DNA from: a virus
DNA: 42,441 nt
Direction: 5' to 3' (one strand)
IMG/VR virus record: IMGVR_UViG_3300040811_000117
Span: 1 to 42,441 of that record
Shown here: one piece after another, positions 1-42,441 of the stretch
How the letters are laid out: the number at the start of each line of letters is the position of its first letter
Position numbering within the stretch: position 1 is the first letter of the stretch
Notes under the pieces: generated by a model
Database searches by the model: none
The model's input: the letters and a program-made list of their open reading frames with translations, nothing else
What the model was told of the DNA's origin: nothing
Program-made: the position numbers and the translations under genes

Positions 1-551
1 TCCATCATCTTCTTCTTGTCTCTGTCAGACAGTTTAGATGCGGCGGCACTACCAAAACCAGGCTGTTTTTTACCTTGCTCATCTTCATAATCATCAAACT
101 GTCCTTTGACAGCCAAGCCTCTCAGTTTAGTGCCTGACATACCTTCGACACCTTCTGCATCAGGGTCTCGCTTACCAGCAGAAACGACTTTGATGCTATC
201 GAACTCATAGTCACCTTTGCCGTTGTATTTGTTTAGAGTTGTTTTGAACTCGCCTACTCTGTCAGAACCGACCACCATAACGATGTCTGTGTATTTGTCT
301 TCATAGATTTCTTTGAGGATTTGAAAGATTTGTCTTGCGTTTGATTGGTGTGCAATTCCAAATGCCTTTTTAGCAAAAGTAAGTTTTTGCTTGTAGGATA
401 ACGGGTCTTTAGTTGGGTTCTGTGTATGGGAGAGATAGATACGAGCATCGGCTTTCTCCTGTTTCGCTACTGACTTAATCTTATTCGCCAGTTTCTCATG
501 ACCAATGGTAGGTGGGTTCATACGCCCGAATGTAAATACTAATTTTTTCAT
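1..551 (-). CDS. HIGH-type nucleotidyltransferase (cytidylyltransferase/NMN adenylyltransferase-like), truncated by window end
   Basis: The reading frame opens at an ATG (549-551) and runs off the left end, leaving 183 codons without a stop. The protein begins MKKLVFTFGRMNPPTIGHEK. The GRMNPPTIGH segment is the HxGH nucleotide-binding signature of the cytidylyltransferase-like fold, and a later SGTKLR segment resembles the family's C-terminal S-x-T-x-[LV]-R motif. Family members transfer a nucleotidyl group, for example to NMN or phosphopantetheine; the substrate here is unknown. It follows the NUMOD3/HTH gene and its ribosome-binding region lies in the 3' arm of a small hairpin. The family is certain, the exact reaction is not. 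Confidence 0.8.
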   Translation of the reverse strand, partial: MKKLVFTFGRMNPPTIGHEKLANKIKSVAKQEKADARIYLSHTQNPTKDPLSYKQKLTFAKKAFGIAHQSNARQIFQILKEIYEDKYTDIVMVVGSDRVGEFKTTLNKYNGKGDYEFDSIKVVSAGKRDPDAEGVEGMSGTKLRGLAVKGQFDDYEDEQGKKQPGFGSAAASKLSDRDKKKMM

Positions 552-558
552 TTCTGCC

Positions 559-590
559 TCAATAAGGTTTTGCTTACACTAACTTATTGA
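559..590 (-). promoter_or_regulatory. Hairpin before the nucleotidyltransferase start
   Basis: TCAATAAG at 559-566 pairs with CTTATTGA at 583-590, an 8-bp stem with a 16-nt loop. It overlaps the stop codon of the upstream gene, and the GAGG ahead of the downstream ATG touches its 3' arm. No T-run follows, so it is not a typical terminator; modulation of translation is an inference. Confidence 0.35.
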
Positions 591-994
591 CTTTTTACTA
601 ACCGTCTTATTGCGGTATGTGAAAATCCAATCTTTTTAGCAATAGTTTTTATACCTATTCCCTTATTATATAGTTTCTTCGCTTCTTCTTTTTGCTCATC
701 AGTCATTCTTTTTAGATAACTTAGAGCCTGTTTTCTTTTTGTTTCTTCTGTGTGCTTCTTTCCTTTGTTTCCACAAACAGCAAACTTTTTGTCGTTTCTT
801 TGAAGTAAAGATTTTTTCTTTCTAAGTTTTCTTCCTTCATCCGTGTTCCACATCTCTTTCATTCCAAGAGATACTGAGGTTGAATGGGCTTTACAGTTAT
901 TCCATCCACCCTCTATAGGTTCACAGTTAGACCAATCATCATAATCTATATCTATATGTTCAACATTGAATATTTTGCTCAAATAAATACTCAT
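584..994 (-). CDS. NUMOD3 plus helix-turn-helix protein, homing-endonuclease-like DNA-binding module without visible nuclease domain
   Basis: 136 aa. Residues about 78-90 (KGKKHTEETKRKQA) match the NUMOD3 DNA-binding motif found in GIY-YIG and HNH homing endonucleases. Residues about 108-134 (GIGIKTIAKKIGFSHTAIRR) form a resolvase-type helix-turn-helix. The first 75 residues contain no GIY-YIG, HNH or LAGLIDADG motif that I can see. A strong Shine-Dalgarno sequence (AGGAAGGAGT) precedes the ATG, and a late promoter lies about 110 bp upstream. It could be a decayed homing endonuclease or a domesticated DNA-binding regulator. Confidence 0.65.
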   Translation of the reverse strand: MSIYLSKIFNVEHIDIDYDDWSNCEPIEGGWNNCKAHSTSVSLGMKEMWNTDEGRKLRKKKSLLQRNDKKFAVCGNKGKKHTEETKRKQALSYLKRMTDEQKEEAKKLYNKGIGIKTIAKKIGFSHTAIRRLVKSQ

Positions 995-1057
995 TGCTGG
1001 TACTCCTTCCTAGTACTAGAGTAGTCAGATGTTGGCGCATCGTGGACTACATTTTGC

Positions 1058-1086
1058 TTGACATATACTGCGAATCAGTGTAGAAT
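1058..1086 (+). promoter_or_regulatory. Plus-strand sigma70-type promoter candidate
   Basis: TTGACA (1058-1063), a 17-nt spacer and TAGAAT (1081-1086) form a near-consensus promoter on the strand opposite to all genes. The spacer contains GCGAATC, the reverse complement of the shared early-promoter element. No plus-strand gene follows; a transcript would run antisense to the ligase-like gene. Confidence 0.4.
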
Positions 1087-1105
1087 GATTCTGTTATCTT
1101 TACAG

Positions 1106-1113
1106 TATTTATA
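1106..1113 (-). promoter_or_regulatory. T4-type late promoter (TATAAATA)
   Basis: Exact TATAAATA on the minus strand, directly after the ligase-like gene and upstream of the NUMOD3/HTH gene. It matches the sequence recognised by gp55-class late sigma factors, and gp55 is encoded at 34157-34744. Confidence 0.7.
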
Positions 1114-1119
1114 ATAACT

Positions 1120-2349
1120 TTATCTTTGCCATCCCTTTTTGACATTAGGACTAAAGTTAGCATAACTGAAGTTCATTCTATCAACTAGTTTTACAGCATT
1201 CTTACCCACTCTGTCAATAGCAACAAAACCTTCTTGTCCTGTTGCTTTGAAACCTTTATCTGTGAGCAAGAAGGTATCAAGAGATTTTACTTTGTTCATC
1301 TGCTTAATCAGTATCTCTTTTGCATCAACCATAAGATTCATCAGAGTGAGAATGTTTTCTAGATTTGCTCTGTTTGTATCTGAAAAGTATTTCATCACTT
1401 CTCTTTTTCTTTCATCAACAGCCGCTTTACCTTTTTCAGACTTACGCTTTTCTGTTTCAATCTGATAGTAGTTGTGAAAATAGTCAATCATATCTGTGAC
1501 TGCTTTTTTCACATTTGTAACCTTTTCTTGTTTTCTTACCTTAGTATTCAGAAAAGTCTTCATACGCATTAGTAGTTCGCTGTTATCTGAAATACCATTC
1601 AGACCAGCCGCATCAATCTTATTAAAGACTTTACCAGCATTAGAAAGAATATCCGTAATCTCTTTTGTCTGTTTCTTTGTAAGTGTAGCATTACCAGACA
1701 CATCTTTGTATTCAGCATCAACTGACCAGACTGCATTTGATGATGTCAGACTGTTAGCAATGTTTTCACCAAATGATGACTTCATTGTCTCAAAAGAGTT
1801 GCCTGTGTATTTGGTGTGCCAGACAATACCTATCTTTGCTTTAGATATCTCTCTAGCAAGTGGCACATCAGTAGGAACTGCATAGACAATGGTGTTAGGA
1901 TGAAACGTGATGTATGATTTGCCTTGAACCTTCTGCTTCTTCAAGTCTCTCTTAGCAAACAAAAAGTCACCTTGAATCACACCTTTGATATTCAAGTCTG
2001 GTAGATACTTCAGTGCAAGTTTGAGTTTGGTGTTCAAATCACCAGAAGTATCAGCATCAATGTCTGCATCTGTTTTGTAGACTTTAGGATTCTTATTGAA
2101 TACACCCTTCTTTGCTACAAAGAACTGTCCATCAGAAGGATCGGTTCCAGCAAAGATTGCAGGCGCACCATCCCACTTGACACTAGCACTGACTGATGCA
2201 TCGCTACTACCAGCAAGCATATCTCTGATGCCTCTAAGAAAGTTGATGCTTTCTCTAGCACCTTGCACACCACCATTTAGCACATTGTCTTCAATATGCT
2301 CCATGTGTGTGTTTTTTTCTTCGATTAGATAGGACGAAAACTTTTTCAT
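1120..2349 (-). CDS. Ligase-like nucleotidyltransferase superfamily protein (possibly DUF6267-type), phage conserved
   Basis: 409 aa. Residues 56-63 (SVKWDGAP) carry a KxDG core, the adenylation motif I of DNA/RNA ligases, with K58 as the predicted nucleotide-accepting lysine. Downstream, VIQGDFLF (124-131) resembles motif III and KIGIVWHTKY (172-181) resembles motif IV. The C-terminal half is helical and lysine-rich. The ATG overlaps the stop of the PD-(D/E)XK-like gene by 4 bp, so the two are probably translationally coupled, and both sit behind a late promoter. Related proteins in marine T4-like phages are usually annotated as hypothetical. Ligase-like chemistry is inferred from the motifs. 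Confidence 0.6.
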   Translation of the reverse strand: MKKFSSYLIEEKNTHMEHIEDNVLNGGVQGARESINFLRGIRDMLAGSSDASVSASVKWDGAPAIFAGTDPSDGQFFVAKKGVFNKNPKVYKTDADIDADTSGDLNTKLKLALKYLPDLNIKGVIQGDFLFAKRDLKKQKVQGKSYITFHPNTIVYAVPTDVPLAREISKAKIGIVWHTKYTGNSFETMKSSFGENIANSLTSSNAVWSVDAEYKDVSGNATLTKKQTKEITDILSNAGKVFNKIDAAGLNGISDNSELLMRMKTFLNTKVRKQEKVTNVKKAVTDMIDYFHNYYQIETEKRKSEKGKAAVDERKREVMKYFSDTNRANLENILTLMNLMVDAKEILIKQMNKVKSLDTFLLTDKGFKATGQEGFVAIDRVGKNAVKLVDRMNFSYANFSPNVKKGWQR

Positions 2350-3143
2350 TTCACACCAAACAGTTTCTTAATATCTTCTACATTGTCTAGACTATACGGA
2401 GATTTACCTCTTGTCAAGAGTCTTCCTTGAAGTCTTAGTCCAGCAGAACGAGCGGATGTAGGCTCTGGTTGTGTAGGGAATGATAGTTTACCACCACCAA
2501 AACCAAGTCTCATTTCAATCTGAATCTCACCTTTTAGTTCTGGCACATCAAGTTTCAATGGATTTTTACCCATATAGAACAGTCCAGCACCACCCACATT
2601 GATGTAATACACACCCTTTTTGTTGTAGTGTTTAATGATAAATGCGGTTGATGATTTGATGTTCTTGTTGATTTTGGCAAGCAGTCCTCTTTTCTTTAGT
2701 TCTGCACGACCATCAACAGATATTTTTAGAGGGATACCAGAAATGTTTTTGTGAAACTGAACTGGTTCAATCTTTCTAGCGGCCTTGATGTAGTTGTTAA
2801 TATCGTCAGTCTTTTCTTTAGCCGCCGCTAACAACAAGTCCAAGTCTTCTGGGTCCATCTCTTTTGCTGGTGTAAATGTTCCAGTAGCCATGTCATAACG
2901 AAAAGAACCACCACCCATTTGATCCTTGGCGCCTGCTTTGATTTCGATGTTGAAAGGTTTACCATTATAGGATGCTTCAATATCTCCAGCACCAACATTA
3001 GAAAACCCAGCGCCTGGCTTGTCACCAGCATTTAGACCTGCAATGTTCGCCGCTTTCATAGCAGAGTGAACCTTTATTTCATAGTCAAGTCCAGCCTGCC
3101 CGATTGTCTCTTGTAGATTTTGATGCTCAGTAAATGTAAGCAT
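2346..3143 (-). CDS. PD-(D/E)XK nuclease-like protein
   Basis: 265 aa. The segment AGDIEASYNGKPFNIEIKAG (residues 52-71) has the layout of a PD-(D/E)XK active site, with D54 followed by E67-x-K69 on adjacent strands and Q75 shortly after. The C-terminal half is basic and beta-rich. It is the first gene after a late promoter (3172-3179) and overlaps the ligase-like gene by 4 bp. A role in late DNA processing or repair is possible, but the substrate is unknown. The fold assignment rests on motif spacing only. Confidence 0.6.
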   Translation of the reverse strand: MLTFTEHQNLQETIGQAGLDYEIKVHSAMKAANIAGLNAGDKPGAGFSNVGAGDIEASYNGKPFNIEIKAGAKDQMGGGSFRYDMATGTFTPAKEMDPEDLDLLLAAAKEKTDDINNYIKAARKIEPVQFHKNISGIPLKISVDGRAELKKRGLLAKINKNIKSSTAFIIKHYNKKGVYYINVGGAGLFYMGKNPLKLDVPELKGEIQIEMRLGFGGGKLSFPTQPEPTSARSAGLRLQGRLLTRGKSPYSLDNVEDIKKLFGVK

Positions 3144-3171
3144 GATACCCTCGTATGTTTTATTTACTCAC

Positions 3172-3179
3172 TATTTATA
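3172..3179 (-). promoter_or_regulatory. T4-type late promoter (TATAAATA) for the nuclease/ligase-like operon
   Basis: Exact TATAAATA on the minus strand, 29 bp upstream of the nuclease ATG and immediately downstream of the tRNA terminator. Confidence 0.8.
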
Positions 3180-3180
3180 A

Positions 3181-3214
3181 AATAGAAAAAGGGCTGAACA
3201 AAGTCAACCCTTTT
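3181..3214 (-). terminator. Intrinsic terminator after the tRNA cluster
   Basis: On the minus strand an AAAAGGG/CCCTTTT stem extended by TGA/TCA, with one mismatch, is followed by a T-rich tract (TTTTTCTATTTT). It closes the tRNA transcript just before the next late promoter. Confidence 0.7.
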
Positions 3215-3265
3215 GCCCAGGTGGCACCAGTCATTCGATTATTAAGTAGGAATGACACTACTTTA

Positions 3266-3339
3266 TGGAGCGGTTAGAGAGAATCGAACTCTCACATTCT
3301 CGTTGGCAACGAGATAGGCTACCCTTACATCATAACCGC
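3266..3339 (-). tRNA. tRNA-Gly (GCC)
   Basis: A full cloverleaf can be folded: acceptor GCGGTTA/TAACCGC, anticodon stem TCTCG/CGAGA around loop TTGCCAA (anticodon GCC), and T-loop TTCGATT. The 3' CCA is encoded (TGG at 3266-3268 on the plus strand). Confidence 0.9.
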
Positions 3340-3340
3340 A

Positions 3341-3416
3341 TGGTGCTGAAGGAGAGGCTCGAACTCCCGACCTGATGATTACAAATCAACTGCACTACCA
3401 ACTGTGCTACTTCAGC
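3341..3416 (-). tRNA. tRNA-Thr (TGT)
   Basis: Acceptor GCTGAAG/CTTCAGC, D-loop with GTTGGTA, anticodon loop TTTGTAA (anticodon TGT), T-arm GTTCGAG, and an encoded CCA. It is separated from tRNA-Gly by one base. tRNA-Thr(UGU) is a classical substrate for cmo5U34, which is relevant to the CmoA-like gene at 28173-28868. Confidence 0.9.
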
Positions 3417-3419
3417 AAA

Positions 3420-3495
3420 TGGCTCCCTGTGCTGGACTCGAACCAACGACATATGGATTAACAGTCCACCGTTCTACCAACTGAACTAACAGGGA
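3420..3495 (-). tRNA. tRNA-Asn (GTT)
   Basis: Acceptor TCCCTGT/ACAGGGA, anticodon stem GTGGA/TCCAT around loop CTGTTAA (anticodon GTT), T-arm GTTCGAG, and an encoded CCA. It lies three bases from tRNA-Thr. Confidence 0.9.
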
Positions 3496-3501
3496 ATAAT
3501 T

Positions 3502-3584
3502 TGGTGCGCCTAGAGAGACTCGAACTCCCACGCTTTCGCACTAGAACCTAAATCTAGCGTGTCTACCAATTTCACCATAGGCGC
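3502..3584 (-). tRNA. tRNA-Leu (TAG)
   Basis: Acceptor GCGCCTA/TAGGCGC, anticodon stem CTAGA/TCTAG around loop TTTAGGT (anticodon TAG), and a long variable arm (TGCGAAAGCG) typical of class II tRNAs. T-arm GTTCGAG and an encoded CCA are present. It is the first tRNA of the cluster and a classical cmo5U34 substrate. Confidence 0.9.
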
Positions 3585-3590
3585 AAACTA

Positions 3591-3851
3591 TCACACATGT
3601 ATTATATAGCCCTCATCGTGTTGCTCAAAGTGTTTAATCGTATATCCAGCAAACTCTTCTGGAAAGTCAATGACATCACCTTTTGCGAGATAGGGGCCAC
3701 CAGCGGGATCAACCATTGTAATGATATCAGCATGAGGGTCCCAAGTAATCCTTTCATGACTGCGAGAACCACGCCAGAGAATGTTTCTATCTTCTGTCCA
3801 CTCAAATGACTGTGTGTCACCATGTCGATTCTTAAACAGTCGTCTTGCCAT
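3591..3851 (-). CDS. Small hypothetical protein
   Basis: 86 aa from the ATG at 3851 (MARRLFKNRH), which overlaps the end of the upstream gene by 20 bp. In-frame ATGs at 3890 and 3887 would overlap it much more. The sequence is aromatic- and acid-rich (SFEWTEDRNILWRG, FPEEFAGYTIKHFEQHDEGY) with no signal peptide or membrane segment. I do not recognise a family. It ends just before tRNA-Leu and belongs to a chain of three overlapping small genes (3591-4294). Confidence 0.6.
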   Translation of the reverse strand: MARRLFKNRHGDTQSFEWTEDRNILWRGSRSHERITWDPHADIITMVDPAGGPYLAKGDVIDFPEEFAGYTIKHFEQHDEGYIIHV

Positions 3852-4077
3852 AACTACAAAAATCCTCTGCAATCGCTCTCGCTTCATCATATGTATTACG
3901 AGTTAGAAAAGCAACTCTCTTTTTGTCTTCAGTGATTTCCACATGAAACACTTTTGGTTTCGCTGTAATCTCTTCTGGCCATGACTGATCGTCATTCTCC
4001 ATCAGTTTTTCAGACAACTCATATCTAGCACCAAAGATTCTATATCGTCTATTCATTCTCTGCTTCCCAAGTTTCAC
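3832..4077 (-). CDS. Small hypothetical protein
   Basis: Up to 81 aa. An internal ATG at 4056 (MNRRYRIFGARYE) gives 74 aa, reduces the overlap with the upstream gene to a few bases and is at least as likely a start. The sequence VFHVEITEDKKRVAFLTRNTYDEARAIAEDF suggests a small alpha/beta protein, but this is written here only as a composition note. No family is recognised. Confidence 0.6.
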   Translation of the reverse strand: MKLGKQRMNRRYRIFGARYELSEKLMENDDQSWPEEITAKPKVFHVEITEDKKRVAFLTRNTYDEARAIAEDFCSYGKTTV

Positions 4078-4294
4078 TTTCCCAATGATTAATCAGGTTA
4101 GAGAAGCCCCATTGCATTGGACTATATTCATTTAGTTCATCTCTGAAGTTTTCAACTTCTTTGATTTGTTCTTCTGTCAACTCTACGATTTCATCGACAC
4201 CATAGTGTTCCATAACATATTCATAAACTGAATCTGTTACATCTGACTCAATGCGTTCTTCCCATTTATGTATTCTTGGCCAATCAAAACTCAT
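4049..4294 (-). CDS. Small acidic hypothetical protein
   Basis: 81 aa, strongly acidic and helix-rich (VDEIVELTEEQIKEVENFRD). The ATG overlaps the stop of the glycine-zipper gene by 4 bp, which indicates co-translation. No cysteines, signal peptide or membrane segment. No family recognised. Confidence 0.6.
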   Translation of the reverse strand: MSFDWPRIHKWEERIESDVTDSVYEYVMEHYGVDEIVELTEEQIKEVENFRDELNEYSPMQWGFSNLINHWESETWEAENE

Positions 4295-4695
4295 TTCTGA
4301 AACCTCACTGTATATTGTTTACCATCATCATAAAATGTCACTGTAGAATGCGAATAAACTTGAATCGCTTCTTCATTATAGCGTGTTACTACTTCGCATT
4401 GCCTTGCAGTGCCGCCAGTAGCAGTGCTATTTGAATGACCAAGCATGCCGCCGAGAATAGCGCCCATAGCACCGCCATTTTCTTCTCCTTTGATATTGTT
4501 TCCTATGATACCACCAATGATTGCTCCTTTGAGCATGTCACCAGTCTTATCACCAGAAACTTGCTTATCTGTGCATACTTCAACTTGATATGGTGTGCGA
4601 TTGATAACCGTTTTATAATGATCGGTGACGGTTTCTGCATATGCTGTTGTAGCAAAAGCGCATACACCAAGCAATCCAAATACAATCTTTTTCAT
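4291..4695 (-). CDS. Exported glycine-zipper (2TM) protein, SlyB/17-kDa-antigen-like
   Basis: 134 aa with a classical signal peptide: a KK start, the hydrophobic run IVFGLLGVCAFATTA and an AYA cleavage site before ET. Residues about 50-86 contain GAIIGGIIGNNI and GGAMGAILGGMLGH, a glycine-zipper hairpin like that of SlyB and rickettsial 17-kDa antigens. There is no lipobox cysteine, so it is a periplasmic or envelope protein rather than a lipoprotein. The C-terminus is beta-rich. The upstream region is unusually structured (4714-4782). A role in envelope modification or lysis is possible but unproven. Confidence 0.75.
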   Translation of the reverse strand: MKKIVFGLLGVCAFATTAYAETVTDHYKTVINRTPYQVEVCTDKQVSGDKTGDMLKGAIIGGIIGNNIKGEENGGAMGAILGGMLGHSNSTATGGTARQCEVVTRYNEEAIQVYSHSTVTFYDDGKQYTVRFQK

Positions 4696-4876
4696 CTTTA
4701 CCTCTTATGAAATGGTGGGTCTTACGTTTTATAAACTGCCCACCGCCCGGCTTGTAAGTTAATGAGAGAGAGGTAGCCGGGCAAACCAAACTCTGAAACT
4801 TAGACGGCAACCCACTTCCTAGGCAGGGCTTTTTGATTCTATTTTCGTGACCGACCGCCTCGTATCACGCTTGCGA
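4696..4876 (-). promoter_or_regulatory. Structured intergenic region ahead of the glycine-zipper gene
   Basis: 181 bp without a gene. It holds an 8-bp perfect inverted repeat, GCCCGGCT (4745-4752) with AGCCGGGC (4775-4782), and a second one, GGTGGG (4714-4719) with CCCACC (4739-4744). The two are adjacent and abut without sharing bases. I see no TATAAATA or TTGACA/TATAAT promoter in the right orientation. It may act as a structured leader or a partial terminator. Confidence 0.35.
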
Positions 4877-5221
4877 CTAGCGCAAGTAAGCAGGTCCAGT
4901 CCACTGAACCGCACTGAACTCTTCAGTCATAACATTGCCACGGGCAGTGTTACGAGCAGGCGCTTTCCAACCAGCCGCCATGAGAATGTCACCAAACTTG
5001 AACTTCTTATCAGTTTCGGTGTTGACAACAAAACCCCAAACACGCATCTGATTACCGTTCTCTGTAACTTTGATGTATTTATTACCTACGATCACACCAA
5101 GGCTGTCACGAAAATCTTGAGCGGTTCGGCGTTTAATGTTTGCACGGCGGGCCCAATCTTCGTAATCTTTAGTAATAGCGTCAAACAACTTTTCGATTTT
5201 CTGGGTCATTACTTCGTTCAT
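4877..5221 (-). CDS. Small hypothetical early protein
   Basis: 114 aa from the ATG at 5221 (MNEVMTQKIEKL). This start is chosen because it follows a GAGAGGTGA ribosome-binding site and the early promoter at 5256-5284; the longer frame would run through that promoter. The sequence contains YEDWARRANIKRRTAQDFRD, suggesting a small nucleic-acid-binding helix bundle, and ends with VQWTGPAYLR. I do not recognise a named family. Confidence 0.7.
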   Translation of the reverse strand: MNEVMTQKIEKLFDAITKDYEDWARRANIKRRTAQDFRDSLGVIVGNKYIKVTENGNQMRVWGFVVNTETDKKFKFGDILMAAGWKAPARNTARGNVMTEEFSAVQWTGPAYLR

Positions 5222-5237
5222 TTCTTCACCTCTCTCT

Positions 5238-5284
5238 TTGCGAATCACTATACTTACTTTATAGCAAATGTTGACTAGTTTGTC
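5238..5284 (-). promoter_or_regulatory. Early promoter with GTGATTCGC element
   Basis: TTGACA (5279-5284), a 17-nt spacer, TATAAA (5256-5261) and then GTGATTCGC (5238-5246), followed by GAGAGG. One of six copies in this window. Confidence 0.8.
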
Positions 5285-5297
5285 AAGGCCTTTTTTA

Positions 5298-5519
5298 CTA
5301 CAAACCCAAAATAGTATGAGTTGGAACAGAAAAACCTTTAGCCGGATTATCACGCAACCAATCCTTCAACTGTCCAAAGTAAAAAGCGGCGTCTTCCTCA
5401 CCTTGCTTCTCTAGCAGTTCTTCTGCCTCTTCCGCAAAGTTGATGATCTGTCGGAGCATAGAACCACCGTCATTAAAAACCGCTTTGTTGCGTTTCAAAC
5501 CTCGTTGATTACTCATCAT
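5298..5519 (-). CDS. Small hypothetical protein
   Basis: 73 aa from the ATG at 5519 (MMSNQRGLKRNK), which overlaps the upstream stop codon as ATGA; the upstream GAGGTG provides the ribosome-binding site. The middle is helical and acidic (FAEEAEELLEKQGEEDAA) and the end reads FSVPTHTILGL. No family recognised. It is the last gene of the transcript that starts at the 6078-6105 promoter. Confidence 0.65.
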   Translation of the reverse strand: MMSNQRGLKRNKAVFNDGGSMLRQIINFAEEAEELLEKQGEEDAAFYFGQLKDWLRDNPAKGFSVPTHTILGL

Positions 5520-5863
5520 GCCACCTCTTTCACTTCTTCCCAACCAGACTTCGCACAAACAAACTTCTTGCCCGTGTCATCCTCAAGAATGTCACCAACA
5601 GAAATCGAGTGCATCTTATCCAACTTCTCAATCCGATCTTCAGGACCGATGTTACCAACCTCAAAGCAATGCTCTAAATCATCAGCAATAATGTTGGCGA
5701 CATGATCATAACACTTGTGCATCAAACCAATCTTAGGATCACCCTTCATCAATGCTTCAGTGTAAGCAACACCTTTTACATGGGCTTGAAAACCCTCTTG
5801 GTTGATCAAGTCAACAATATCATTGGTCAGAACAATCTGATGAAGTTTCCACATCTTAGACAT
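5516..5863 (-). CDS. Small hypothetical protein
   Basis: 115 aa from the ATG at 5863 (MSKMWKLHQIVL), which overlaps the end of the upstream gene by 8 bp. A longer in-frame start at 5887 is less likely. The protein contains NDIVDLINQEGFQAH and a C-terminal small beta segment (SVGDILEDDTGKKFVCAKSG) that looks like a KOW/SH3-type turn. Function unknown. It is the middle gene of a three-gene early operon (6044 to 5298). Confidence 0.65.
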   Translation of the reverse strand: MSKMWKLHQIVLTNDIVDLINQEGFQAHVKGVAYTEALMKGDPKIGLMHKCYDHVANIIADDLEHCFEVGNIGPEDRIEKLDKMHSISVGDILEDDTGKKFVCAKSGWEEVKEVA

Positions 5864-6044
5864 TAGCAGTCTCCCAAAGTTTACCAATCAGTTCCCAATC
5901 GTAAGTGATCTTTTTTGTCTTGCGATTGCGCTCATAAGCCATTTCAATACCAGTGTACTCTTCCAAGTATGCAACTGCTTCTTTCACATTCTCAAACTCT
6001 TTGAGACCTGTGTTGTTATTCAAATTTGGTTTTGCTACCCACAT
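5856..6044 (-). CDS. Small hypothetical early protein
   Basis: 62 aa from the ATG at 6044 (MWVAKPNLNNNTG), which sits 6 nt after a GAGAGGTG ribosome-binding site belonging to the 6060-6105 promoter. A start further upstream would lie inside the regulatory element. Contains FENVKEAVAYLEEYTGIEMA and is otherwise unremarkable. First gene of its operon. Confidence 0.65.
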   Translation of the reverse strand: MWVAKPNLNNNTGLKEFENVKEAVAYLEEYTGIEMAYERNRKTKKITYDWELIGKLWETANV

Positions 6045-6059
6045 ATTTTCACCTCTCTT

Positions 6060-6105
6060 GCGAATCACTATACTGATATATTACCACAACTACAGAATTT
6101 GTCAA
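6060..6105 (-). promoter_or_regulatory. Early promoter with GTGATTCGC element
   Basis: TTGACA (6100-6105), a 16-nt spacer, TAATAT (6078-6083), GTGATTCGC (6060-6068) and then GAGAGGTG. The segment AGTATAGTGATTCGCAA is identical to the copy at 5238-5284. Confidence 0.8.
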
Positions 6106-6110
6106 GGGCT

Positions 6111-6308
6111 TTATTCAAACTGTGTCCAATATTCGTTCCAAACTTCAGTTGCGATATCTTGAACCATATCCTCACCAAGAAACTCAATATCAGTTTCAAG
6201 GATTTCGGCCTTTTCAACCATCTCAGTGACATGTTCACAACCAGTGACAATAGCATCAGCGAGTGCATAATAGACCCGATTTTCCGCTTCAATCCAAAGT
6301 TCTTTCAT
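6111..6308 (-). CDS. Small acidic hypothetical protein
   Basis: 65 aa, acidic and helical (MKELWIEAENRVYYALADAI). The ATG follows AAGAGAGGTTATT, a good ribosome-binding site. It lies 14 bp after the preceding gene and shares its transcript. No family recognised. Confidence 0.65.
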   Translation of the reverse strand: MKELWIEAENRVYYALADAIVTGCEHVTEMVEKAEILETDIEFLGEDMVQDIATEVWNEYWTQFE

Positions 6309-6322
6309 AATAACCTCTCTTC

Positions 6323-6676
6323 TTAAACAGTCTGCTGGTAGGCTTTATCCCACCGACCAACATGAACATCAATCCAATAAGCGACATCAAAATAGTCAGT
6401 CATGTAGTCGCTGTTGTTGTACCACTTAGTGCCTTTCATAGCGGCGACAAGTTCAGTCAGAAAAGCAGTTTCTTTAGTGTCTTTACCGTAGAACTTTTCA
6501 ATGTGGTAAGTGTTGACTTGCTCATAATCATCAAACTTCAAAGGGCCTTCAGTAACACGAACACGCAGACTACTGTGATTGTCAATGCCGATGCTACCCT
6601 TCATATTGTACTTCTTGAGAACCGCTTTAATAGCAGGGGCAAGTTCTTTCTTCTGTTCTTGTGAAATATAAGCCAT
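6323..6676 (-). CDS. Conserved hypothetical phage/plasmid-type protein
   Basis: 117 aa from the ATG at 6676 (MAYISQEQKKELAPAIKAVL), preceded by GAGAGGTTT from the early promoter. The layout is a short helix, a beta region (KGSIGIDNHSSLRVRV) and a C-terminal part with TKWYNNSD and DVAYWIDVHVGRWDKAYQ. I have the impression that similar proteins occur in many phages and plasmids without known function, but I cannot name the family with confidence. Confidence 0.7.
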   Translation of the reverse strand: MAYISQEQKKELAPAIKAVLKKYNMKGSIGIDNHSSLRVRVTEGPLKFDDYEQVNTYHIEKFYGKDTKETAFLTELVAAMKGTKWYNNSDYMTDYFDVAYWIDVHVGRWDKAYQQTV

Positions 6677-6694
6677 AATCAAACCTCTCTCATT

Positions 6695-6750
6695 GCGAAT
6701 CACTTAACTAACTTACTTTACATTTATACCATATTTTCGGAAAATGTCAA
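6695..6750 (-). promoter_or_regulatory. Early promoter with GTGATTCGC element
   Basis: TTGACA (6745-6750), a 16-nt spacer, TATAAA (6723-6728), GTGATTCGC (6695-6703) and then GAGAGG. Confidence 0.8.
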
Positions 6751-6758
6751 GGTCTTTT

Positions 6759-7127
6759 TTATCTTTTTTTCCACTTTTCTAAGATTTCTTCTTGCATAGC
6801 ATACGCTTCAATCTCAAAAGGACGCTCTTCATAAGGCAGTTCCCAACCACCCTTCTGACCTCTCAAGTCTTGAACACAGTGAGTTACCTCATGAAAGATA
6901 GCAGTCAAAAGATCATCACCCTTTAATCTGTTGTCTAACTCAATCTCAAACTCACGATCACCGACCTCTGCTTGATAACCATAGACATCATACATTCTAG
7001 TGAAGGTAATCTCAACGTCTACTTGCTTTCTCATTCTAGGCATCAAGTATTCAAAAGCAAAGATAGCGGCATCCCTTGCGAGAGCCGCTTTAGTCTTTCT
7101 AGCACCATGTACCTCAATCATCAGCAT
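6759..7127 (-). CDS. HExxH zinc metalloprotease-like protein
   Basis: 122 aa. The segment TAIFHEVTHCVQ (residues 76-87) is a HExxH zinc-binding motif with catalytic E80, and ERPFEIEAYAMQ (101-112) supplies a plausible third ligand, giving a minimal gluzincin layout. It is far shorter than host proteases and resembles small phage SprT/IrrE-like peptidases. No Shine-Dalgarno sequence is visible; instead TATATT lies exactly 6 nt before the ATG, behind TTGACA with a 17-nt spacer, so the mRNA is predicted to be leaderless. The target is unknown. Confidence 0.75.
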   Translation of the reverse strand: MLMIEVHGARKTKAALARDAAIFAFEYLMPRMRKQVDVEITFTRMYDVYGYQAEVGDREFEIELDNRLKGDDLLTAIFHEVTHCVQDLRGQKGGWELPYEERPFEIEAYAMQEEILEKWKKR

Positions 7128-7133
7128 GGTTGT

Positions 7134-7162
7134 AATATATCAAGTAAACTCACTGATGTCAA
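7134..7162 (-). promoter_or_regulatory. Promoter predicted to give a leaderless mRNA
   Basis: TTGACA (7157-7162), a 17-nt spacer and TATATT (7134-7139), then 6 nt and the ATG at 7127. Geometry is identical to the promoters of gp43 and gp62. It overlaps the stop codon of the preceding gene. Confidence 0.75.
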
Positions 7163-7340
7163 CCCCACTTGCTAAGTTGTTGAAAAATCGAGGAGTTTCT
7201 CCATCAAATCCTGAACCCTTATTCAGCGAATCGCAAAGTGATTCGGCGGTGATTCGCTGACTATCTTTATAGATGTATTGTTGTGTTGGTATTTCGTAAA
7301 TCTTGTAGTTTTCGCCGTGTCTTCGTACTTCGTAGTTCAT
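7140..7340 (-). CDS. Small hypothetical protein
   Basis: 66 aa (MNYEVRRHGENYKIYEIPTQ). It starts with an ATGA overlap on the stop of the previous gene. The coding sequence contains three copies of the GTGATTCG-type element (7227-7257). No family recognised; the KIYEIPTQQYIY stretch suggests a small beta protein. Confidence 0.55.
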   Translation of the reverse strand: MNYEVRRHGENYKIYEIPTQQYIYKDSQRITAESLCDSLNKGSGFDGETPRFFNNLASGVDISEFT

Positions 7341-7531
7341 GAATCATCCTTTAGTTTGTCAACATATAATACTGTAGGACAGTTGTAAATGTTAGGTGTG
7401 TACACCACTTCATTCTTTCTTTTGTCCTGACATTTGTACTCACATAATCTATCTTTGTCAGTACTGTTCTCATCGATATCTTGTGATACAAGTTTACATA
7501 TTACCATTCCAGCATATGCAAGTTCTATCAT
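7337..7531 (-). CDS. Small hypothetical protein
   Basis: 64 aa. It overlaps the gp41 stop as ATGA and in turn overlaps the next gene in the same way, so it is translationally coupled to the helicase. It contains four cysteines (VICKL, LCEYKCQD, YNCP) that could bind a metal, although the spacing fits no standard zinc finger. Function unknown. Confidence 0.55.
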   Translation of the reverse strand: MIELAYAGMVICKLVSQDIDENSTDKDRLCEYKCQDKRKNEVVYTPNIYNCPTVLYVDKLKDDS

Positions 7532-8940
7532 ACCTTTAGTCCACTAAAGTCCTTTCTACCCATCGTTTTTGTTGCCCATTTCATCATTTGTTCTTCGTTG
7601 TCTCTTTGTCCAAACTCTGAGTTGTCCATGACTGGGCCGTCAAGAACATCACCTTGGGCTTCTTGTTCTACATCATACAGACGCATCTTTGCTCTGTCTA
7701 CACCCACCACAAATCTTTTGTAGAGTGTAGGATCATTGTATCTATTCTTCAACTGCTTTACCATAATCTGATTCAACTCTTCAAGTTCTTCAGTAGAGAT
7801 AAGAGCAAACATAAAGTCGGCAGTAGCAGGCAAACCAAATGATTCAGATGTGTCCTCAAGTCCAATGTCTGAACTTGTGTAGCCGCTACGAGTTGTCTGT
7901 GTTGCAGACACAATAGGAACCACTCTTTCCACCGCAAGTCCTCTCAGTTCCTCTGCAATCGCTTTTATGAGGGTGTATGAGTTGACATTAGCACCAGACT
8001 TGATTCGTGATGACATGCAGATATTTAGATAATCAACGTAAATAATATCTGGAATAAACGATCTCTTTAGTCGCAGTTCATTCAATAAGTGACGAAAGTG
8101 TCCAGTGTGTGCAGATGCAGTTGGATACTCTTTGACAATCAGTTTACCAGATGTCTTACCTTTTACTCTGGTAATCTTTTTGTCATACATCTCTTTTGAC
8201 AGTGATTGCAAATCATCTAGTGATACATTCAATAGATTAGCATCAATACGTTCTGCAATCTTCTCTTCTGCCATTTCCATTGTGATATAGAGAACATTCT
8301 TACCGTTTAGAAGATTCGCACTAGCCATATGACACATCGCAAGTGATTTACCTACGCCTGTGCCAGCAAGAATAATATTCAATGACTTCTTCGGAAGACC
8401 ACCTTTAGTAATCTTGTTAAGGTAGTCAATGTCGAATGGAATGCGCTCTTCAATGCGATGATAAAAATCCCACCGATCATCACTGTCATCCAAAAAGTCG
8501 TGACCGATGCTAGGGTCAAAAGACACAGAAAGCGCATCAGATAGGAGTTCAGGGATTTCTCCTTTCTCGCTTTTTGTATCGCCTTCAATGATTGATATCG
8601 ACTGCATGATTGCATTGTAGATAGCCTTCTCTTGACAGAACTTCTCAGTCTTTTCAATAAGCCATTCTTTATCGACTTCTTCTGTGATTGTTAGTTCACC
8701 AATAATCGAACTACATTCAGTAAAATCTTCATCAGAAATCTTACCATTATTATCTAGTTCAATGACAAGTGCTTCTCTAGTAGGCAAAGCATTGTACTGT
8801 GAAATGTACTTGTCAATCTCTTGATAGATAGTCTTCTCATGTCGTTCTTGAAAATAATCTGACTTGAGATATGGCAATGTACGTCTAGCATAACCTTCAT
8901 CATTCAGAAGGTGCTTCAGCACCATCAGTTCGATTCGCAT
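7528..8940 (-). CDS. 41: Replicative DNA helicase, T4 gp41-like
   Basis: 470 aa from the ATG at 8940; two TTG codons further upstream are not needed. T4 gp41 has 475 residues. It is a DnaB/RecA-fold hexameric 5'-3' helicase that unwinds DNA at the fork with primase gp61. The Walker A motif AGTGVGKS lies near residue 192, followed by VLYITMEMAEE, the H2-type IIYVDYLNIC, and the C-terminal GLPATADFMFALI segment, all closely similar to T4 gp41. The order uvsX-(membrane protein)-40-41 matches T4. A TTGACA-N17-TATACT sequence inside gene 40 may give it its own promoter. Confidence 0.95.
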   Translation of the reverse strand: MRIELMVLKHLLNDEGYARRTLPYLKSDYFQERHEKTIYQEIDKYISQYNALPTREALVIELDNNGKISDEDFTECSSIIGELTITEEVDKEWLIEKTEKFCQEKAIYNAIMQSISIIEGDTKSEKGEIPELLSDALSVSFDPSIGHDFLDDSDDRWDFYHRIEERIPFDIDYLNKITKGGLPKKSLNIILAGTGVGKSLAMCHMASANLLNGKNVLYITMEMAEEKIAERIDANLLNVSLDDLQSLSKEMYDKKITRVKGKTSGKLIVKEYPTASAHTGHFRHLLNELRLKRSFIPDIIYVDYLNICMSSRIKSGANVNSYTLIKAIAEELRGLAVERVVPIVSATQTTRSGYTSSDIGLEDTSESFGLPATADFMFALISTEELEELNQIMVKQLKNRYNDPTLYKRFVVGVDRAKMRLYDVEQEAQGDVLDGPVMDNSEFGQRDNEEQMMKWATKTMGRKDFSGLKV

Positions 8941-9196
8941 CAACAAAATCCCTTAGTAGTTCGTTTAGTATCTCGCCAAGTATATCAATAAAGTCTTCAG
9001 ATGTCAAGTCAAGACCTTGTTCGTTTTTGACAGTGATAAAGTTGAAACTAACCTTTGCGTCATCGTCTTCATCCTCATCCAATCTTAGATTGTCATATTG
9101 AAAGACAACTCCTTTATATGGGCCGTCTTCAACTTCAATACACATCAAGTCTTCATGAAACGCATCTTTATGTTGAATGATATTATACTGAGTCAT
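8900..9196 (-). CDS. 40: Head vertex assembly chaperone, gp40-like
   Basis: 98 aa from the ATG at 9196 (MTQYNIIQHKDAFH). It is acidic, with VEDGPYKGVVFQYD, a run of aspartates and glutamates (DEDEDDD), and a C-terminal helix (DFIDILGEILNELL). Its place between uvsX and gene 41 and its size match T4 gp40 (about 115 aa), which assists gp20 in prohead initiation. The last 40 bp overlap gene 41. The assignment depends on synteny and composition more than on a motif. Confidence 0.6.
   Translation of the reverse strand: MTQYNIIQHKDAFHEDLMCIEVEDGPYKGVVFQYDNLRLDEDEDDDAKVSFNFITVKNEQGLDLTSEDFIDILGEILNELLRDFVDANRTDGAEAPSE
8979..9007 (-). promoter_or_regulatory. Candidate internal promoter for gp41
   Basis: TTGACA (9002-9007), a 17-nt spacer and TATACT (8979-8984), inside the end of gene 40 and about 39 bp before the gp41 ATG. 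Confidence 0.5.
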
Positions 9197-9434
9197 CGTT
9201 CTTCTTTCCACCCAAATAGTTTACATATCTAACTTCTTTATGATCTTCCTTTGCTTCATCCCAACTGCGCTCTGTTATCCAATACGCAGTGAATAGTACA
9301 ACAAAAGCAATGAGACCATATAGTGCTTCACCGAAATACTTGTCGCTAACAACAAGGAAAGAGTATATCAATCCACACAATGCGAGAAGTGTGAATAGAT
9401 TTTTACCAAGTTTTTTCAAAAAAGTTATCGTCAT
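9183..9434 (-). CDS. Small membrane protein
   Basis: 83 aa with two predicted transmembrane segments (about LFTLLALCGLIYSFLVV and ALYGLIAFVVLFTAYWI) and a charged C-terminal tail. It is embedded between uvsX and gene 40 with 4-bp and 14-bp overlaps. Function unknown; a link to membrane-attached prohead assembly with gp40 is only a guess from position. Confidence 0.65.
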   Translation of the reverse strand: MTITFLKKLGKNLFTLLALCGLIYSFLVVSDKYFGEALYGLIAFVVLFTAYWITERSWDEAKEDHKEVRYVNYLGGKKNDDSV

Positions 9435-10480
9435 TGCACAACTACCTCTTCATCATTTTCTACTACTTCTTCATCTTCATCACGACCATACATAAACTCT
9501 TTATGAGCCGCTTCTTCTAGTTGAGCCATTACTTCTTCTGTGAAGTACTTCTCAGGGTCTTCATTGATGTTCTTACCAAACACCTTTGTACCATCAGGTA
9601 GTTCGTAACGAGTTGATACCTTTTTGATGATATCATACTTCTCTGCAAGTTCTAGCAAGCCATAGTATCTGTCTAGACCAGTATCATAGGACAGTTTCAC
9701 TTCCACTTTCTTGTTCTCTTTAGTGAAGCGAGACTTGTGCATAGTGACCTTGATGATATTACCAACAACATCAGTACCATCTTTGTCCTTTTTCTTACTA
9801 AGCATAGCAATGGATGAAGCGGCGTATTTCAATCCACTACCACCAGAGATTTCTTTAGTAGGTATGTAAGCACCGACCACATCATAGACATGATTAGTTA
9901 CAAGCAGAGGCACATTCGCTTTTGCAAGTTTCAGAGATAGAACACGGAAAGTACCACGCAATAGTTGAGCCTTTGTCATGTCTCTTGCTTGCTTACCAGA
10001 AGCAGTATCTTCCAGTTCTTTTACAGATGATAACATACCAAGTGAATCAAGCACCATCATCATAGGTGGTTGTTCGCTACTATCATTGTATGAATCAAGC
10101 ATACGAACAGCATTTGTCCGAAACTCTTCAATAGATTGTGGCTCACTGATAACAACTCTATCTACATCAATGCCTCTAGTGGTCATCATGTTCTTAGTAA
10201 CAGCGGCTTCTGTATCAAAGTAGATAACACCACCATCAGGATTATCATCAAGAAACTGCTTGATAACACCTAGAACGAAAAAGGTCTTACCAGTTGCACT
10301 TTCACCAGCGAATGCTACTATCTTATTATTAGGCACACCCCCATACAGACTACCAGACATAGCCGCATTGAGAATGTATGAACCTGTATCAATAGTTCCA
10401 GAAAACTCTGAACTATTCTCACCACTGCTGGCTACATGTGTATTATCAATACCAGCAATCACATTATTAAGAAAACTCAT
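9431..10480 (-). CDS. uvsX: UvsX recombinase (RecA-like)
   Basis: 349 aa. A strand-exchange recombinase of the RecA family that coats ssDNA with UvsY's help and drives recombination-dependent replication. Walker A is AFAGESATGKT (residues 56-66), Walker B lies at MMMVLDSLGML, and VPLLVTNHVY and the ISGGSGLKYAASS loop are typical of UvsX. An acidic C-terminal tail is present. The gene starts with a 4-bp overlap on its upstream neighbour. Confidence 0.95.
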   Translation of the reverse strand: MSFLNNVIAGIDNTHVASSGENSSEFSGTIDTGSYILNAAMSGSLYGGVPNNKIVAFAGESATGKTFFVLGVIKQFLDDNPDGGVIYFDTEAAVTKNMMTTRGIDVDRVVISEPQSIEEFRTNAVRMLDSYNDSSEQPPMMMVLDSLGMLSSVKELEDTASGKQARDMTKAQLLRGTFRVLSLKLAKANVPLLVTNHVYDVVGAYIPTKEISGGSGLKYAASSIAMLSKKKDKDGTDVVGNIIKVTMHKSRFTKENKKVEVKLSYDTGLDRYYGLLELAEKYDIIKKVSTRYELPDGTKVFGKNINEDPEKYFTEEVMAQLEEAAHKEFMYGRDEDEEVVENDEEVVVQ

Positions 10481-10740
10481 CCTTTATAAACTCCATCAAG
10501 TTTGTCACTAAATTCTTCGATCTTTGTCATGCGTAAATCCCCCGGCCAGTAGATGTAATCCTTGTCAGGATTTGCGGCTAGATTGTTTAGCAATGGCTTT
10601 ATCATGTTATACAGAGTATCGCATTTTTCTTGCAGTTTGTCAAGCCCTTCTGTGGTCGATGCGACAGTTTCTTTTGCTTGTTGTACAACTGCAAGTTCTT
10701 CTTCTGTGACGGCTGTGAAACCGAAATCGAAATCAGACAT
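10477..10740 (-). CDS. Conserved small protein upstream of UvsX
   Basis: 87 aa from the ATG at 10740 (MSDFDFGFTAVTEEE). Helical, probably a coiled coil (EELAVVQQAKETVASTTEGL), ending in NPDKDYIYWPGD and a final EFSDKLDGVYKG. Small proteins with a YIYWP segment just before uvsX seem usual in marine T4-like phages. Function unknown. It precedes uvsX with a 4-bp overlap. Confidence 0.65.
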   Translation of the reverse strand: MSDFDFGFTAVTEEELAVVQQAKETVASTTEGLDKLQEKCDTLYNMIKPLLNNLAANPDKDYIYWPGDLRMTKIEEFSDKLDGVYKG

Positions 10741-10753
10741 ATCCTTCTCCAAG

Positions 10754-11428
10754 TTACTCGAAATTTAATACACTTTGACCCTGTGGTAAAGTGACTTTTT
10801 TTGGTTTAATATATTTTGTATCCATAGTTTCTTTCACTACATCACTCATGAAATCACCAAGTTTTGTTATATCACAATGCAATTTAGTTCTGACGAATAT
10901 TGTTTTTCTCCATGACTGTGCTTTGGTAGTTATGGATTCTATTTTATGGGGGATGTGAGACATAAACATCACAGCACCATTAGGAACAGGACTTATCTTC
11001 AAAGAAGACCCCATTGCCAACTTTCCACCCCAAGAGTCATCCCATGTTGTATGTGGATAATATACAATGCTTAAATTAACCCCATCATTATCGACATGAT
11101 AATGAGGCTCTGTCTCGCTAAAAGTGTTTGGCGCTTTTGCTAAACAATTTATCCAATCCATTATGCGTATATCAAATGTAAACATCTCCATAAACTCTGG
11201 CGAATCATAAAACATATGTTGAACCATTCTGTCTCTAGCATCAAGAAAAAGAGGAAACAGTGTGGGATCAGGACTTTCATTAAACGTCTGTGTGTCTAAT
11301 GACCCCATTCTACCATCCAATTTATATTTTATTCCATCGCTGGTATAGTTCTCTAAGAACATATGTGTAGTAGGAGAAAACACATTTTCAAAAAAATATA
11401 CTCCCTTAGTCATTCTATGGCAAATCAT
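10754..11428 (-). CDS. 2OG-Fe(II) dioxygenase coupled to DNA polymerase
   Basis: 224 aa from the ATG at 11428 (MICHRMTKGVYFF), which overlaps the gp43 stop as ATGA; the longer frame would lie inside gp43. Iron ligands are H111 and D113 in HYHVDNDG and probably H161 in HIPHKIESI. R174 or R180 in WRKTIFVR would bind 2-oxoglutarate, and WGGKL is typical of the family. The reaction is an oxygen-dependent hydroxylation, with unknown substrate (protein side chain, nucleobase or small molecule). It is one of three such genes coupled to replisome genes here. Confidence 0.85.
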   Translation of the reverse strand: MICHRMTKGVYFFENVFSPTTHMFLENYTSDGIKYKLDGRMGSLDTQTFNESPDPTLFPLFLDARDRMVQHMFYDSPEFMEMFTFDIRIMDWINCLAKAPNTFSETEPHYHVDNDGVNLSIVYYPHTTWDDSWGGKLAMGSSLKISPVPNGAVMFMSHIPHKIESITTKAQSWRKTIFVRTKLHCDITKLGDFMSDVVKETMDTKYIKPKKVTLPQGQSVLNFE

Positions 11429-13926
11429 GTAAAAAAATTCTCCAGTGTTGATTTCTTTTCGGTACTCCATCCGATGACATCAAGGATAACCTTCAAAGGC
11501 TCAGTGAACGCTTTAGCGAACTGTAGTTCGTAGTCAATGAACTTTTCAAGTCCAAACTCAGATGGAAGATTGTTGATGATTGAGATGACATTCTGTCCAG
11601 TGCCATTCGGCTCTTTGAGATAACAGAACTTAATCTTCTCACCATCTTTGATAGTCGGATACTTCTTCTCCAATCCGTTCTGACGAATGAGATGATTGTA
11701 TAGCAGTCCACCTCTTACATGGATAGGTGTTCCTTTTGCTAGGACGAGGTTGTCTTTATCCTTACTATCATATTTATTCAAATCAGACAGTGAGCGAGGG
11801 AAAGCAATGTCCTCAAACGGTAGAGACTTGAACTGCTCTTTGAAGTCGGCGATGAACTTCTGAACAGTCTCTTCATCCTTGTTCAGAGTAATCTCAATCG
11901 CTTCCTTCAGAGCGTCACGACAAGACGCAGGCGTTGAAGACTTGACAGTTTCGATACCCATCATCTTTAGTTTAGGTGTGGAGAAACGAACACCCTCACT
12001 ATCGTGAACATTCAGCATATATCGCTTCTTAGCAGTCCATATACCCTTGTCAGCAATCACCTCACGCTTCATGAACATCTTCTGTTCATAAGCATTCATC
12101 ATATCAGCAAGGTCTTGATAAGCCTTATCAATAAAAGGTTCAACCTTCTCTGTAGCAACTCTGTCGAGGAAGTCAACCACCCTCCCACAGTAACTGTCCT
12201 TCGACTCCTCCTCTCGCTCTCGTAGCACCTTATCAACCAACCTGTCAAAAGTAATGTATACTGAATCCGTATCTGACGCAATAACATAGTCTTCATCCTC
12301 CGTATCCAACAGTTTGTTCAAATATTCATTCAAGCGTTTCTCAATCCACCGAATAGACAACTGACCAGATAGTGTGATAGATTCCGCTTGTCGTACATCA
12401 AAGAACCGAAAGTATTGATTACCAAGCGCACCATAAGCAGAGTTCAACTGAACCTTCTTGGCCATTTGCAAGTTCTTATACTTGGATATCTTCTTCACCA
12501 GTTCATTCGATTTAGATTTCTGAAGTTCTTTCTCCGCTTCAATCATCTGTTTCTTATAGAGAGAACGCTCATCATACATTGTCTGCATCATCTCAGGAAG
12601 GAAGCCTTGGAAGGTTCGGTTATAATAGTGTCCATTTGCAGTCAACACCATGTCTTTTGGACACTCTGGTGTCTCACTAGCAATCAGTTTGTCAACAGAT
12701 GTCTGTGCAAACTTACCCTCAACGAAAGTGTCAGGCGAGATATTGTATTGCATAATCAGGTGTGGATACAGCGAGTTCAAGTCAAACGACACCACCCATT
12801 TGTGTTGTCCAACTTGCGGGTCTTTGACATAAGCACCAGCATACGCTTGCGTCTTGATGCTAGACTTCTTTGGTGGTATCACCATCTTCTTCTTTAGAAG
12901 ATAGTTGTGAATGAGAACATCCCACAGACGCACCTGTGTGAACACATCGTTGTAGTTCACCTTTGCATCGTATGCGATAGCGAGAGCCATCTCAATCAGT
13001 TTCATCTTGTCATCAATACGCTCGACAAGTTCCACATCCTTGATGTTATAGTCAATGAACTTCTGATAGTCAGTTCGATACAACTCATGCAGTGTTCCAA
13101 CCTCAGAGTAGTCGAGTTTCTTCTCACCAATCTCTATATGAGCGATATGGTCAAGTCGATAAGATTCTTGCTGTGAGTATGTGAACTTACGATAGAGTTC
13201 AAGATAGTCGAGGATAGAGACACCAGCGAGTTCATAGCACTCTTGTTGTCTGTTCCATTGCTGTATATGTCGATAGTTCAGACTACGATGTGGAGACATC
13301 CTTTGAGCCATCTTCTCATCGAACAGACGAGTGATACGATTGACAAGGTAGGGAATATCAAAGAAGCGAACATTCCAACCAGTGACGATATCAGCATCAA
13401 GTTTTTCCCACAAGTCGAGAAACTTCATAATCAATCTGCCTTCAGTCAGACAGTTGAGATAGCGAACATCATCTCTGGTATTGTGATACTCACCAACACC
13501 AAGCACGAACACCTTACCATTCATCTTTACAGTGATAGCAGTGATAGGTTGTTTAGCATCAGACGGCTCTGGAAATCCTTCCTCAGAACCAACCTCAATG
13601 TCAATGTTAGCAACACGAATGTGTTCGATATCGTAATCGTTACCATACTCCTCATTCAGACAAGCATACTCGTACAGGTTTGAACCATAGACGGTAAACC
13701 CATCGACATCAGCATATCGCTTGACGAAATCTCTTGCTTCACGAATAGAGCCTTGGACAACTGGTTCAACAGGCGTACCATTGACAGTCTTCCAATCACT
13801 GTCTCGCTTGCTTGCAAGATAGAATGTGGGAGAGTATGGAATCTTGTCTACAAAGCGCCGACCATTATCATAGCCTCGGATGTAGACAAGATTGCCACGA
13901 GTGTATGTGTTTGTATAGAATCTCAT
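11425..13926 (-). CDS. 43: DNA polymerase, family B, T4 gp43-like
   Basis: 833 aa, somewhat shorter than T4 gp43 (898). The 3'-5' exonuclease has Exo I (NIDIEVGS), Exo II (VTGWNVRFFDIPYL) and Exo III (YNIKDVELVERI). The polymerase domain has motif A (SFDLNSLYPHLI), motif B (KVQLNSAYGALGNQY) and motif C (ASDTDSVYI). No intein or split is seen. The ATG lies exactly 6 nt after a TATAAC box and no Shine-Dalgarno is visible, so a leaderless transcript is predicted. RegA repression is known for T4 but no operator was identified here. Confidence 0.97.
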   Translation of the reverse strand: MRFYTNTYTRGNLVYIRGYDNGRRFVDKIPYSPTFYLASKRDSDWKTVNGTPVEPVVQGSIREARDFVKRYADVDGFTVYGSNLYEYACLNEEYGNDYDIEHIRVANIDIEVGSEEGFPEPSDAKQPITAITVKMNGKVFVLGVGEYHNTRDDVRYLNCLTEGRLIMKFLDLWEKLDADIVTGWNVRFFDIPYLVNRITRLFDEKMAQRMSPHRSLNYRHIQQWNRQQECYELAGVSILDYLELYRKFTYSQQESYRLDHIAHIEIGEKKLDYSEVGTLHELYRTDYQKFIDYNIKDVELVERIDDKMKLIEMALAIAYDAKVNYNDVFTQVRLWDVLIHNYLLKKKMVIPPKKSSIKTQAYAGAYVKDPQVGQHKWVVSFDLNSLYPHLIMQYNISPDTFVEGKFAQTSVDKLIASETPECPKDMVLTANGHYYNRTFQGFLPEMMQTMYDERSLYKKQMIEAEKELQKSKSNELVKKISKYKNLQMAKKVQLNSAYGALGNQYFRFFDVRQAESITLSGQLSIRWIEKRLNEYLNKLLDTEDEDYVIASDTDSVYITFDRLVDKVLREREEESKDSYCGRVVDFLDRVATEKVEPFIDKAYQDLADMMNAYEQKMFMKREVIADKGIWTAKKRYMLNVHDSEGVRFSTPKLKMMGIETVKSSTPASCRDALKEAIEITLNKDEETVQKFIADFKEQFKSLPFEDIAFPRSLSDLNKYDSKDKDNLVLAKGTPIHVRGGLLYNHLIRQNGLEKKYPTIKDGEKIKFCYLKEPNGTGQNVISIINNLPSEFGLEKFIDYELQFAKAFTEPLKVILDVIGWSTEKKSTLENFFT

Positions 13927-13932
13927 GCTGTA

Positions 13933-13961
13933 GTTATATCAAAATCCATACGAAATGTCAA
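13933..13961 (-). promoter_or_regulatory. Promoter of gene 43, predicted leaderless
   Basis: TTGACA (13956-13961), a 17-nt spacer and TATAAC (13933-13938), then 6 nt and the ATG at 13926. It sits just after the pstS stop codon. Confidence 0.8.
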
Positions 13962-13965
13962 GACA

Positions 13966-14994
13966 TTATTTCAAGTCTTCAACAGTTAGTTTTGGTAGCG
14001 ATGAGATACGAGACTTCATCTCAGACATCTCTTCTTCTGGCAAAGGAATCATACCAGCATCAGCAAGAACACCATCATCTGTCCAATGCTTCGTCCACTC
14101 TTTCATGTATTCTTCAATGCCTGGCACTACACCAATATGATTGTGCTTGACATAGAAGTAAAGCGCACGACTTGCTTTGTATTGTCCGTCAGCAATAGAG
14201 TCGAAAGAAGGCTCAACACCATCTAGCACAGCACCTTGTATTGTGTCAGAGTTTTGATCCAGATATGAGAAGCCGAAAATACCAAACGCTTCTGGATCGT
14301 CTTGTAGTTTCTGAACAATCAGATTGTCTTGCTCACCAGCCTCGATGTATGCACCATCTGTTCTCATAGCACGACAAACTTTTGCTTTCTCGCCAGCAAT
14401 CTTCAATGCTTTCTTAGCAAGTTCATCTTTTCCGCAGTAAGCCTTCTCATTAATCATCTCTACAAAAGATGCTCTTGTTCCAGAGGTCGTTGGCGGACCC
14501 ATGACTTTGATTGGAATATTTGGCAAGTCTGGATTGACTTGATTCCAATGTGTGTATGGATTATCGATCCAAGTGCCGTCTTCTTGTGGAATCTTAGCAG
14601 TTAGTGCTTTACCCAAGTCTGCACGACTGATTACAAGTTGTGGTGCTTTTCTTGAGTTAGCAACAACGATACCATCGTAACCAACTTTGATTTCTGTCAA
14701 ATCAACGCCTTGTGCGTTGCAGTATTCTAGTTCTTTTACCTTCATACGAGATGAAGCATTTCCAATGTCGATGTATTGAGTGCCAACACCTTGACATACA
14801 TTCTTCTTACCTACAGATGATCCACCAGATTCTACTACTGGTGTTTTGATTGCAGGGTTGTTACCTAGTTTTTCAGCAATGATTGTTGCAAATGGAAGGA
14901 CTGTTGATGAGCCAGCAATGCTGATATAATCTCTAGCATGAGCGGCAGTTGAAAGCATCATCATACTAAATAATACTACGAGCGATTTACGCAT
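13966..14994 (-). CDS. pstS: Phosphate-binding protein PstS, periplasmic
   Basis: 342 aa. The signal peptide MRKSLVVLFSMMMLSTAAHA ends before RDYI. The phosphate site is recognisable: SIAGSSTVLPF, VESGGSSVGKKN, DIGNASSRM and SGTRASFVEM. It is the substrate-binding component of the Pst ABC transporter, so the phage would boost phosphate uptake of its starved host. Phage pstS genes are known in marine cyanophages and other marine phages. It lies between the lysozyme gene, from which a terminator separates it, and gene 43. A weak AT-rich Pho-box-like stretch upstream is not convincing. Confidence 0.95.
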   Translation of the reverse strand: MRKSLVVLFSMMMLSTAAHARDYISIAGSSTVLPFATIIAEKLGNNPAIKTPVVESGGSSVGKKNVCQGVGTQYIDIGNASSRMKVKELEYCNAQGVDLTEIKVGYDGIVVANSRKAPQLVISRADLGKALTAKIPQEDGTWIDNPYTHWNQVNPDLPNIPIKVMGPPTTSGTRASFVEMINEKAYCGKDELAKKALKIAGEKAKVCRAMRTDGAYIEAGEQDNLIVQKLQDDPEAFGIFGFSYLDQNSDTIQGAVLDGVEPSFDSIADGQYKASRALYFYVKHNHIGVVPGIEEYMKEWTKHWTDDGVLADAGMIPLPEEEMSEMKSRISSLPKLTVEDLK

Positions 14995-15009
14995 AATCGT
15001 TCTCCTATT

Positions 15010-15060
15010 GTTAAGACAAGAAAAGAGGCACCCATCTTCGCACTTTGGTGTCTCTTTTCG
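15010..15060 (-). terminator. Hairpin terminator between lysozyme and pstS
   Basis: AAAAGAG (15021-15027) pairs with CTCTTTT (15052-15058), extended by GGTG/CACC around a loop. On the minus strand TCTTTTCTTGTCTT follows, a moderate T-rich tract. Confidence 0.6.
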
Positions 15061-15101
15061 TATTTAGAACTTAGACTTTTTTTGCACAAATGTTACAAAA
15101 G

Positions 15102-15617
15102 TTAATCCATCATCTCAAGTGCAAGTTCAGTAGTTTCAGTCACACGCCGTGTCCAACCTCTACCAAATGTGGCGAAAGTTTTCAGACCTTCATAGTAAGT
15201 TTGTCTACGATGTTGATATTCGCCGATTGCTACTTCAACACTGTTTTCCTCTAGATACTCAGCAAGTTTACCTAGTGTGCCTGGTCCGATTGCGCCGTCT
15301 TGTCCAGCACCAACTAGTCCTTGTAGATACTTCGCCGCACGACCTGTTCCAGCATTGATACCAAAATCAAATACACAAAGGTCTAGACCAGAAGGCAAGT
15401 CATCACCTTTCACTCTATCCCAATAGTTCTTCTTGTAGATAGGCTCGACATCTTCTACTGTCAAGTCTTTCATATCTTTAGTTCCACCCCATTCTTCCCA
15501 AACTCTTTTCGTGACACCAAGATTGGTTTCACCGCCTGGGTCGTCAGGGTGATTAACATAACCACCTTCGTGATGAAGGATAGTCTCTAAACATTTCTGC
15601 CAGTTTTCTGCCGCCAT
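15102..15617 (-). CDS. Lysozyme, glycoside hydrolase family 108 (N-acetylmuramidase)
   Basis: 171 aa. The N-terminal HHEGGYVNHPDDPGGETNLG (residues 14-33) is the GH108 signature, with E17 as the catalytic acid, followed by GVTKRVW. The C-terminal part (QDGAIGPGTLGKL and following) resembles the peptidoglycan-binding domain that usually accompanies GH108. It has no signal peptide, so it would need a holin or serve as an internal virion lysin. It differs from T4 gene e lysozyme. Terminators flank it on both sides, so it is a single-gene transcription unit or is read through from hsp20. Confidence 0.92.
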   Translation of the reverse strand: MAAENWQKCLETILHHEGGYVNHPDDPGGETNLGVTKRVWEEWGGTKDMKDLTVEDVEPIYKKNYWDRVKGDDLPSGLDLCVFDFGINAGTGRAAKYLQGLVGAGQDGAIGPGTLGKLAEYLEENSVEVAIGEYQHRRQTYYEGLKTFATFGRGWTRRVTETTELALEMMD

Positions 15618-15635
15618 TATACATTCTCCTTATAA

Positions 15636-15664
15636 AAAAATAGGGGGCCTTACACCCCCTATTT
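15636..15664 (-). terminator. Strong intrinsic terminator after hsp20
   Basis: On the minus strand AAATAGGGGG and CCCCCTATTT form a 10-bp stem with a short loop, followed by seven T residues. The clearest terminator in the window. Confidence 0.9.
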
Positions 15665-15668
15665 AGAA

Positions 15669-16097
15669 CTATTTGATTTCAATCAGCCGAGGCTTCTTTT
15701 CTTCTGGAATAATACGCTCAAGTTGAATGGTGAGCATACCGTTTGTCAGTTCAGCATCTTTCACTACGATATCATCAGCAAGTGTAAACTTACGGTCAAA
15801 CTTCTTCATAGAGATACCTCTGTGAATCATTTCGCTAGTTTCATCAAGTTTATCGTATGTAGAGCGAACTGTGACTTCACCTTGTTTATACTCCACTTCA
15901 ACATCTTCTTTGCTCAGGCCTGCTACTGCCATGTCAATGTAGAAGTCTGTCTCTGATTCTTTACGAATGTTGTATGGTGGAAAGCCTGTTGATTGTTTTT
16001 GGTGTTCAGCATATCTCTGTAGATTGTCGAACATTCTGTCAAAACCAACGGCATATGGGGTGAGTCGATTAATATCGAAAGTAGTTAAATGTGTCAT
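15669..16097 (-). CDS. Small heat-shock protein, Hsp20/IbpA-like
   Basis: 142 aa. The alpha-crystallin domain spans about residues 42-132, with FYIDMAVAGLSKEDVEVEYK, the GISMKKFDRKFTLADDIV strand pair and NGMLTIQLER. The C-terminal IIPEEKKPRLIEI holds the I-x-I-like anchoring tail. Small Hsp genes are common in marine T4-like phages and are thought to protect scaffold or host proteins during infection. It has its own TTGAAA/TATATA promoter and a strong terminator. Confidence 0.92.
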   Translation of the reverse strand: MTHLTTFDINRLTPYAVGFDRMFDNLQRYAEHQKQSTGFPPYNIRKESETDFYIDMAVAGLSKEDVEVEYKQGEVTVRSTYDKLDETSEMIHRGISMKKFDRKFTLADDIVVKDAELTNGMLTIQLERIIPEEKKPRLIEIK

Positions 16098-16158
16098 TTG
16101 CTAATCTCCTATTAAGCAAGATTGTTTTGTAAATAAGCCCATAAAGGCGCTTACGACT

Positions 16159-16187
16159 TATATATGCATCATTAGCATATATTTCAA
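16159..16187 (-). promoter_or_regulatory. Promoter of hsp20
   Basis: TTGAAA (16182-16187), a 17-nt spacer and TATATA (16159-16164), about 60 bp before the ATG. Confidence 0.6.
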
Positions 16188-16618
16188 GAGTTCTCTGATA
16201 TCTTTTTTGCTCTTTTATCAAGATATGTTGAGAACAAGATTTCGTAAAGATTTGGTTCAGAATAGTCAGGCCCTTTCAGCACCTTACCATCTTCACGGTA
16301 GATTGGCTTACCGTCTGCACCAAGTTTACTCATATTACTTCTTTGCACTTCAGCAAAACATCTGTCTAAATCGAGGCCAAAAGCGTGACCAGCCCCATAA
16401 GTGACATATAGAATATCAGTGAGAGCATCAGCAACCGCCACGATATTCTTGGCTTCAATGGCTTCTTTAAGTTCATCAAGTTCCTCTTCAATCAACTCAA
16501 TCCTCAACTGCTGTGTGGATTCATCTGGAAACTCAGGCTCTTCTTTTACCTCTTGCCCAAATGCATTCATAAAGTCCTCTACACTACGAAAGTTAGAGTA
16601 TATCAATCTTTTTTCCAT
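16184..16618 (-). CDS. mazG: MazG-like nucleotide pyrophosphohydrolase
   Basis: 144 aa. The all-alpha NTP pyrophosphohydrolase fold is shown by RIELIEEELDELKEAIEAKN (residues about 39-58), whose EExxE helix binds magnesium, and by VAVADALTDILYVTYGAG with the second metal-binding ExxD/AD pattern. The C-terminal NMSKLGADGKPIYREDGK and GPDYSEPN are typical of the phage/PRA-PH-like branch. In marine phages it is thought to hydrolyse dNTPs or alter nucleotide pools. It lies directly after RegA with 3 bp between them. Confidence 0.88.
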   Translation of the reverse strand: MEKRLIYSNFRSVEDFMNAFGQEVKEEPEFPDESTQQLRIELIEEELDELKEAIEAKNIVAVADALTDILYVTYGAGHAFGLDLDRCFAEVQRSNMSKLGADGKPIYREDGKVLKGPDYSEPNLYEILFSTYLDKRAKKISENS

Positions 16619-16621
16619 AAT

Positions 16622-17020
16622 CTATTTTTTCTTCCCAATATTATACTTTGCTGTCAGAATCCATTCGTCTTTTTCTTTGTAAGGTAGCACCTTGATTTGT
16701 GATAGTGGTGCTACAGGATCAGAAGACTTAGTGTCGTCTACCAATCCAATCAATCCCCACTCAGCAAGCAGGTTAGCAATCGTGTTACGTCTTGCAATAT
16801 CGTCTTCAGTAAAGTTGCTAGGCTTTCCGTCAAGCGCAAACAACTCTTTGAAGTGTACGATATAATACTTACCTTGTTTGTGAAGAATATGACAAGACTG
16901 ATAGATTGTCTTGTCTTTGCGTGATGCGACACCGATACGAGTTAGTGTTTCTCTAATCTTTAGAAAATCATCGTCTTCTTTTAGTGTCACCTCTACGAGA
17001 TTACTAATATCAACCGTCAT
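16622..17020 (-). CDS. regA: RegA translational repressor
   Basis: 132 aa from the ATG at 17020, behind GGTGGGAG; an in-frame GTG nine bases upstream is the less likely start. Strong similarity to T4 RegA (122 aa): FLKIRETLTRIGVASRKDKT, IYQSCHILHKQGKYYIVHFK, and the C-terminal EWILTAKYNIGK. RegA binds early mRNAs at the ribosome-binding site and represses their translation, including replication genes and itself. The gene follows gene 62 with an 11-bp overlap, as in T4. Confidence 0.95.
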   Translation of the reverse strand: MTVDISNLVEVTLKEDDDFLKIRETLTRIGVASRKDKTIYQSCHILHKQGKYYIVHFKELFALDGKPSNFTEDDIARRNTIANLLAEWGLIGLVDDTKSSDPVAPLSQIKVLPYKEKDEWILTAKYNIGKKK

Positions 17021-17408
17021 TACTCCCACCTTTTTCCAGTGTGTTTCTTATTATTGTCAACTGTTCTGAAGAAAGGATAGATAAGGCTTGAAGTGCTTTA
17101 GCATCATTGTAACCATAATATTGCTTCACCATAGACAGATCGCCTTCATCATCTTTCTTCACCCATTTAGCAAACCTTTTTTTGGGTCTAACAGTATTTA
17201 GTAAATACTCGAACTGAAGGAGATTGTCTGTTTCCCACCGCTTGTTCATCTCGTTAGCGGCGCCTATAGTGTCCATATGATAGGACAATGCACGATTTGT
17301 CATAAAGACAGAGTAAGACTTTTCAGCAAGATAATCGTTCTCTGTACCTCGCATGATATTCTTCTTAGTCGTATTGATGGCGTTTACATAATCGAATGGA
17401 TTTGTCAT
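17010..17408 (-). CDS. 62: Clamp loader small subunit, gp62-like
   Basis: 132 aa, shorter than T4 gp62 (187). The N-terminal MTNPFDYVNAINTTKKNIMR, LAEKSYSVFMTNRALSYH, NLLQFEYLLNTVRPKKRFAK follows T4 gp62 closely. It forms the gp44/gp62 complex that loads gp45 onto DNA. It is normally directly downstream of gene 44, but here two oxygenase genes separate them. A TTGACA-N17-TATATT promoter with 6 nt to the ATG predicts a leaderless mRNA. Confidence 0.93.
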   Translation of the reverse strand: MTNPFDYVNAINTTKKNIMRGTENDYLAEKSYSVFMTNRALSYHMDTIGAANEMNKRWETDNLLQFEYLLNTVRPKKRFAKWVKKDDEGDLSMVKQYYGYNDAKALQALSILSSEQLTIIRNTLEKGGSNDG

Positions 17409-17414
17409 TACAAT

Positions 17415-17443
17415 AATATATCACTCTTTGATCAAAATGTCAA
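17415..17443 (-). promoter_or_regulatory. Promoter of gene 62, predicted leaderless
   Basis: TTGACA (17438-17443), a 17-nt spacer and TATATT (17415-17420), then 6 nt and the ATG at 17408. Confidence 0.8.
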
Positions 17444-18021
17444 CCCACAACTCTCATGCGATAAGCAATCGACATTCTAGGTTTGTTTGGTATCTTTGGC
17501 GCTAATCCTCTATGAAGTTCCTTAGAGTTGAAATATATGAAGCGACCTGGCTTTGGTAGAAGACTATCAATACCACCATCATCATTCTGAATCTCTAGTT
17601 GTCCACCCCAATCATCAAACCATTCATACATTGGATAAAACATAATCGTTCTGCTTGAACCATCATCAGGACTAATCATAACGTCTGAATGCCAGTCACC
17701 ATCCATACCCTGTAGTTGTAAGTTTGCGTCAATAGCGATCAACTCAAGTTTTTCTTCTGTATAAAGATTGAAACAGAAATGCTCTAATACTTCCCAAAAA
17801 ACATCATCAACATCACAGTTTGTTACTCTTAAACTGTTTTCTTTATTAAATAATCTATTTCCAAAGAAAAAGGGTAGATTACCAACTGACAGTTTTGATT
17901 TGTGTGGATATGTCACTCTGTTTGAAGTGTTTGTGTATTCCCATGGTATTTGAACACTAGCAATATAAAGTTTGACTAGAAAATCTGGTGTAAAGTTATT
18001 ATCAAATACTTTAGTTTGCAT
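17440..18021 (-). CDS. 2OG-Fe(II) dioxygenase inserted in the clamp-loader operon (second)
   Basis: 193 aa. Iron ligands H111 and D113 in DWHSDVM and H170 in KELHRGLAP; R182 or R188 in RMSIAYR would bind 2-oxoglutarate. The DDWGGQLEI and KPGRFIYFN segments are typical of the prolyl-hydroxylase-like double-stranded beta-helix fold. The start codon overlaps the stop of the previous oxygenase gene (TAATG), so the two are coupled. Substrate unknown. Confidence 0.85.
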   Translation of the reverse strand: MQTKVFDNNFTPDFLVKLYIASVQIPWEYTNTSNRVTYPHKSKLSVGNLPFFFGNRLFNKENSLRVTNCDVDDVFWEVLEHFCFNLYTEEKLELIAIDANLQLQGMDGDWHSDVMISPDDGSSRTIMFYPMYEWFDDWGGQLEIQNDDGGIDSLLPKPGRFIYFNSKELHRGLAPKIPNKPRMSIAYRMRVVG

Positions 18022-18569
18022 TATTCAACTCCCATATTAAAAGCAATAATATACCTATCTTTATCACTATGATGATAGTTTACACTGTGTAAAAGCGTTG
18101 AGGGAAAGATGACAATCCTTCCAAACTCACTATTTTGTCTATAATGCGTGTATTTAGCAGACATACTATTAGCAAAAAAATCAGTCTCACCTATGCTTGT
18201 CAGATACAATATTCCAGACAAGAGATTATTATCATAAATTACATCTGCATGATTATGCATAGAATGAACTGCATTCTGATTGTAAATAGCAGTCCAGTAT
18301 GTTTTTAGGTTGACGTTCAGCCCATTTTCTTTGAATACGCTTACAATCCCATTCTCAAAAAGATTTTCAAAGGATTTGATTTTTACTGGACTGGACCAGT
18401 CTGTTGCATATGTCTCTGGATTCTCTTCTCTTGTAGCATCACTTACAAGTTTGATTTTATCCTTGTTAGCATGAACCTCTTGTAGAACTTCTTGAGCCGT
18501 GTCTTGAGATACGGACATGGTAATCATTTCGGTATAGAATATTTGATCTACGTTCACACCTGTAATCAT
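18021..18569 (-). CDS. 2OG-Fe(II) dioxygenase inserted in the clamp-loader operon (first, coupled to gp44)
   Basis: 182 aa from the ATG at 18569, which overlaps the gene 44 stop as ATGA; a GTG at 18575 is an alternative. Iron ligands H107 and D109 in MHNHADVIYDN and H161 in STLLHSVNYH, with R172 for 2-oxoglutarate. The SGILYLTSIG and IVIFPS segments match the 2OG-FeII_Oxy_5-type family found in marine phages. It differs clearly in sequence from the second oxygenase, so it is not a recent duplicate. Substrate unknown. Confidence 0.85.
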   Translation of the reverse strand: MITGVNVDQIFYTEMITMSVSQDTAQEVLQEVHANKDKIKLVSDATREENPETYATDWSSPVKIKSFENLFENGIVSVFKENGLNVNLKTYWTAIYNQNAVHSMHNHADVIYDNNLLSGILYLTSIGETDFFANSMSAKYTHYRQNSEFGRIVIFPSTLLHSVNYHHSDKDRYIIAFNMGVE

Positions 18570-19507
18570 TTCCACTCAACCTCTACCATCAGTTCAGTTA
18601 GACAAGCCATGATATTGATCTCTTGATCAGCAACAAAAGCAGACTTGTATTGATAGTCGGCGATTGTCACAACTGTCTGTGGTATACTCTGAGGCTGAAT
18701 GTATTCATTCATACCTTCATAGATTTTACGAAAGAGTGGTGCTACATCACCATCAACATTCTGTGCAACCCATTTACGAACCGTGCTGAACTCTTTGTTT
18801 CTCAAAGCCTCGATGAGAGAGTTTAGATTCTTGTCGGAGAAAGTAGACAGAATACCAGTATCGATAGTACCAGTAGCAGAGTATCTTTGTAGTTCATTGA
18901 GTACTCTACGATTGTCTGGAAAATATTTCTTGACAACTTCTGCTACAACCTTATTGTCATATGTGACTTGTTCTAGCAATAGAATCTTTTGTATTCTCTG
19001 AAAGAACTCTTTAGCCATCTGTGGTTTGTCAGCATTGCTAATCTTGAACTCAATCACAGAACATCGACTTTGTAGCGGTGCAATAATCTTGTTGACAAAG
19101 TTACAAGTAAGAATGAATCCACAGTTGTTGCTATACTCTTCCATGAAGTTTCTCAGTGCTGGTTGTACAGAGTTAGCATTGAGATAGTCTGCTTCATCTA
19201 GAATCACATACTTACGTCCACCTGAAAAAGATACAGATGACGCAAAGTTTCTCAGTTCATTTCTCAGAACGTCAATAGAACGTCCTTCATCAGAACCGTT
19301 GATTACGATATAGTCGCAGTCCAACTCTTCCAACATGGCTCTAGCGATAGTTGTCTTACCAACACCAGCAGAGCCAGTTAGAAGGAGGTTTGGAATGTTT
19401 TTGTTGTTCACAAAGGTCTGAAAGGTTTCTTTCAGAGAGGGTGGCAGAACAGCATCCTTTACCATCTTAGGACGATACTTTTCTACCCATAAAAAATTAT
19501 CACGCAT
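18566..19507 (-). CDS. 44: Clamp loader ATPase, gp44-like
   Basis: 313 aa, close to T4 gp44 (319). AAA+ ATPase of the sliding-clamp loader. Walker A is LLTGSAGVGKT (about residues 42-52), Walker B is VILDEADYLN, the SRC motif with the arginine finger appears as LQSRCSVIEF, and sensor 2 is near FPDNRRVLNELQ. It hydrolyses ATP to open and load gp45. The C-terminal collar is intact. It sits downstream of a small protein gene and gene 45. Confidence 0.96.
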   Translation of the reverse strand: MRDNFLWVEKYRPKMVKDAVLPPSLKETFQTFVNNKNIPNLLLTGSAGVGKTTIARAMLEELDCDYIVINGSDEGRSIDVLRNELRNFASSVSFSGGRKYVILDEADYLNANSVQPALRNFMEEYSNNCGFILTCNFVNKIIAPLQSRCSVIEFKISNADKPQMAKEFFQRIQKILLLEQVTYDNKVVAEVVKKYFPDNRRVLNELQRYSATGTIDTGILSTFSDKNLNSLIEALRNKEFSTVRKWVAQNVDGDVAPLFRKIYEGMNEYIQPQSIPQTVVTIADYQYKSAFVADQEINIMACLTELMVEVEWK

Positions 19508-19534
19508 TACATTCCCATAATATAAAAGTTTGAC

Positions 19535-19741
19535 TTATTGTTCTGTGGCTTCCGCTGGAAGATCAGCTACAGATTGACCAACTGGGTCTTGTGCAGGTTG
19601 ATCTTCTTGAATTTTTTCGATCAAGAACTGTCTTACTGTTGCTACACCAGCTAGTTCTTGCCCTTCAAAGGCGCCACGTTTTGTACAAACATCAATGATT
19701 TGTACCATATTTGCCATCATTTGAGGTTCTACTTGTGCCAT
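19535..19741 (-). CDS. Small conserved protein between gp45 and gp44
   Basis: 68 aa (MAQVEPQMMANMVQIIDVCT). The central KRGAFEGQELAGVATVRQFL is helical and the tail is acidic and disordered. Small proteins with an RGAF segment near the clamp genes recur in marine T4-like phages; this is a recollection of a pattern, not a database result. A role in the clamp or loader complex is possible. Function unknown. Confidence 0.65.
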   Translation of the reverse strand: MAQVEPQMMANMVQIIDVCTKRGAFEGQELAGVATVRQFLIEKIQEDQPAQDPVGQSVADLPAEATEQ

Positions 19742-19742
19742 T

Positions 19743-20414
19743 TTAGTTATACTCCGAATTTGTTTCTGTTGCGACCCAGTACTCGATATAGCCTGAGATA
19801 TTTTTAAAATGAGAGATACCAGCTTTAGATATTTTCACATCGTAATCGCCAGTGATGAATTTAAGATTTTCAGTTTTGAAAACCATGTTGAATACGTCAC
19901 CATTGCTAGGAGCAACATCACGACTGTATTCATTTGATGTTGGGTTCTTTGTGTCAGTAGCGACAAGAGAAATACCCATCGTACCACCACGAACAACAAC
20001 TTCTGGAAGACCCAGTTGATTAGCCGCAGATACTACTGCTTTCAAATCATCAGCCGTAACAGAGAATACAATCTCTGGATCAGGCATATCAATATTCTTC
20101 TCTGGTGGTGATGTCACCATAGAAGGATCAGTATATGTATATCGTGAACGTGACTTGTTGTGTTCATCACGAATTGTCACATCCATTTCACCAAATGCAA
20201 AGTCAGCATTATCAAAGAGACTTGCAAGTCCAAGGAACTGGTTCAGTTCATATATAGCAAAATCTACTGGAAAGGTTTCTTCCACCACCGCTTGAGCAAG
20301 GATGTTCTTTTGCTCACTTACAGTGCGGATTGTGTTTCCTTGCTTGAATGCAAGAGAAGGATTAATGGTTGAAAAGTTCTTCAACACATTCATCGTAGCA
20401 TCACTGATTCTCAT
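19743..20414 (-). CDS. 45: Sliding clamp, gp45-like
   Basis: About 223 aa. Three consecutive ATGs occur (20420, 20417, 20414); the last leaves the best spacing to GAGG. T4 gp45 has 228 residues. N-terminal MNVLKNFSTINPSLAFKQGN and VDFAIYELNQFLGLASLF are highly similar to T4 gp45, and the second half carries the clamp repeat. The trimer tethers gp43 to DNA and also acts as the mobile activator of late transcription with gp33/gp55, so it links replication to the late promoters here. Confidence 0.95.
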   Translation of the reverse strand: MRISDATMNVLKNFSTINPSLAFKQGNTIRTVSEQKNILAQAVVEETFPVDFAIYELNQFLGLASLFDNADFAFGEMDVTIRDEHNKSRSRYTYTDPSMVTSPPEKNIDMPDPEIVFSVTADDLKAVVSAANQLGLPEVVVRGGTMGISLVATDTKNPTSNEYSRDVAPSNGDVFNMVFKTENLKFITGDYDVKISKAGISHFKNISGYIEYWVATETNSEYN

Positions 20415-20700
20415 CATCATTTACCTCAGTTCTATTTTCAAGTGAATCAATATAAAGAGCCATTATAGCATAGTGGACGACCTTGAGCAAGTCATTTCTG
20501 TTCTTACCGTCCTTCTTTCCGTATCTCTGACAATACTTGATGATATTGCCCATACAGAAACCTTCACCATGTCCACTATCGATAATAAACTCAGTAGACT
20601 GGAACTTGTTGAAAGAGTAGTGGCCATCATAAGTGGCGGCCACATAGTCGTATATCTCTTTTATAATCTTGTCTTCGTCAAACTTAAACTTCTTACTCAT
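20401..20700 (-). CDS. DUF3310-like (nucleotide-kinase-like) protein
   Basis: 99 aa. The central GEGFCMGNIIKYCQRYGKKD and RNDLLKVVHYAIMALY are the recognisable core of DUF3310, a widespread phage family sometimes annotated as a nucleotide kinase in relation to T7 gp1.7. No P-loop is present. The reaction is not established. It overlaps the glycosyltransferase stop and ends within the start of gene 45. Confidence 0.8.
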   Translation of the reverse strand: MSKKFKFDEDKIIKEIYDYVAATYDGHYSFNKFQSTEFIIDSGHGEGFCMGNIIKYCQRYGKKDGKNRNDLLKVVHYAIMALYIDSLENRTEVNDDENQ

Positions 20701-21560
20701 TTTTTCATCATCTTAATTTCATCAGGATCAGCGGTTGCAGTTGCGCCAAGTTGAGCGAGATCACTCAAACTACCACCGAATGTATATGAACCAGTGTGAA
20801 GCAGACGCATCCATGGACACATCCAAGTCTTGACACCAATCTTACGCATCCACTGACAGAACATGTAGTCTTCGGACAGATAACGCTTTGACTCAGGATC
20901 AATCAGTGCTTGGAAGTACATCATGATTTCACGACTACCATCAAAGTGCTTTGTGCGAACATGATCAGGTAGATATGAGTAATCTGGATATGCTTCATCG
21001 AACTTTTTGAAAGCATTCTTAGTGATCATCATGAAACCAGTACCACCTTCAAGAACTGGAACAGGCTCATCAAGTCTTACTTTTGCGCTATCTGTATCTG
21101 GATTGAAAACATAGTCACCAACAAATTTTTCTAGATCGCCTGGGTTCTCATCAGCCCAGCCTTTATCAACAGCACGTTTAATCTTTTCCCAAGCAATAGT
21201 CTTCTTTGGATAAGGACCACATAGGATATCCATGCGCTTACTATCATCAGGCTCATCTGGATTAGACAAAGCGGCTAGTGTGATGACATCGTTAGGATCA
21301 AAACCAATGTCAGAGTCGATAAACATAAGGTGCGTATAGTCACCACGCATGAACTCATCTACGCAATAGTTTCTTGCTCTAGTGATTAGAGATTCATTGA
21401 AGAGATAAAAGAACTTGATATCCATCTCATACATGGCACCAAGTTTTGCTAGATCAGCAGTTGACTTTGTGTACATGCCATGACAGTTACCACCATACAT
21501 GGGCGTTGCAACAAAGATTTTTTTCTTTCGCAACTGCTCTAGTTCGATTGTGATTTCCAA
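20697..21560 (-). CDS. Glycosyltransferase, GT-A fold-like
   Basis: 287 aa. The N-terminal KKIFVATPMYGGNCHGMYT and HLMFIDSDIGFDPND carry the nucleotide-sugar-binding beta strand with a D-x-D-like element (DSDIGF). Later segments EGGTGFMMITKNAFKKF and DYMFCQWMRKIGVKTWM are typical of GT2-like phage glycosyltransferases. It could glucosylate modified DNA bases, virion proteins or host surface sugars; no hydroxymethylase gene is in this window. Its TTGACA/TATAAT promoter is at 21593-21622. Confidence 0.75.
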   Translation of the reverse strand: MEITIELEQLRKKKIFVATPMYGGNCHGMYTKSTADLAKLGAMYEMDIKFFYLFNESLITRARNYCVDEFMRGDYTHLMFIDSDIGFDPNDVITLAALSNPDEPDDSKRMDILCGPYPKKTIAWEKIKRAVDKGWADENPGDLEKFVGDYVFNPDTDSAKVRLDEPVPVLEGGTGFMMITKNAFKKFDEAYPDYSYLPDHVRTKHFDGSREIMMYFQALIDPESKRYLSEDYMFCQWMRKIGVKTWMCPWMRLLHTGSYTFGGSLSDLAQLGATATADPDEIKMMKK

Positions 21561-21592
21561 CTCAAAACTCCTATAATAAAAACATTGTGTAG

Positions 21593-21622
21593 ATTATATA
21601 GTAAGAAAGCACCCAATGTCAA
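21593..21622 (-). promoter_or_regulatory. Promoter upstream of the glycosyltransferase
   Basis: TTGACA (21617-21622) and TATAAT (21593-21598) separated by 18 nt; an overlapping TATATA gives a 16-nt spacer. No GTGATTCGC element follows. Confidence 0.7.
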
Positions 21623-21658
21623 GGCACTTTCTTAAATATTTTCAGTTATTTATGTGAC

Positions 21659-22810
21659 TTAGAATGGTACTTCTTCAGTCAACTCTGACTTCTTCAACTC
21701 TTCCTCACACTCAGCATCAGCATCTACCTTAGTGTAGAGATCACGGAACGAGGTCTTAGTATCTTCATCGAACCGATTGATGCACATCTCAATCGCAGTC
21801 ATACGATCACCGAAAATGCTGTATGCTTTTGCAATGTGGACCAGACGCCGTGTTGAGATAATCTCATCGACACCACCATCATAGTAAGTCTTACGAATGA
21901 TGTCAGCCCAGTCAACAAGCAACTCTTCAAAGTTGTCCATCACATCGATGCCGAGATCATCAAACACTTTACCGAGAATCTTTTTCTCAGTAGCAACTGG
22001 TGGATAAGACTGCTCGACAGTGATAGGGAAACGCTCAAGAAACGCTTCATTCATCACGTTAGTGCCGATGAAACGACCATCGTCAGAACCTTTACCCTTG
22101 GTATTGGCAGTGGCGATGATCGTAAAGCCCGGAGCAGGCTTGACATACTCACCAGTCTTCTTGATGAAGTAGCCTTTGCCTTCGAGGATTGACTGCAAGC
22201 ACATAACCTTCGCTGGATTAGCGAGATCAAGTTCATCTAGCAGTGCAACGGCGCCACGCTCCATGGCTTTAATAACTGGACCTTTGAAGAACTTGGTTTC
22301 ACCGTTTACTAGACGGAAGCCACCAATCAAGTCATCTTCATCAGTCTCAACTGTAAAGTTGATACGGATAACTTCACGCTTTGCTTGAGCGCAAGCCTGT
22401 TCGATACCGAATGTCTTACCATTACCTGACAGACCTGTCACATAAACTGGATAGAACATACCTGATTTGATGATTTGCTTAATCTTTTTGAAATCACCAA
22501 ATGGAACAAACAACTCATCTTCTTCTGGAATCAAGTTCTCAGTGAATGATTCAGTTTCGACATTCATGTTTGTGACAAGTGTGTTTGGAAGAAGTGCAAC
22601 TTCTGCCTCTGGCTTTTCTACTTTAGCAACGCCAGGCAGTTCATACATACCGTGACCTACACGATAGTCTGGCTTGTTGAGGAGCCATGTTGGACGGCGA
22701 AATCCATTGTTCTCAGCAAGTTTGATTGCTTCAGCCCGTGTGACTGTTGAACCAAACTCTTTCTGGGCCAACGCTACAAATGCTTTCTGGGTCTTGTTCA
22801 GTTTACGCAT
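21659..22810 (-). CDS. cobS: CobS/MoxR-like AAA+ ATPase
   Basis: 383 aa. AAA+ domain from about residue 100: Walker A GLSGNGKT (126-133), Walker B VALLDELD (188-195), sensor 1 IIATANT, and a likely arginine finger in NEAFLERF. Marine phages carry this protein under the name CobS (cobaltochelatase subunit), but the domain is MoxR-like and a role in cobalamin synthesis is unproven. The N-terminal region (RAEAIKLAENNGFRRPTWLL) is a small helical DNA/protein-binding domain. Its partner is the CobT-like protein next door, and both have closely similar promoters. Confidence 0.9.
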   Translation of the reverse strand: MRKLNKTQKAFVALAQKEFGSTVTRAEAIKLAENNGFRRPTWLLNKPDYRVGHGMYELPGVAKVEKPEAEVALLPNTLVTNMNVETESFTENLIPEEDELFVPFGDFKKIKQIIKSGMFYPVYVTGLSGNGKTFGIEQACAQAKREVIRINFTVETDEDDLIGGFRLVNGETKFFKGPVIKAMERGAVALLDELDLANPAKVMCLQSILEGKGYFIKKTGEYVKPAPGFTIIATANTKGKGSDDGRFIGTNVMNEAFLERFPITVEQSYPPVATEKKILGKVFDDLGIDVMDNFEELLVDWADIIRKTYYDGGVDEIISTRRLVHIAKAYSIFGDRMTAIEMCINRFDEDTKTSFRDLYTKVDADAECEEELKKSELTEEVPF

Positions 22811-22829
22811 AACAAATCCTCTCTCAGTT

Positions 22830-22885
22830 GCGAATCACTTTTCTCATTACTTGTTGAATCTAACATAATACAACGATGATGTCAA
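22830..22885 (-). promoter_or_regulatory. Early promoter with GTGATTCGC element, cobS
   Basis: TTGACA (22880-22885), a 17-nt spacer, TAGATT (22857-22862), GTGATTCGC (22830-22838) and then GAGAGG. It shares TAGATTCAACAAGTAATGAGA with the cobT promoter. Confidence 0.85.
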
Positions 22886-22891
22886 GGGCTA

Positions 22892-25120
22892 TTATGCTAC
22901 CAAGTCGATAAACTTGGAAAGCATAACTCGACTGCCCTTGCGTGTTTTGTTTGCTTTCTTAAAAGCAGAACGTATCTGAGCCTTGGTAGCATCCTCAGTG
23001 ACTTCGATTGCACCATTAGATGTCTCAAGTGCTTTACCACCTAGAATGCCAAAATATGCACTGTATCCAAAGTTCGGTATGATGCAGTAGTTATCCTTCT
23101 TTAGATCACCCCACATATTCTCTCGCTCAAAATAATCACCAGTTGGAATCTCACGCAAAGCAGAAGGCTTCCGATAAGGTAAGATATGAAATCCAATCAC
23201 GTTAGAACCAGTGTGATCCCGAAAGATTCTCAGCAGTTGAGGCGTGGCACGTTCACCGTTGTTGTACCGATACCGCTTTTTAGTTACTGGATCAGTCATG
23301 TAACATACTACATTCTTATCGAGTCCAGAATACCGACCGAAGTCCAAATGTCTTTCGGTGGTGTACTCGTCCTTACCTGTAAATGTTTTTTCCTTGGAAC
23401 TAAACTCCATAGCGGCGCTTGCACCATCTGTCAGATAGATTGTGTTCACTACATCCAATCTATTTTTGTTTTTGAAGATATCATGAATGATCATACCAGC
23501 AACAATAGCATCATCAAGTGGTGTACCGCCAAGGTAAAGAGGACCAGGCAAAGTCCATTTCATAGTGTAGCGATTACTCCACCGATCAAAGAACTCGCCC
23601 ATTGCAAGCATTGCTTTACACATTTTCTGATAATCATTCCGGCTCATCTTGTTTGAGAAGAACTGAACCAAGCGAAAGTCGCCGTCATAGCCAATCTCAT
23701 AGAGATCGAATATATCACGATGATAATATCTGTTATTACGATCCCATCTATCGGTGAAAGCATAGACCTCGAAAGGAATGTTTACTTGCTTACAAAACTG
23801 TACAAGGTTTAGTAACTGTTCGATGGTGTTCTTTATCTCAGACACCATAGAGCCAGACCAGTCGATGAACATCAGCAGACCATGGTTCTTACCCTCAGGC
23901 AACACAGTCATTTTCTTGAAGATATCATCACTGTACATGTAGTTGTTCATTTTGAGAGTATCGATGACACCAGTTTTAGAGATAGTAGCCCGCTTGTATT
24001 CAGCGGCTCTTTTCTTCATCTCAAACTCTTTGACAAGGTAGTTGATTGTCTTTTTGTTGTCACGCTGAAAGACTTTAAGCAGTTCAGCACCATCATCAAA
24101 AGCCTCTGGACGATCATCGAACAGAGACAGTACTGTTTTGTAATCGACAATACGATCAGTTGTCACTTTAGTTTTGTTGGTTGGAAGTGTCAGATTGAAG
24201 AATCTCTTATCAGGATCAGCACCAAACTCATTAGAAATGTTTTCATTCAGTGACTTATCGGTAACAGATTCAGGACCATGCTCACCACCGTCATGACCGC
24301 TAGTAGTGTTCTGAGACCCCTCTGAATCGCTCTTAGAAGCGTCACCAGTGGTGTCTTTAGTACCTACTGATGATTGATTGTCTTCTTCCGAATCGCCTTC
24401 CTCAGAGCCGCTTTTCGCTTGATCATTGCTCTCTGTCTCCATGTCAGATTCGTATCCGAAACCTTCAGAAATATCGTATTCGCCTTCATCGGAAGTGTCT
24501 TCATCGCCGTATTCCTGTTGCATTTGAGCAAAAGCCTCAGACATCGCCTGTTGCTCTTCCTCATGTTCTTCTTTTGCTTTACCATAAAGACGAGTAGCAA
24601 TATCGATTACTTGCTCAAACGTATCAGCCTTGTCAATCTCAGAAATCCAAGACTTCTCTTCTTTACTGAACTCAACACCGACAGTTTGTCCACACTTGAA
24701 GAATACGTTCAGACGGTCGATGAGTTTGAAACTATTTATTTCTTCAGAACTTTTTCCGAAGAAGCCATCAGCAAGCATTTTCTTGTAAGACTTGATGAAT
24801 GACTTACGAAGGCCGGGATACCGCTTTTGAACCATCCGCTCAATACGGGCGTCCTCGACTACGTTCAGAAAAGACTGAAATCCTCTACCACCATTACCAG
24901 CGGCGTCCATCCACTTCTGAGCGGGCGTGTAAAGAGCGTGAGCAATCTCATGACCCACTAGATGATCATAAGTGTAGTTTTCCATGCCATCCCAAAGTGG
25001 CAGTGTCAAAACACGATCTTCAACATTAAATGAAGCAGTCTGCACATTCTCATGAACTACCGTAAGATTCTCAGTAGCAAGCAGACGAGCAAGGACTTCT
25101 TTAGACTGGATATTTACCAT
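22892..25120 (-). CDS. cobT: CobT-like VWA-domain protein with metallopeptidase motif
   Basis: 742 aa from the ATG at 25120; the longer frame crosses the promoter. N-terminal metallopeptidase-like segment HLVGHEIAHALY with H57, E58 and H61, and EDARIE (89-94) as a likely third-ligand region. A long acidic, serine-rich linker (about 185-300) follows. The VWA domain carries a complete MIDAS: D420, S422 and S424 in IDWSGS, T533 in GGTPLDD and D565 in YLTDGAS. MoxR/VWA pairs act as metal-dependent chaperones or cofactor-inserting machines; the phage target is unknown. Confidence 0.88.
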   Translation of the reverse strand: MVNIQSKEVLARLLATENLTVVHENVQTASFNVEDRVLTLPLWDGMENYTYDHLVGHEIAHALYTPAQKWMDAAGNGGRGFQSFLNVVEDARIERMVQKRYPGLRKSFIKSYKKMLADGFFGKSSEEINSFKLIDRLNVFFKCGQTVGVEFSKEEKSWISEIDKADTFEQVIDIATRLYGKAKEEHEEEQQAMSEAFAQMQQEYGDEDTSDEGEYDISEGFGYESDMETESNDQAKSGSEEGDSEEDNQSSVGTKDTTGDASKSDSEGSQNTTSGHDGGEHGPESVTDKSLNENISNEFGADPDKRFFNLTLPTNKTKVTTDRIVDYKTVLSLFDDRPEAFDDGAELLKVFQRDNKKTINYLVKEFEMKKRAAEYKRATISKTGVIDTLKMNNYMYSDDIFKKMTVLPEGKNHGLLMFIDWSGSMVSEIKNTIEQLLNLVQFCKQVNIPFEVYAFTDRWDRNNRYYHRDIFDLYEIGYDGDFRLVQFFSNKMSRNDYQKMCKAMLAMGEFFDRWSNRYTMKWTLPGPLYLGGTPLDDAIVAGMIIHDIFKNKNRLDVVNTIYLTDGASAAMEFSSKEKTFTGKDEYTTERHLDFGRYSGLDKNVVCYMTDPVTKKRYRYNNGERATPQLLRIFRDHTGSNVIGFHILPYRKPSALREIPTGDYFERENMWGDLKKDNYCIIPNFGYSAYFGILGGKALETSNGAIEVTEDATKAQIRSAFKKANKTRKGSRVMLSKFIDLVA

Positions 25121-25122
25121 TT

Positions 25123-25178
25123 GCGAATCACCTCTCTCATTACTTGTTGAATCTATCATAATGGTTTACATATGTCAA
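25123..25178 (-). promoter_or_regulatory. Early promoter with GTGATTCGC element, cobT
   Basis: TTGACA (25173-25178), a 17-nt spacer, TAGATT (25150-25155), then GAGAGGTGATTCGCAA directly before the ATG at 25120. Here the element lies between the ribosome-binding site and the start codon, unlike most other copies. Confidence 0.85.
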
Positions 25179-25186
25179 GGGCTGTT

Positions 25187-26050
25187 TTAGAAGAAATCGT
25201 CAATAGTTCTATTTGATGTATTGTAAAGCAAAATCTCAGTTGCTTTCTTTGCTTCATGACCTTCTTCGGTTTTCTTTCTTCTACCAGCGGTATATGTAAC
25301 AGGAAACTTCTTACATATCGCATTTCGATTGTCAAAAAAACCATCACCGATATCACGATTTGCTAACCATACGTTGCTGTTGTTTTCCACATTAGCAATC
25401 AACTTCTCACACTCTTCATCAGAGAATGGCTGATTGTAATCCGCAAAACTACCACGATAAGGTGGATCATAATATGTGAAATCACAAACTGGTGCTTCAC
25501 TCCAGTCACCGCACAACAAATGAGTCGTTCTCTCGTTCATCATTTTGTGCCAGTAGTCTACCACACCTTTATCGTAAACCTTGTCTTTTTGGTTTAGCAA
25601 TCCAGCAGGCGTACCATATCGATTGTTTGTGTTTTTGTTGATCTGCCAGATACCATTGAATCCAGTCTTCATAAGGAAGTACAGAACAGCAGATTCTTTT
25701 ACCTCACCCCAAGTTTGATAGTTCCAAGCATTCTCTTCCCTCAAGTCGTAGTAAAACTTCTTCCTATCTTCTTTTGATAGTGGTAGGTACTGCTTGGAAT
25801 AGTCATCAAGAATGGAGCAAAACTCTTGTTTGTTATCACGAATGTGTGTGTAGATACTTACCAATCCTTTATTGATGTCGTTTATCCAAATCTCTTTTGG
25901 ATTGTATCTCTCAACGACATATAGAAGCATTGCTCCACCACCGAAAAATGGTTCAGAGTATGTTTCTATATTTTGATCAGGCATAAGTGGTAAGTAATGC
26001 TTTAGCATCTTGTTCTTACCACCAGCCCAGATGAATAAAGGTTTAGTCAT
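25187..26050 (-). CDS. dam: DNA N6-adenine methyltransferase, Dam/D12 class
   Basis: 287 aa. Motif X and I are FIWAGGK (residues 6-12) and EPFFGGGA (33-40); the catalytic motif IV is DPPY (195-198), with FLMKTGFNGIWQIN typical of D12-class Dam enzymes. The likely site is GATC by family, but this is not shown. Methylation could protect phage DNA or regulate promoters. The ATG overlaps the stop of the PD-(D/E)XK-like gene by 1 bp, a layout seen in restriction-modification pairs. Confidence 0.93.
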   Translation of the reverse strand: MTKPLFIWAGGKNKMLKHYLPLMPDQNIETYSEPFFGGGAMLLYVVERYNPKEIWINDINKGLVSIYTHIRDNKQEFCSILDDYSKQYLPLSKEDRKKFYYDLREENAWNYQTWGEVKESAVLYFLMKTGFNGIWQINKNTNNRYGTPAGLLNQKDKVYDKGVVDYWHKMMNERTTHLLCGDWSEAPVCDFTYYDPPYRGSFADYNQPFSDEECEKLIANVENNSNVWLANRDIGDGFFDNRNAICKKFPVTYTAGRRKKTEEGHEAKKATEILLYNTSNRTIDDFF

Positions 26051-26916
26051 TATATAGCCACATTCACATAACCATCTGCGATTGCTCGTGTATCACCGCC
26101 ACGCTTGAACTTTGGAGTAAACTTCAATCCAAGTTTATCGATATCAGTCAAATCAGCAATATTCACAAGTGTCATTTTCTCATCATCTATGTATATGATG
26201 TTGTTCCAACCATCAACACGCTTATAGTTTTTCAAAGCAAACTTACCAACAGCGGTATTGAAAGCAACTGCATCAGTATAACATTCAGCAATCTCTTTAG
26301 CGAGTTCTGTAGTATCACAGCCGACATACAGTTCCTTAAAGTAGTCTGCATATACGCTTGGATCAGAGACAGTTGCAATGTGTTCATCGAACTTCTTTGG
26401 AAGTTTCATACCAGGCGCTGTTCCAGCAAAATACTTAGCATTGAGTTTATCAACCAAACCCTTGTCAGTAAGACCTGTCTTTACAGGCTTCAGACTAGCA
26501 CCATTCTTTTTAATCTCGACTTTAGCACCATTATCCAAAACACCATCACTATCATTGCTGAAACTGTAGCCCGCAATGATGAGTGGAAATGCAAGTTCAC
26601 CAATACCAATGGCCGTACCATTACTACCAATCAGTTTCTTGAACAGCAAAGGAAAGATGATATCTTGACGTAAGATTTCTGGAATCAGATCATCAAAAGT
26701 TGTACGAAAGTTTGAATAGAGAACAGTGTTACTAACAAGATTAGCATCATTCTCTAAAAGTGTAAGTGTGTATTCTGCGTTACCATTTGTCGTAACATCA
26801 TAGTAACACAGATATGATTTGAAGTCAGAGATAAAGCGATCAGCGGCTGTGTGACCTGCGATACCTCTATTCTCAAGTAAGGTGTCGATACGAGATTCTA
26901 GTTCTTTGGAGTACAT
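26050..26916 (-). CDS. PD-(D/E)XK endonuclease-like protein next to Dam
   Basis: 288 aa. GIGELAFPLIIAGYSFSNDS followed by AKVEIKKNGASLKP gives a candidate PD-(D/E)XK site: E107, D124 and E134-x-K136, with K143 nearby. The first 90 residues are helical and the C-terminus is mixed alpha/beta. Its position directly upstream of dam with a 1-bp overlap suggests a common function in DNA recognition or restriction. I do not recognise a named family; the nuclease prediction is from motif spacing and may be wrong. Confidence 0.5.
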   Translation of the reverse strand: MYSKELESRIDTLLENRGIAGHTAADRFISDFKSYLCYYDVTTNGNAEYTLTLLENDANLVSNTVLYSNFRTTFDDLIPEILRQDIIFPLLFKKLIGSNGTAIGIGELAFPLIIAGYSFSNDSDGVLDNGAKVEIKKNGASLKPVKTGLTDKGLVDKLNAKYFAGTAPGMKLPKKFDEHIATVSDPSVYADYFKELYVGCDTTELAKEIAECYTDAVAFNTAVGKFALKNYKRVDGWNNIIYIDDEKMTLVNIADLTDIDKLGLKFTPKFKRGGDTRAIADGYVNVAI

Positions 26917-26939
26917 AAGTTACCTCTATTTCTCATTAA

Positions 26940-26974
26940 CGAATCACCTTACCATAAGTAGAGAAGAATGTCAA
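26940..26974 (-). promoter_or_regulatory. Early promoter with GTGATTCG element, Dam operon
   Basis: TTGACA (26969-26974), a 17-nt spacer and a weak TAAGGT -10 (26946-26951), overlapping GTGATTCG (26940-26947). The ninth base is T instead of C. Confidence 0.65.
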
Positions 26975-26979
26975 GGGCC

Positions 26980-28062
26980 TTATTTGTAAATATGAAGAGA
27001 GTTCATAGGATACTTTTTAGAAAGTGACTTGACCTGTGGAATTACTCCATAAAGAACGGTACGACCTTCGATTGGTTTTGCGTTACCAAACCGATACTTA
27101 GAAATCTGTCGTTCAAACATATCAAATCGTTTCTTGAAATCTACACCCTTCTTGATCCAGTGATTTTCTGGGTTTCTTCCATCAGGAGTTCCAGTGTGAA
27201 CAATCAAACGAATTTCTTTTACGTCTGGACCATAGTACTCTTCTGCCTTAATGATACGACTGAAAGTCTTATCAATGTAAGACGCAATCGGAAAATATAC
27301 CACTTCACGATTATCGGTATATCCATGTTTATCCAACCACTCTTTAGCACCTCTTCCTTCTGGAAAAGAAATGATTTGCTGAACACCTTCTTTGATTTCT
27401 CTTGCTTTGTGACAAATCGTACTTACTTGTGTTGCATTTAGTTTTGTGGAAATAATATTGATCTCATACAAGACCTGATCAACAAAAGATTCCATAGACT
27501 GTTCGTTTGAAATCTCTCCATACTCAACTAAACGAAGGATTGTCTTCTCAATGTCCATAACGGTTGCTTCACCATATGGCTTGTTTTCAGAGTTCATCAT
27601 AGTAGCAAAACGTAGAGCATTTGCTGGTGTTGTCTCATCAAAAACATGAGCAATGATGTTAGTACAACCCATATTGATAAGAATATTAAATCGTGTACGG
27701 CCCTCAAGGACAACGTACTTACCGCTCTTCAACTTCATCAGCATGATTGGAAGTTGCGCTAGTGAGTATCCATTCTGTTCAATATCTGAACGAATACCGA
27801 AATAAGCCGGATTGACGTTGACTCTTGCTCCTTGTGAAAAGAACTCATTATCCGAATCGATATTAGAAACATCGACAAGTTCTTCATTTAAGAAGGCAAT
27901 GCCTTTTGGTGCGAGAGAACCATAGATTTTTGGGTATGCATCTTTGCAAATCAATCTTTTAGATGTTTCAAGATGCTTGTTGGTAAATGTGAACTTATCT
28001 ACTTTTTGATCGATAAAGACAGATAGGTTCGCTTCTTCCTTAGTCATGAAGATTGCATTCAT
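26980..28062 (-). CDS. ParB/sulfiredoxin-fold protein
   Basis: 360 aa. The segment LPIMLMKLKSGKYVVLEGRT with RFNILINMGCTNIIAHVFDE (residues about 104-143) is the ParB/Srx core: a hydrophobic strand, then the conserved G-R-x-R-x-x-x-h motif. The rest of the protein is helical and not similar to the HTH region of chromosomal ParB. ParB-fold phage proteins include nucleases and DNA-modification cofactors. No ParA partner is nearby. Single-gene unit with its own promoter and a long leader. Confidence 0.7.
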   Translation of the reverse strand: MNAIFMTKEEANLSVFIDQKVDKFTFTNKHLETSKRLICKDAYPKIYGSLAPKGIAFLNEELVDVSNIDSDNEFFSQGARVNVNPAYFGIRSDIEQNGYSLAQLPIMLMKLKSGKYVVLEGRTRFNILINMGCTNIIAHVFDETTPANALRFATMMNSENKPYGEATVMDIEKTILRLVEYGEISNEQSMESFVDQVLYEINIISTKLNATQVSTICHKAREIKEGVQQIISFPEGRGAKEWLDKHGYTDNREVVYFPIASYIDKTFSRIIKAEEYYGPDVKEIRLIVHTGTPDGRNPENHWIKKGVDFKKRFDMFERQISKYRFGNAKPIEGRTVLYGVIPQVKSLSKKYPMNSLHIYK

Positions 28063-28140
28063 AGTATTATACTCCTTATATTAGACTCAATGGTCTTTTT
28101 TTGGGGTTTCAAGAATCTGCTTCAATGAGCATTGTCAATA
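28063..28140 (-). promoter_or_regulatory. Leader of the ParB-like gene with palindrome
   Basis: An 80-nt leader containing the near-palindrome TTGACAATGCTCATTGAA (28120-28138 area; core CAATG/CATTG), candidate operator. AAGGAG lies close to the ATG. Confidence 0.35.
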
Positions 28141-28169
28141 ATGTATCACAAACATGAGTATGATGTCAA
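28141..28169 (-). promoter_or_regulatory. Promoter of the ParB-like gene
   Basis: TTGACA (28164-28169), a 17-nt spacer and ATACAT (28141-28146). No GTGATTCGC element is present. Confidence 0.55.
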
Positions 28170-28172
28170 GGG

Positions 28173-28868
28173 CTATTTTACAGCAATCGCTCCAACAAAC
28201 ATATGATTTCTCCAGAATGGTTGCAGATTAGAGAAACCAGCATCCTTAATCATGTCCTCAATCTCTGTCCATGTATTAGGTTTCAGCATATGTCTAAGTG
28301 TTCTTTCCTTATCCATAATATCCTCAGTGCTAAAACTTTTACGCTTGAAGTCGTAATAGTTAAAGGTAAGCATATCCTGTAACTTCGCATTTTCACAGAT
28401 AGTTTTCTCTGCAAAGATAAAAGCACCACCCTTGTTCAGTCCATCGTAGATGTTTTTGACTACTTGCTCTCTATCGGTATGAGGCATGAACTGCAAGGTG
28501 AAGATGGACGTAACTAATGAACACTCACTGAACCAGTAGTCACGAATGTCATTTTTTATGAAGGAAACGTCTGACCAAGGATGGAGTCTTTCAATATCTT
28601 CTGCTCTCTTATCCAAGTCGTCATAAAAACCTTCAGCAATCTCCACACCGACATAGTGTGCATTTGTGCAATGATCCTGATTCTCTTCTAGCATTCTCTG
28701 TGTCATCTTACCAGTAGAGCAACCAATATCAACAATATCAGTTCCATTCTCTACAAAGTAACGAGACAGTCCAATCACATCATCAATGAGATCAGAGTAT
28801 CCACGAATGGAGTTATCAATGTGATTGTCAAACCCTTCTTTACGGTGTGCAAATGTAAAGTCAGCCAT
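28173..28868 (-). CDS. cmoA: CmoA-like carboxy-S-adenosylmethionine synthase/methyltransferase
   Basis: 231 aa against 247 for E. coli CmoA. It matches CmoA along its length: FDNHIDNSIRGYSDLID (13-29), DIGCSTG for SAM (47-53), KNDIRD (105-110), FTLQFMPHTDREQ, IYDGLNKGGAFIFAEK and YYDFKRKSF. R189 in MDKERT aligns without gaps after DFKR with E. coli R199, the residue that binds the carboxylate of Cx-SAM. CmoA makes Cx-SAM from prephenate and SAM, and CmoB uses it to form cmo5U34 in tRNA. CmoB is absent here. The alignment was recalled by eye. Confidence 0.8.
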   Translation of the reverse strand: MADFTFAHRKEGFDNHIDNSIRGYSDLIDDVIGLSRYFVENGTDIVDIGCSTGKMTQRMLEENQDHCTNAHYVGVEIAEGFYDDLDKRAEDIERLHPWSDVSFIKNDIRDYWFSECSLVTSIFTLQFMPHTDREQVVKNIYDGLNKGGAFIFAEKTICENAKLQDMLTFNYYDFKRKSFSTEDIMDKERTLRHMLKPNTWTEIEDMIKDAGFSNLQPFWRNHMFVGAIAVK

Positions 28869-30003
28869 TATATTTTACCAAAACCCTTTCATAGATTTTA
28901 TTAGCAATCTCTTTCATCATCTTAGGTGCAACCATTCTACCAATGCGCTCTGCTTGAGCATCAAAGTCACCAGTAAGAACATAGTCGTCTGGTAAAGCCA
29001 TTGCTCTCTTCATCTCATTGATAGTCAGTTTGCGATTTGCTTCATAGTGTATGATACCAGACATACCCTTCTTTTGTCCAGTCTGAGTTAGCGTAGGACA
29101 AGGTAAATCTGGACTACAACGAATCATGTTGAAACACGAACCCTTCGGATTGGTTTCCTTAAACATAGGATTGGATGCTTTGAGATATTTTTTGGGTCTG
29201 AAAGGAATGGGTTCGACAAACTTCCATTGCCATGAATCTTTCAGATAATCCTCAAGCATCTTTGCTTGCTCTTCATCATTCTCTAATCCTTGCAATGCGT
29301 CTTCAAAGCGAATACGTTCACTTGTAGGCGATGGAAATATGCTGTTGATATTCAAGAATGTCAAACCAACATTAGAGCATACATCATCACGCACACCGAT
29401 AAAGATTGTGCGCTCTCTGTGCTGTGGAACTCCATAGTCAGCGGCGGACATCACCTTATATGACATACTGTAACCAATGCTCTCAAACGCATTGATGAAC
29501 TGTCGCAACTTTGGTTTAGCAAAGTCCATCGTGATTCCCTTGACATTCTCAGCAACGATTACCTTTGGTTTAATAACCTCTGCTACACGAATGAACTCAA
29601 GAAACAAATCTTCGATGTTCTCTACCTTTTTACCATCAGAGTAGTTCTTGGTTTTGTTCCATCCCTCTTGATTACGAGACACCATAGAAGAAACAGAGTA
29701 AGCAGAACAAGGTGGTGAGCCATCTAGAATGTCCAACTCACCTTCCTTTAGTCCTGTCTTATCAAGAAAGTCTTGTCCACTATACTTCTTGATGTCGTCC
29801 ACTAGAACTGGTGTATCAGGAAAGTTAGCAGTATAGGTCTCGACTGCGGCTTCGACAAACTCATTGATAAGTCGAATGTCTCCACCAGCAAGTCGATAAC
29901 CTGTGGAAGAGCCTCCACCACCAGCGAATAAACTGATGACAGAGAACTTCTTCTGTGCAGATGCTTTCCTTACATCTTCTAGTGTGTATGGCGTGTACGT
30001 CAC
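28861..30003 (-). CDS. DNA C5-cytosine methyltransferase
   Basis: 380 aa from a GTG at 30003 that overlaps the upstream stop (GTGA). All main motifs are visible: I LFAGGGGSSTGYR, IV GSPPCSAYS with catalytic C99, VI AENVKG (151-156), VIII QHRERTIFIG, and the C-terminal IGRMVAP (motif X). The target-recognition region (about 210-300) is compact. The 5' neighbours are a 58-aa protein and peptide deformylase. No cytosine-specific restriction partner is visible. Confidence 0.95.
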   Translation of the reverse strand: MTYTPYTLEDVRKASAQKKFSVISLFAGGGGSSTGYRLAGGDIRLINEFVEAAVETYTANFPDTPVLVDDIKKYSGQDFLDKTGLKEGELDILDGSPPCSAYSVSSMVSRNQEGWNKTKNYSDGKKVENIEDLFLEFIRVAEVIKPKVIVAENVKGITMDFAKPKLRQFINAFESIGYSMSYKVMSAADYGVPQHRERTIFIGVRDDVCSNVGLTFLNINSIFPSPTSERIRFEDALQGLENDEEQAKMLEDYLKDSWQWKFVEPIPFRPKKYLKASNPMFKETNPKGSCFNMIRCSPDLPCPTLTQTGQKKGMSGIIHYEANRKLTINEMKRAMALPDDYVLTGDFDAQAERIGRMVAPKMMKEIANKIYERVLVKYNG

Positions 30004-30176
30004 TTTGTGCCCGCTGTCTCTTTAAGATTCTCTTCTGCGGCTTCGATTTCTTCAATACGACTCTTCATGTAAGAGATTGCTGTATGAATATGTCCAGTGT
30101 CATGCGGTTGTAGTTTACCTTCTGCAACCTTGATCTCATTCCTAAGAATCGCTTTCAAATCATCTACATAACTCAT
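30000..30176 (-). CDS. 58-aa hypothetical protein
   Basis: Reads MSYVDDLKAILRNEIKVAEG and then a helical, charged stretch to the stop at 30000-30002. Its ATG overlaps the deformylase stop as ATGA, and its TGA overlaps the GTG start of the C5 methyltransferase, so the reading frame is enclosed by coupled neighbours. Contains HDTGHIHTAISYMKSRIEEI, a likely coiled helix. Function unknown. Confidence 0.6.
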   Translation of the reverse strand: MSYVDDLKAILRNEIKVAEGKLQPHDTGHIHTAISYMKSRIEEIEAAEENLKETAGTK

Positions 30177-30697
30177 GCTACCATCCTATTGTTTCTTCTA
30201 AGTTTATCCAACTTTTTCTTCTGCTTCTGTGCTTGTTCAAGGTGATATCTATTTGCTTTCCTTGTGTATAGAATACCATTGAGATGATCCATCTCATGCT
30301 GAAAAATCCTAGCAGTCATACCACCAAGTTTGATTGTATCAGTTACACCCTCATGTGTGGTGTATCGAACTCTAATCCAATCATGACGCTTTACTTTAAC
30401 ATAAAGGCCAGGGAATGTCAAGCACCCTTCTTCCTCAACTGTCATTTCTTTTGACTGATCAACAATGCGAGGATTAAACACACTCATTACAGTGTCAGGA
30501 TCATTCCAGTTACCCAAGACAAAAACTCTAAGTGGAATACCACACTGAACAGCGGATAGTCCAACACCCCTATGCTCAATCATTGTCTCTTTGAGATTCT
30601 GAAACAACTCTGTAGCATCAAATACACCATCAAAATCGAATGGTGTACTCTCTTGTGTTAGTTCTGGACTTTTACTATCAATCAAATCTAAAATCAT
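30173..30697 (-). CDS. def: Peptide deformylase
   Basis: 174 aa. The three canonical motifs are all present: I GVGLSAVQ (residues 44-51), II EEGCLTFP with the metal-binding cysteine, and III HEMDHLNG with the two metal-binding histidines and catalytic glutamate. It removes the formyl group from nascent proteins. Phage deformylases are known auxiliary genes in marine phages, where they may support translation. It lacks a signal peptide and is coupled to the upstream methyltransferase by 4 bp. Confidence 0.96.
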   Translation of the reverse strand: MILDLIDSKSPELTQESTPFDFDGVFDATELFQNLKETMIEHRGVGLSAVQCGIPLRVFVLGNWNDPDTVMSVFNPRIVDQSKEMTVEEEGCLTFPGLYVKVKRHDWIRVRYTTHEGVTDTIKLGGMTARIFQHEMDHLNGILYTRKANRYHLEQAQKQKKKLDKLRRNNRMVA

Positions 30698-31230
30698 TCT
30701 GTTCTCCCATAAAACTCTGTTCTGTATGCTTTAACTGGTAAGAAATGATACCAGCAACAGTTGTCTTTTCCTGTACTCTTGCTATTTGGTATCCACTTTA
30801 CTCTTCCAACACTTATAACCTTATTGACATAAGGCATATACTCAATAGATTGTTTGGTGTGCATCCAGTCAGCATCAAACAGCAACCAAGCACCCTTTTT
30901 CTTCTCCCTGAAATGCTCAATCATCGGATGAAGTATCTTGCGATTCCATGGTGGATTTGTGATGATCTTAGTTGCATTATACAGTTCATAAGCACTCAAA
31001 TCCCTGAAGTCTGCTTTGATGATATTATCTCTCTGTGGCTCAATATCAGAAGCCCAGACACATTCAGCATCATGCTCATGTTCTAATATGTCCACAAGTT
31101 GTCCATCACCAGCACAAGGCTCACAGAAACGAACACCTCTTGGAATGTGAGGTAACAGAGGTAGCACCGCTTCTCTTGGTGTCGGATAGAAGTCTCGTTC
31201 TACCCTTTCAAAATCACTACGCTTTCCCAT
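30694..31230 (-). CDS. SAM-dependent methyltransferase with NPPW motif, probably N6-adenine
   Basis: 178 aa. SAM-binding motif I is FCEPCAGDGQL (residues 35-45), the acidic motif II is ASDIEPQ, and the catalytic motif is TNPPWN (91-96). The NPPW tetrapeptide fits N6-adenine or exocyclic-amino methyltransferases. The protein is short, with no obvious target-recognition domain. Its stop overlaps the deformylase start, and its start overlaps the gp46 stop by one base. It could modify DNA, RNA or protein. Confidence 0.8.
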   Translation of the reverse strand: MGKRSDFERVERDFYPTPREAVLPLLPHIPRGVRFCEPCAGDGQLVDILEHEHDAECVWASDIEPQRDNIIKADFRDLSAYELYNATKIITNPPWNRKILHPMIEHFREKKKGAWLLFDADWMHTKQSIEYMPYVNKVISVGRVKWIPNSKSTGKDNCCWYHFLPVKAYRTEFYGRTE

Positions 31231-32945
31231 TACGCCGCTATCCTACTAAAGTTCTTTACCTTCTCAAACCGTATCTGACTACGGAACTTCTCTGACAGAA
31301 TGTCACCCTTATGTGAGATGACAAACACATTAGTCTCACCACCCAACTGATGAATCAGTTTTAGAAACTCATCACAGCCAGCAGTATCAAGTGAAGCATC
31401 AAAGACTTCATCCAAGATGAGTAGGTTAGTGTTAGTAGAGTTTTTGAGTTTAGCAATCGCACGCCATGTGAATAGTAATGCGAGATCGATTCGCATCTTT
31501 TCCCCTTCAGAGAATGAAGCATAAGAAAACTCGTCACGATGCCTACTTTTAATAATCTCATTGAACTCCTCGTCTAACTCAAATGCAACAAAGAAATCTA
31601 GTGCGGCGAGATACTTGTTAATCAGTTTGTTCATAATCGGAACATACTGTCGAATGATTTTGGTTTTGATACCACCATCTTTCAGCATATCGGATGCTAC
31701 ACCAAACAACTCTCTGTCATTAATCAGTTCTTCTTTTTTCTCTGAGAATGTCTCGCTCTCTCTTTGTAATGCTTTAAGAGTATCTTTTGCCTCAGTGTTG
31801 TTAGTGTCTGCACTTTGTATTCTGTCAATCTCTGTTTGGTTTTTGGATATGGACTTCTCCAGTGATTTAACAGATGATTGATTTGACGAAACATTAGACT
31901 GTAAAACATTGATCTCTTGCTGAGTAGTCTGTATTTCATCAAGTCTTTTCTGTAGCGATGCGTACTCTGTTTCCAGTTCTTGTATACCAGTTTCGACTTT
32001 CTGGATAATCTGATTTGTGTCCTCAACAACCTTGCTCTTAATAGAATCTTGTATCTCCTGTGAACAGGTAGGACACTCATCATTTCTTTCAAAGAAGTCA
32101 ATTCGTTTGTGCGCTTTCTCATGTTTACTCCTTAACTTGTTGATCAAGTCAAACACCTTACCGCTTTTCAGTGTGACAGAATCAGAGTCCTTTACCTTTT
32201 CAAGTAGCAGTTCTGTCTTCGTAATCATACAAGCATTGTTAGATGTAAGAGACTGTATCTCTTTCTCTGATTCATCAATCATGTTCTGAAAGGTAGCAAT
32301 GGTATCATCACTCTGTTCTTTCAGTTTACGAATGTAATCTTTCTGTGTCTCAATCTTACTCTCAACCAACTGCATCTGATATTCAGTTTCACGAATATCT
32401 TCTTTGTTCTCTGCAATCCTGTCTTTCAACAACTTACCCATAGAAGAGAAGATACTGATGTCTAGCAAGTCTTCAATAACCTCTCTTCTGTGAGCGGCTG
32501 TCAGTTGCATAAAAGGAACAAATGTAGATGCACCAAGTACAACAATCTGTGTAAAAGACTTGTAGTTGAGTTTTAGAATAGTCTCTTCAAGTTGCTTCTG
32601 ATAGTCTCTCGCAGAGCCAGGCTGATTGACAAGATTACCGTTCTGAAAGATTTCAAACTTTGCTGGTTTGATACCTCGTCTTACCTTGTACTCTTGCTGA
32701 CCTATGGAGAACTCAATCTCTACCATCAAGTCACGCTGATTGATGGTGTTTAGTAGTTGTGGTTTACCAATCTTACGAAATGGTTTATTGAACAGAACAA
32801 AGCACAATGCATCAAGAATGGTAGACTTACCAGCACCATTCTCACCTACAATGATTGTGTTTGGTGAACGATTGAGTTGTATCTCAGTGTTCACATTACC
32901 TGTCGATAGAAAGTTCTTCCATCTAATCGTCTTGAAATAAATCAT
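31230..32945 (-). CDS. 46: Recombination endonuclease subunit, gp46 (SbcC/Rad50-like)
   Basis: 571 aa, close to T4 gp46 (560). Walker A GENGAGKST (about 34-42), a central coiled coil with zinc hook ECPTCSQEI, the ABC signature SFSEGEKMRIDLAL, and Walker B LLILDEVFDASLD. With gp47 it forms the Mre11/Rad50-like complex that resects DNA ends for UvsX-dependent recombination. It lies just downstream of the zinc-ribbon gene and gp47. Confidence 0.95.
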   Translation of the reverse strand: MIYFKTIRWKNFLSTGNVNTEIQLNRSPNTIIVGENGAGKSTILDALCFVLFNKPFRKIGKPQLLNTINQRDLMVEIEFSIGQQEYKVRRGIKPAKFEIFQNGNLVNQPGSARDYQKQLEETILKLNYKSFTQIVVLGASTFVPFMQLTAAHRREVIEDLLDISIFSSMGKLLKDRIAENKEDIRETEYQMQLVESKIETQKDYIRKLKEQSDDTIATFQNMIDESEKEIQSLTSNNACMITKTELLLEKVKDSDSVTLKSGKVFDLINKLRSKHEKAHKRIDFFERNDECPTCSQEIQDSIKSKVVEDTNQIIQKVETGIQELETEYASLQKRLDEIQTTQQEINVLQSNVSSNQSSVKSLEKSISKNQTEIDRIQSADTNNTEAKDTLKALQRESETFSEKKEELINDRELFGVASDMLKDGGIKTKIIRQYVPIMNKLINKYLAALDFFVAFELDEEFNEIIKSRHRDEFSYASFSEGEKMRIDLALLFTWRAIAKLKNSTNTNLLILDEVFDASLDTAGCDEFLKLIHQLGGETNVFVISHKGDILSEKFRSQIRFEKVKNFSRIAA

Positions 32946-33117
32946 ACTGCGGTTCGCCAGTCCTTACATCATGTCTTTCAATTTTTTCGTGATAGTGTCC
33001 ACAATGAGGACAGTACATCTTTTTGGGCCTATAGTTCTCATGACTTGCAATACTCCACCAGCCTATGCATTCACTACAGGTGAAGTGATGCAGATATTCA
33101 ATAGTAGACTTCATCAT
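32923..33117 (-). CDS. Small zinc-ribbon protein between gp47 and gp46
   Basis: 64 aa. Two CxxC pairs (C14-x-x-C17 in FTCSECIG and C36-x-x-C39 in YCPHCGHY) form a zinc ribbon. The gene begins one base after the gp47 stop and overlaps gp46 by 23 bp. Small zinc-ribbon genes occur at this place in marine T4-like phages, as I recall. It may assist the gp46/47 complex or late transcription; function unproven. A consensus promoter lies just upstream. Confidence 0.75.
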   Translation of the reverse strand: MMKSTIEYLHHFTCSECIGWWSIASHENYRPKKMYCPHCGHYHEKIERHDVRTGEPQYDLFQDD

Positions 33118-34179
33118 CTACACTTCCATATACAGTGCTTCATTATAGAGATTTCGCATCAGATTGTCAAGTCTTTTCTTCGGAACATTTGTCTCCATAT
33201 TGTCGATGTACTTAGACAAAATGGTAACAGTGTCTTCTGCTTCATTGACGATATCTTCATCATCTTCCAAGTTTAGGTTGAGATGATCATCGACAATCTG
33301 AATATTGACAGGATTTGCTTGATACAGTTTATCCATGAACTGATCAAACCAGTAAGGATTCTCTTTGCTTTGTGTGACAACCTTGACGTAAGTACCCTCA
33401 AAACCAGAGAAGTCTTTGTCGAGAACATCCTTTGCTTCCTTACCAGCATCATCATAGAAGACTTTGTTGAACATACGATATGGATTGCGAATCTTCTCAA
33501 GTTCCCTTGTCTCAGTATCAAAGACATGAAATCCTTTAGGGTCTTGATAATCGCTCCATGTGAGTTCGTATGGAGTACCAAGATAGTTGATATTCTTTGT
33601 AACAGAGCCAGTGTGGAAGTGTCCAGATGCTACCAAGTCAAACTTATCAAAGTCTGCAATGTCCATACCATGTTCATTAACTTGTCCACGCATCATCAGA
33701 CATCCAGCAATCTCTAAGTGTCCAAATAGAACTTGTGCTGGAGTATCCTTCATATGCTGAACCGCTTGTGCATAGTTAGCATTGTTAATCCAAGGCATAA
33801 AGCAGATATCAGTACCATCAAAGTTTACGGTAGCAGGCTCCCAATACGAACTGACATCATGCTTGTCAAATAGTTCACGCATTGAGTTGATATCATTGGT
33901 ATTCTTGTAAGGTACATCGTGATTACCGATAATCACATGAAGATCGATACCCCTCTCTGCAACACGATTCAGGAAAACATCTTTGAGATGACGGAGAGTA
34001 ACAAAGTTGATATACTTGCGCCTATCCACGATATCTCCCAAATGGATGATCGTGTCAATCCTGTTTTCTTCCAAATAGGGAAAGAAAATATTATCAAAAA
34101 ACTTAGCATAGTAGTCAAGAAAATGATGAGCATCGTTTCGTACTCCCCAATGCGTATCAGTGATTAATGCTATCTTCAT
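33118..34179 (-). CDS. 47: Recombination endonuclease subunit, gp47 (SbcD/Mre11-like)
   Basis: 353 aa from the ATG at 34179 (MKIALITDTHWGVRND), preceded by AGGATAC; longer frames lack the canonical N-terminus. T4 gp47 has 339 residues. Metallophosphoesterase motifs are intact: ITDTHWG, IIHLGDIVDRR, IIGNHDVPY, FGHLEI, and ASGHFHTG. It is the nuclease partner of gp46. Overlaps the end of gene 55 by 23 bp. Confidence 0.95.
   Translation of the reverse strand: MKIALITDTHWGVRNDAHHFLDYYAKFFDNIFFPYLEENRIDTIIHLGDIVDRRKYINFVTLRHLKDVFLNRVAERGIDLHVIIGNHDVPYKNTNDINSMRELFDKHDVSSYWEPATVNFDGTDICFMPWINNANYAQAVQHMKDTPAQVLFGHLEIAGCLMMRGQVNEHGMDIADFDKFDLVASGHFHTGSVTKNINYLGTPYELTWSDYQDPKGFHVFDTETRELEKIRNPYRMFNKVFYDDAGKEAKDVLDKDFSGFEGTYVKVVTQSKENPYWFDQFMDKLYQANPVNIQIVDDHLNLNLEDDEDIVNEAEDTVTILSKYIDNMETNVPKKRLDNLMRNLYNEALYMEV
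33142..33170 (-). promoter_or_regulatory. Perfect-consensus promoter inside gp47 (for zinc ribbon and gp46)
   Basis: TTGACA (33165-33170), a 17-nt spacer and TATAAT (33142-33147), about 25 bp upstream of the zinc-ribbon gene. Confidence 0.7.
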
Positions 34180-34744
34180 TTGTATCCTCAGTAATAAACT
34201 TATCAAGTGTTGAGATTGTTTTCTTCTTTTTACGTCTTTTGTTTTCTTCAAAGTTAGTGATGAAGTCACTCATGTATTCTTGTGACCATTCATTGTGCTT
34301 CACACCATCGTCATAGTGTGACATGATATCACTCTCTTGTACATCAGACGTTTCACCAAAGATATTAGCGTTCTCTGTTGCTTTGTACTTGGTGTAAAGG
34401 TAACGCTTCTCTTTCTGAATACGGCGCAGAAAAGCATAGTAGATAATCTGTGTAAAATATGCGAAAGGATTCTGTGACTTCTCTGGATTGAAGTTGTCGA
34501 TGTATTGCAGACAGTTTTCGATACCATCTGAAATCATCTCTTCTCTGAATGTATAGTTGACAAAGTTTGGTTTGTATGAGAGATGTGTAGCAATCTTCAT
34601 AATACAGTCACCAATATAAAAAGGAACCCTTGGTCTGGTTTTACCTTCTTCTTCTGCTAAGATTACAGAATCTCTATACTTTATCATCTCTTGTAGAAAC
34701 TTCTTGTTATCTACATAGTTGTGCTTCTGTCGTTTTTTCGCCAT
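34157..34744 (-). CDS. 55: Late-transcription sigma factor, gp55-like
   Basis: 195 aa, like T4 gp55 (185 aa). The conserved core FREEMISDGIENCLQYIDNF and NPFAYFTQIIYYAFLRRIQK matches the region-2-like segment that contacts RNA polymerase and the late -10 box. The C-terminus ends with a basic, then acidic tail, and FITEDTNED. gp55 directs host RNA polymerase to TATAAATA promoters with gp33 and gp45. An internal promoter in the preceding gene (34908-34935) may drive it. Confidence 0.93.
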   Translation of the reverse strand: MAKKRQKHNYVDNKKFLQEMIKYRDSVILAEEEGKTRPRVPFYIGDCIMKIATHLSYKPNFVNYTFREEMISDGIENCLQYIDNFNPEKSQNPFAYFTQIIYYAFLRRIQKEKRYLYTKYKATENANIFGETSDVQESDIMSHYDDGVKHNEWSQEYMSDFITNFEENKRRKKKKTISTLDKFITEDTNEDSINH

Positions 34745-34753
34745 AATATACCC

Positions 34754-35113
34754 TTAATGAAATACTGTGTTGCTATACATCCCTGCTAGTCTTCCGTATA
34801 ACTTTTTCTTTTCAATGATCGCTTTTGTGTCTTGTTCTTCTTTACCCCTAGCATGTCTAAGGGCTCTCATATAAAATACTTCCATGTCTTCGGTTACATC
34901 ACTTACCATTATAACATGATTTTGCTTAATGTCAACTCTTAATTCTTCATCTGGTAAAGGAATCCAGTAAGTAGTCATCATTGATGGAACACCACCATGA
35001 TTCACTATTTCCAACTTTAGAGGATCAGCAATGGTGACATGAGTGTCGCTTTCATCAACGATTGAACAGATTATTGTCTCTCCGTTCAGTAGTTTGATTA
35101 GACTGTGGTTCAT
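34754..35113 (-). CDS. LSm/Hfq-fold-like protein between UvsW and gp55
   Basis: 119 aa. The N-terminal half (LIKLLNGETIICSIVDESDT, then HVTIADPLKL) has the Sm-like pattern: hydrophobic strand, G-E turn, strand, and P-L, like bacterial Hfq/LSm folds. The C-terminal part is helical. It begins 59 bp inside the end of uvsW, an unusually long overlap. RNA binding is inferred from the fold only. A perfect TTGACA/TATAAT promoter lies in its coding sequence. Confidence 0.55.
   Translation of the reverse strand: MNHSLIKLLNGETIICSIVDESDTHVTIADPLKLEIVNHGGVPSMMTTYWIPLPDEELRVDIKQNHVIMVSDVTEDMEVFYMRALRHARGKEEQDTKAIIEKKKLYGRLAGMYSNTVFH
34908..34935 (-). promoter_or_regulatory. Perfect-consensus promoter inside the LSm-like gene (for gp55)
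   Basis: TTGACA (34930-34935), a 16-nt spacer and TATAAT (34908-34913). The next gene downstream is gene 55, about 160 bp away. Confidence 0.65.
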
Positions 35114-36599
35114 CGTTTATCCTAATGTTGTAAATCTTGTAGTCGAACTCTTCCTCGTTGTACATTTTCACACGAACAGCGAAATGCTTCAGAGTGTAGT
35201 TATTCCAAGACTTGTATGAAAGATCGTCTGCTATATCATAGAGTGTAGCAGTTTCTTTATTGTCACCCTTTCTTAGTCCACGGCCAATAGACTGTAGATT
35301 TCGTATACGAGACTTGGAAGGAGAAGCAAAAATAATATTATGCAAGTTTCGTATATTGATGCCCGTTGAGAAAGTTCCGTAAGAGGCGATGATAATCGCA
35401 TCAGACTCTTTCTCTGTAATCTCTCTAACAAGTTCTCTTTCATCTACACTTACCTTTCCATGAACAAAGAAGACTTTTCTATCAGTCACACTACTATTTA
35501 TCATGTCATATAGCACTTGACCGTGCTTCTCTACCATCTGATAAAGTAACAGTGTATTACCTTTTCGGCTCAATGTCAAGTTCTTTATGAACTTATTTCT
35601 TGCTTCATTTGATATCAGAAAGTCAATCTCTGAACGATAGTCTGCTTTTGCCATTGCTTTGCGTGTAGCGTCTGGATACTTGAGAACGAGACCCTTGATT
35701 CTTAGATCAGCGACAGTCTTACTATCCATCAGTTCTTTGGTTGTCACTACTCGCATCACAGGTCCAAACAATCCTTCTAGCACAAGACGGTGTGTCTGTG
35801 TACCATCTAGCGTTCCAGTGAAACCAAAGCGATACTTACATTGTTCTAGTTTTGTCATGATGCTTGTGAGAGACTGCGCTTTGAACAGATGTGCTTCATC
35901 ACCAATCACCACATCAAACTGCTCAAACCACTTCTTAGGCATCTTGTAGATTGACTGCCATGTTGAAATAAAAATGTCTGCATCTGCATTTTTGTCTTGA
36001 CCTGCCATGATTAAGTGTGTAGAATGAATCTGTTGATTCTCAGAATACTCTAAGAAATCACCATCCATTTGACTTACCAATGATGTGGTAGGTACAATGA
36101 TGAGTTTACGCCCTTTTAGATAGTCGCAGAGCATGTAAATAATCAGAGATTTACCACTCGCCGTAGGCGAGAGTATCATCGCACGGTTAGTGCGGATTGC
36201 ATGTGCAAAAGCACCAATCTGATAGTCTCTTGGTTTGATTGGTAAAGATGAGAAGTGTTCTTCTGCTTCGATTGTAGATATACTGTCTAGCGCATAAAGT
36301 TCATTTATACCTTCTAGCGTATAATCTCTCTCTTCACAAAACTTTTGTAGATGCTGATAAAGACCAGTGTAGATTTGACGAGTATTCACATTGAATAGAC
36401 GTATCTTACCATCCCAATACTTATTGCGATACGCTGGCATAAACTTAGCGCCAGGCACCTCAAAGGTAAAGTAGTCACTTATTTCTTGTGCTGTGCCACT
36501 ATCGCATCCCACTTTGATGTAGACTTCATTGACTTTTGAGATTGTGATAGTTTCTCTGTAGTCGATTTCTGGGGTGTAGGGGTCTGTTGTTCTTGCCAT
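35055..36599 (-). CDS. uvsW: UvsW RNA-DNA/DNA helicase
   Basis: 514 aa, near T4 UvsW (502). Superfamily 2 helicase motifs: I PTASGKSLII, Ia PTTSLVSQM, II GDEAHLFK, III GFTGTLDG, V SYGTFSTGI, and VI QSIGRGLRKG. The N-terminal EISDYFTFEVPGAKFMPAYR and KYWDGKIRLFN correspond to the T4 UvsW N-terminal domain. It unwinds R-loops and branched DNA in recombination-dependent replication. Both ends overlap neighbouring genes (121 bp and 59 bp). Confidence 0.95.
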   Translation of the reverse strand: MARTTDPYTPEIDYRETITISKVNEVYIKVGCDSGTAQEISDYFTFEVPGAKFMPAYRNKYWDGKIRLFNVNTRQIYTGLYQHLQKFCEERDYTLEGINELYALDSISTIEAEEHFSSLPIKPRDYQIGAFAHAIRTNRAMILSPTASGKSLIIYMLCDYLKGRKLIIVPTTSLVSQMDGDFLEYSENQQIHSTHLIMAGQDKNADADIFISTWQSIYKMPKKWFEQFDVVIGDEAHLFKAQSLTSIMTKLEQCKYRFGFTGTLDGTQTHRLVLEGLFGPVMRVVTTKELMDSKTVADLRIKGLVLKYPDATRKAMAKADYRSEIDFLISNEARNKFIKNLTLSRKGNTLLLYQMVEKHGQVLYDMINSSVTDRKVFFVHGKVSVDERELVREITEKESDAIIIASYGTFSTGINIRNLHNIIFASPSKSRIRNLQSIGRGLRKGDNKETATLYDIADDLSYKSWNNYTLKHFAVRVKMYNEEEFDYKIYNIRINDEPQSNQTTERRDNNLFNR

Positions 36600-36703
36600 A
36601 TAAAATCATACTCTTGTCTAAAGCGCCGCATTCTTTCTCTTAGATGCTCCACTCTTTCTTCAAAATGTTTATCCAGTGATGAATCTGTTCCAGTCGATTG
36701 CAT
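36479..36703 (-). CDS. Small basic hypothetical protein between UvsY and UvsW
   Basis: 74 aa (MQSTGTDSSLDKHFEERVEH). Strongly charged and helical, with a Ser/Thr/Lys-rich tail (TTEKLSQSQKSMKSTSK) that overlaps the uvsW start by 121 bp. It begins 35 bp inside the end of uvsY. Its position resembles the small uvsY-downstream genes of T4. The overlap on both sides lowers confidence. Confidence 0.45.
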   Translation of the reverse strand: MQSTGTDSSLDKHFEERVEHLRERMRRFRQEYDFIWQEQQTPTPQKSTTEKLSQSQKSMKSTSKWDAIVAQHKK

Positions 36704-37100
36704 TTTTTATTTGAAATCCTCTGTTATTAATACTCTTAATAATAGATTCAAGATAGTCAACTTTTTCTTGCTGTAGTGTTACTTTCAAACTAATGTCAGT
36801 TAGCAAGTCATCACTATCAATGTATAAGTCAACCTCATTCTTCAGAAGTTTTTTGTAGAACTGATCTCTACCAAGTTCTTTCAGTTCTTCTTGATCGAGT
36901 TCACCAAGATAGTATTCAAGTAATACCCTTCGCTTCTTTTTCAAGTCTGCTTTCATTTGAAACAATCGAACTCTTTCAGCGAGGAATATCTTCAAGTATT
37001 TATTGTGCAGTGTAGGTATCTTTGTAGATTCTGTAGCAAGTTCAGTCTCATCAAGTTTGCTGTCTTTATCCCAAGACGCCATAATATCTTCAACTTTCAT
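36669..37100 (-). CDS. uvsY: UvsY recombination mediator
   Basis: 143 aa (T4 UvsY 137). Begins MKVEDIMASWDKDSKLDETE and ends with ESIIKSINNRGFQIKNAIDW, which resembles the T4 UvsY C-terminus. It is lysine-rich and helical, consistent with the hexameric mediator that loads UvsX onto gp32-covered ssDNA. It precedes uvsW as in T4. It overlaps the previous 39-aa gene by 11 bp. Confidence 0.9.
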   Translation of the reverse strand: MKVEDIMASWDKDSKLDETELATESTKIPTLHNKYLKIFLAERVRLFQMKADLKKKRRVLLEYYLGELDQEELKELGRDQFYKKLLKNEVDLYIDSDDLLTDISLKVTLQQEKVDYLESIIKSINNRGFQIKNAIDWNRFITG

Positions 37101-37209
37101 TCTTTTTCTTTTGCTCCATCATATAAGCCCATACTTTGAATAGATACTCACAGTATTGTGGATAGTTTGCATACAGACGCATTTGTTCTTTCATGTATTC
37201 ATAGTTCAT
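37090..37209 (-). CDS. 39-aa hypothetical protein
   Basis: Reads MNYEYMKEQMRLYANYPQYC and continues to a Lys-rich end with the stop at 37090. Its ATG overlaps the upstream stop (ATGA), and its end overlaps the uvsY start by 11 bp. Too short for motif recognition, but the coupled geometry supports it. Confidence 0.5.
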   Translation of the reverse strand: MNYEYMKEQMRLYANYPQYCEYLFKVWAYMMEQKKKNES

Positions 37210-37370
37210 AATGTTTTAGCAATATCCTTTATCTTATTCGTAGCATATCTCGTGTAGAGACATGGAATAAATGCATGAACAACAACTCTCCAGCAGATGC
37301 CCCATGACATCCAAGCAAAACTCATAGCCCGCTTGAAATGCTGGTAACGAGTAAGACCTTCGTAGTCCAT
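37206..37370 (-). CDS. Small DUF6356-like protein
   Basis: 54 aa from the ATG at 37370 (MDYEGLTRYQHFKRAMSFAW). An upstream ATG at 37397 lies on the -10 box of the promoter (37396-37424), so transcription would start inside it; I therefore use the later start. The YQHFKRAMSFAWMSWGICWR and VVHAFIPCLYTRYA pattern resembles DUF6356, whose function is unknown. The hydrophobic centre may be membrane-associated. Confidence 0.6.
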   Translation of the reverse strand: MDYEGLTRYQHFKRAMSFAWMSWGICWRVVVHAFIPCLYTRYATNKIKDIAKTL

Positions 37371-37395
37371 GTGTTCTTTACACGCTTTACTGAAC

Positions 37396-37424
37396 ATTAT
37401 AGCACCTTATGCGATAGTTGTCAA
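37396..37424 (-). promoter_or_regulatory. Perfect-consensus promoter for the uvsY operon
   Basis: TTGACA (37419-37424), a 17-nt spacer and TATAAT (37396-37401), at the end of the tail-tube-like gene. It marks the boundary between the late structural genes and the recombination operon. Confidence 0.85.
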
Positions 37425-37940
37425 CTCATATTTTCTGTATGCGAAAGATACTGTACCTTGTAGATACTCAATGTCTGTTCCTGTTGTATTAAACTCCAAT
37501 GCACCAAGAGTGATAGGGTATGCATCAATGAACTTGATTTCTACATTAGGCTTGTATTGTGCGGTAGTGATAATCAAACTTGCATCAGAGTATTGTCTGT
37601 CTGTACCAGTTTGATTTGCTTGAAGTGTTCTTTGAATGCTTGCTCTTTGCTGAAAGTTGTCTGGATATCCAAGTGCAGTCAACCAGTCATAGATTTCACG
37701 AAAGTTCTTCATATCTTCATCAACTTGAAATGTCAAGTCTAGTTGTCCAAATGTCAACTTATCGCCTGGGATTGGTAGACGAATGAAAGTGTTATCTGAT
37801 TCTAACTGACCCATTGATAGATCAGGAATGTTAGCCGCTGTACAAAAGTAGTTCACATGAGGAATCTTCTGGATTTGAAATCTAAATCCAGTCGGTGATA
37901 GAAAACTCATGTTATCTGGTTGTGTTGCTTGTAGAGCCAT
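37407..37940 (-). CDS. Tail-tube-fold virion protein (gp19/gp54-like)
   Basis: 177 aa. Starts MALQATQPDNMSFLSPTGFR, followed by HVNYFCTAANIPDLSMGQLE and PIPGDKLTFGQLDLTFQVDE and DWLTALGYPDN, which is the typical layout of tail-tube-fold proteins in T4-like marine phages (gp19, gp54 and related). Late promoter and a terminator precede it. gp3 is the usual gene after gp23 in cyanophages and cannot be excluded. Confidence 0.65.
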   Translation of the reverse strand: MALQATQPDNMSFLSPTGFRFQIQKIPHVNYFCTAANIPDLSMGQLESDNTFIRLPIPGDKLTFGQLDLTFQVDEDMKNFREIYDWLTALGYPDNFQQRASIQRTLQANQTGTDRQYSDASLIITTAQYKPNVEIKFIDAYPITLGALEFNTTGTDIEYLQGTVSFAYRKYELTTIA

Positions 37941-37961
37941 TACATTATCTCCTTGCTTACA

Positions 37962-37969
37962 TATTTATA
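37962..37969 (-). promoter_or_regulatory. T4-type late promoter for the tail-tube-like gene
   Basis: Exact TATAAATA on the minus strand, 22 bp before the ATG and immediately after the gp23 terminator. Confidence 0.85.
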
Positions 37970-37972
37970 AGC

Positions 37973-38006
37973 AAAAAAAGAGGGAGCCGAAGCCCCCTCT
38001 GATTTT
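37973..38006 (-). terminator. Terminator after gp23 with TTCG loop
   Basis: Minus strand: AGAGGGGGC-TTCG-GCTCCCTCT, one G-T wobble, followed by a run of T residues. A UUCG-type tetraloop stabilises the stem. Confidence 0.9.
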
Positions 38007-38035
38007 TGATTGGTTGGTTAGCCCAACTCTTATTT

Positions 38036-39418
38036 TTACATAAGATTTGTAACTTTGACCAAACGGTAGTAGATGTTACCATCACCAGAACCGAGGCGGG
38101 CGGCAATACCGTTACCATCGTTAGTGGCGAATGGGTTAGCAACAATACCGTAGCGGGTCTTGAAGCCGATCTTCGGCTGGAAGGTGTTCTCACCAACTGC
38201 ACGAACCATCTGTAGTGGAACGTATGGGCAGTAGAACAAGCCAGCGTCAAATGCGCTTGAGCCTTTGTAGCCGAGTGTGTAGTAGTTGTTCGTGGCGTCT
38301 GAGAAGTATGGGTCAATGTAGACACGAATACGTCCGTTAAGAACACCAGCGAATGTGTTACCACTGTCGTCAACCTGTAGGTTGTTGTTGAGTGCTGGAG
38401 CGTAGTCAAGTACACCAGCCATCTGCATTGCAGAAGCAACATCAGACGAACAGATCATCACGTTACCCTTACCACGGCGAGTTGCTTTAGCAAGTTCGTT
38501 AGCATCACGCTCGATTTGGAACATAAGACCTTTGAACTTCTCAACTGACCAACGGCCGTTTGAGTCTGTGTCAAGATCGAAAGTACCAGAAGTGGTTGTG
38601 TTCACAGTTGCGCCTGGAACGGCTGAGTAGTTGATTGTACGAACAACTTCACGGTTGATCTCAGCGAGGATTTCAGCCGAAAGAATGTTTGACAACTCAG
38701 TTTCAGCGTCAAGACCGTGGATTGCTTTAAGGTCTTGAGCAAGTTCCATGGTGTATTCTGCTTTCAACGCACGGCTAACAGCAGTAACGGCAACTTTTTC
38801 GATTGAGAAAGCCATCTCGTTAAACTTGTTAGTGCTTGAGTCACCAAGTGCCTCAGCAAGTGCAGTTGACATACCAGTGTGTACGGTATAACCAGAACCA
38901 GATGCACGATCCGCTGGATCAGTACCGGCCTGAGTTGTACCCAACGCACCGTTAGCAACACCAAACTGGTGAGCAGTGTTACCAGAGGCAAGAGCAGAGA
39001 ATGAAGTATTAGCTTCATTGAACATTGCTTCTGTGCCAGACTGTGTTGAGTAGCGTGAACGCATCGCAAAGATAAGACCAGTTGGACCAGTCATTGGCTG
39101 GACGCCAGCAATATCATAAGCGATAAGGTTCGGCATTGAGCGGCGAACAAGTGAGATAAGAACAGGATCGTAGATATCTACAGAACCAGCACTTGCAGTT
39201 GAAGAAGATGCGCCCATTGCGTTAACAGGAGCGGCTTCCCCAAGAAGTGTTGGAGCATTGTAACCACCAGTACCCTGAGCCTGCTCACGGGCAGAACGCT
39301 CTTGGTTTTCTAGAAGTGTTGCAGTAACGGCTCTCTTGTGTGCGTCCTTGATTGGCTCAAGGTCTGCGTGTTCAAGAACTGGCTGCCACTTCTTTTGAAG
39401 TTCATCAGATTGATACAT
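38036..39418 (-). CDS. 23: Major capsid protein, gp23-like
   Basis: 460 aa. Starts MYQSDELQKKWQPVLEHADL and shows gp23 hallmarks: ISLVRRSMPNLIAYDIAGVQ, PMTGPTGLIFAMRSRY, YTMELAQDLKAIHGLDAE, and the C-terminal PYVPLQMVRAVGENTFQP. A likely gp21 processing site is LLGE-AAPV after E61, matching the L/I-x-E rule; T4 gp23 is cut after E65. Late promoter upstream and terminator downstream. Confidence 0.97.
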   Translation of the reverse strand: MYQSDELQKKWQPVLEHADLEPIKDAHKRAVTATLLENQERSAREQAQGTGGYNAPTLLGEAAPVNAMGASSSTASAGSVDIYDPVLISLVRRSMPNLIAYDIAGVQPMTGPTGLIFAMRSRYSTQSGTEAMFNEANTSFSALASGNTAHQFGVANGALGTTQAGTDPADRASGSGYTVHTGMSTALAEALGDSSTNKFNEMAFSIEKVAVTAVSRALKAEYTMELAQDLKAIHGLDAETELSNILSAEILAEINREVVRTINYSAVPGATVNTTTSGTFDLDTDSNGRWSVEKFKGLMFQIERDANELAKATRRGKGNVMICSSDVASAMQMAGVLDYAPALNNNLQVDDSGNTFAGVLNGRIRVYIDPYFSDATNNYYTLGYKGSSAFDAGLFYCPYVPLQMVRAVGENTFQPKIGFKTRYGIVANPFATNDGNGIAARLGSGDGNIYYRLVKVTNLM

Positions 39419-39459
39419 TTTAGTTTCTCCTTTAGTAAACTATCAGCCTTTTATTACAA

Positions 39460-39467
39460 TATTTATA
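39460..39467 (-). promoter_or_regulatory. T4-type late promoter for gp23
   Basis: Exact TATAAATA, 42 bp before the gp23 ATG; AAGGAG ribosome-binding site follows. Confidence 0.85.
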
Positions 39468-39472
39468 AAAAT

Positions 39473-40543
39473 TTACTTTTTGATGCTTCTTGAAATGGCT
39501 TGGGTGTAAGCAGCCATAGAGCCTGTCACTTCAGTAGCCTCTTCTTCGATTTCAAGAGGTTCTTCATCAGTCGCATCATTCTCAACAACTTCTTCCGCTG
39601 GGAAGTAGTTTTCTTTGATTGTCGCTAGTTTATCAGCATAGGTGTCTTCATCAAAGTCTACACCCTCTGCTAGTGACTTCATCTTTTCAACTTGTGAATC
39701 GGTTAGACCTTCGCACACGATAGAGAGTGCTTTGTCTTTCTTCATCTCGACAAGTTCTTTTTTGATTTCGATGTTGCGCTCAACTTCCTCATTGACGGAT
39801 GCTTCAAGTTCTTCAACTTTACCAGCAAGTTCGTCTACAAGGTCGACTTTCTCTTCTGGAATGTCGATGTAGTTTTCAGCAAACAAGTTGCGTAGACCAT
39901 GCATGAAGTTCTCAACGATTTCTGCACGAATACCCTTTTCGATAGCAAGTTCGTTTTCTTTCATCCACTCTTCAGCGACATACTCAAGGTAGTCATCTAG
40001 TTTCGTGGTCAAGTCTTCTACCATTGTCTCTTTCTCTGCTTCAAGATCAGAAGCGAGATCAACATCAGCAGATTCTAGAACTTCGTTGACTTTTGAAAGA
40101 ACAGCGGCTTCAAAGATAGTTGTTGCTTTATCTTTGAACTCTTCTGAAAGTTCTTCGTCACCGAATAGAGCCTGTACGTCAGCAGACACATCAACGTCTT
40201 CCTTAGTAACTTTCTTGCTCTCTCTAGCAGATACTTTCTTGCTTTCCTCGGCTGGTGCTTCTTCTTCGTCATCAGCGCCTGGATGCATTGCGGCCATCAT
40301 TTTTCCATAAGATGCCATAAGGTCATCTTTTTTCATTTCTTTCATGGCGGCAGCCATTGCATTGATCATGCCAATTTTTGTCTTAGGCATTGCCGCTGAT
40401 TCGTTTACCTCTTCAGCCTTGATCTCTTCTTCAGATGTCTTGGCTTCCTCAATGGTTTCTTCATCAGTAGCAATGTCCTCTACAACTTCCTGTGCATCAA
40501 GGATGGCTTCATCCTCTTGCATATCTAGTTCTTGATCGGACAT
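39473..40543 (-). CDS. 22: Prohead core scaffold protein, gp22-like
   Basis: 356 aa, highly acidic and helical, longer than T4 gp22 (269). The N-terminus is glutamate-rich; the middle DLTTKLDDYLEYVAEEWMKE and IEKGIRAEIVENFMHGLRNL is the conserved core of gp22-like scaffolds, followed by a coiled coil (ELEASVNEEVERNIEIKKEL). It builds the prohead core and is later degraded by gp21. It lies between gp21 and gp23 as in T4. Confidence 0.9.
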   Translation of the reverse strand: MSDQELDMQEDEAILDAQEVVEDIATDEETIEEAKTSEEEIKAEEVNESAAMPKTKIGMINAMAAAMKEMKKDDLMASYGKMMAAMHPGADDEEEAPAEESKKVSARESKKVTKEDVDVSADVQALFGDEELSEEFKDKATTIFEAAVLSKVNEVLESADVDLASDLEAEKETMVEDLTTKLDDYLEYVAEEWMKENELAIEKGIRAEIVENFMHGLRNLFAENYIDIPEEKVDLVDELAGKVEELEASVNEEVERNIEIKKELVEMKKDKALSIVCEGLTDSQVEKMKSLAEGVDFDEDTYADKLATIKENYFPAEEVVENDATDEEPLEIEEEATEVTGSMAAYTQAISRSIKK

Positions 40544-40579
40544 TTGAGTCTCCTTTTCAGTAATTACTCATTTAACTTA

Positions 40580-40587
40580 TATTTATA
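40580..40587 (-). promoter_or_regulatory. T4-type late promoter for gp22
   Basis: Exact TATAAATA, 37 bp before the gp22 ATG. Confidence 0.85.
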
Positions 40588-40590
40588 ATA

Positions 40591-41253
40591 TTACAACTTT
40601 GAGAGGAAAGATTCAAAAACTTTGAGTTTAACGCTCTCTAGTTCAGACTTGGAAGCCTTCTTGATTTTTGTTTCATAATCAGCGATAGTGGCTTCTCTGA
40701 TTACTCCATTCTCCCAAACCCATTCTTTGCTTTCCATGATACCATTTACAAATGCATCTGGTGCAGATGGGTCTGCAACAATGTCAGCGGCAGTAGCAAG
40801 ATAGAAATCTTTTTGCACTTCTTGTGCGCCAGACTTACCAGCCTTGAGACTGCCCATACCACGACTTGATACTCCAAGTTGTGCGCCTTCGTCCATAAGC
40901 GACTTGACGATTGCTCCATATGGTGTCTCTGTCATAATCTTCGCTTTACCCATGAAGTTTGAACCATCTTGTTTTAGTTCAGTAATCATGTGTGAAACTC
41001 GCTCAAGGTTGATTGTTGGACCTTGAGGATGACCTAGTTCACCATACGCTCTTTTCTTTTCAACATATTCTTTGTTATATCTAGCAACCTCTTTTGCAAG
41101 AGTTTCTGCTGGATACACACGACCGTTACGATTCTTGATATCACCTTGCATAAAGACACCTTCGATGAAGTAAGATTTCTTACCACTCTCGTCTTTTGCT
41201 TCTGTGATATAGTTAATGTCTTCGTTGACTTCGCAAATAAGTTTTAGGCTCAT
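40591..41253 (-). CDS. 21: Prohead protease, gp21-like
   Basis: 220 aa (T4 gp21 212 aa). The active-site region GELGHPQGPTINLERVSHMI has the conserved H of the catalytic centre, and LGVSSRGMGSL holds the catalytic serine. It cleaves gp22, gp23, gp24 and internal core proteins during maturation. Overlaps the preceding small gene by 4 bp. Confidence 0.95.
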   Translation of the reverse strand: MSLKLICEVNEDINYITEAKDESGKKSYFIEGVFMQGDIKNRNGRVYPAETLAKEVARYNKEYVEKKRAYGELGHPQGPTINLERVSHMITELKQDGSNFMGKAKIMTETPYGAIVKSLMDEGAQLGVSSRGMGSLKAGKSGAQEVQKDFYLATAADIVADPSAPDAFVNGIMESKEWVWENGVIREATIADYETKIKKASKSELESVKLKVFESFLSKL

Positions 41254-41534
41254 GTTGCAATCTCCGCTACTTTGGTTCCAAATACACCACTATTCGCAGT
41301 GATTGTATCTTGAGGACGCTTACGGATAGTTACAACCTCGTTAGCGTTCAAACGAATAGATACTTGACCGCCTGGATAGTTACCATGTTGTCCGTTTTCT
41401 TGTGGATCAGCAGTATTTGCTATTACAATAGTTCTAGCAGTACCATCGTTAGTGATACGAACAGCGGTAGCATTATATACATTATTTGCAGAAGTTGTAA
41501 AAGCAACTGTATTTGCCAGAACTTTAATAGCCAT
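41250..41534 (-). CDS. Small beta-rich protein between gp68-like and gp21
   Basis: 94 aa. Beta-rich sequence (VRITNDGTARTIVIANT, GGQVSIRLNANEVVTIRKRP) that resembles small Ig-like or decoration-type folds. It begins directly at the gp68-like stop and overlaps gp21 by 4 bp, so it belongs to the prohead operon. It has no T4 counterpart at this place; a small structural or decoration role is a guess. Confidence 0.6.
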   Translation of the reverse strand: MAIKVLANTVAFTTSANNVYNATAVRITNDGTARTIVIANTADPQENGQHGNYPGGQVSIRLNANEVVTIRKRPQDTITANSGVFGTKVAEIAT

Positions 41535-42202
41535 TACTTACCTCCCATTGCGACATCCATCATTTTCATAAATGAGTTTGGGTCTTTCTCTACAGCATCA
41601 GCAAACTTTTTCTTTGTTGCATCATTCTTGATACGCTTATCGTATGCATTTACCATAGCCGCCGCAGTTGCCATGTCGATACGCATTGTCTTACCGTTTG
41701 CAAACTTGACTTTCTGCATCTGCTTATCTTTGACGATTTTTCTGAGTGTGTCCATTACACCTTCTTCAAGTTCTTCTTCATCATCTTCGTCTTCGTCTTC
41801 TTCGTCCTCATCATCTTCGTCTTCGTCTTCAGGCTCTTCTTCTTCTTTAGTCTGCTTTGCTTCTTTGATAGGATTTACAGGTGTCATATCACCCTGTTTC
41901 TTATCAGCAGAACGCTTTGAGTCACCACCGCCTGCAGGCTCTTTTACAGATGTGCCTGCGGCTACAACTTGTTTCTCACCAGCATCAGAACCTTTTGGTG
42001 ATGTTGGTTGTGTAGAACCGTTGTGAACAGAAGGATCGGCAGTTGGATGAGGCTCAGTTTCAGTTGTATGAGCATCAGCAAAATCTTGCTCACCCTTTGA
42101 GCGATACTTTGCTTTCTTTCTTTCATCATCATCCTTCTTAACAGGCGTCAAATCAGCGGCGCTTGCTTCGAGGAAAGTTTTAAACTTCTGAATCTTGGAC
42201 AT
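41534..42202 (-). CDS. Prohead core-region protein, gp68-position
   Basis: 222 aa from the ATG at 42202 (MSKIQKFKTFLEASAADLTP). A disordered, charged N-terminal half contains a long acidic run encoded by a repetitive GAA/GAC tract (about 41770-41845). The C-terminal half (VKFANGKTMRIDMATAAAMV, then PNSFMKMMDVAMG) is the conserved part, seen in other marine T4-like prohead proteins as I recall. It sits between gp67 and gp21, where T4 has gp68. Confidence 0.6.
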   Translation of the reverse strand: MSKIQKFKTFLEASAADLTPVKKDDDERKKAKYRSKGEQDFADAHTTETEPHPTADPSVHNGSTQPTSPKGSDAGEKQVVAAGTSVKEPAGGGDSKRSADKKQGDMTPVNPIKEAKQTKEEEEPEDEDEDDEDEEDEDEDDEEELEEGVMDTLRKIVKDKQMQKVKFANGKTMRIDMATAAAMVNAYDKRIKNDATKKKFADAVEKDPNSFMKMMDVAMGGK

Positions 42203-42380
42203 CGGTTTCCCCTTGGTCTGTATCTTGTGCAGACATAAATTGAGATGACACTTCAACTCTCTTTAGTTCAATAGCATCAGCGACTTTATCAGCCATAATA
42301 CTGTTGATAGCATCTTTAAACTTTGCAGTGTTGCCATCAAAAGCAAACTCTACTGCATCTCTTGTTGTGTAGTCTGACAT
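42180..42380 (-). CDS. 67: Prohead core protein, gp67-like
   Basis: 66 aa. MSDYTTRDAVEFAFDGNTAK followed by FKDAINSIMADKVADAIELK and KRVEVSSQFM matches the short gp67 family, including the AIELKRVEV motif. T4 gp67 has 80 residues. It is a scaffold-core component cut by gp21. First gene after the late promoter and directly downstream of the presumed portal gene. Confidence 0.75.
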   Translation of the reverse strand: MSDYTTRDAVEFAFDGNTAKFKDAINSIMADKVADAIELKRVEVSSQFMSAQDTDQGETDVQDSEV

Positions 42381-42399
42381 ATTAAAATCTCCTATGATC

Positions 42400-42407
42400 T
42401 ATTTATA
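42400..42407 (-). promoter_or_regulatory. T4-type late promoter for gp67/gp68/gp21
   Basis: Exact TATAAATA (with G following), 20 bp before the gp67 ATG. Confidence 0.85.
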
Positions 42408-42423
42408 AAACAAAACAACTAGA

Positions 42424-42441
42424 TTACATAAATTCATCTTC
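42424..42441 (-). CDS. 20: Possible C-terminal end of the portal gene (gp20), partial
   Basis: The last 18 bases of the window read EDEFM-stop on the minus strand. By synteny (20-67-68-21-22-23) this would be the end of gp20, but only five residues are visible. Confidence 0.25.
   Translation of the reverse strand, partial: EDEFM

Follow-up and report, generated by a model that had tools for sequence, protein, structure and literature searches.

Does a CmoA homologue carried by a phage serve tRNA modification, or is its product used by another enzyme? The question is raised by a viral contig of 42,441 nucleotides (IMG/VR record IMGVR_UViG_3300040811_000117, analysed in full and hereafter called the window), for which a preliminary description had proposed that the phage CmoA supplies carboxy-SAM (Cx-SAM) to a host CmoB for the cmo5U34 modification of phage tRNAs. 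The window encodes a major head protein, scaffold, head protease, UvsX, UvsY, DNA polymerase and clamp loader genes, and represents a T4-like phage with cyanophage affinities (of the 469 records that matched at the DNA level, 366 are from Synechococcus phages). We found that cmoA overlaps the gene for a homologue of a DNA cytosine C5-carboxymethyltransferase (cmoX), and propose, by analogy with characterized enzymes and with a probability of roughly 0.92, that the two genes form an operon for DNA carboxymethylation. The features concerned are as follows.

28173–28868, minus strand: cmoA, Cx-SAM synthase homologue of 231 aa, identified by profile, identity, fold and dN/dS
28861–30003, minus strand: cmoX, DNA cytosine C5-carboxymethyltransferase homologue of 380 aa with a GTG start, matching PF00145 and 8yf3
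30000–30176, minus strand: small ORF of 58 aa that overlaps the cmoX start (GTGA) and is conserved in the related contigs L004 and L005
26980–28062, minus strand: protein of 360 aa downstream of cmoA, possibly ParB-like
3502–3584, minus strand: tRNA-Leu(UAG), called by ARAGORN
3341–3416, minus strand: tRNA-Thr(UGU), called by ARAGORN

The cmoA gene is an intact open reading frame of 231 codons with an ATG start. Its product matched the CmoA profile TIGR00740 over residues 2–231 (E = 1.4e-33; 116.5 bits, which is below the equivalog cut-off of 193.3), the structure 4gek (E = 5e-27) and the phage family phrog_4752 (E = 1.1e-65), bearing out the earlier proposal of a whole-length likeness to CmoA. 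An AlphaFold2 model built from 21 natural homologues (mean pLDDT of 78) had as its top PDB matches 4gek, 4iwn and 1im8, all CmoA or YecO structures (TM 0.78–0.81), so that the comparison of folds agreed with the earlier assignment. The closest characterized protein is SpCmoA of Synechococcus phage S-B43, a proven Cx-SAM synthase (kcat 2.33/s; PMC12783734), to which the window protein is 59.8% identical, as against 29% to E. coli CmoA. Given this 60% identity to a proven enzyme, rather than the TIGR00740 cut-off, the window CmoA is very probably a Cx-SAM synthase. The dN/dS ratio of 0.108, calculated against the nearest relative (L005), indicates a maintained gene under purifying selection. Compared with E. 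coli CmoA and Haemophilus influenzae YecO (4gek, 4iwn and 1im8), the protein shows homology over the whole length, the same fold and conservation of Y39, D62, G64, S66, D117, F137 and E164; it differs in overall identity (28–29%), in the replacement of R199 by E188 and of N90 and N132 by Ile (I, V or L across the clade), and in that no CmoB partner was found.

The replacement of R199 deserves attention given that this residue of E. coli CmoA forms a salt bridge to the carboxyl group of Cx-SAM (PMC3663124). R189 had been put forward as its counterpart; pairwise, multiple (MAFFT) and profile alignments instead placed E188 opposite R199 and R189 opposite S200. Among 87 CmoX-linked phage CmoA proteins, E188 is invariant (87/87) and position 189 is variable (69 have R, 16 have K and the other 2 have I or V), and R189 was thus ruled out by the alignments together with this variability. 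One alignment gap lies a few residues upstream of the R199 column and leaves room for a one-residue shift of the E188/R199 alignment. The active SpCmoA also aligns a Glu in this column, so the absence of R199 from the window protein is no argument against Cx-SAM synthesis. R192, located one helical turn on and invariant in the same 87 proteins, is a candidate for a substitute carboxylate binder; the AlphaFold2 confidence at residues 186–195 (<50) is too low to place a carboxylate-binding residue there. With a proven synthase and its clade lacking R199 in every alignment made, Arg199 is an unreliable marker of Cx-SAM synthases. Among other phage CmoA homologues, those of an Erwinia jumbo phage (L092) and Alcaligenes phage Afa-NA1 (L094) keep R199, with no CmoX-like gene within 6 kb, and a distant one from an SPbeta-like Staphylococcus phage (L093) has S in the R199 column and lies beside a C5 methyltransferase gene (L093:6648–7646) with VGGV, neither Arg nor Asn, at motif X.

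The end of cmoX and the start of cmoA share 8 bp; the preliminary description, right about the likeness to CmoA, had missed this overlapping gene. For its product, Pfam and NCBIfam go no further than the label C-5 cytosine-specific DNA methylase (PF00145, E = 7.5e-52). Its best PDB match is 8yf3 (E = 9.6e-118; 54% identity), with M.HaeIII as the runner-up (E = 8.7e-21). The structure 8YF3 is SpCmoX of phage S-B43, established by biochemistry and structure as a DNA cytosine C5-carboxymethyltransferase whose cofactor, Cx-SAM, is supplied by S-B43's own CmoA (PMC12783734). All six SpCmoX residues checked are identical in the window protein: the nucleophile C98 (C99, in an SPPC motif at residues 96–99), the cofactor residues F25, E47, F48 and D69 (F26, E48, F49 and D70), and R350 (R356). 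R356 stands in place of the conserved motif X Asn (Asn-304 in HhaI). In SpCmoX, R350 touches the carboxymethyl group, and the R350N mutant is active with neither SAM nor Cx-SAM (PMC12783734). In M.MpeI N374K (cited in PMC12783734), a basic residue at the equivalent site likewise confers Cx-SAM use, although that enzyme is engineered and CG-preferring whereas the window CmoX is natural and carries Arg. The cmoX gene is also under purifying selection (dN/dS of 0.060 against L005). Residues 207–315, presumably the target recognition region, are just 37% identical to SpCmoX, and the GC motif of SpCmoX should therefore not be assumed for the window enzyme.

The linkage of the two genes extends to related phages. 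IMG/VR was searched with the window CmoA, and the best 80 of 228 loci, not all of them independent, were taken. A CmoX homologue lies directly upstream of cmoA in 75 of the 75 loci of this set with at least 200 bases upstream, with a spacing that ranges from an overlap of a few bases to 40 bases, and every related CmoX in the set has Arg at the R356 position wherever the region is covered and aligned. The S-B43 system (PMC12783734; 8YF3) resembles that of the window in its CmoA (60% identical) and CmoX (54%) encoded in one operon, in the catalytic Cys, the Cx-SAM Arg and the cofactor residues, and in its T4-like, cyanophage-like backbone. It differs in gene order (CmoA–CmoY–CmoX, whereas in the window cmoX is upstream of and overlaps cmoA), in its CmoY, which was not found in the window, and in the diverged presumed target-recognition region. 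The complete genome of S-CRM01 (NC_015569) likewise encodes a CmoA (62%) and an Arg-bearing C5 methyltransferase (53%), and like the window has no Asn_synthase-type ligase; there, however, cmoA precedes the methyltransferase gene and the other neighbours differ. The 58-aa ORF is apparently in the same transcription unit as cmoX and has a homologue of 60 aa in L005 (9041–9223). Divergence between the window and L005 is uneven: CmoX (28861–30003 versus L005:10001–11143) is 95.5% identical with a dS of 0.47, and SbcC is also close (dS of 0.50); CmoA, PDF and a DNA methyltransferase-like gene are far more diverged (75–80% identity, dS of 1.16–1.25). This comparison points to patchy, recent exchange of cmoX.

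From the S-B43 enzymes (PMC12783734), we infer the following chemistry for the pair. CmoA would convert SAM and prephenate to Cx-SAM. CmoX would attack C6 of cytosine with C99 in a covalent mechanism, hold the carboxyl group of Cx-SAM with R356, and carboxymethylate C5 in phage DNA to yield 5-carboxymethylcytosine (5cxmC), a base that would probably protect against restriction.

Two other readings separate CmoA from CmoX. One takes the C5 methyltransferase homologue for a conventional cytosine methyltransferase that depends on SAM, with CmoA serving apart from it, for example in SAM consumption or on tRNA. The database labels cited above are what such an enzyme would carry; this reading is nonetheless highly improbable in view of R356 in the place of the motif X Asn, the fact that wild-type SpCmoX with its Arg accepts only Cx-SAM (PMC12783734), and the fixed genetic linkage of cmoX with cmoA. 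The other is the earlier proposal, in which Cx-SAM from the phage CmoA passes to a host CmoB and raises cmo5U34 on tRNA-Leu(UAG) and tRNA-Thr(UGU), tuning wobble decoding. Both tRNAs are real, belonging to a four-tRNA cluster with Gly(GCC) and Asn(GUU), and their types were correctly described as cmo5U34 substrates, E. coli tRNA-Leu3 and tRNA-Thr4 carrying cmo5U/mcmo5U34 (PMC6599085). E. coli CmoA could also feed SpCmoX (PMC12783734), and Cx-SAM might conceivably flow the other way where the host has a CmoB. Against this stand the homologue of a dedicated Cx-SAM-using DNA enzyme that overlaps cmoA and the pairing of CmoA with CmoX in all 75 contigs from the best 80 of 228; tRNAs are missing from most stretches scanned. 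No tRNA genes were found in the scanned stretches of S-B43, L005 and most other relatives, and that of S-CRM01 has only Arg(UCU) and Gly(UCC), which is weak evidence because stretches rather than whole genomes were scanned.

The CmoB side of the earlier proposal points the same way. As had been noted, CmoB is absent from the window (no TIGR00452 match); it was likewise not found in nine other records, including the complete S-B43 and S-CRM01 genomes, or in the same-phage contigs that overlap the window. The relatives infect mainly Synechococcus, and only one of 14 control genomes, S. elongatus included, passed the CmoB cut-off, presumably E. coli; a CmoB-bearing host, moreover, would normally be expected to have its own CmoA. 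Delivery of Cx-SAM to a host CmoB is thus very unlikely to be the role of the gene, the adjacent, overlapping cmoX very probably encoding the consumer of Cx-SAM. The cluster lies approximately 25 kb from cmoA, its match to cmo5U34 substrates looks coincidental, and neither tRNA is likely to have a part in the pathway; a secondary tRNA effect could still occur in a CmoB-bearing host. Because cmoA is joined to cmoX, very probably the user of its product, we assign it to DNA modification rather than tRNA modification.

Within DNA carboxymethylation, the identity of the final base can be considered separately. In S-B43, glycine is added by CmoY, an Asn-synthetase-like ligase (PMC12783734). An SpCmoY-like gene adjoins CmoX in about half of the related contigs with enough upstream sequence (29 of 61, from the best 80 of 228 loci), and L025 and L087 have instead a long asparagine-synthetase-like protein that begins MCGIIGS, that of L025 with a glutaminase domain (Pfam). 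This frequency favours a full S-B43-type pathway, in which 5cxmC is amidated by a CmoY-like ligase whose gene lies beyond the sequenced part of the genome; such a pathway would refine carboxymethylation by CmoA and CmoX and is not exclusive with it. In those relatives, however, the ligase adjoins CmoX, whereas no Asn_synthase (PF00733) or CmoY-type ligase was matched in the window, none in same-phage contigs of 72, 24, 26, 11 and 5 kb that overlap the window at 99.8–100% identity, and none in L005 or the complete S-CRM01 genome; we regard a distant ligase as rather doubtful. Tentatively, the lineage of the window and S-CRM01 may have bare 5cxmC as the final base or make another product through a non-CmoY enzyme. 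The window thus adds a branch with no detectable ligase, in which bare 5cxmC is a plausible end product. In L005, a P-loop kinase fused to a cytidylyltransferase-like domain (L005:9216–10004) overlaps the CmoX start in the usual position of the CmoY ligase. It was rejected as a pathway-specific candidate: it has five phage homologues, and the two whose neighbourhoods were inspected both lie where no C5 methyltransferase is annotated, so the protein may be unrelated.

Downstream of cmoA, the window has two unknown proteins (the 360-aa protein and one of 288 aa at 26050–26916) and a Dam-type adenine methyltransferase. These three genes (25187–28062) lie between cmoA and a T4-like peptidase gene; the block is absent from L005, where the peptidase gene directly follows cmoA, and looks like an inserted cassette. 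The 360-aa protein matched NCBIfam SbnI at residues 101–144 (E = 1.4e-4) and a ParB-like phrog (E = 0.086), with no significant match to PF02195/ParB_N in the window, and across 112 aa it shares 28% identity with a protein encoded immediately upstream of CmoY in L084. AlphaFold2 modelling of this protein alone was unusable (pLDDT of 33). Its gene is preceded by a promoter-like TTGACA...TACATT and is therefore perhaps a separate unit, and its membership of the carboxymethylation pathway is uncertain. Neither this protein nor that of 26050–26916 had relatives in annotated phages, and in IMG/VR both matched only contigs of the same phage.

DNA cytosine carboxymethylation was published as a class in December 2025 (PMC12783734), on the basis of searches that covered IMG/VR among other sets and may already have included this contig; the window pair is an added member of that class. 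For annotation, a phage CmoA homologue beside a C5 methyltransferase with Arg at motif X is to be read as a DNA-modification gene, whereas databases still label such proteins (phrog_4752) as tRNA methyltransferases. A doubtful label of another kind concerns three window proteins (10754–11470, 17440–18021 and 18021–18575) that match phrog_274 ('DNA endonuclease V'), since that of 18021–18575 better matches the 2OG-Fe(II) oxygenase family.
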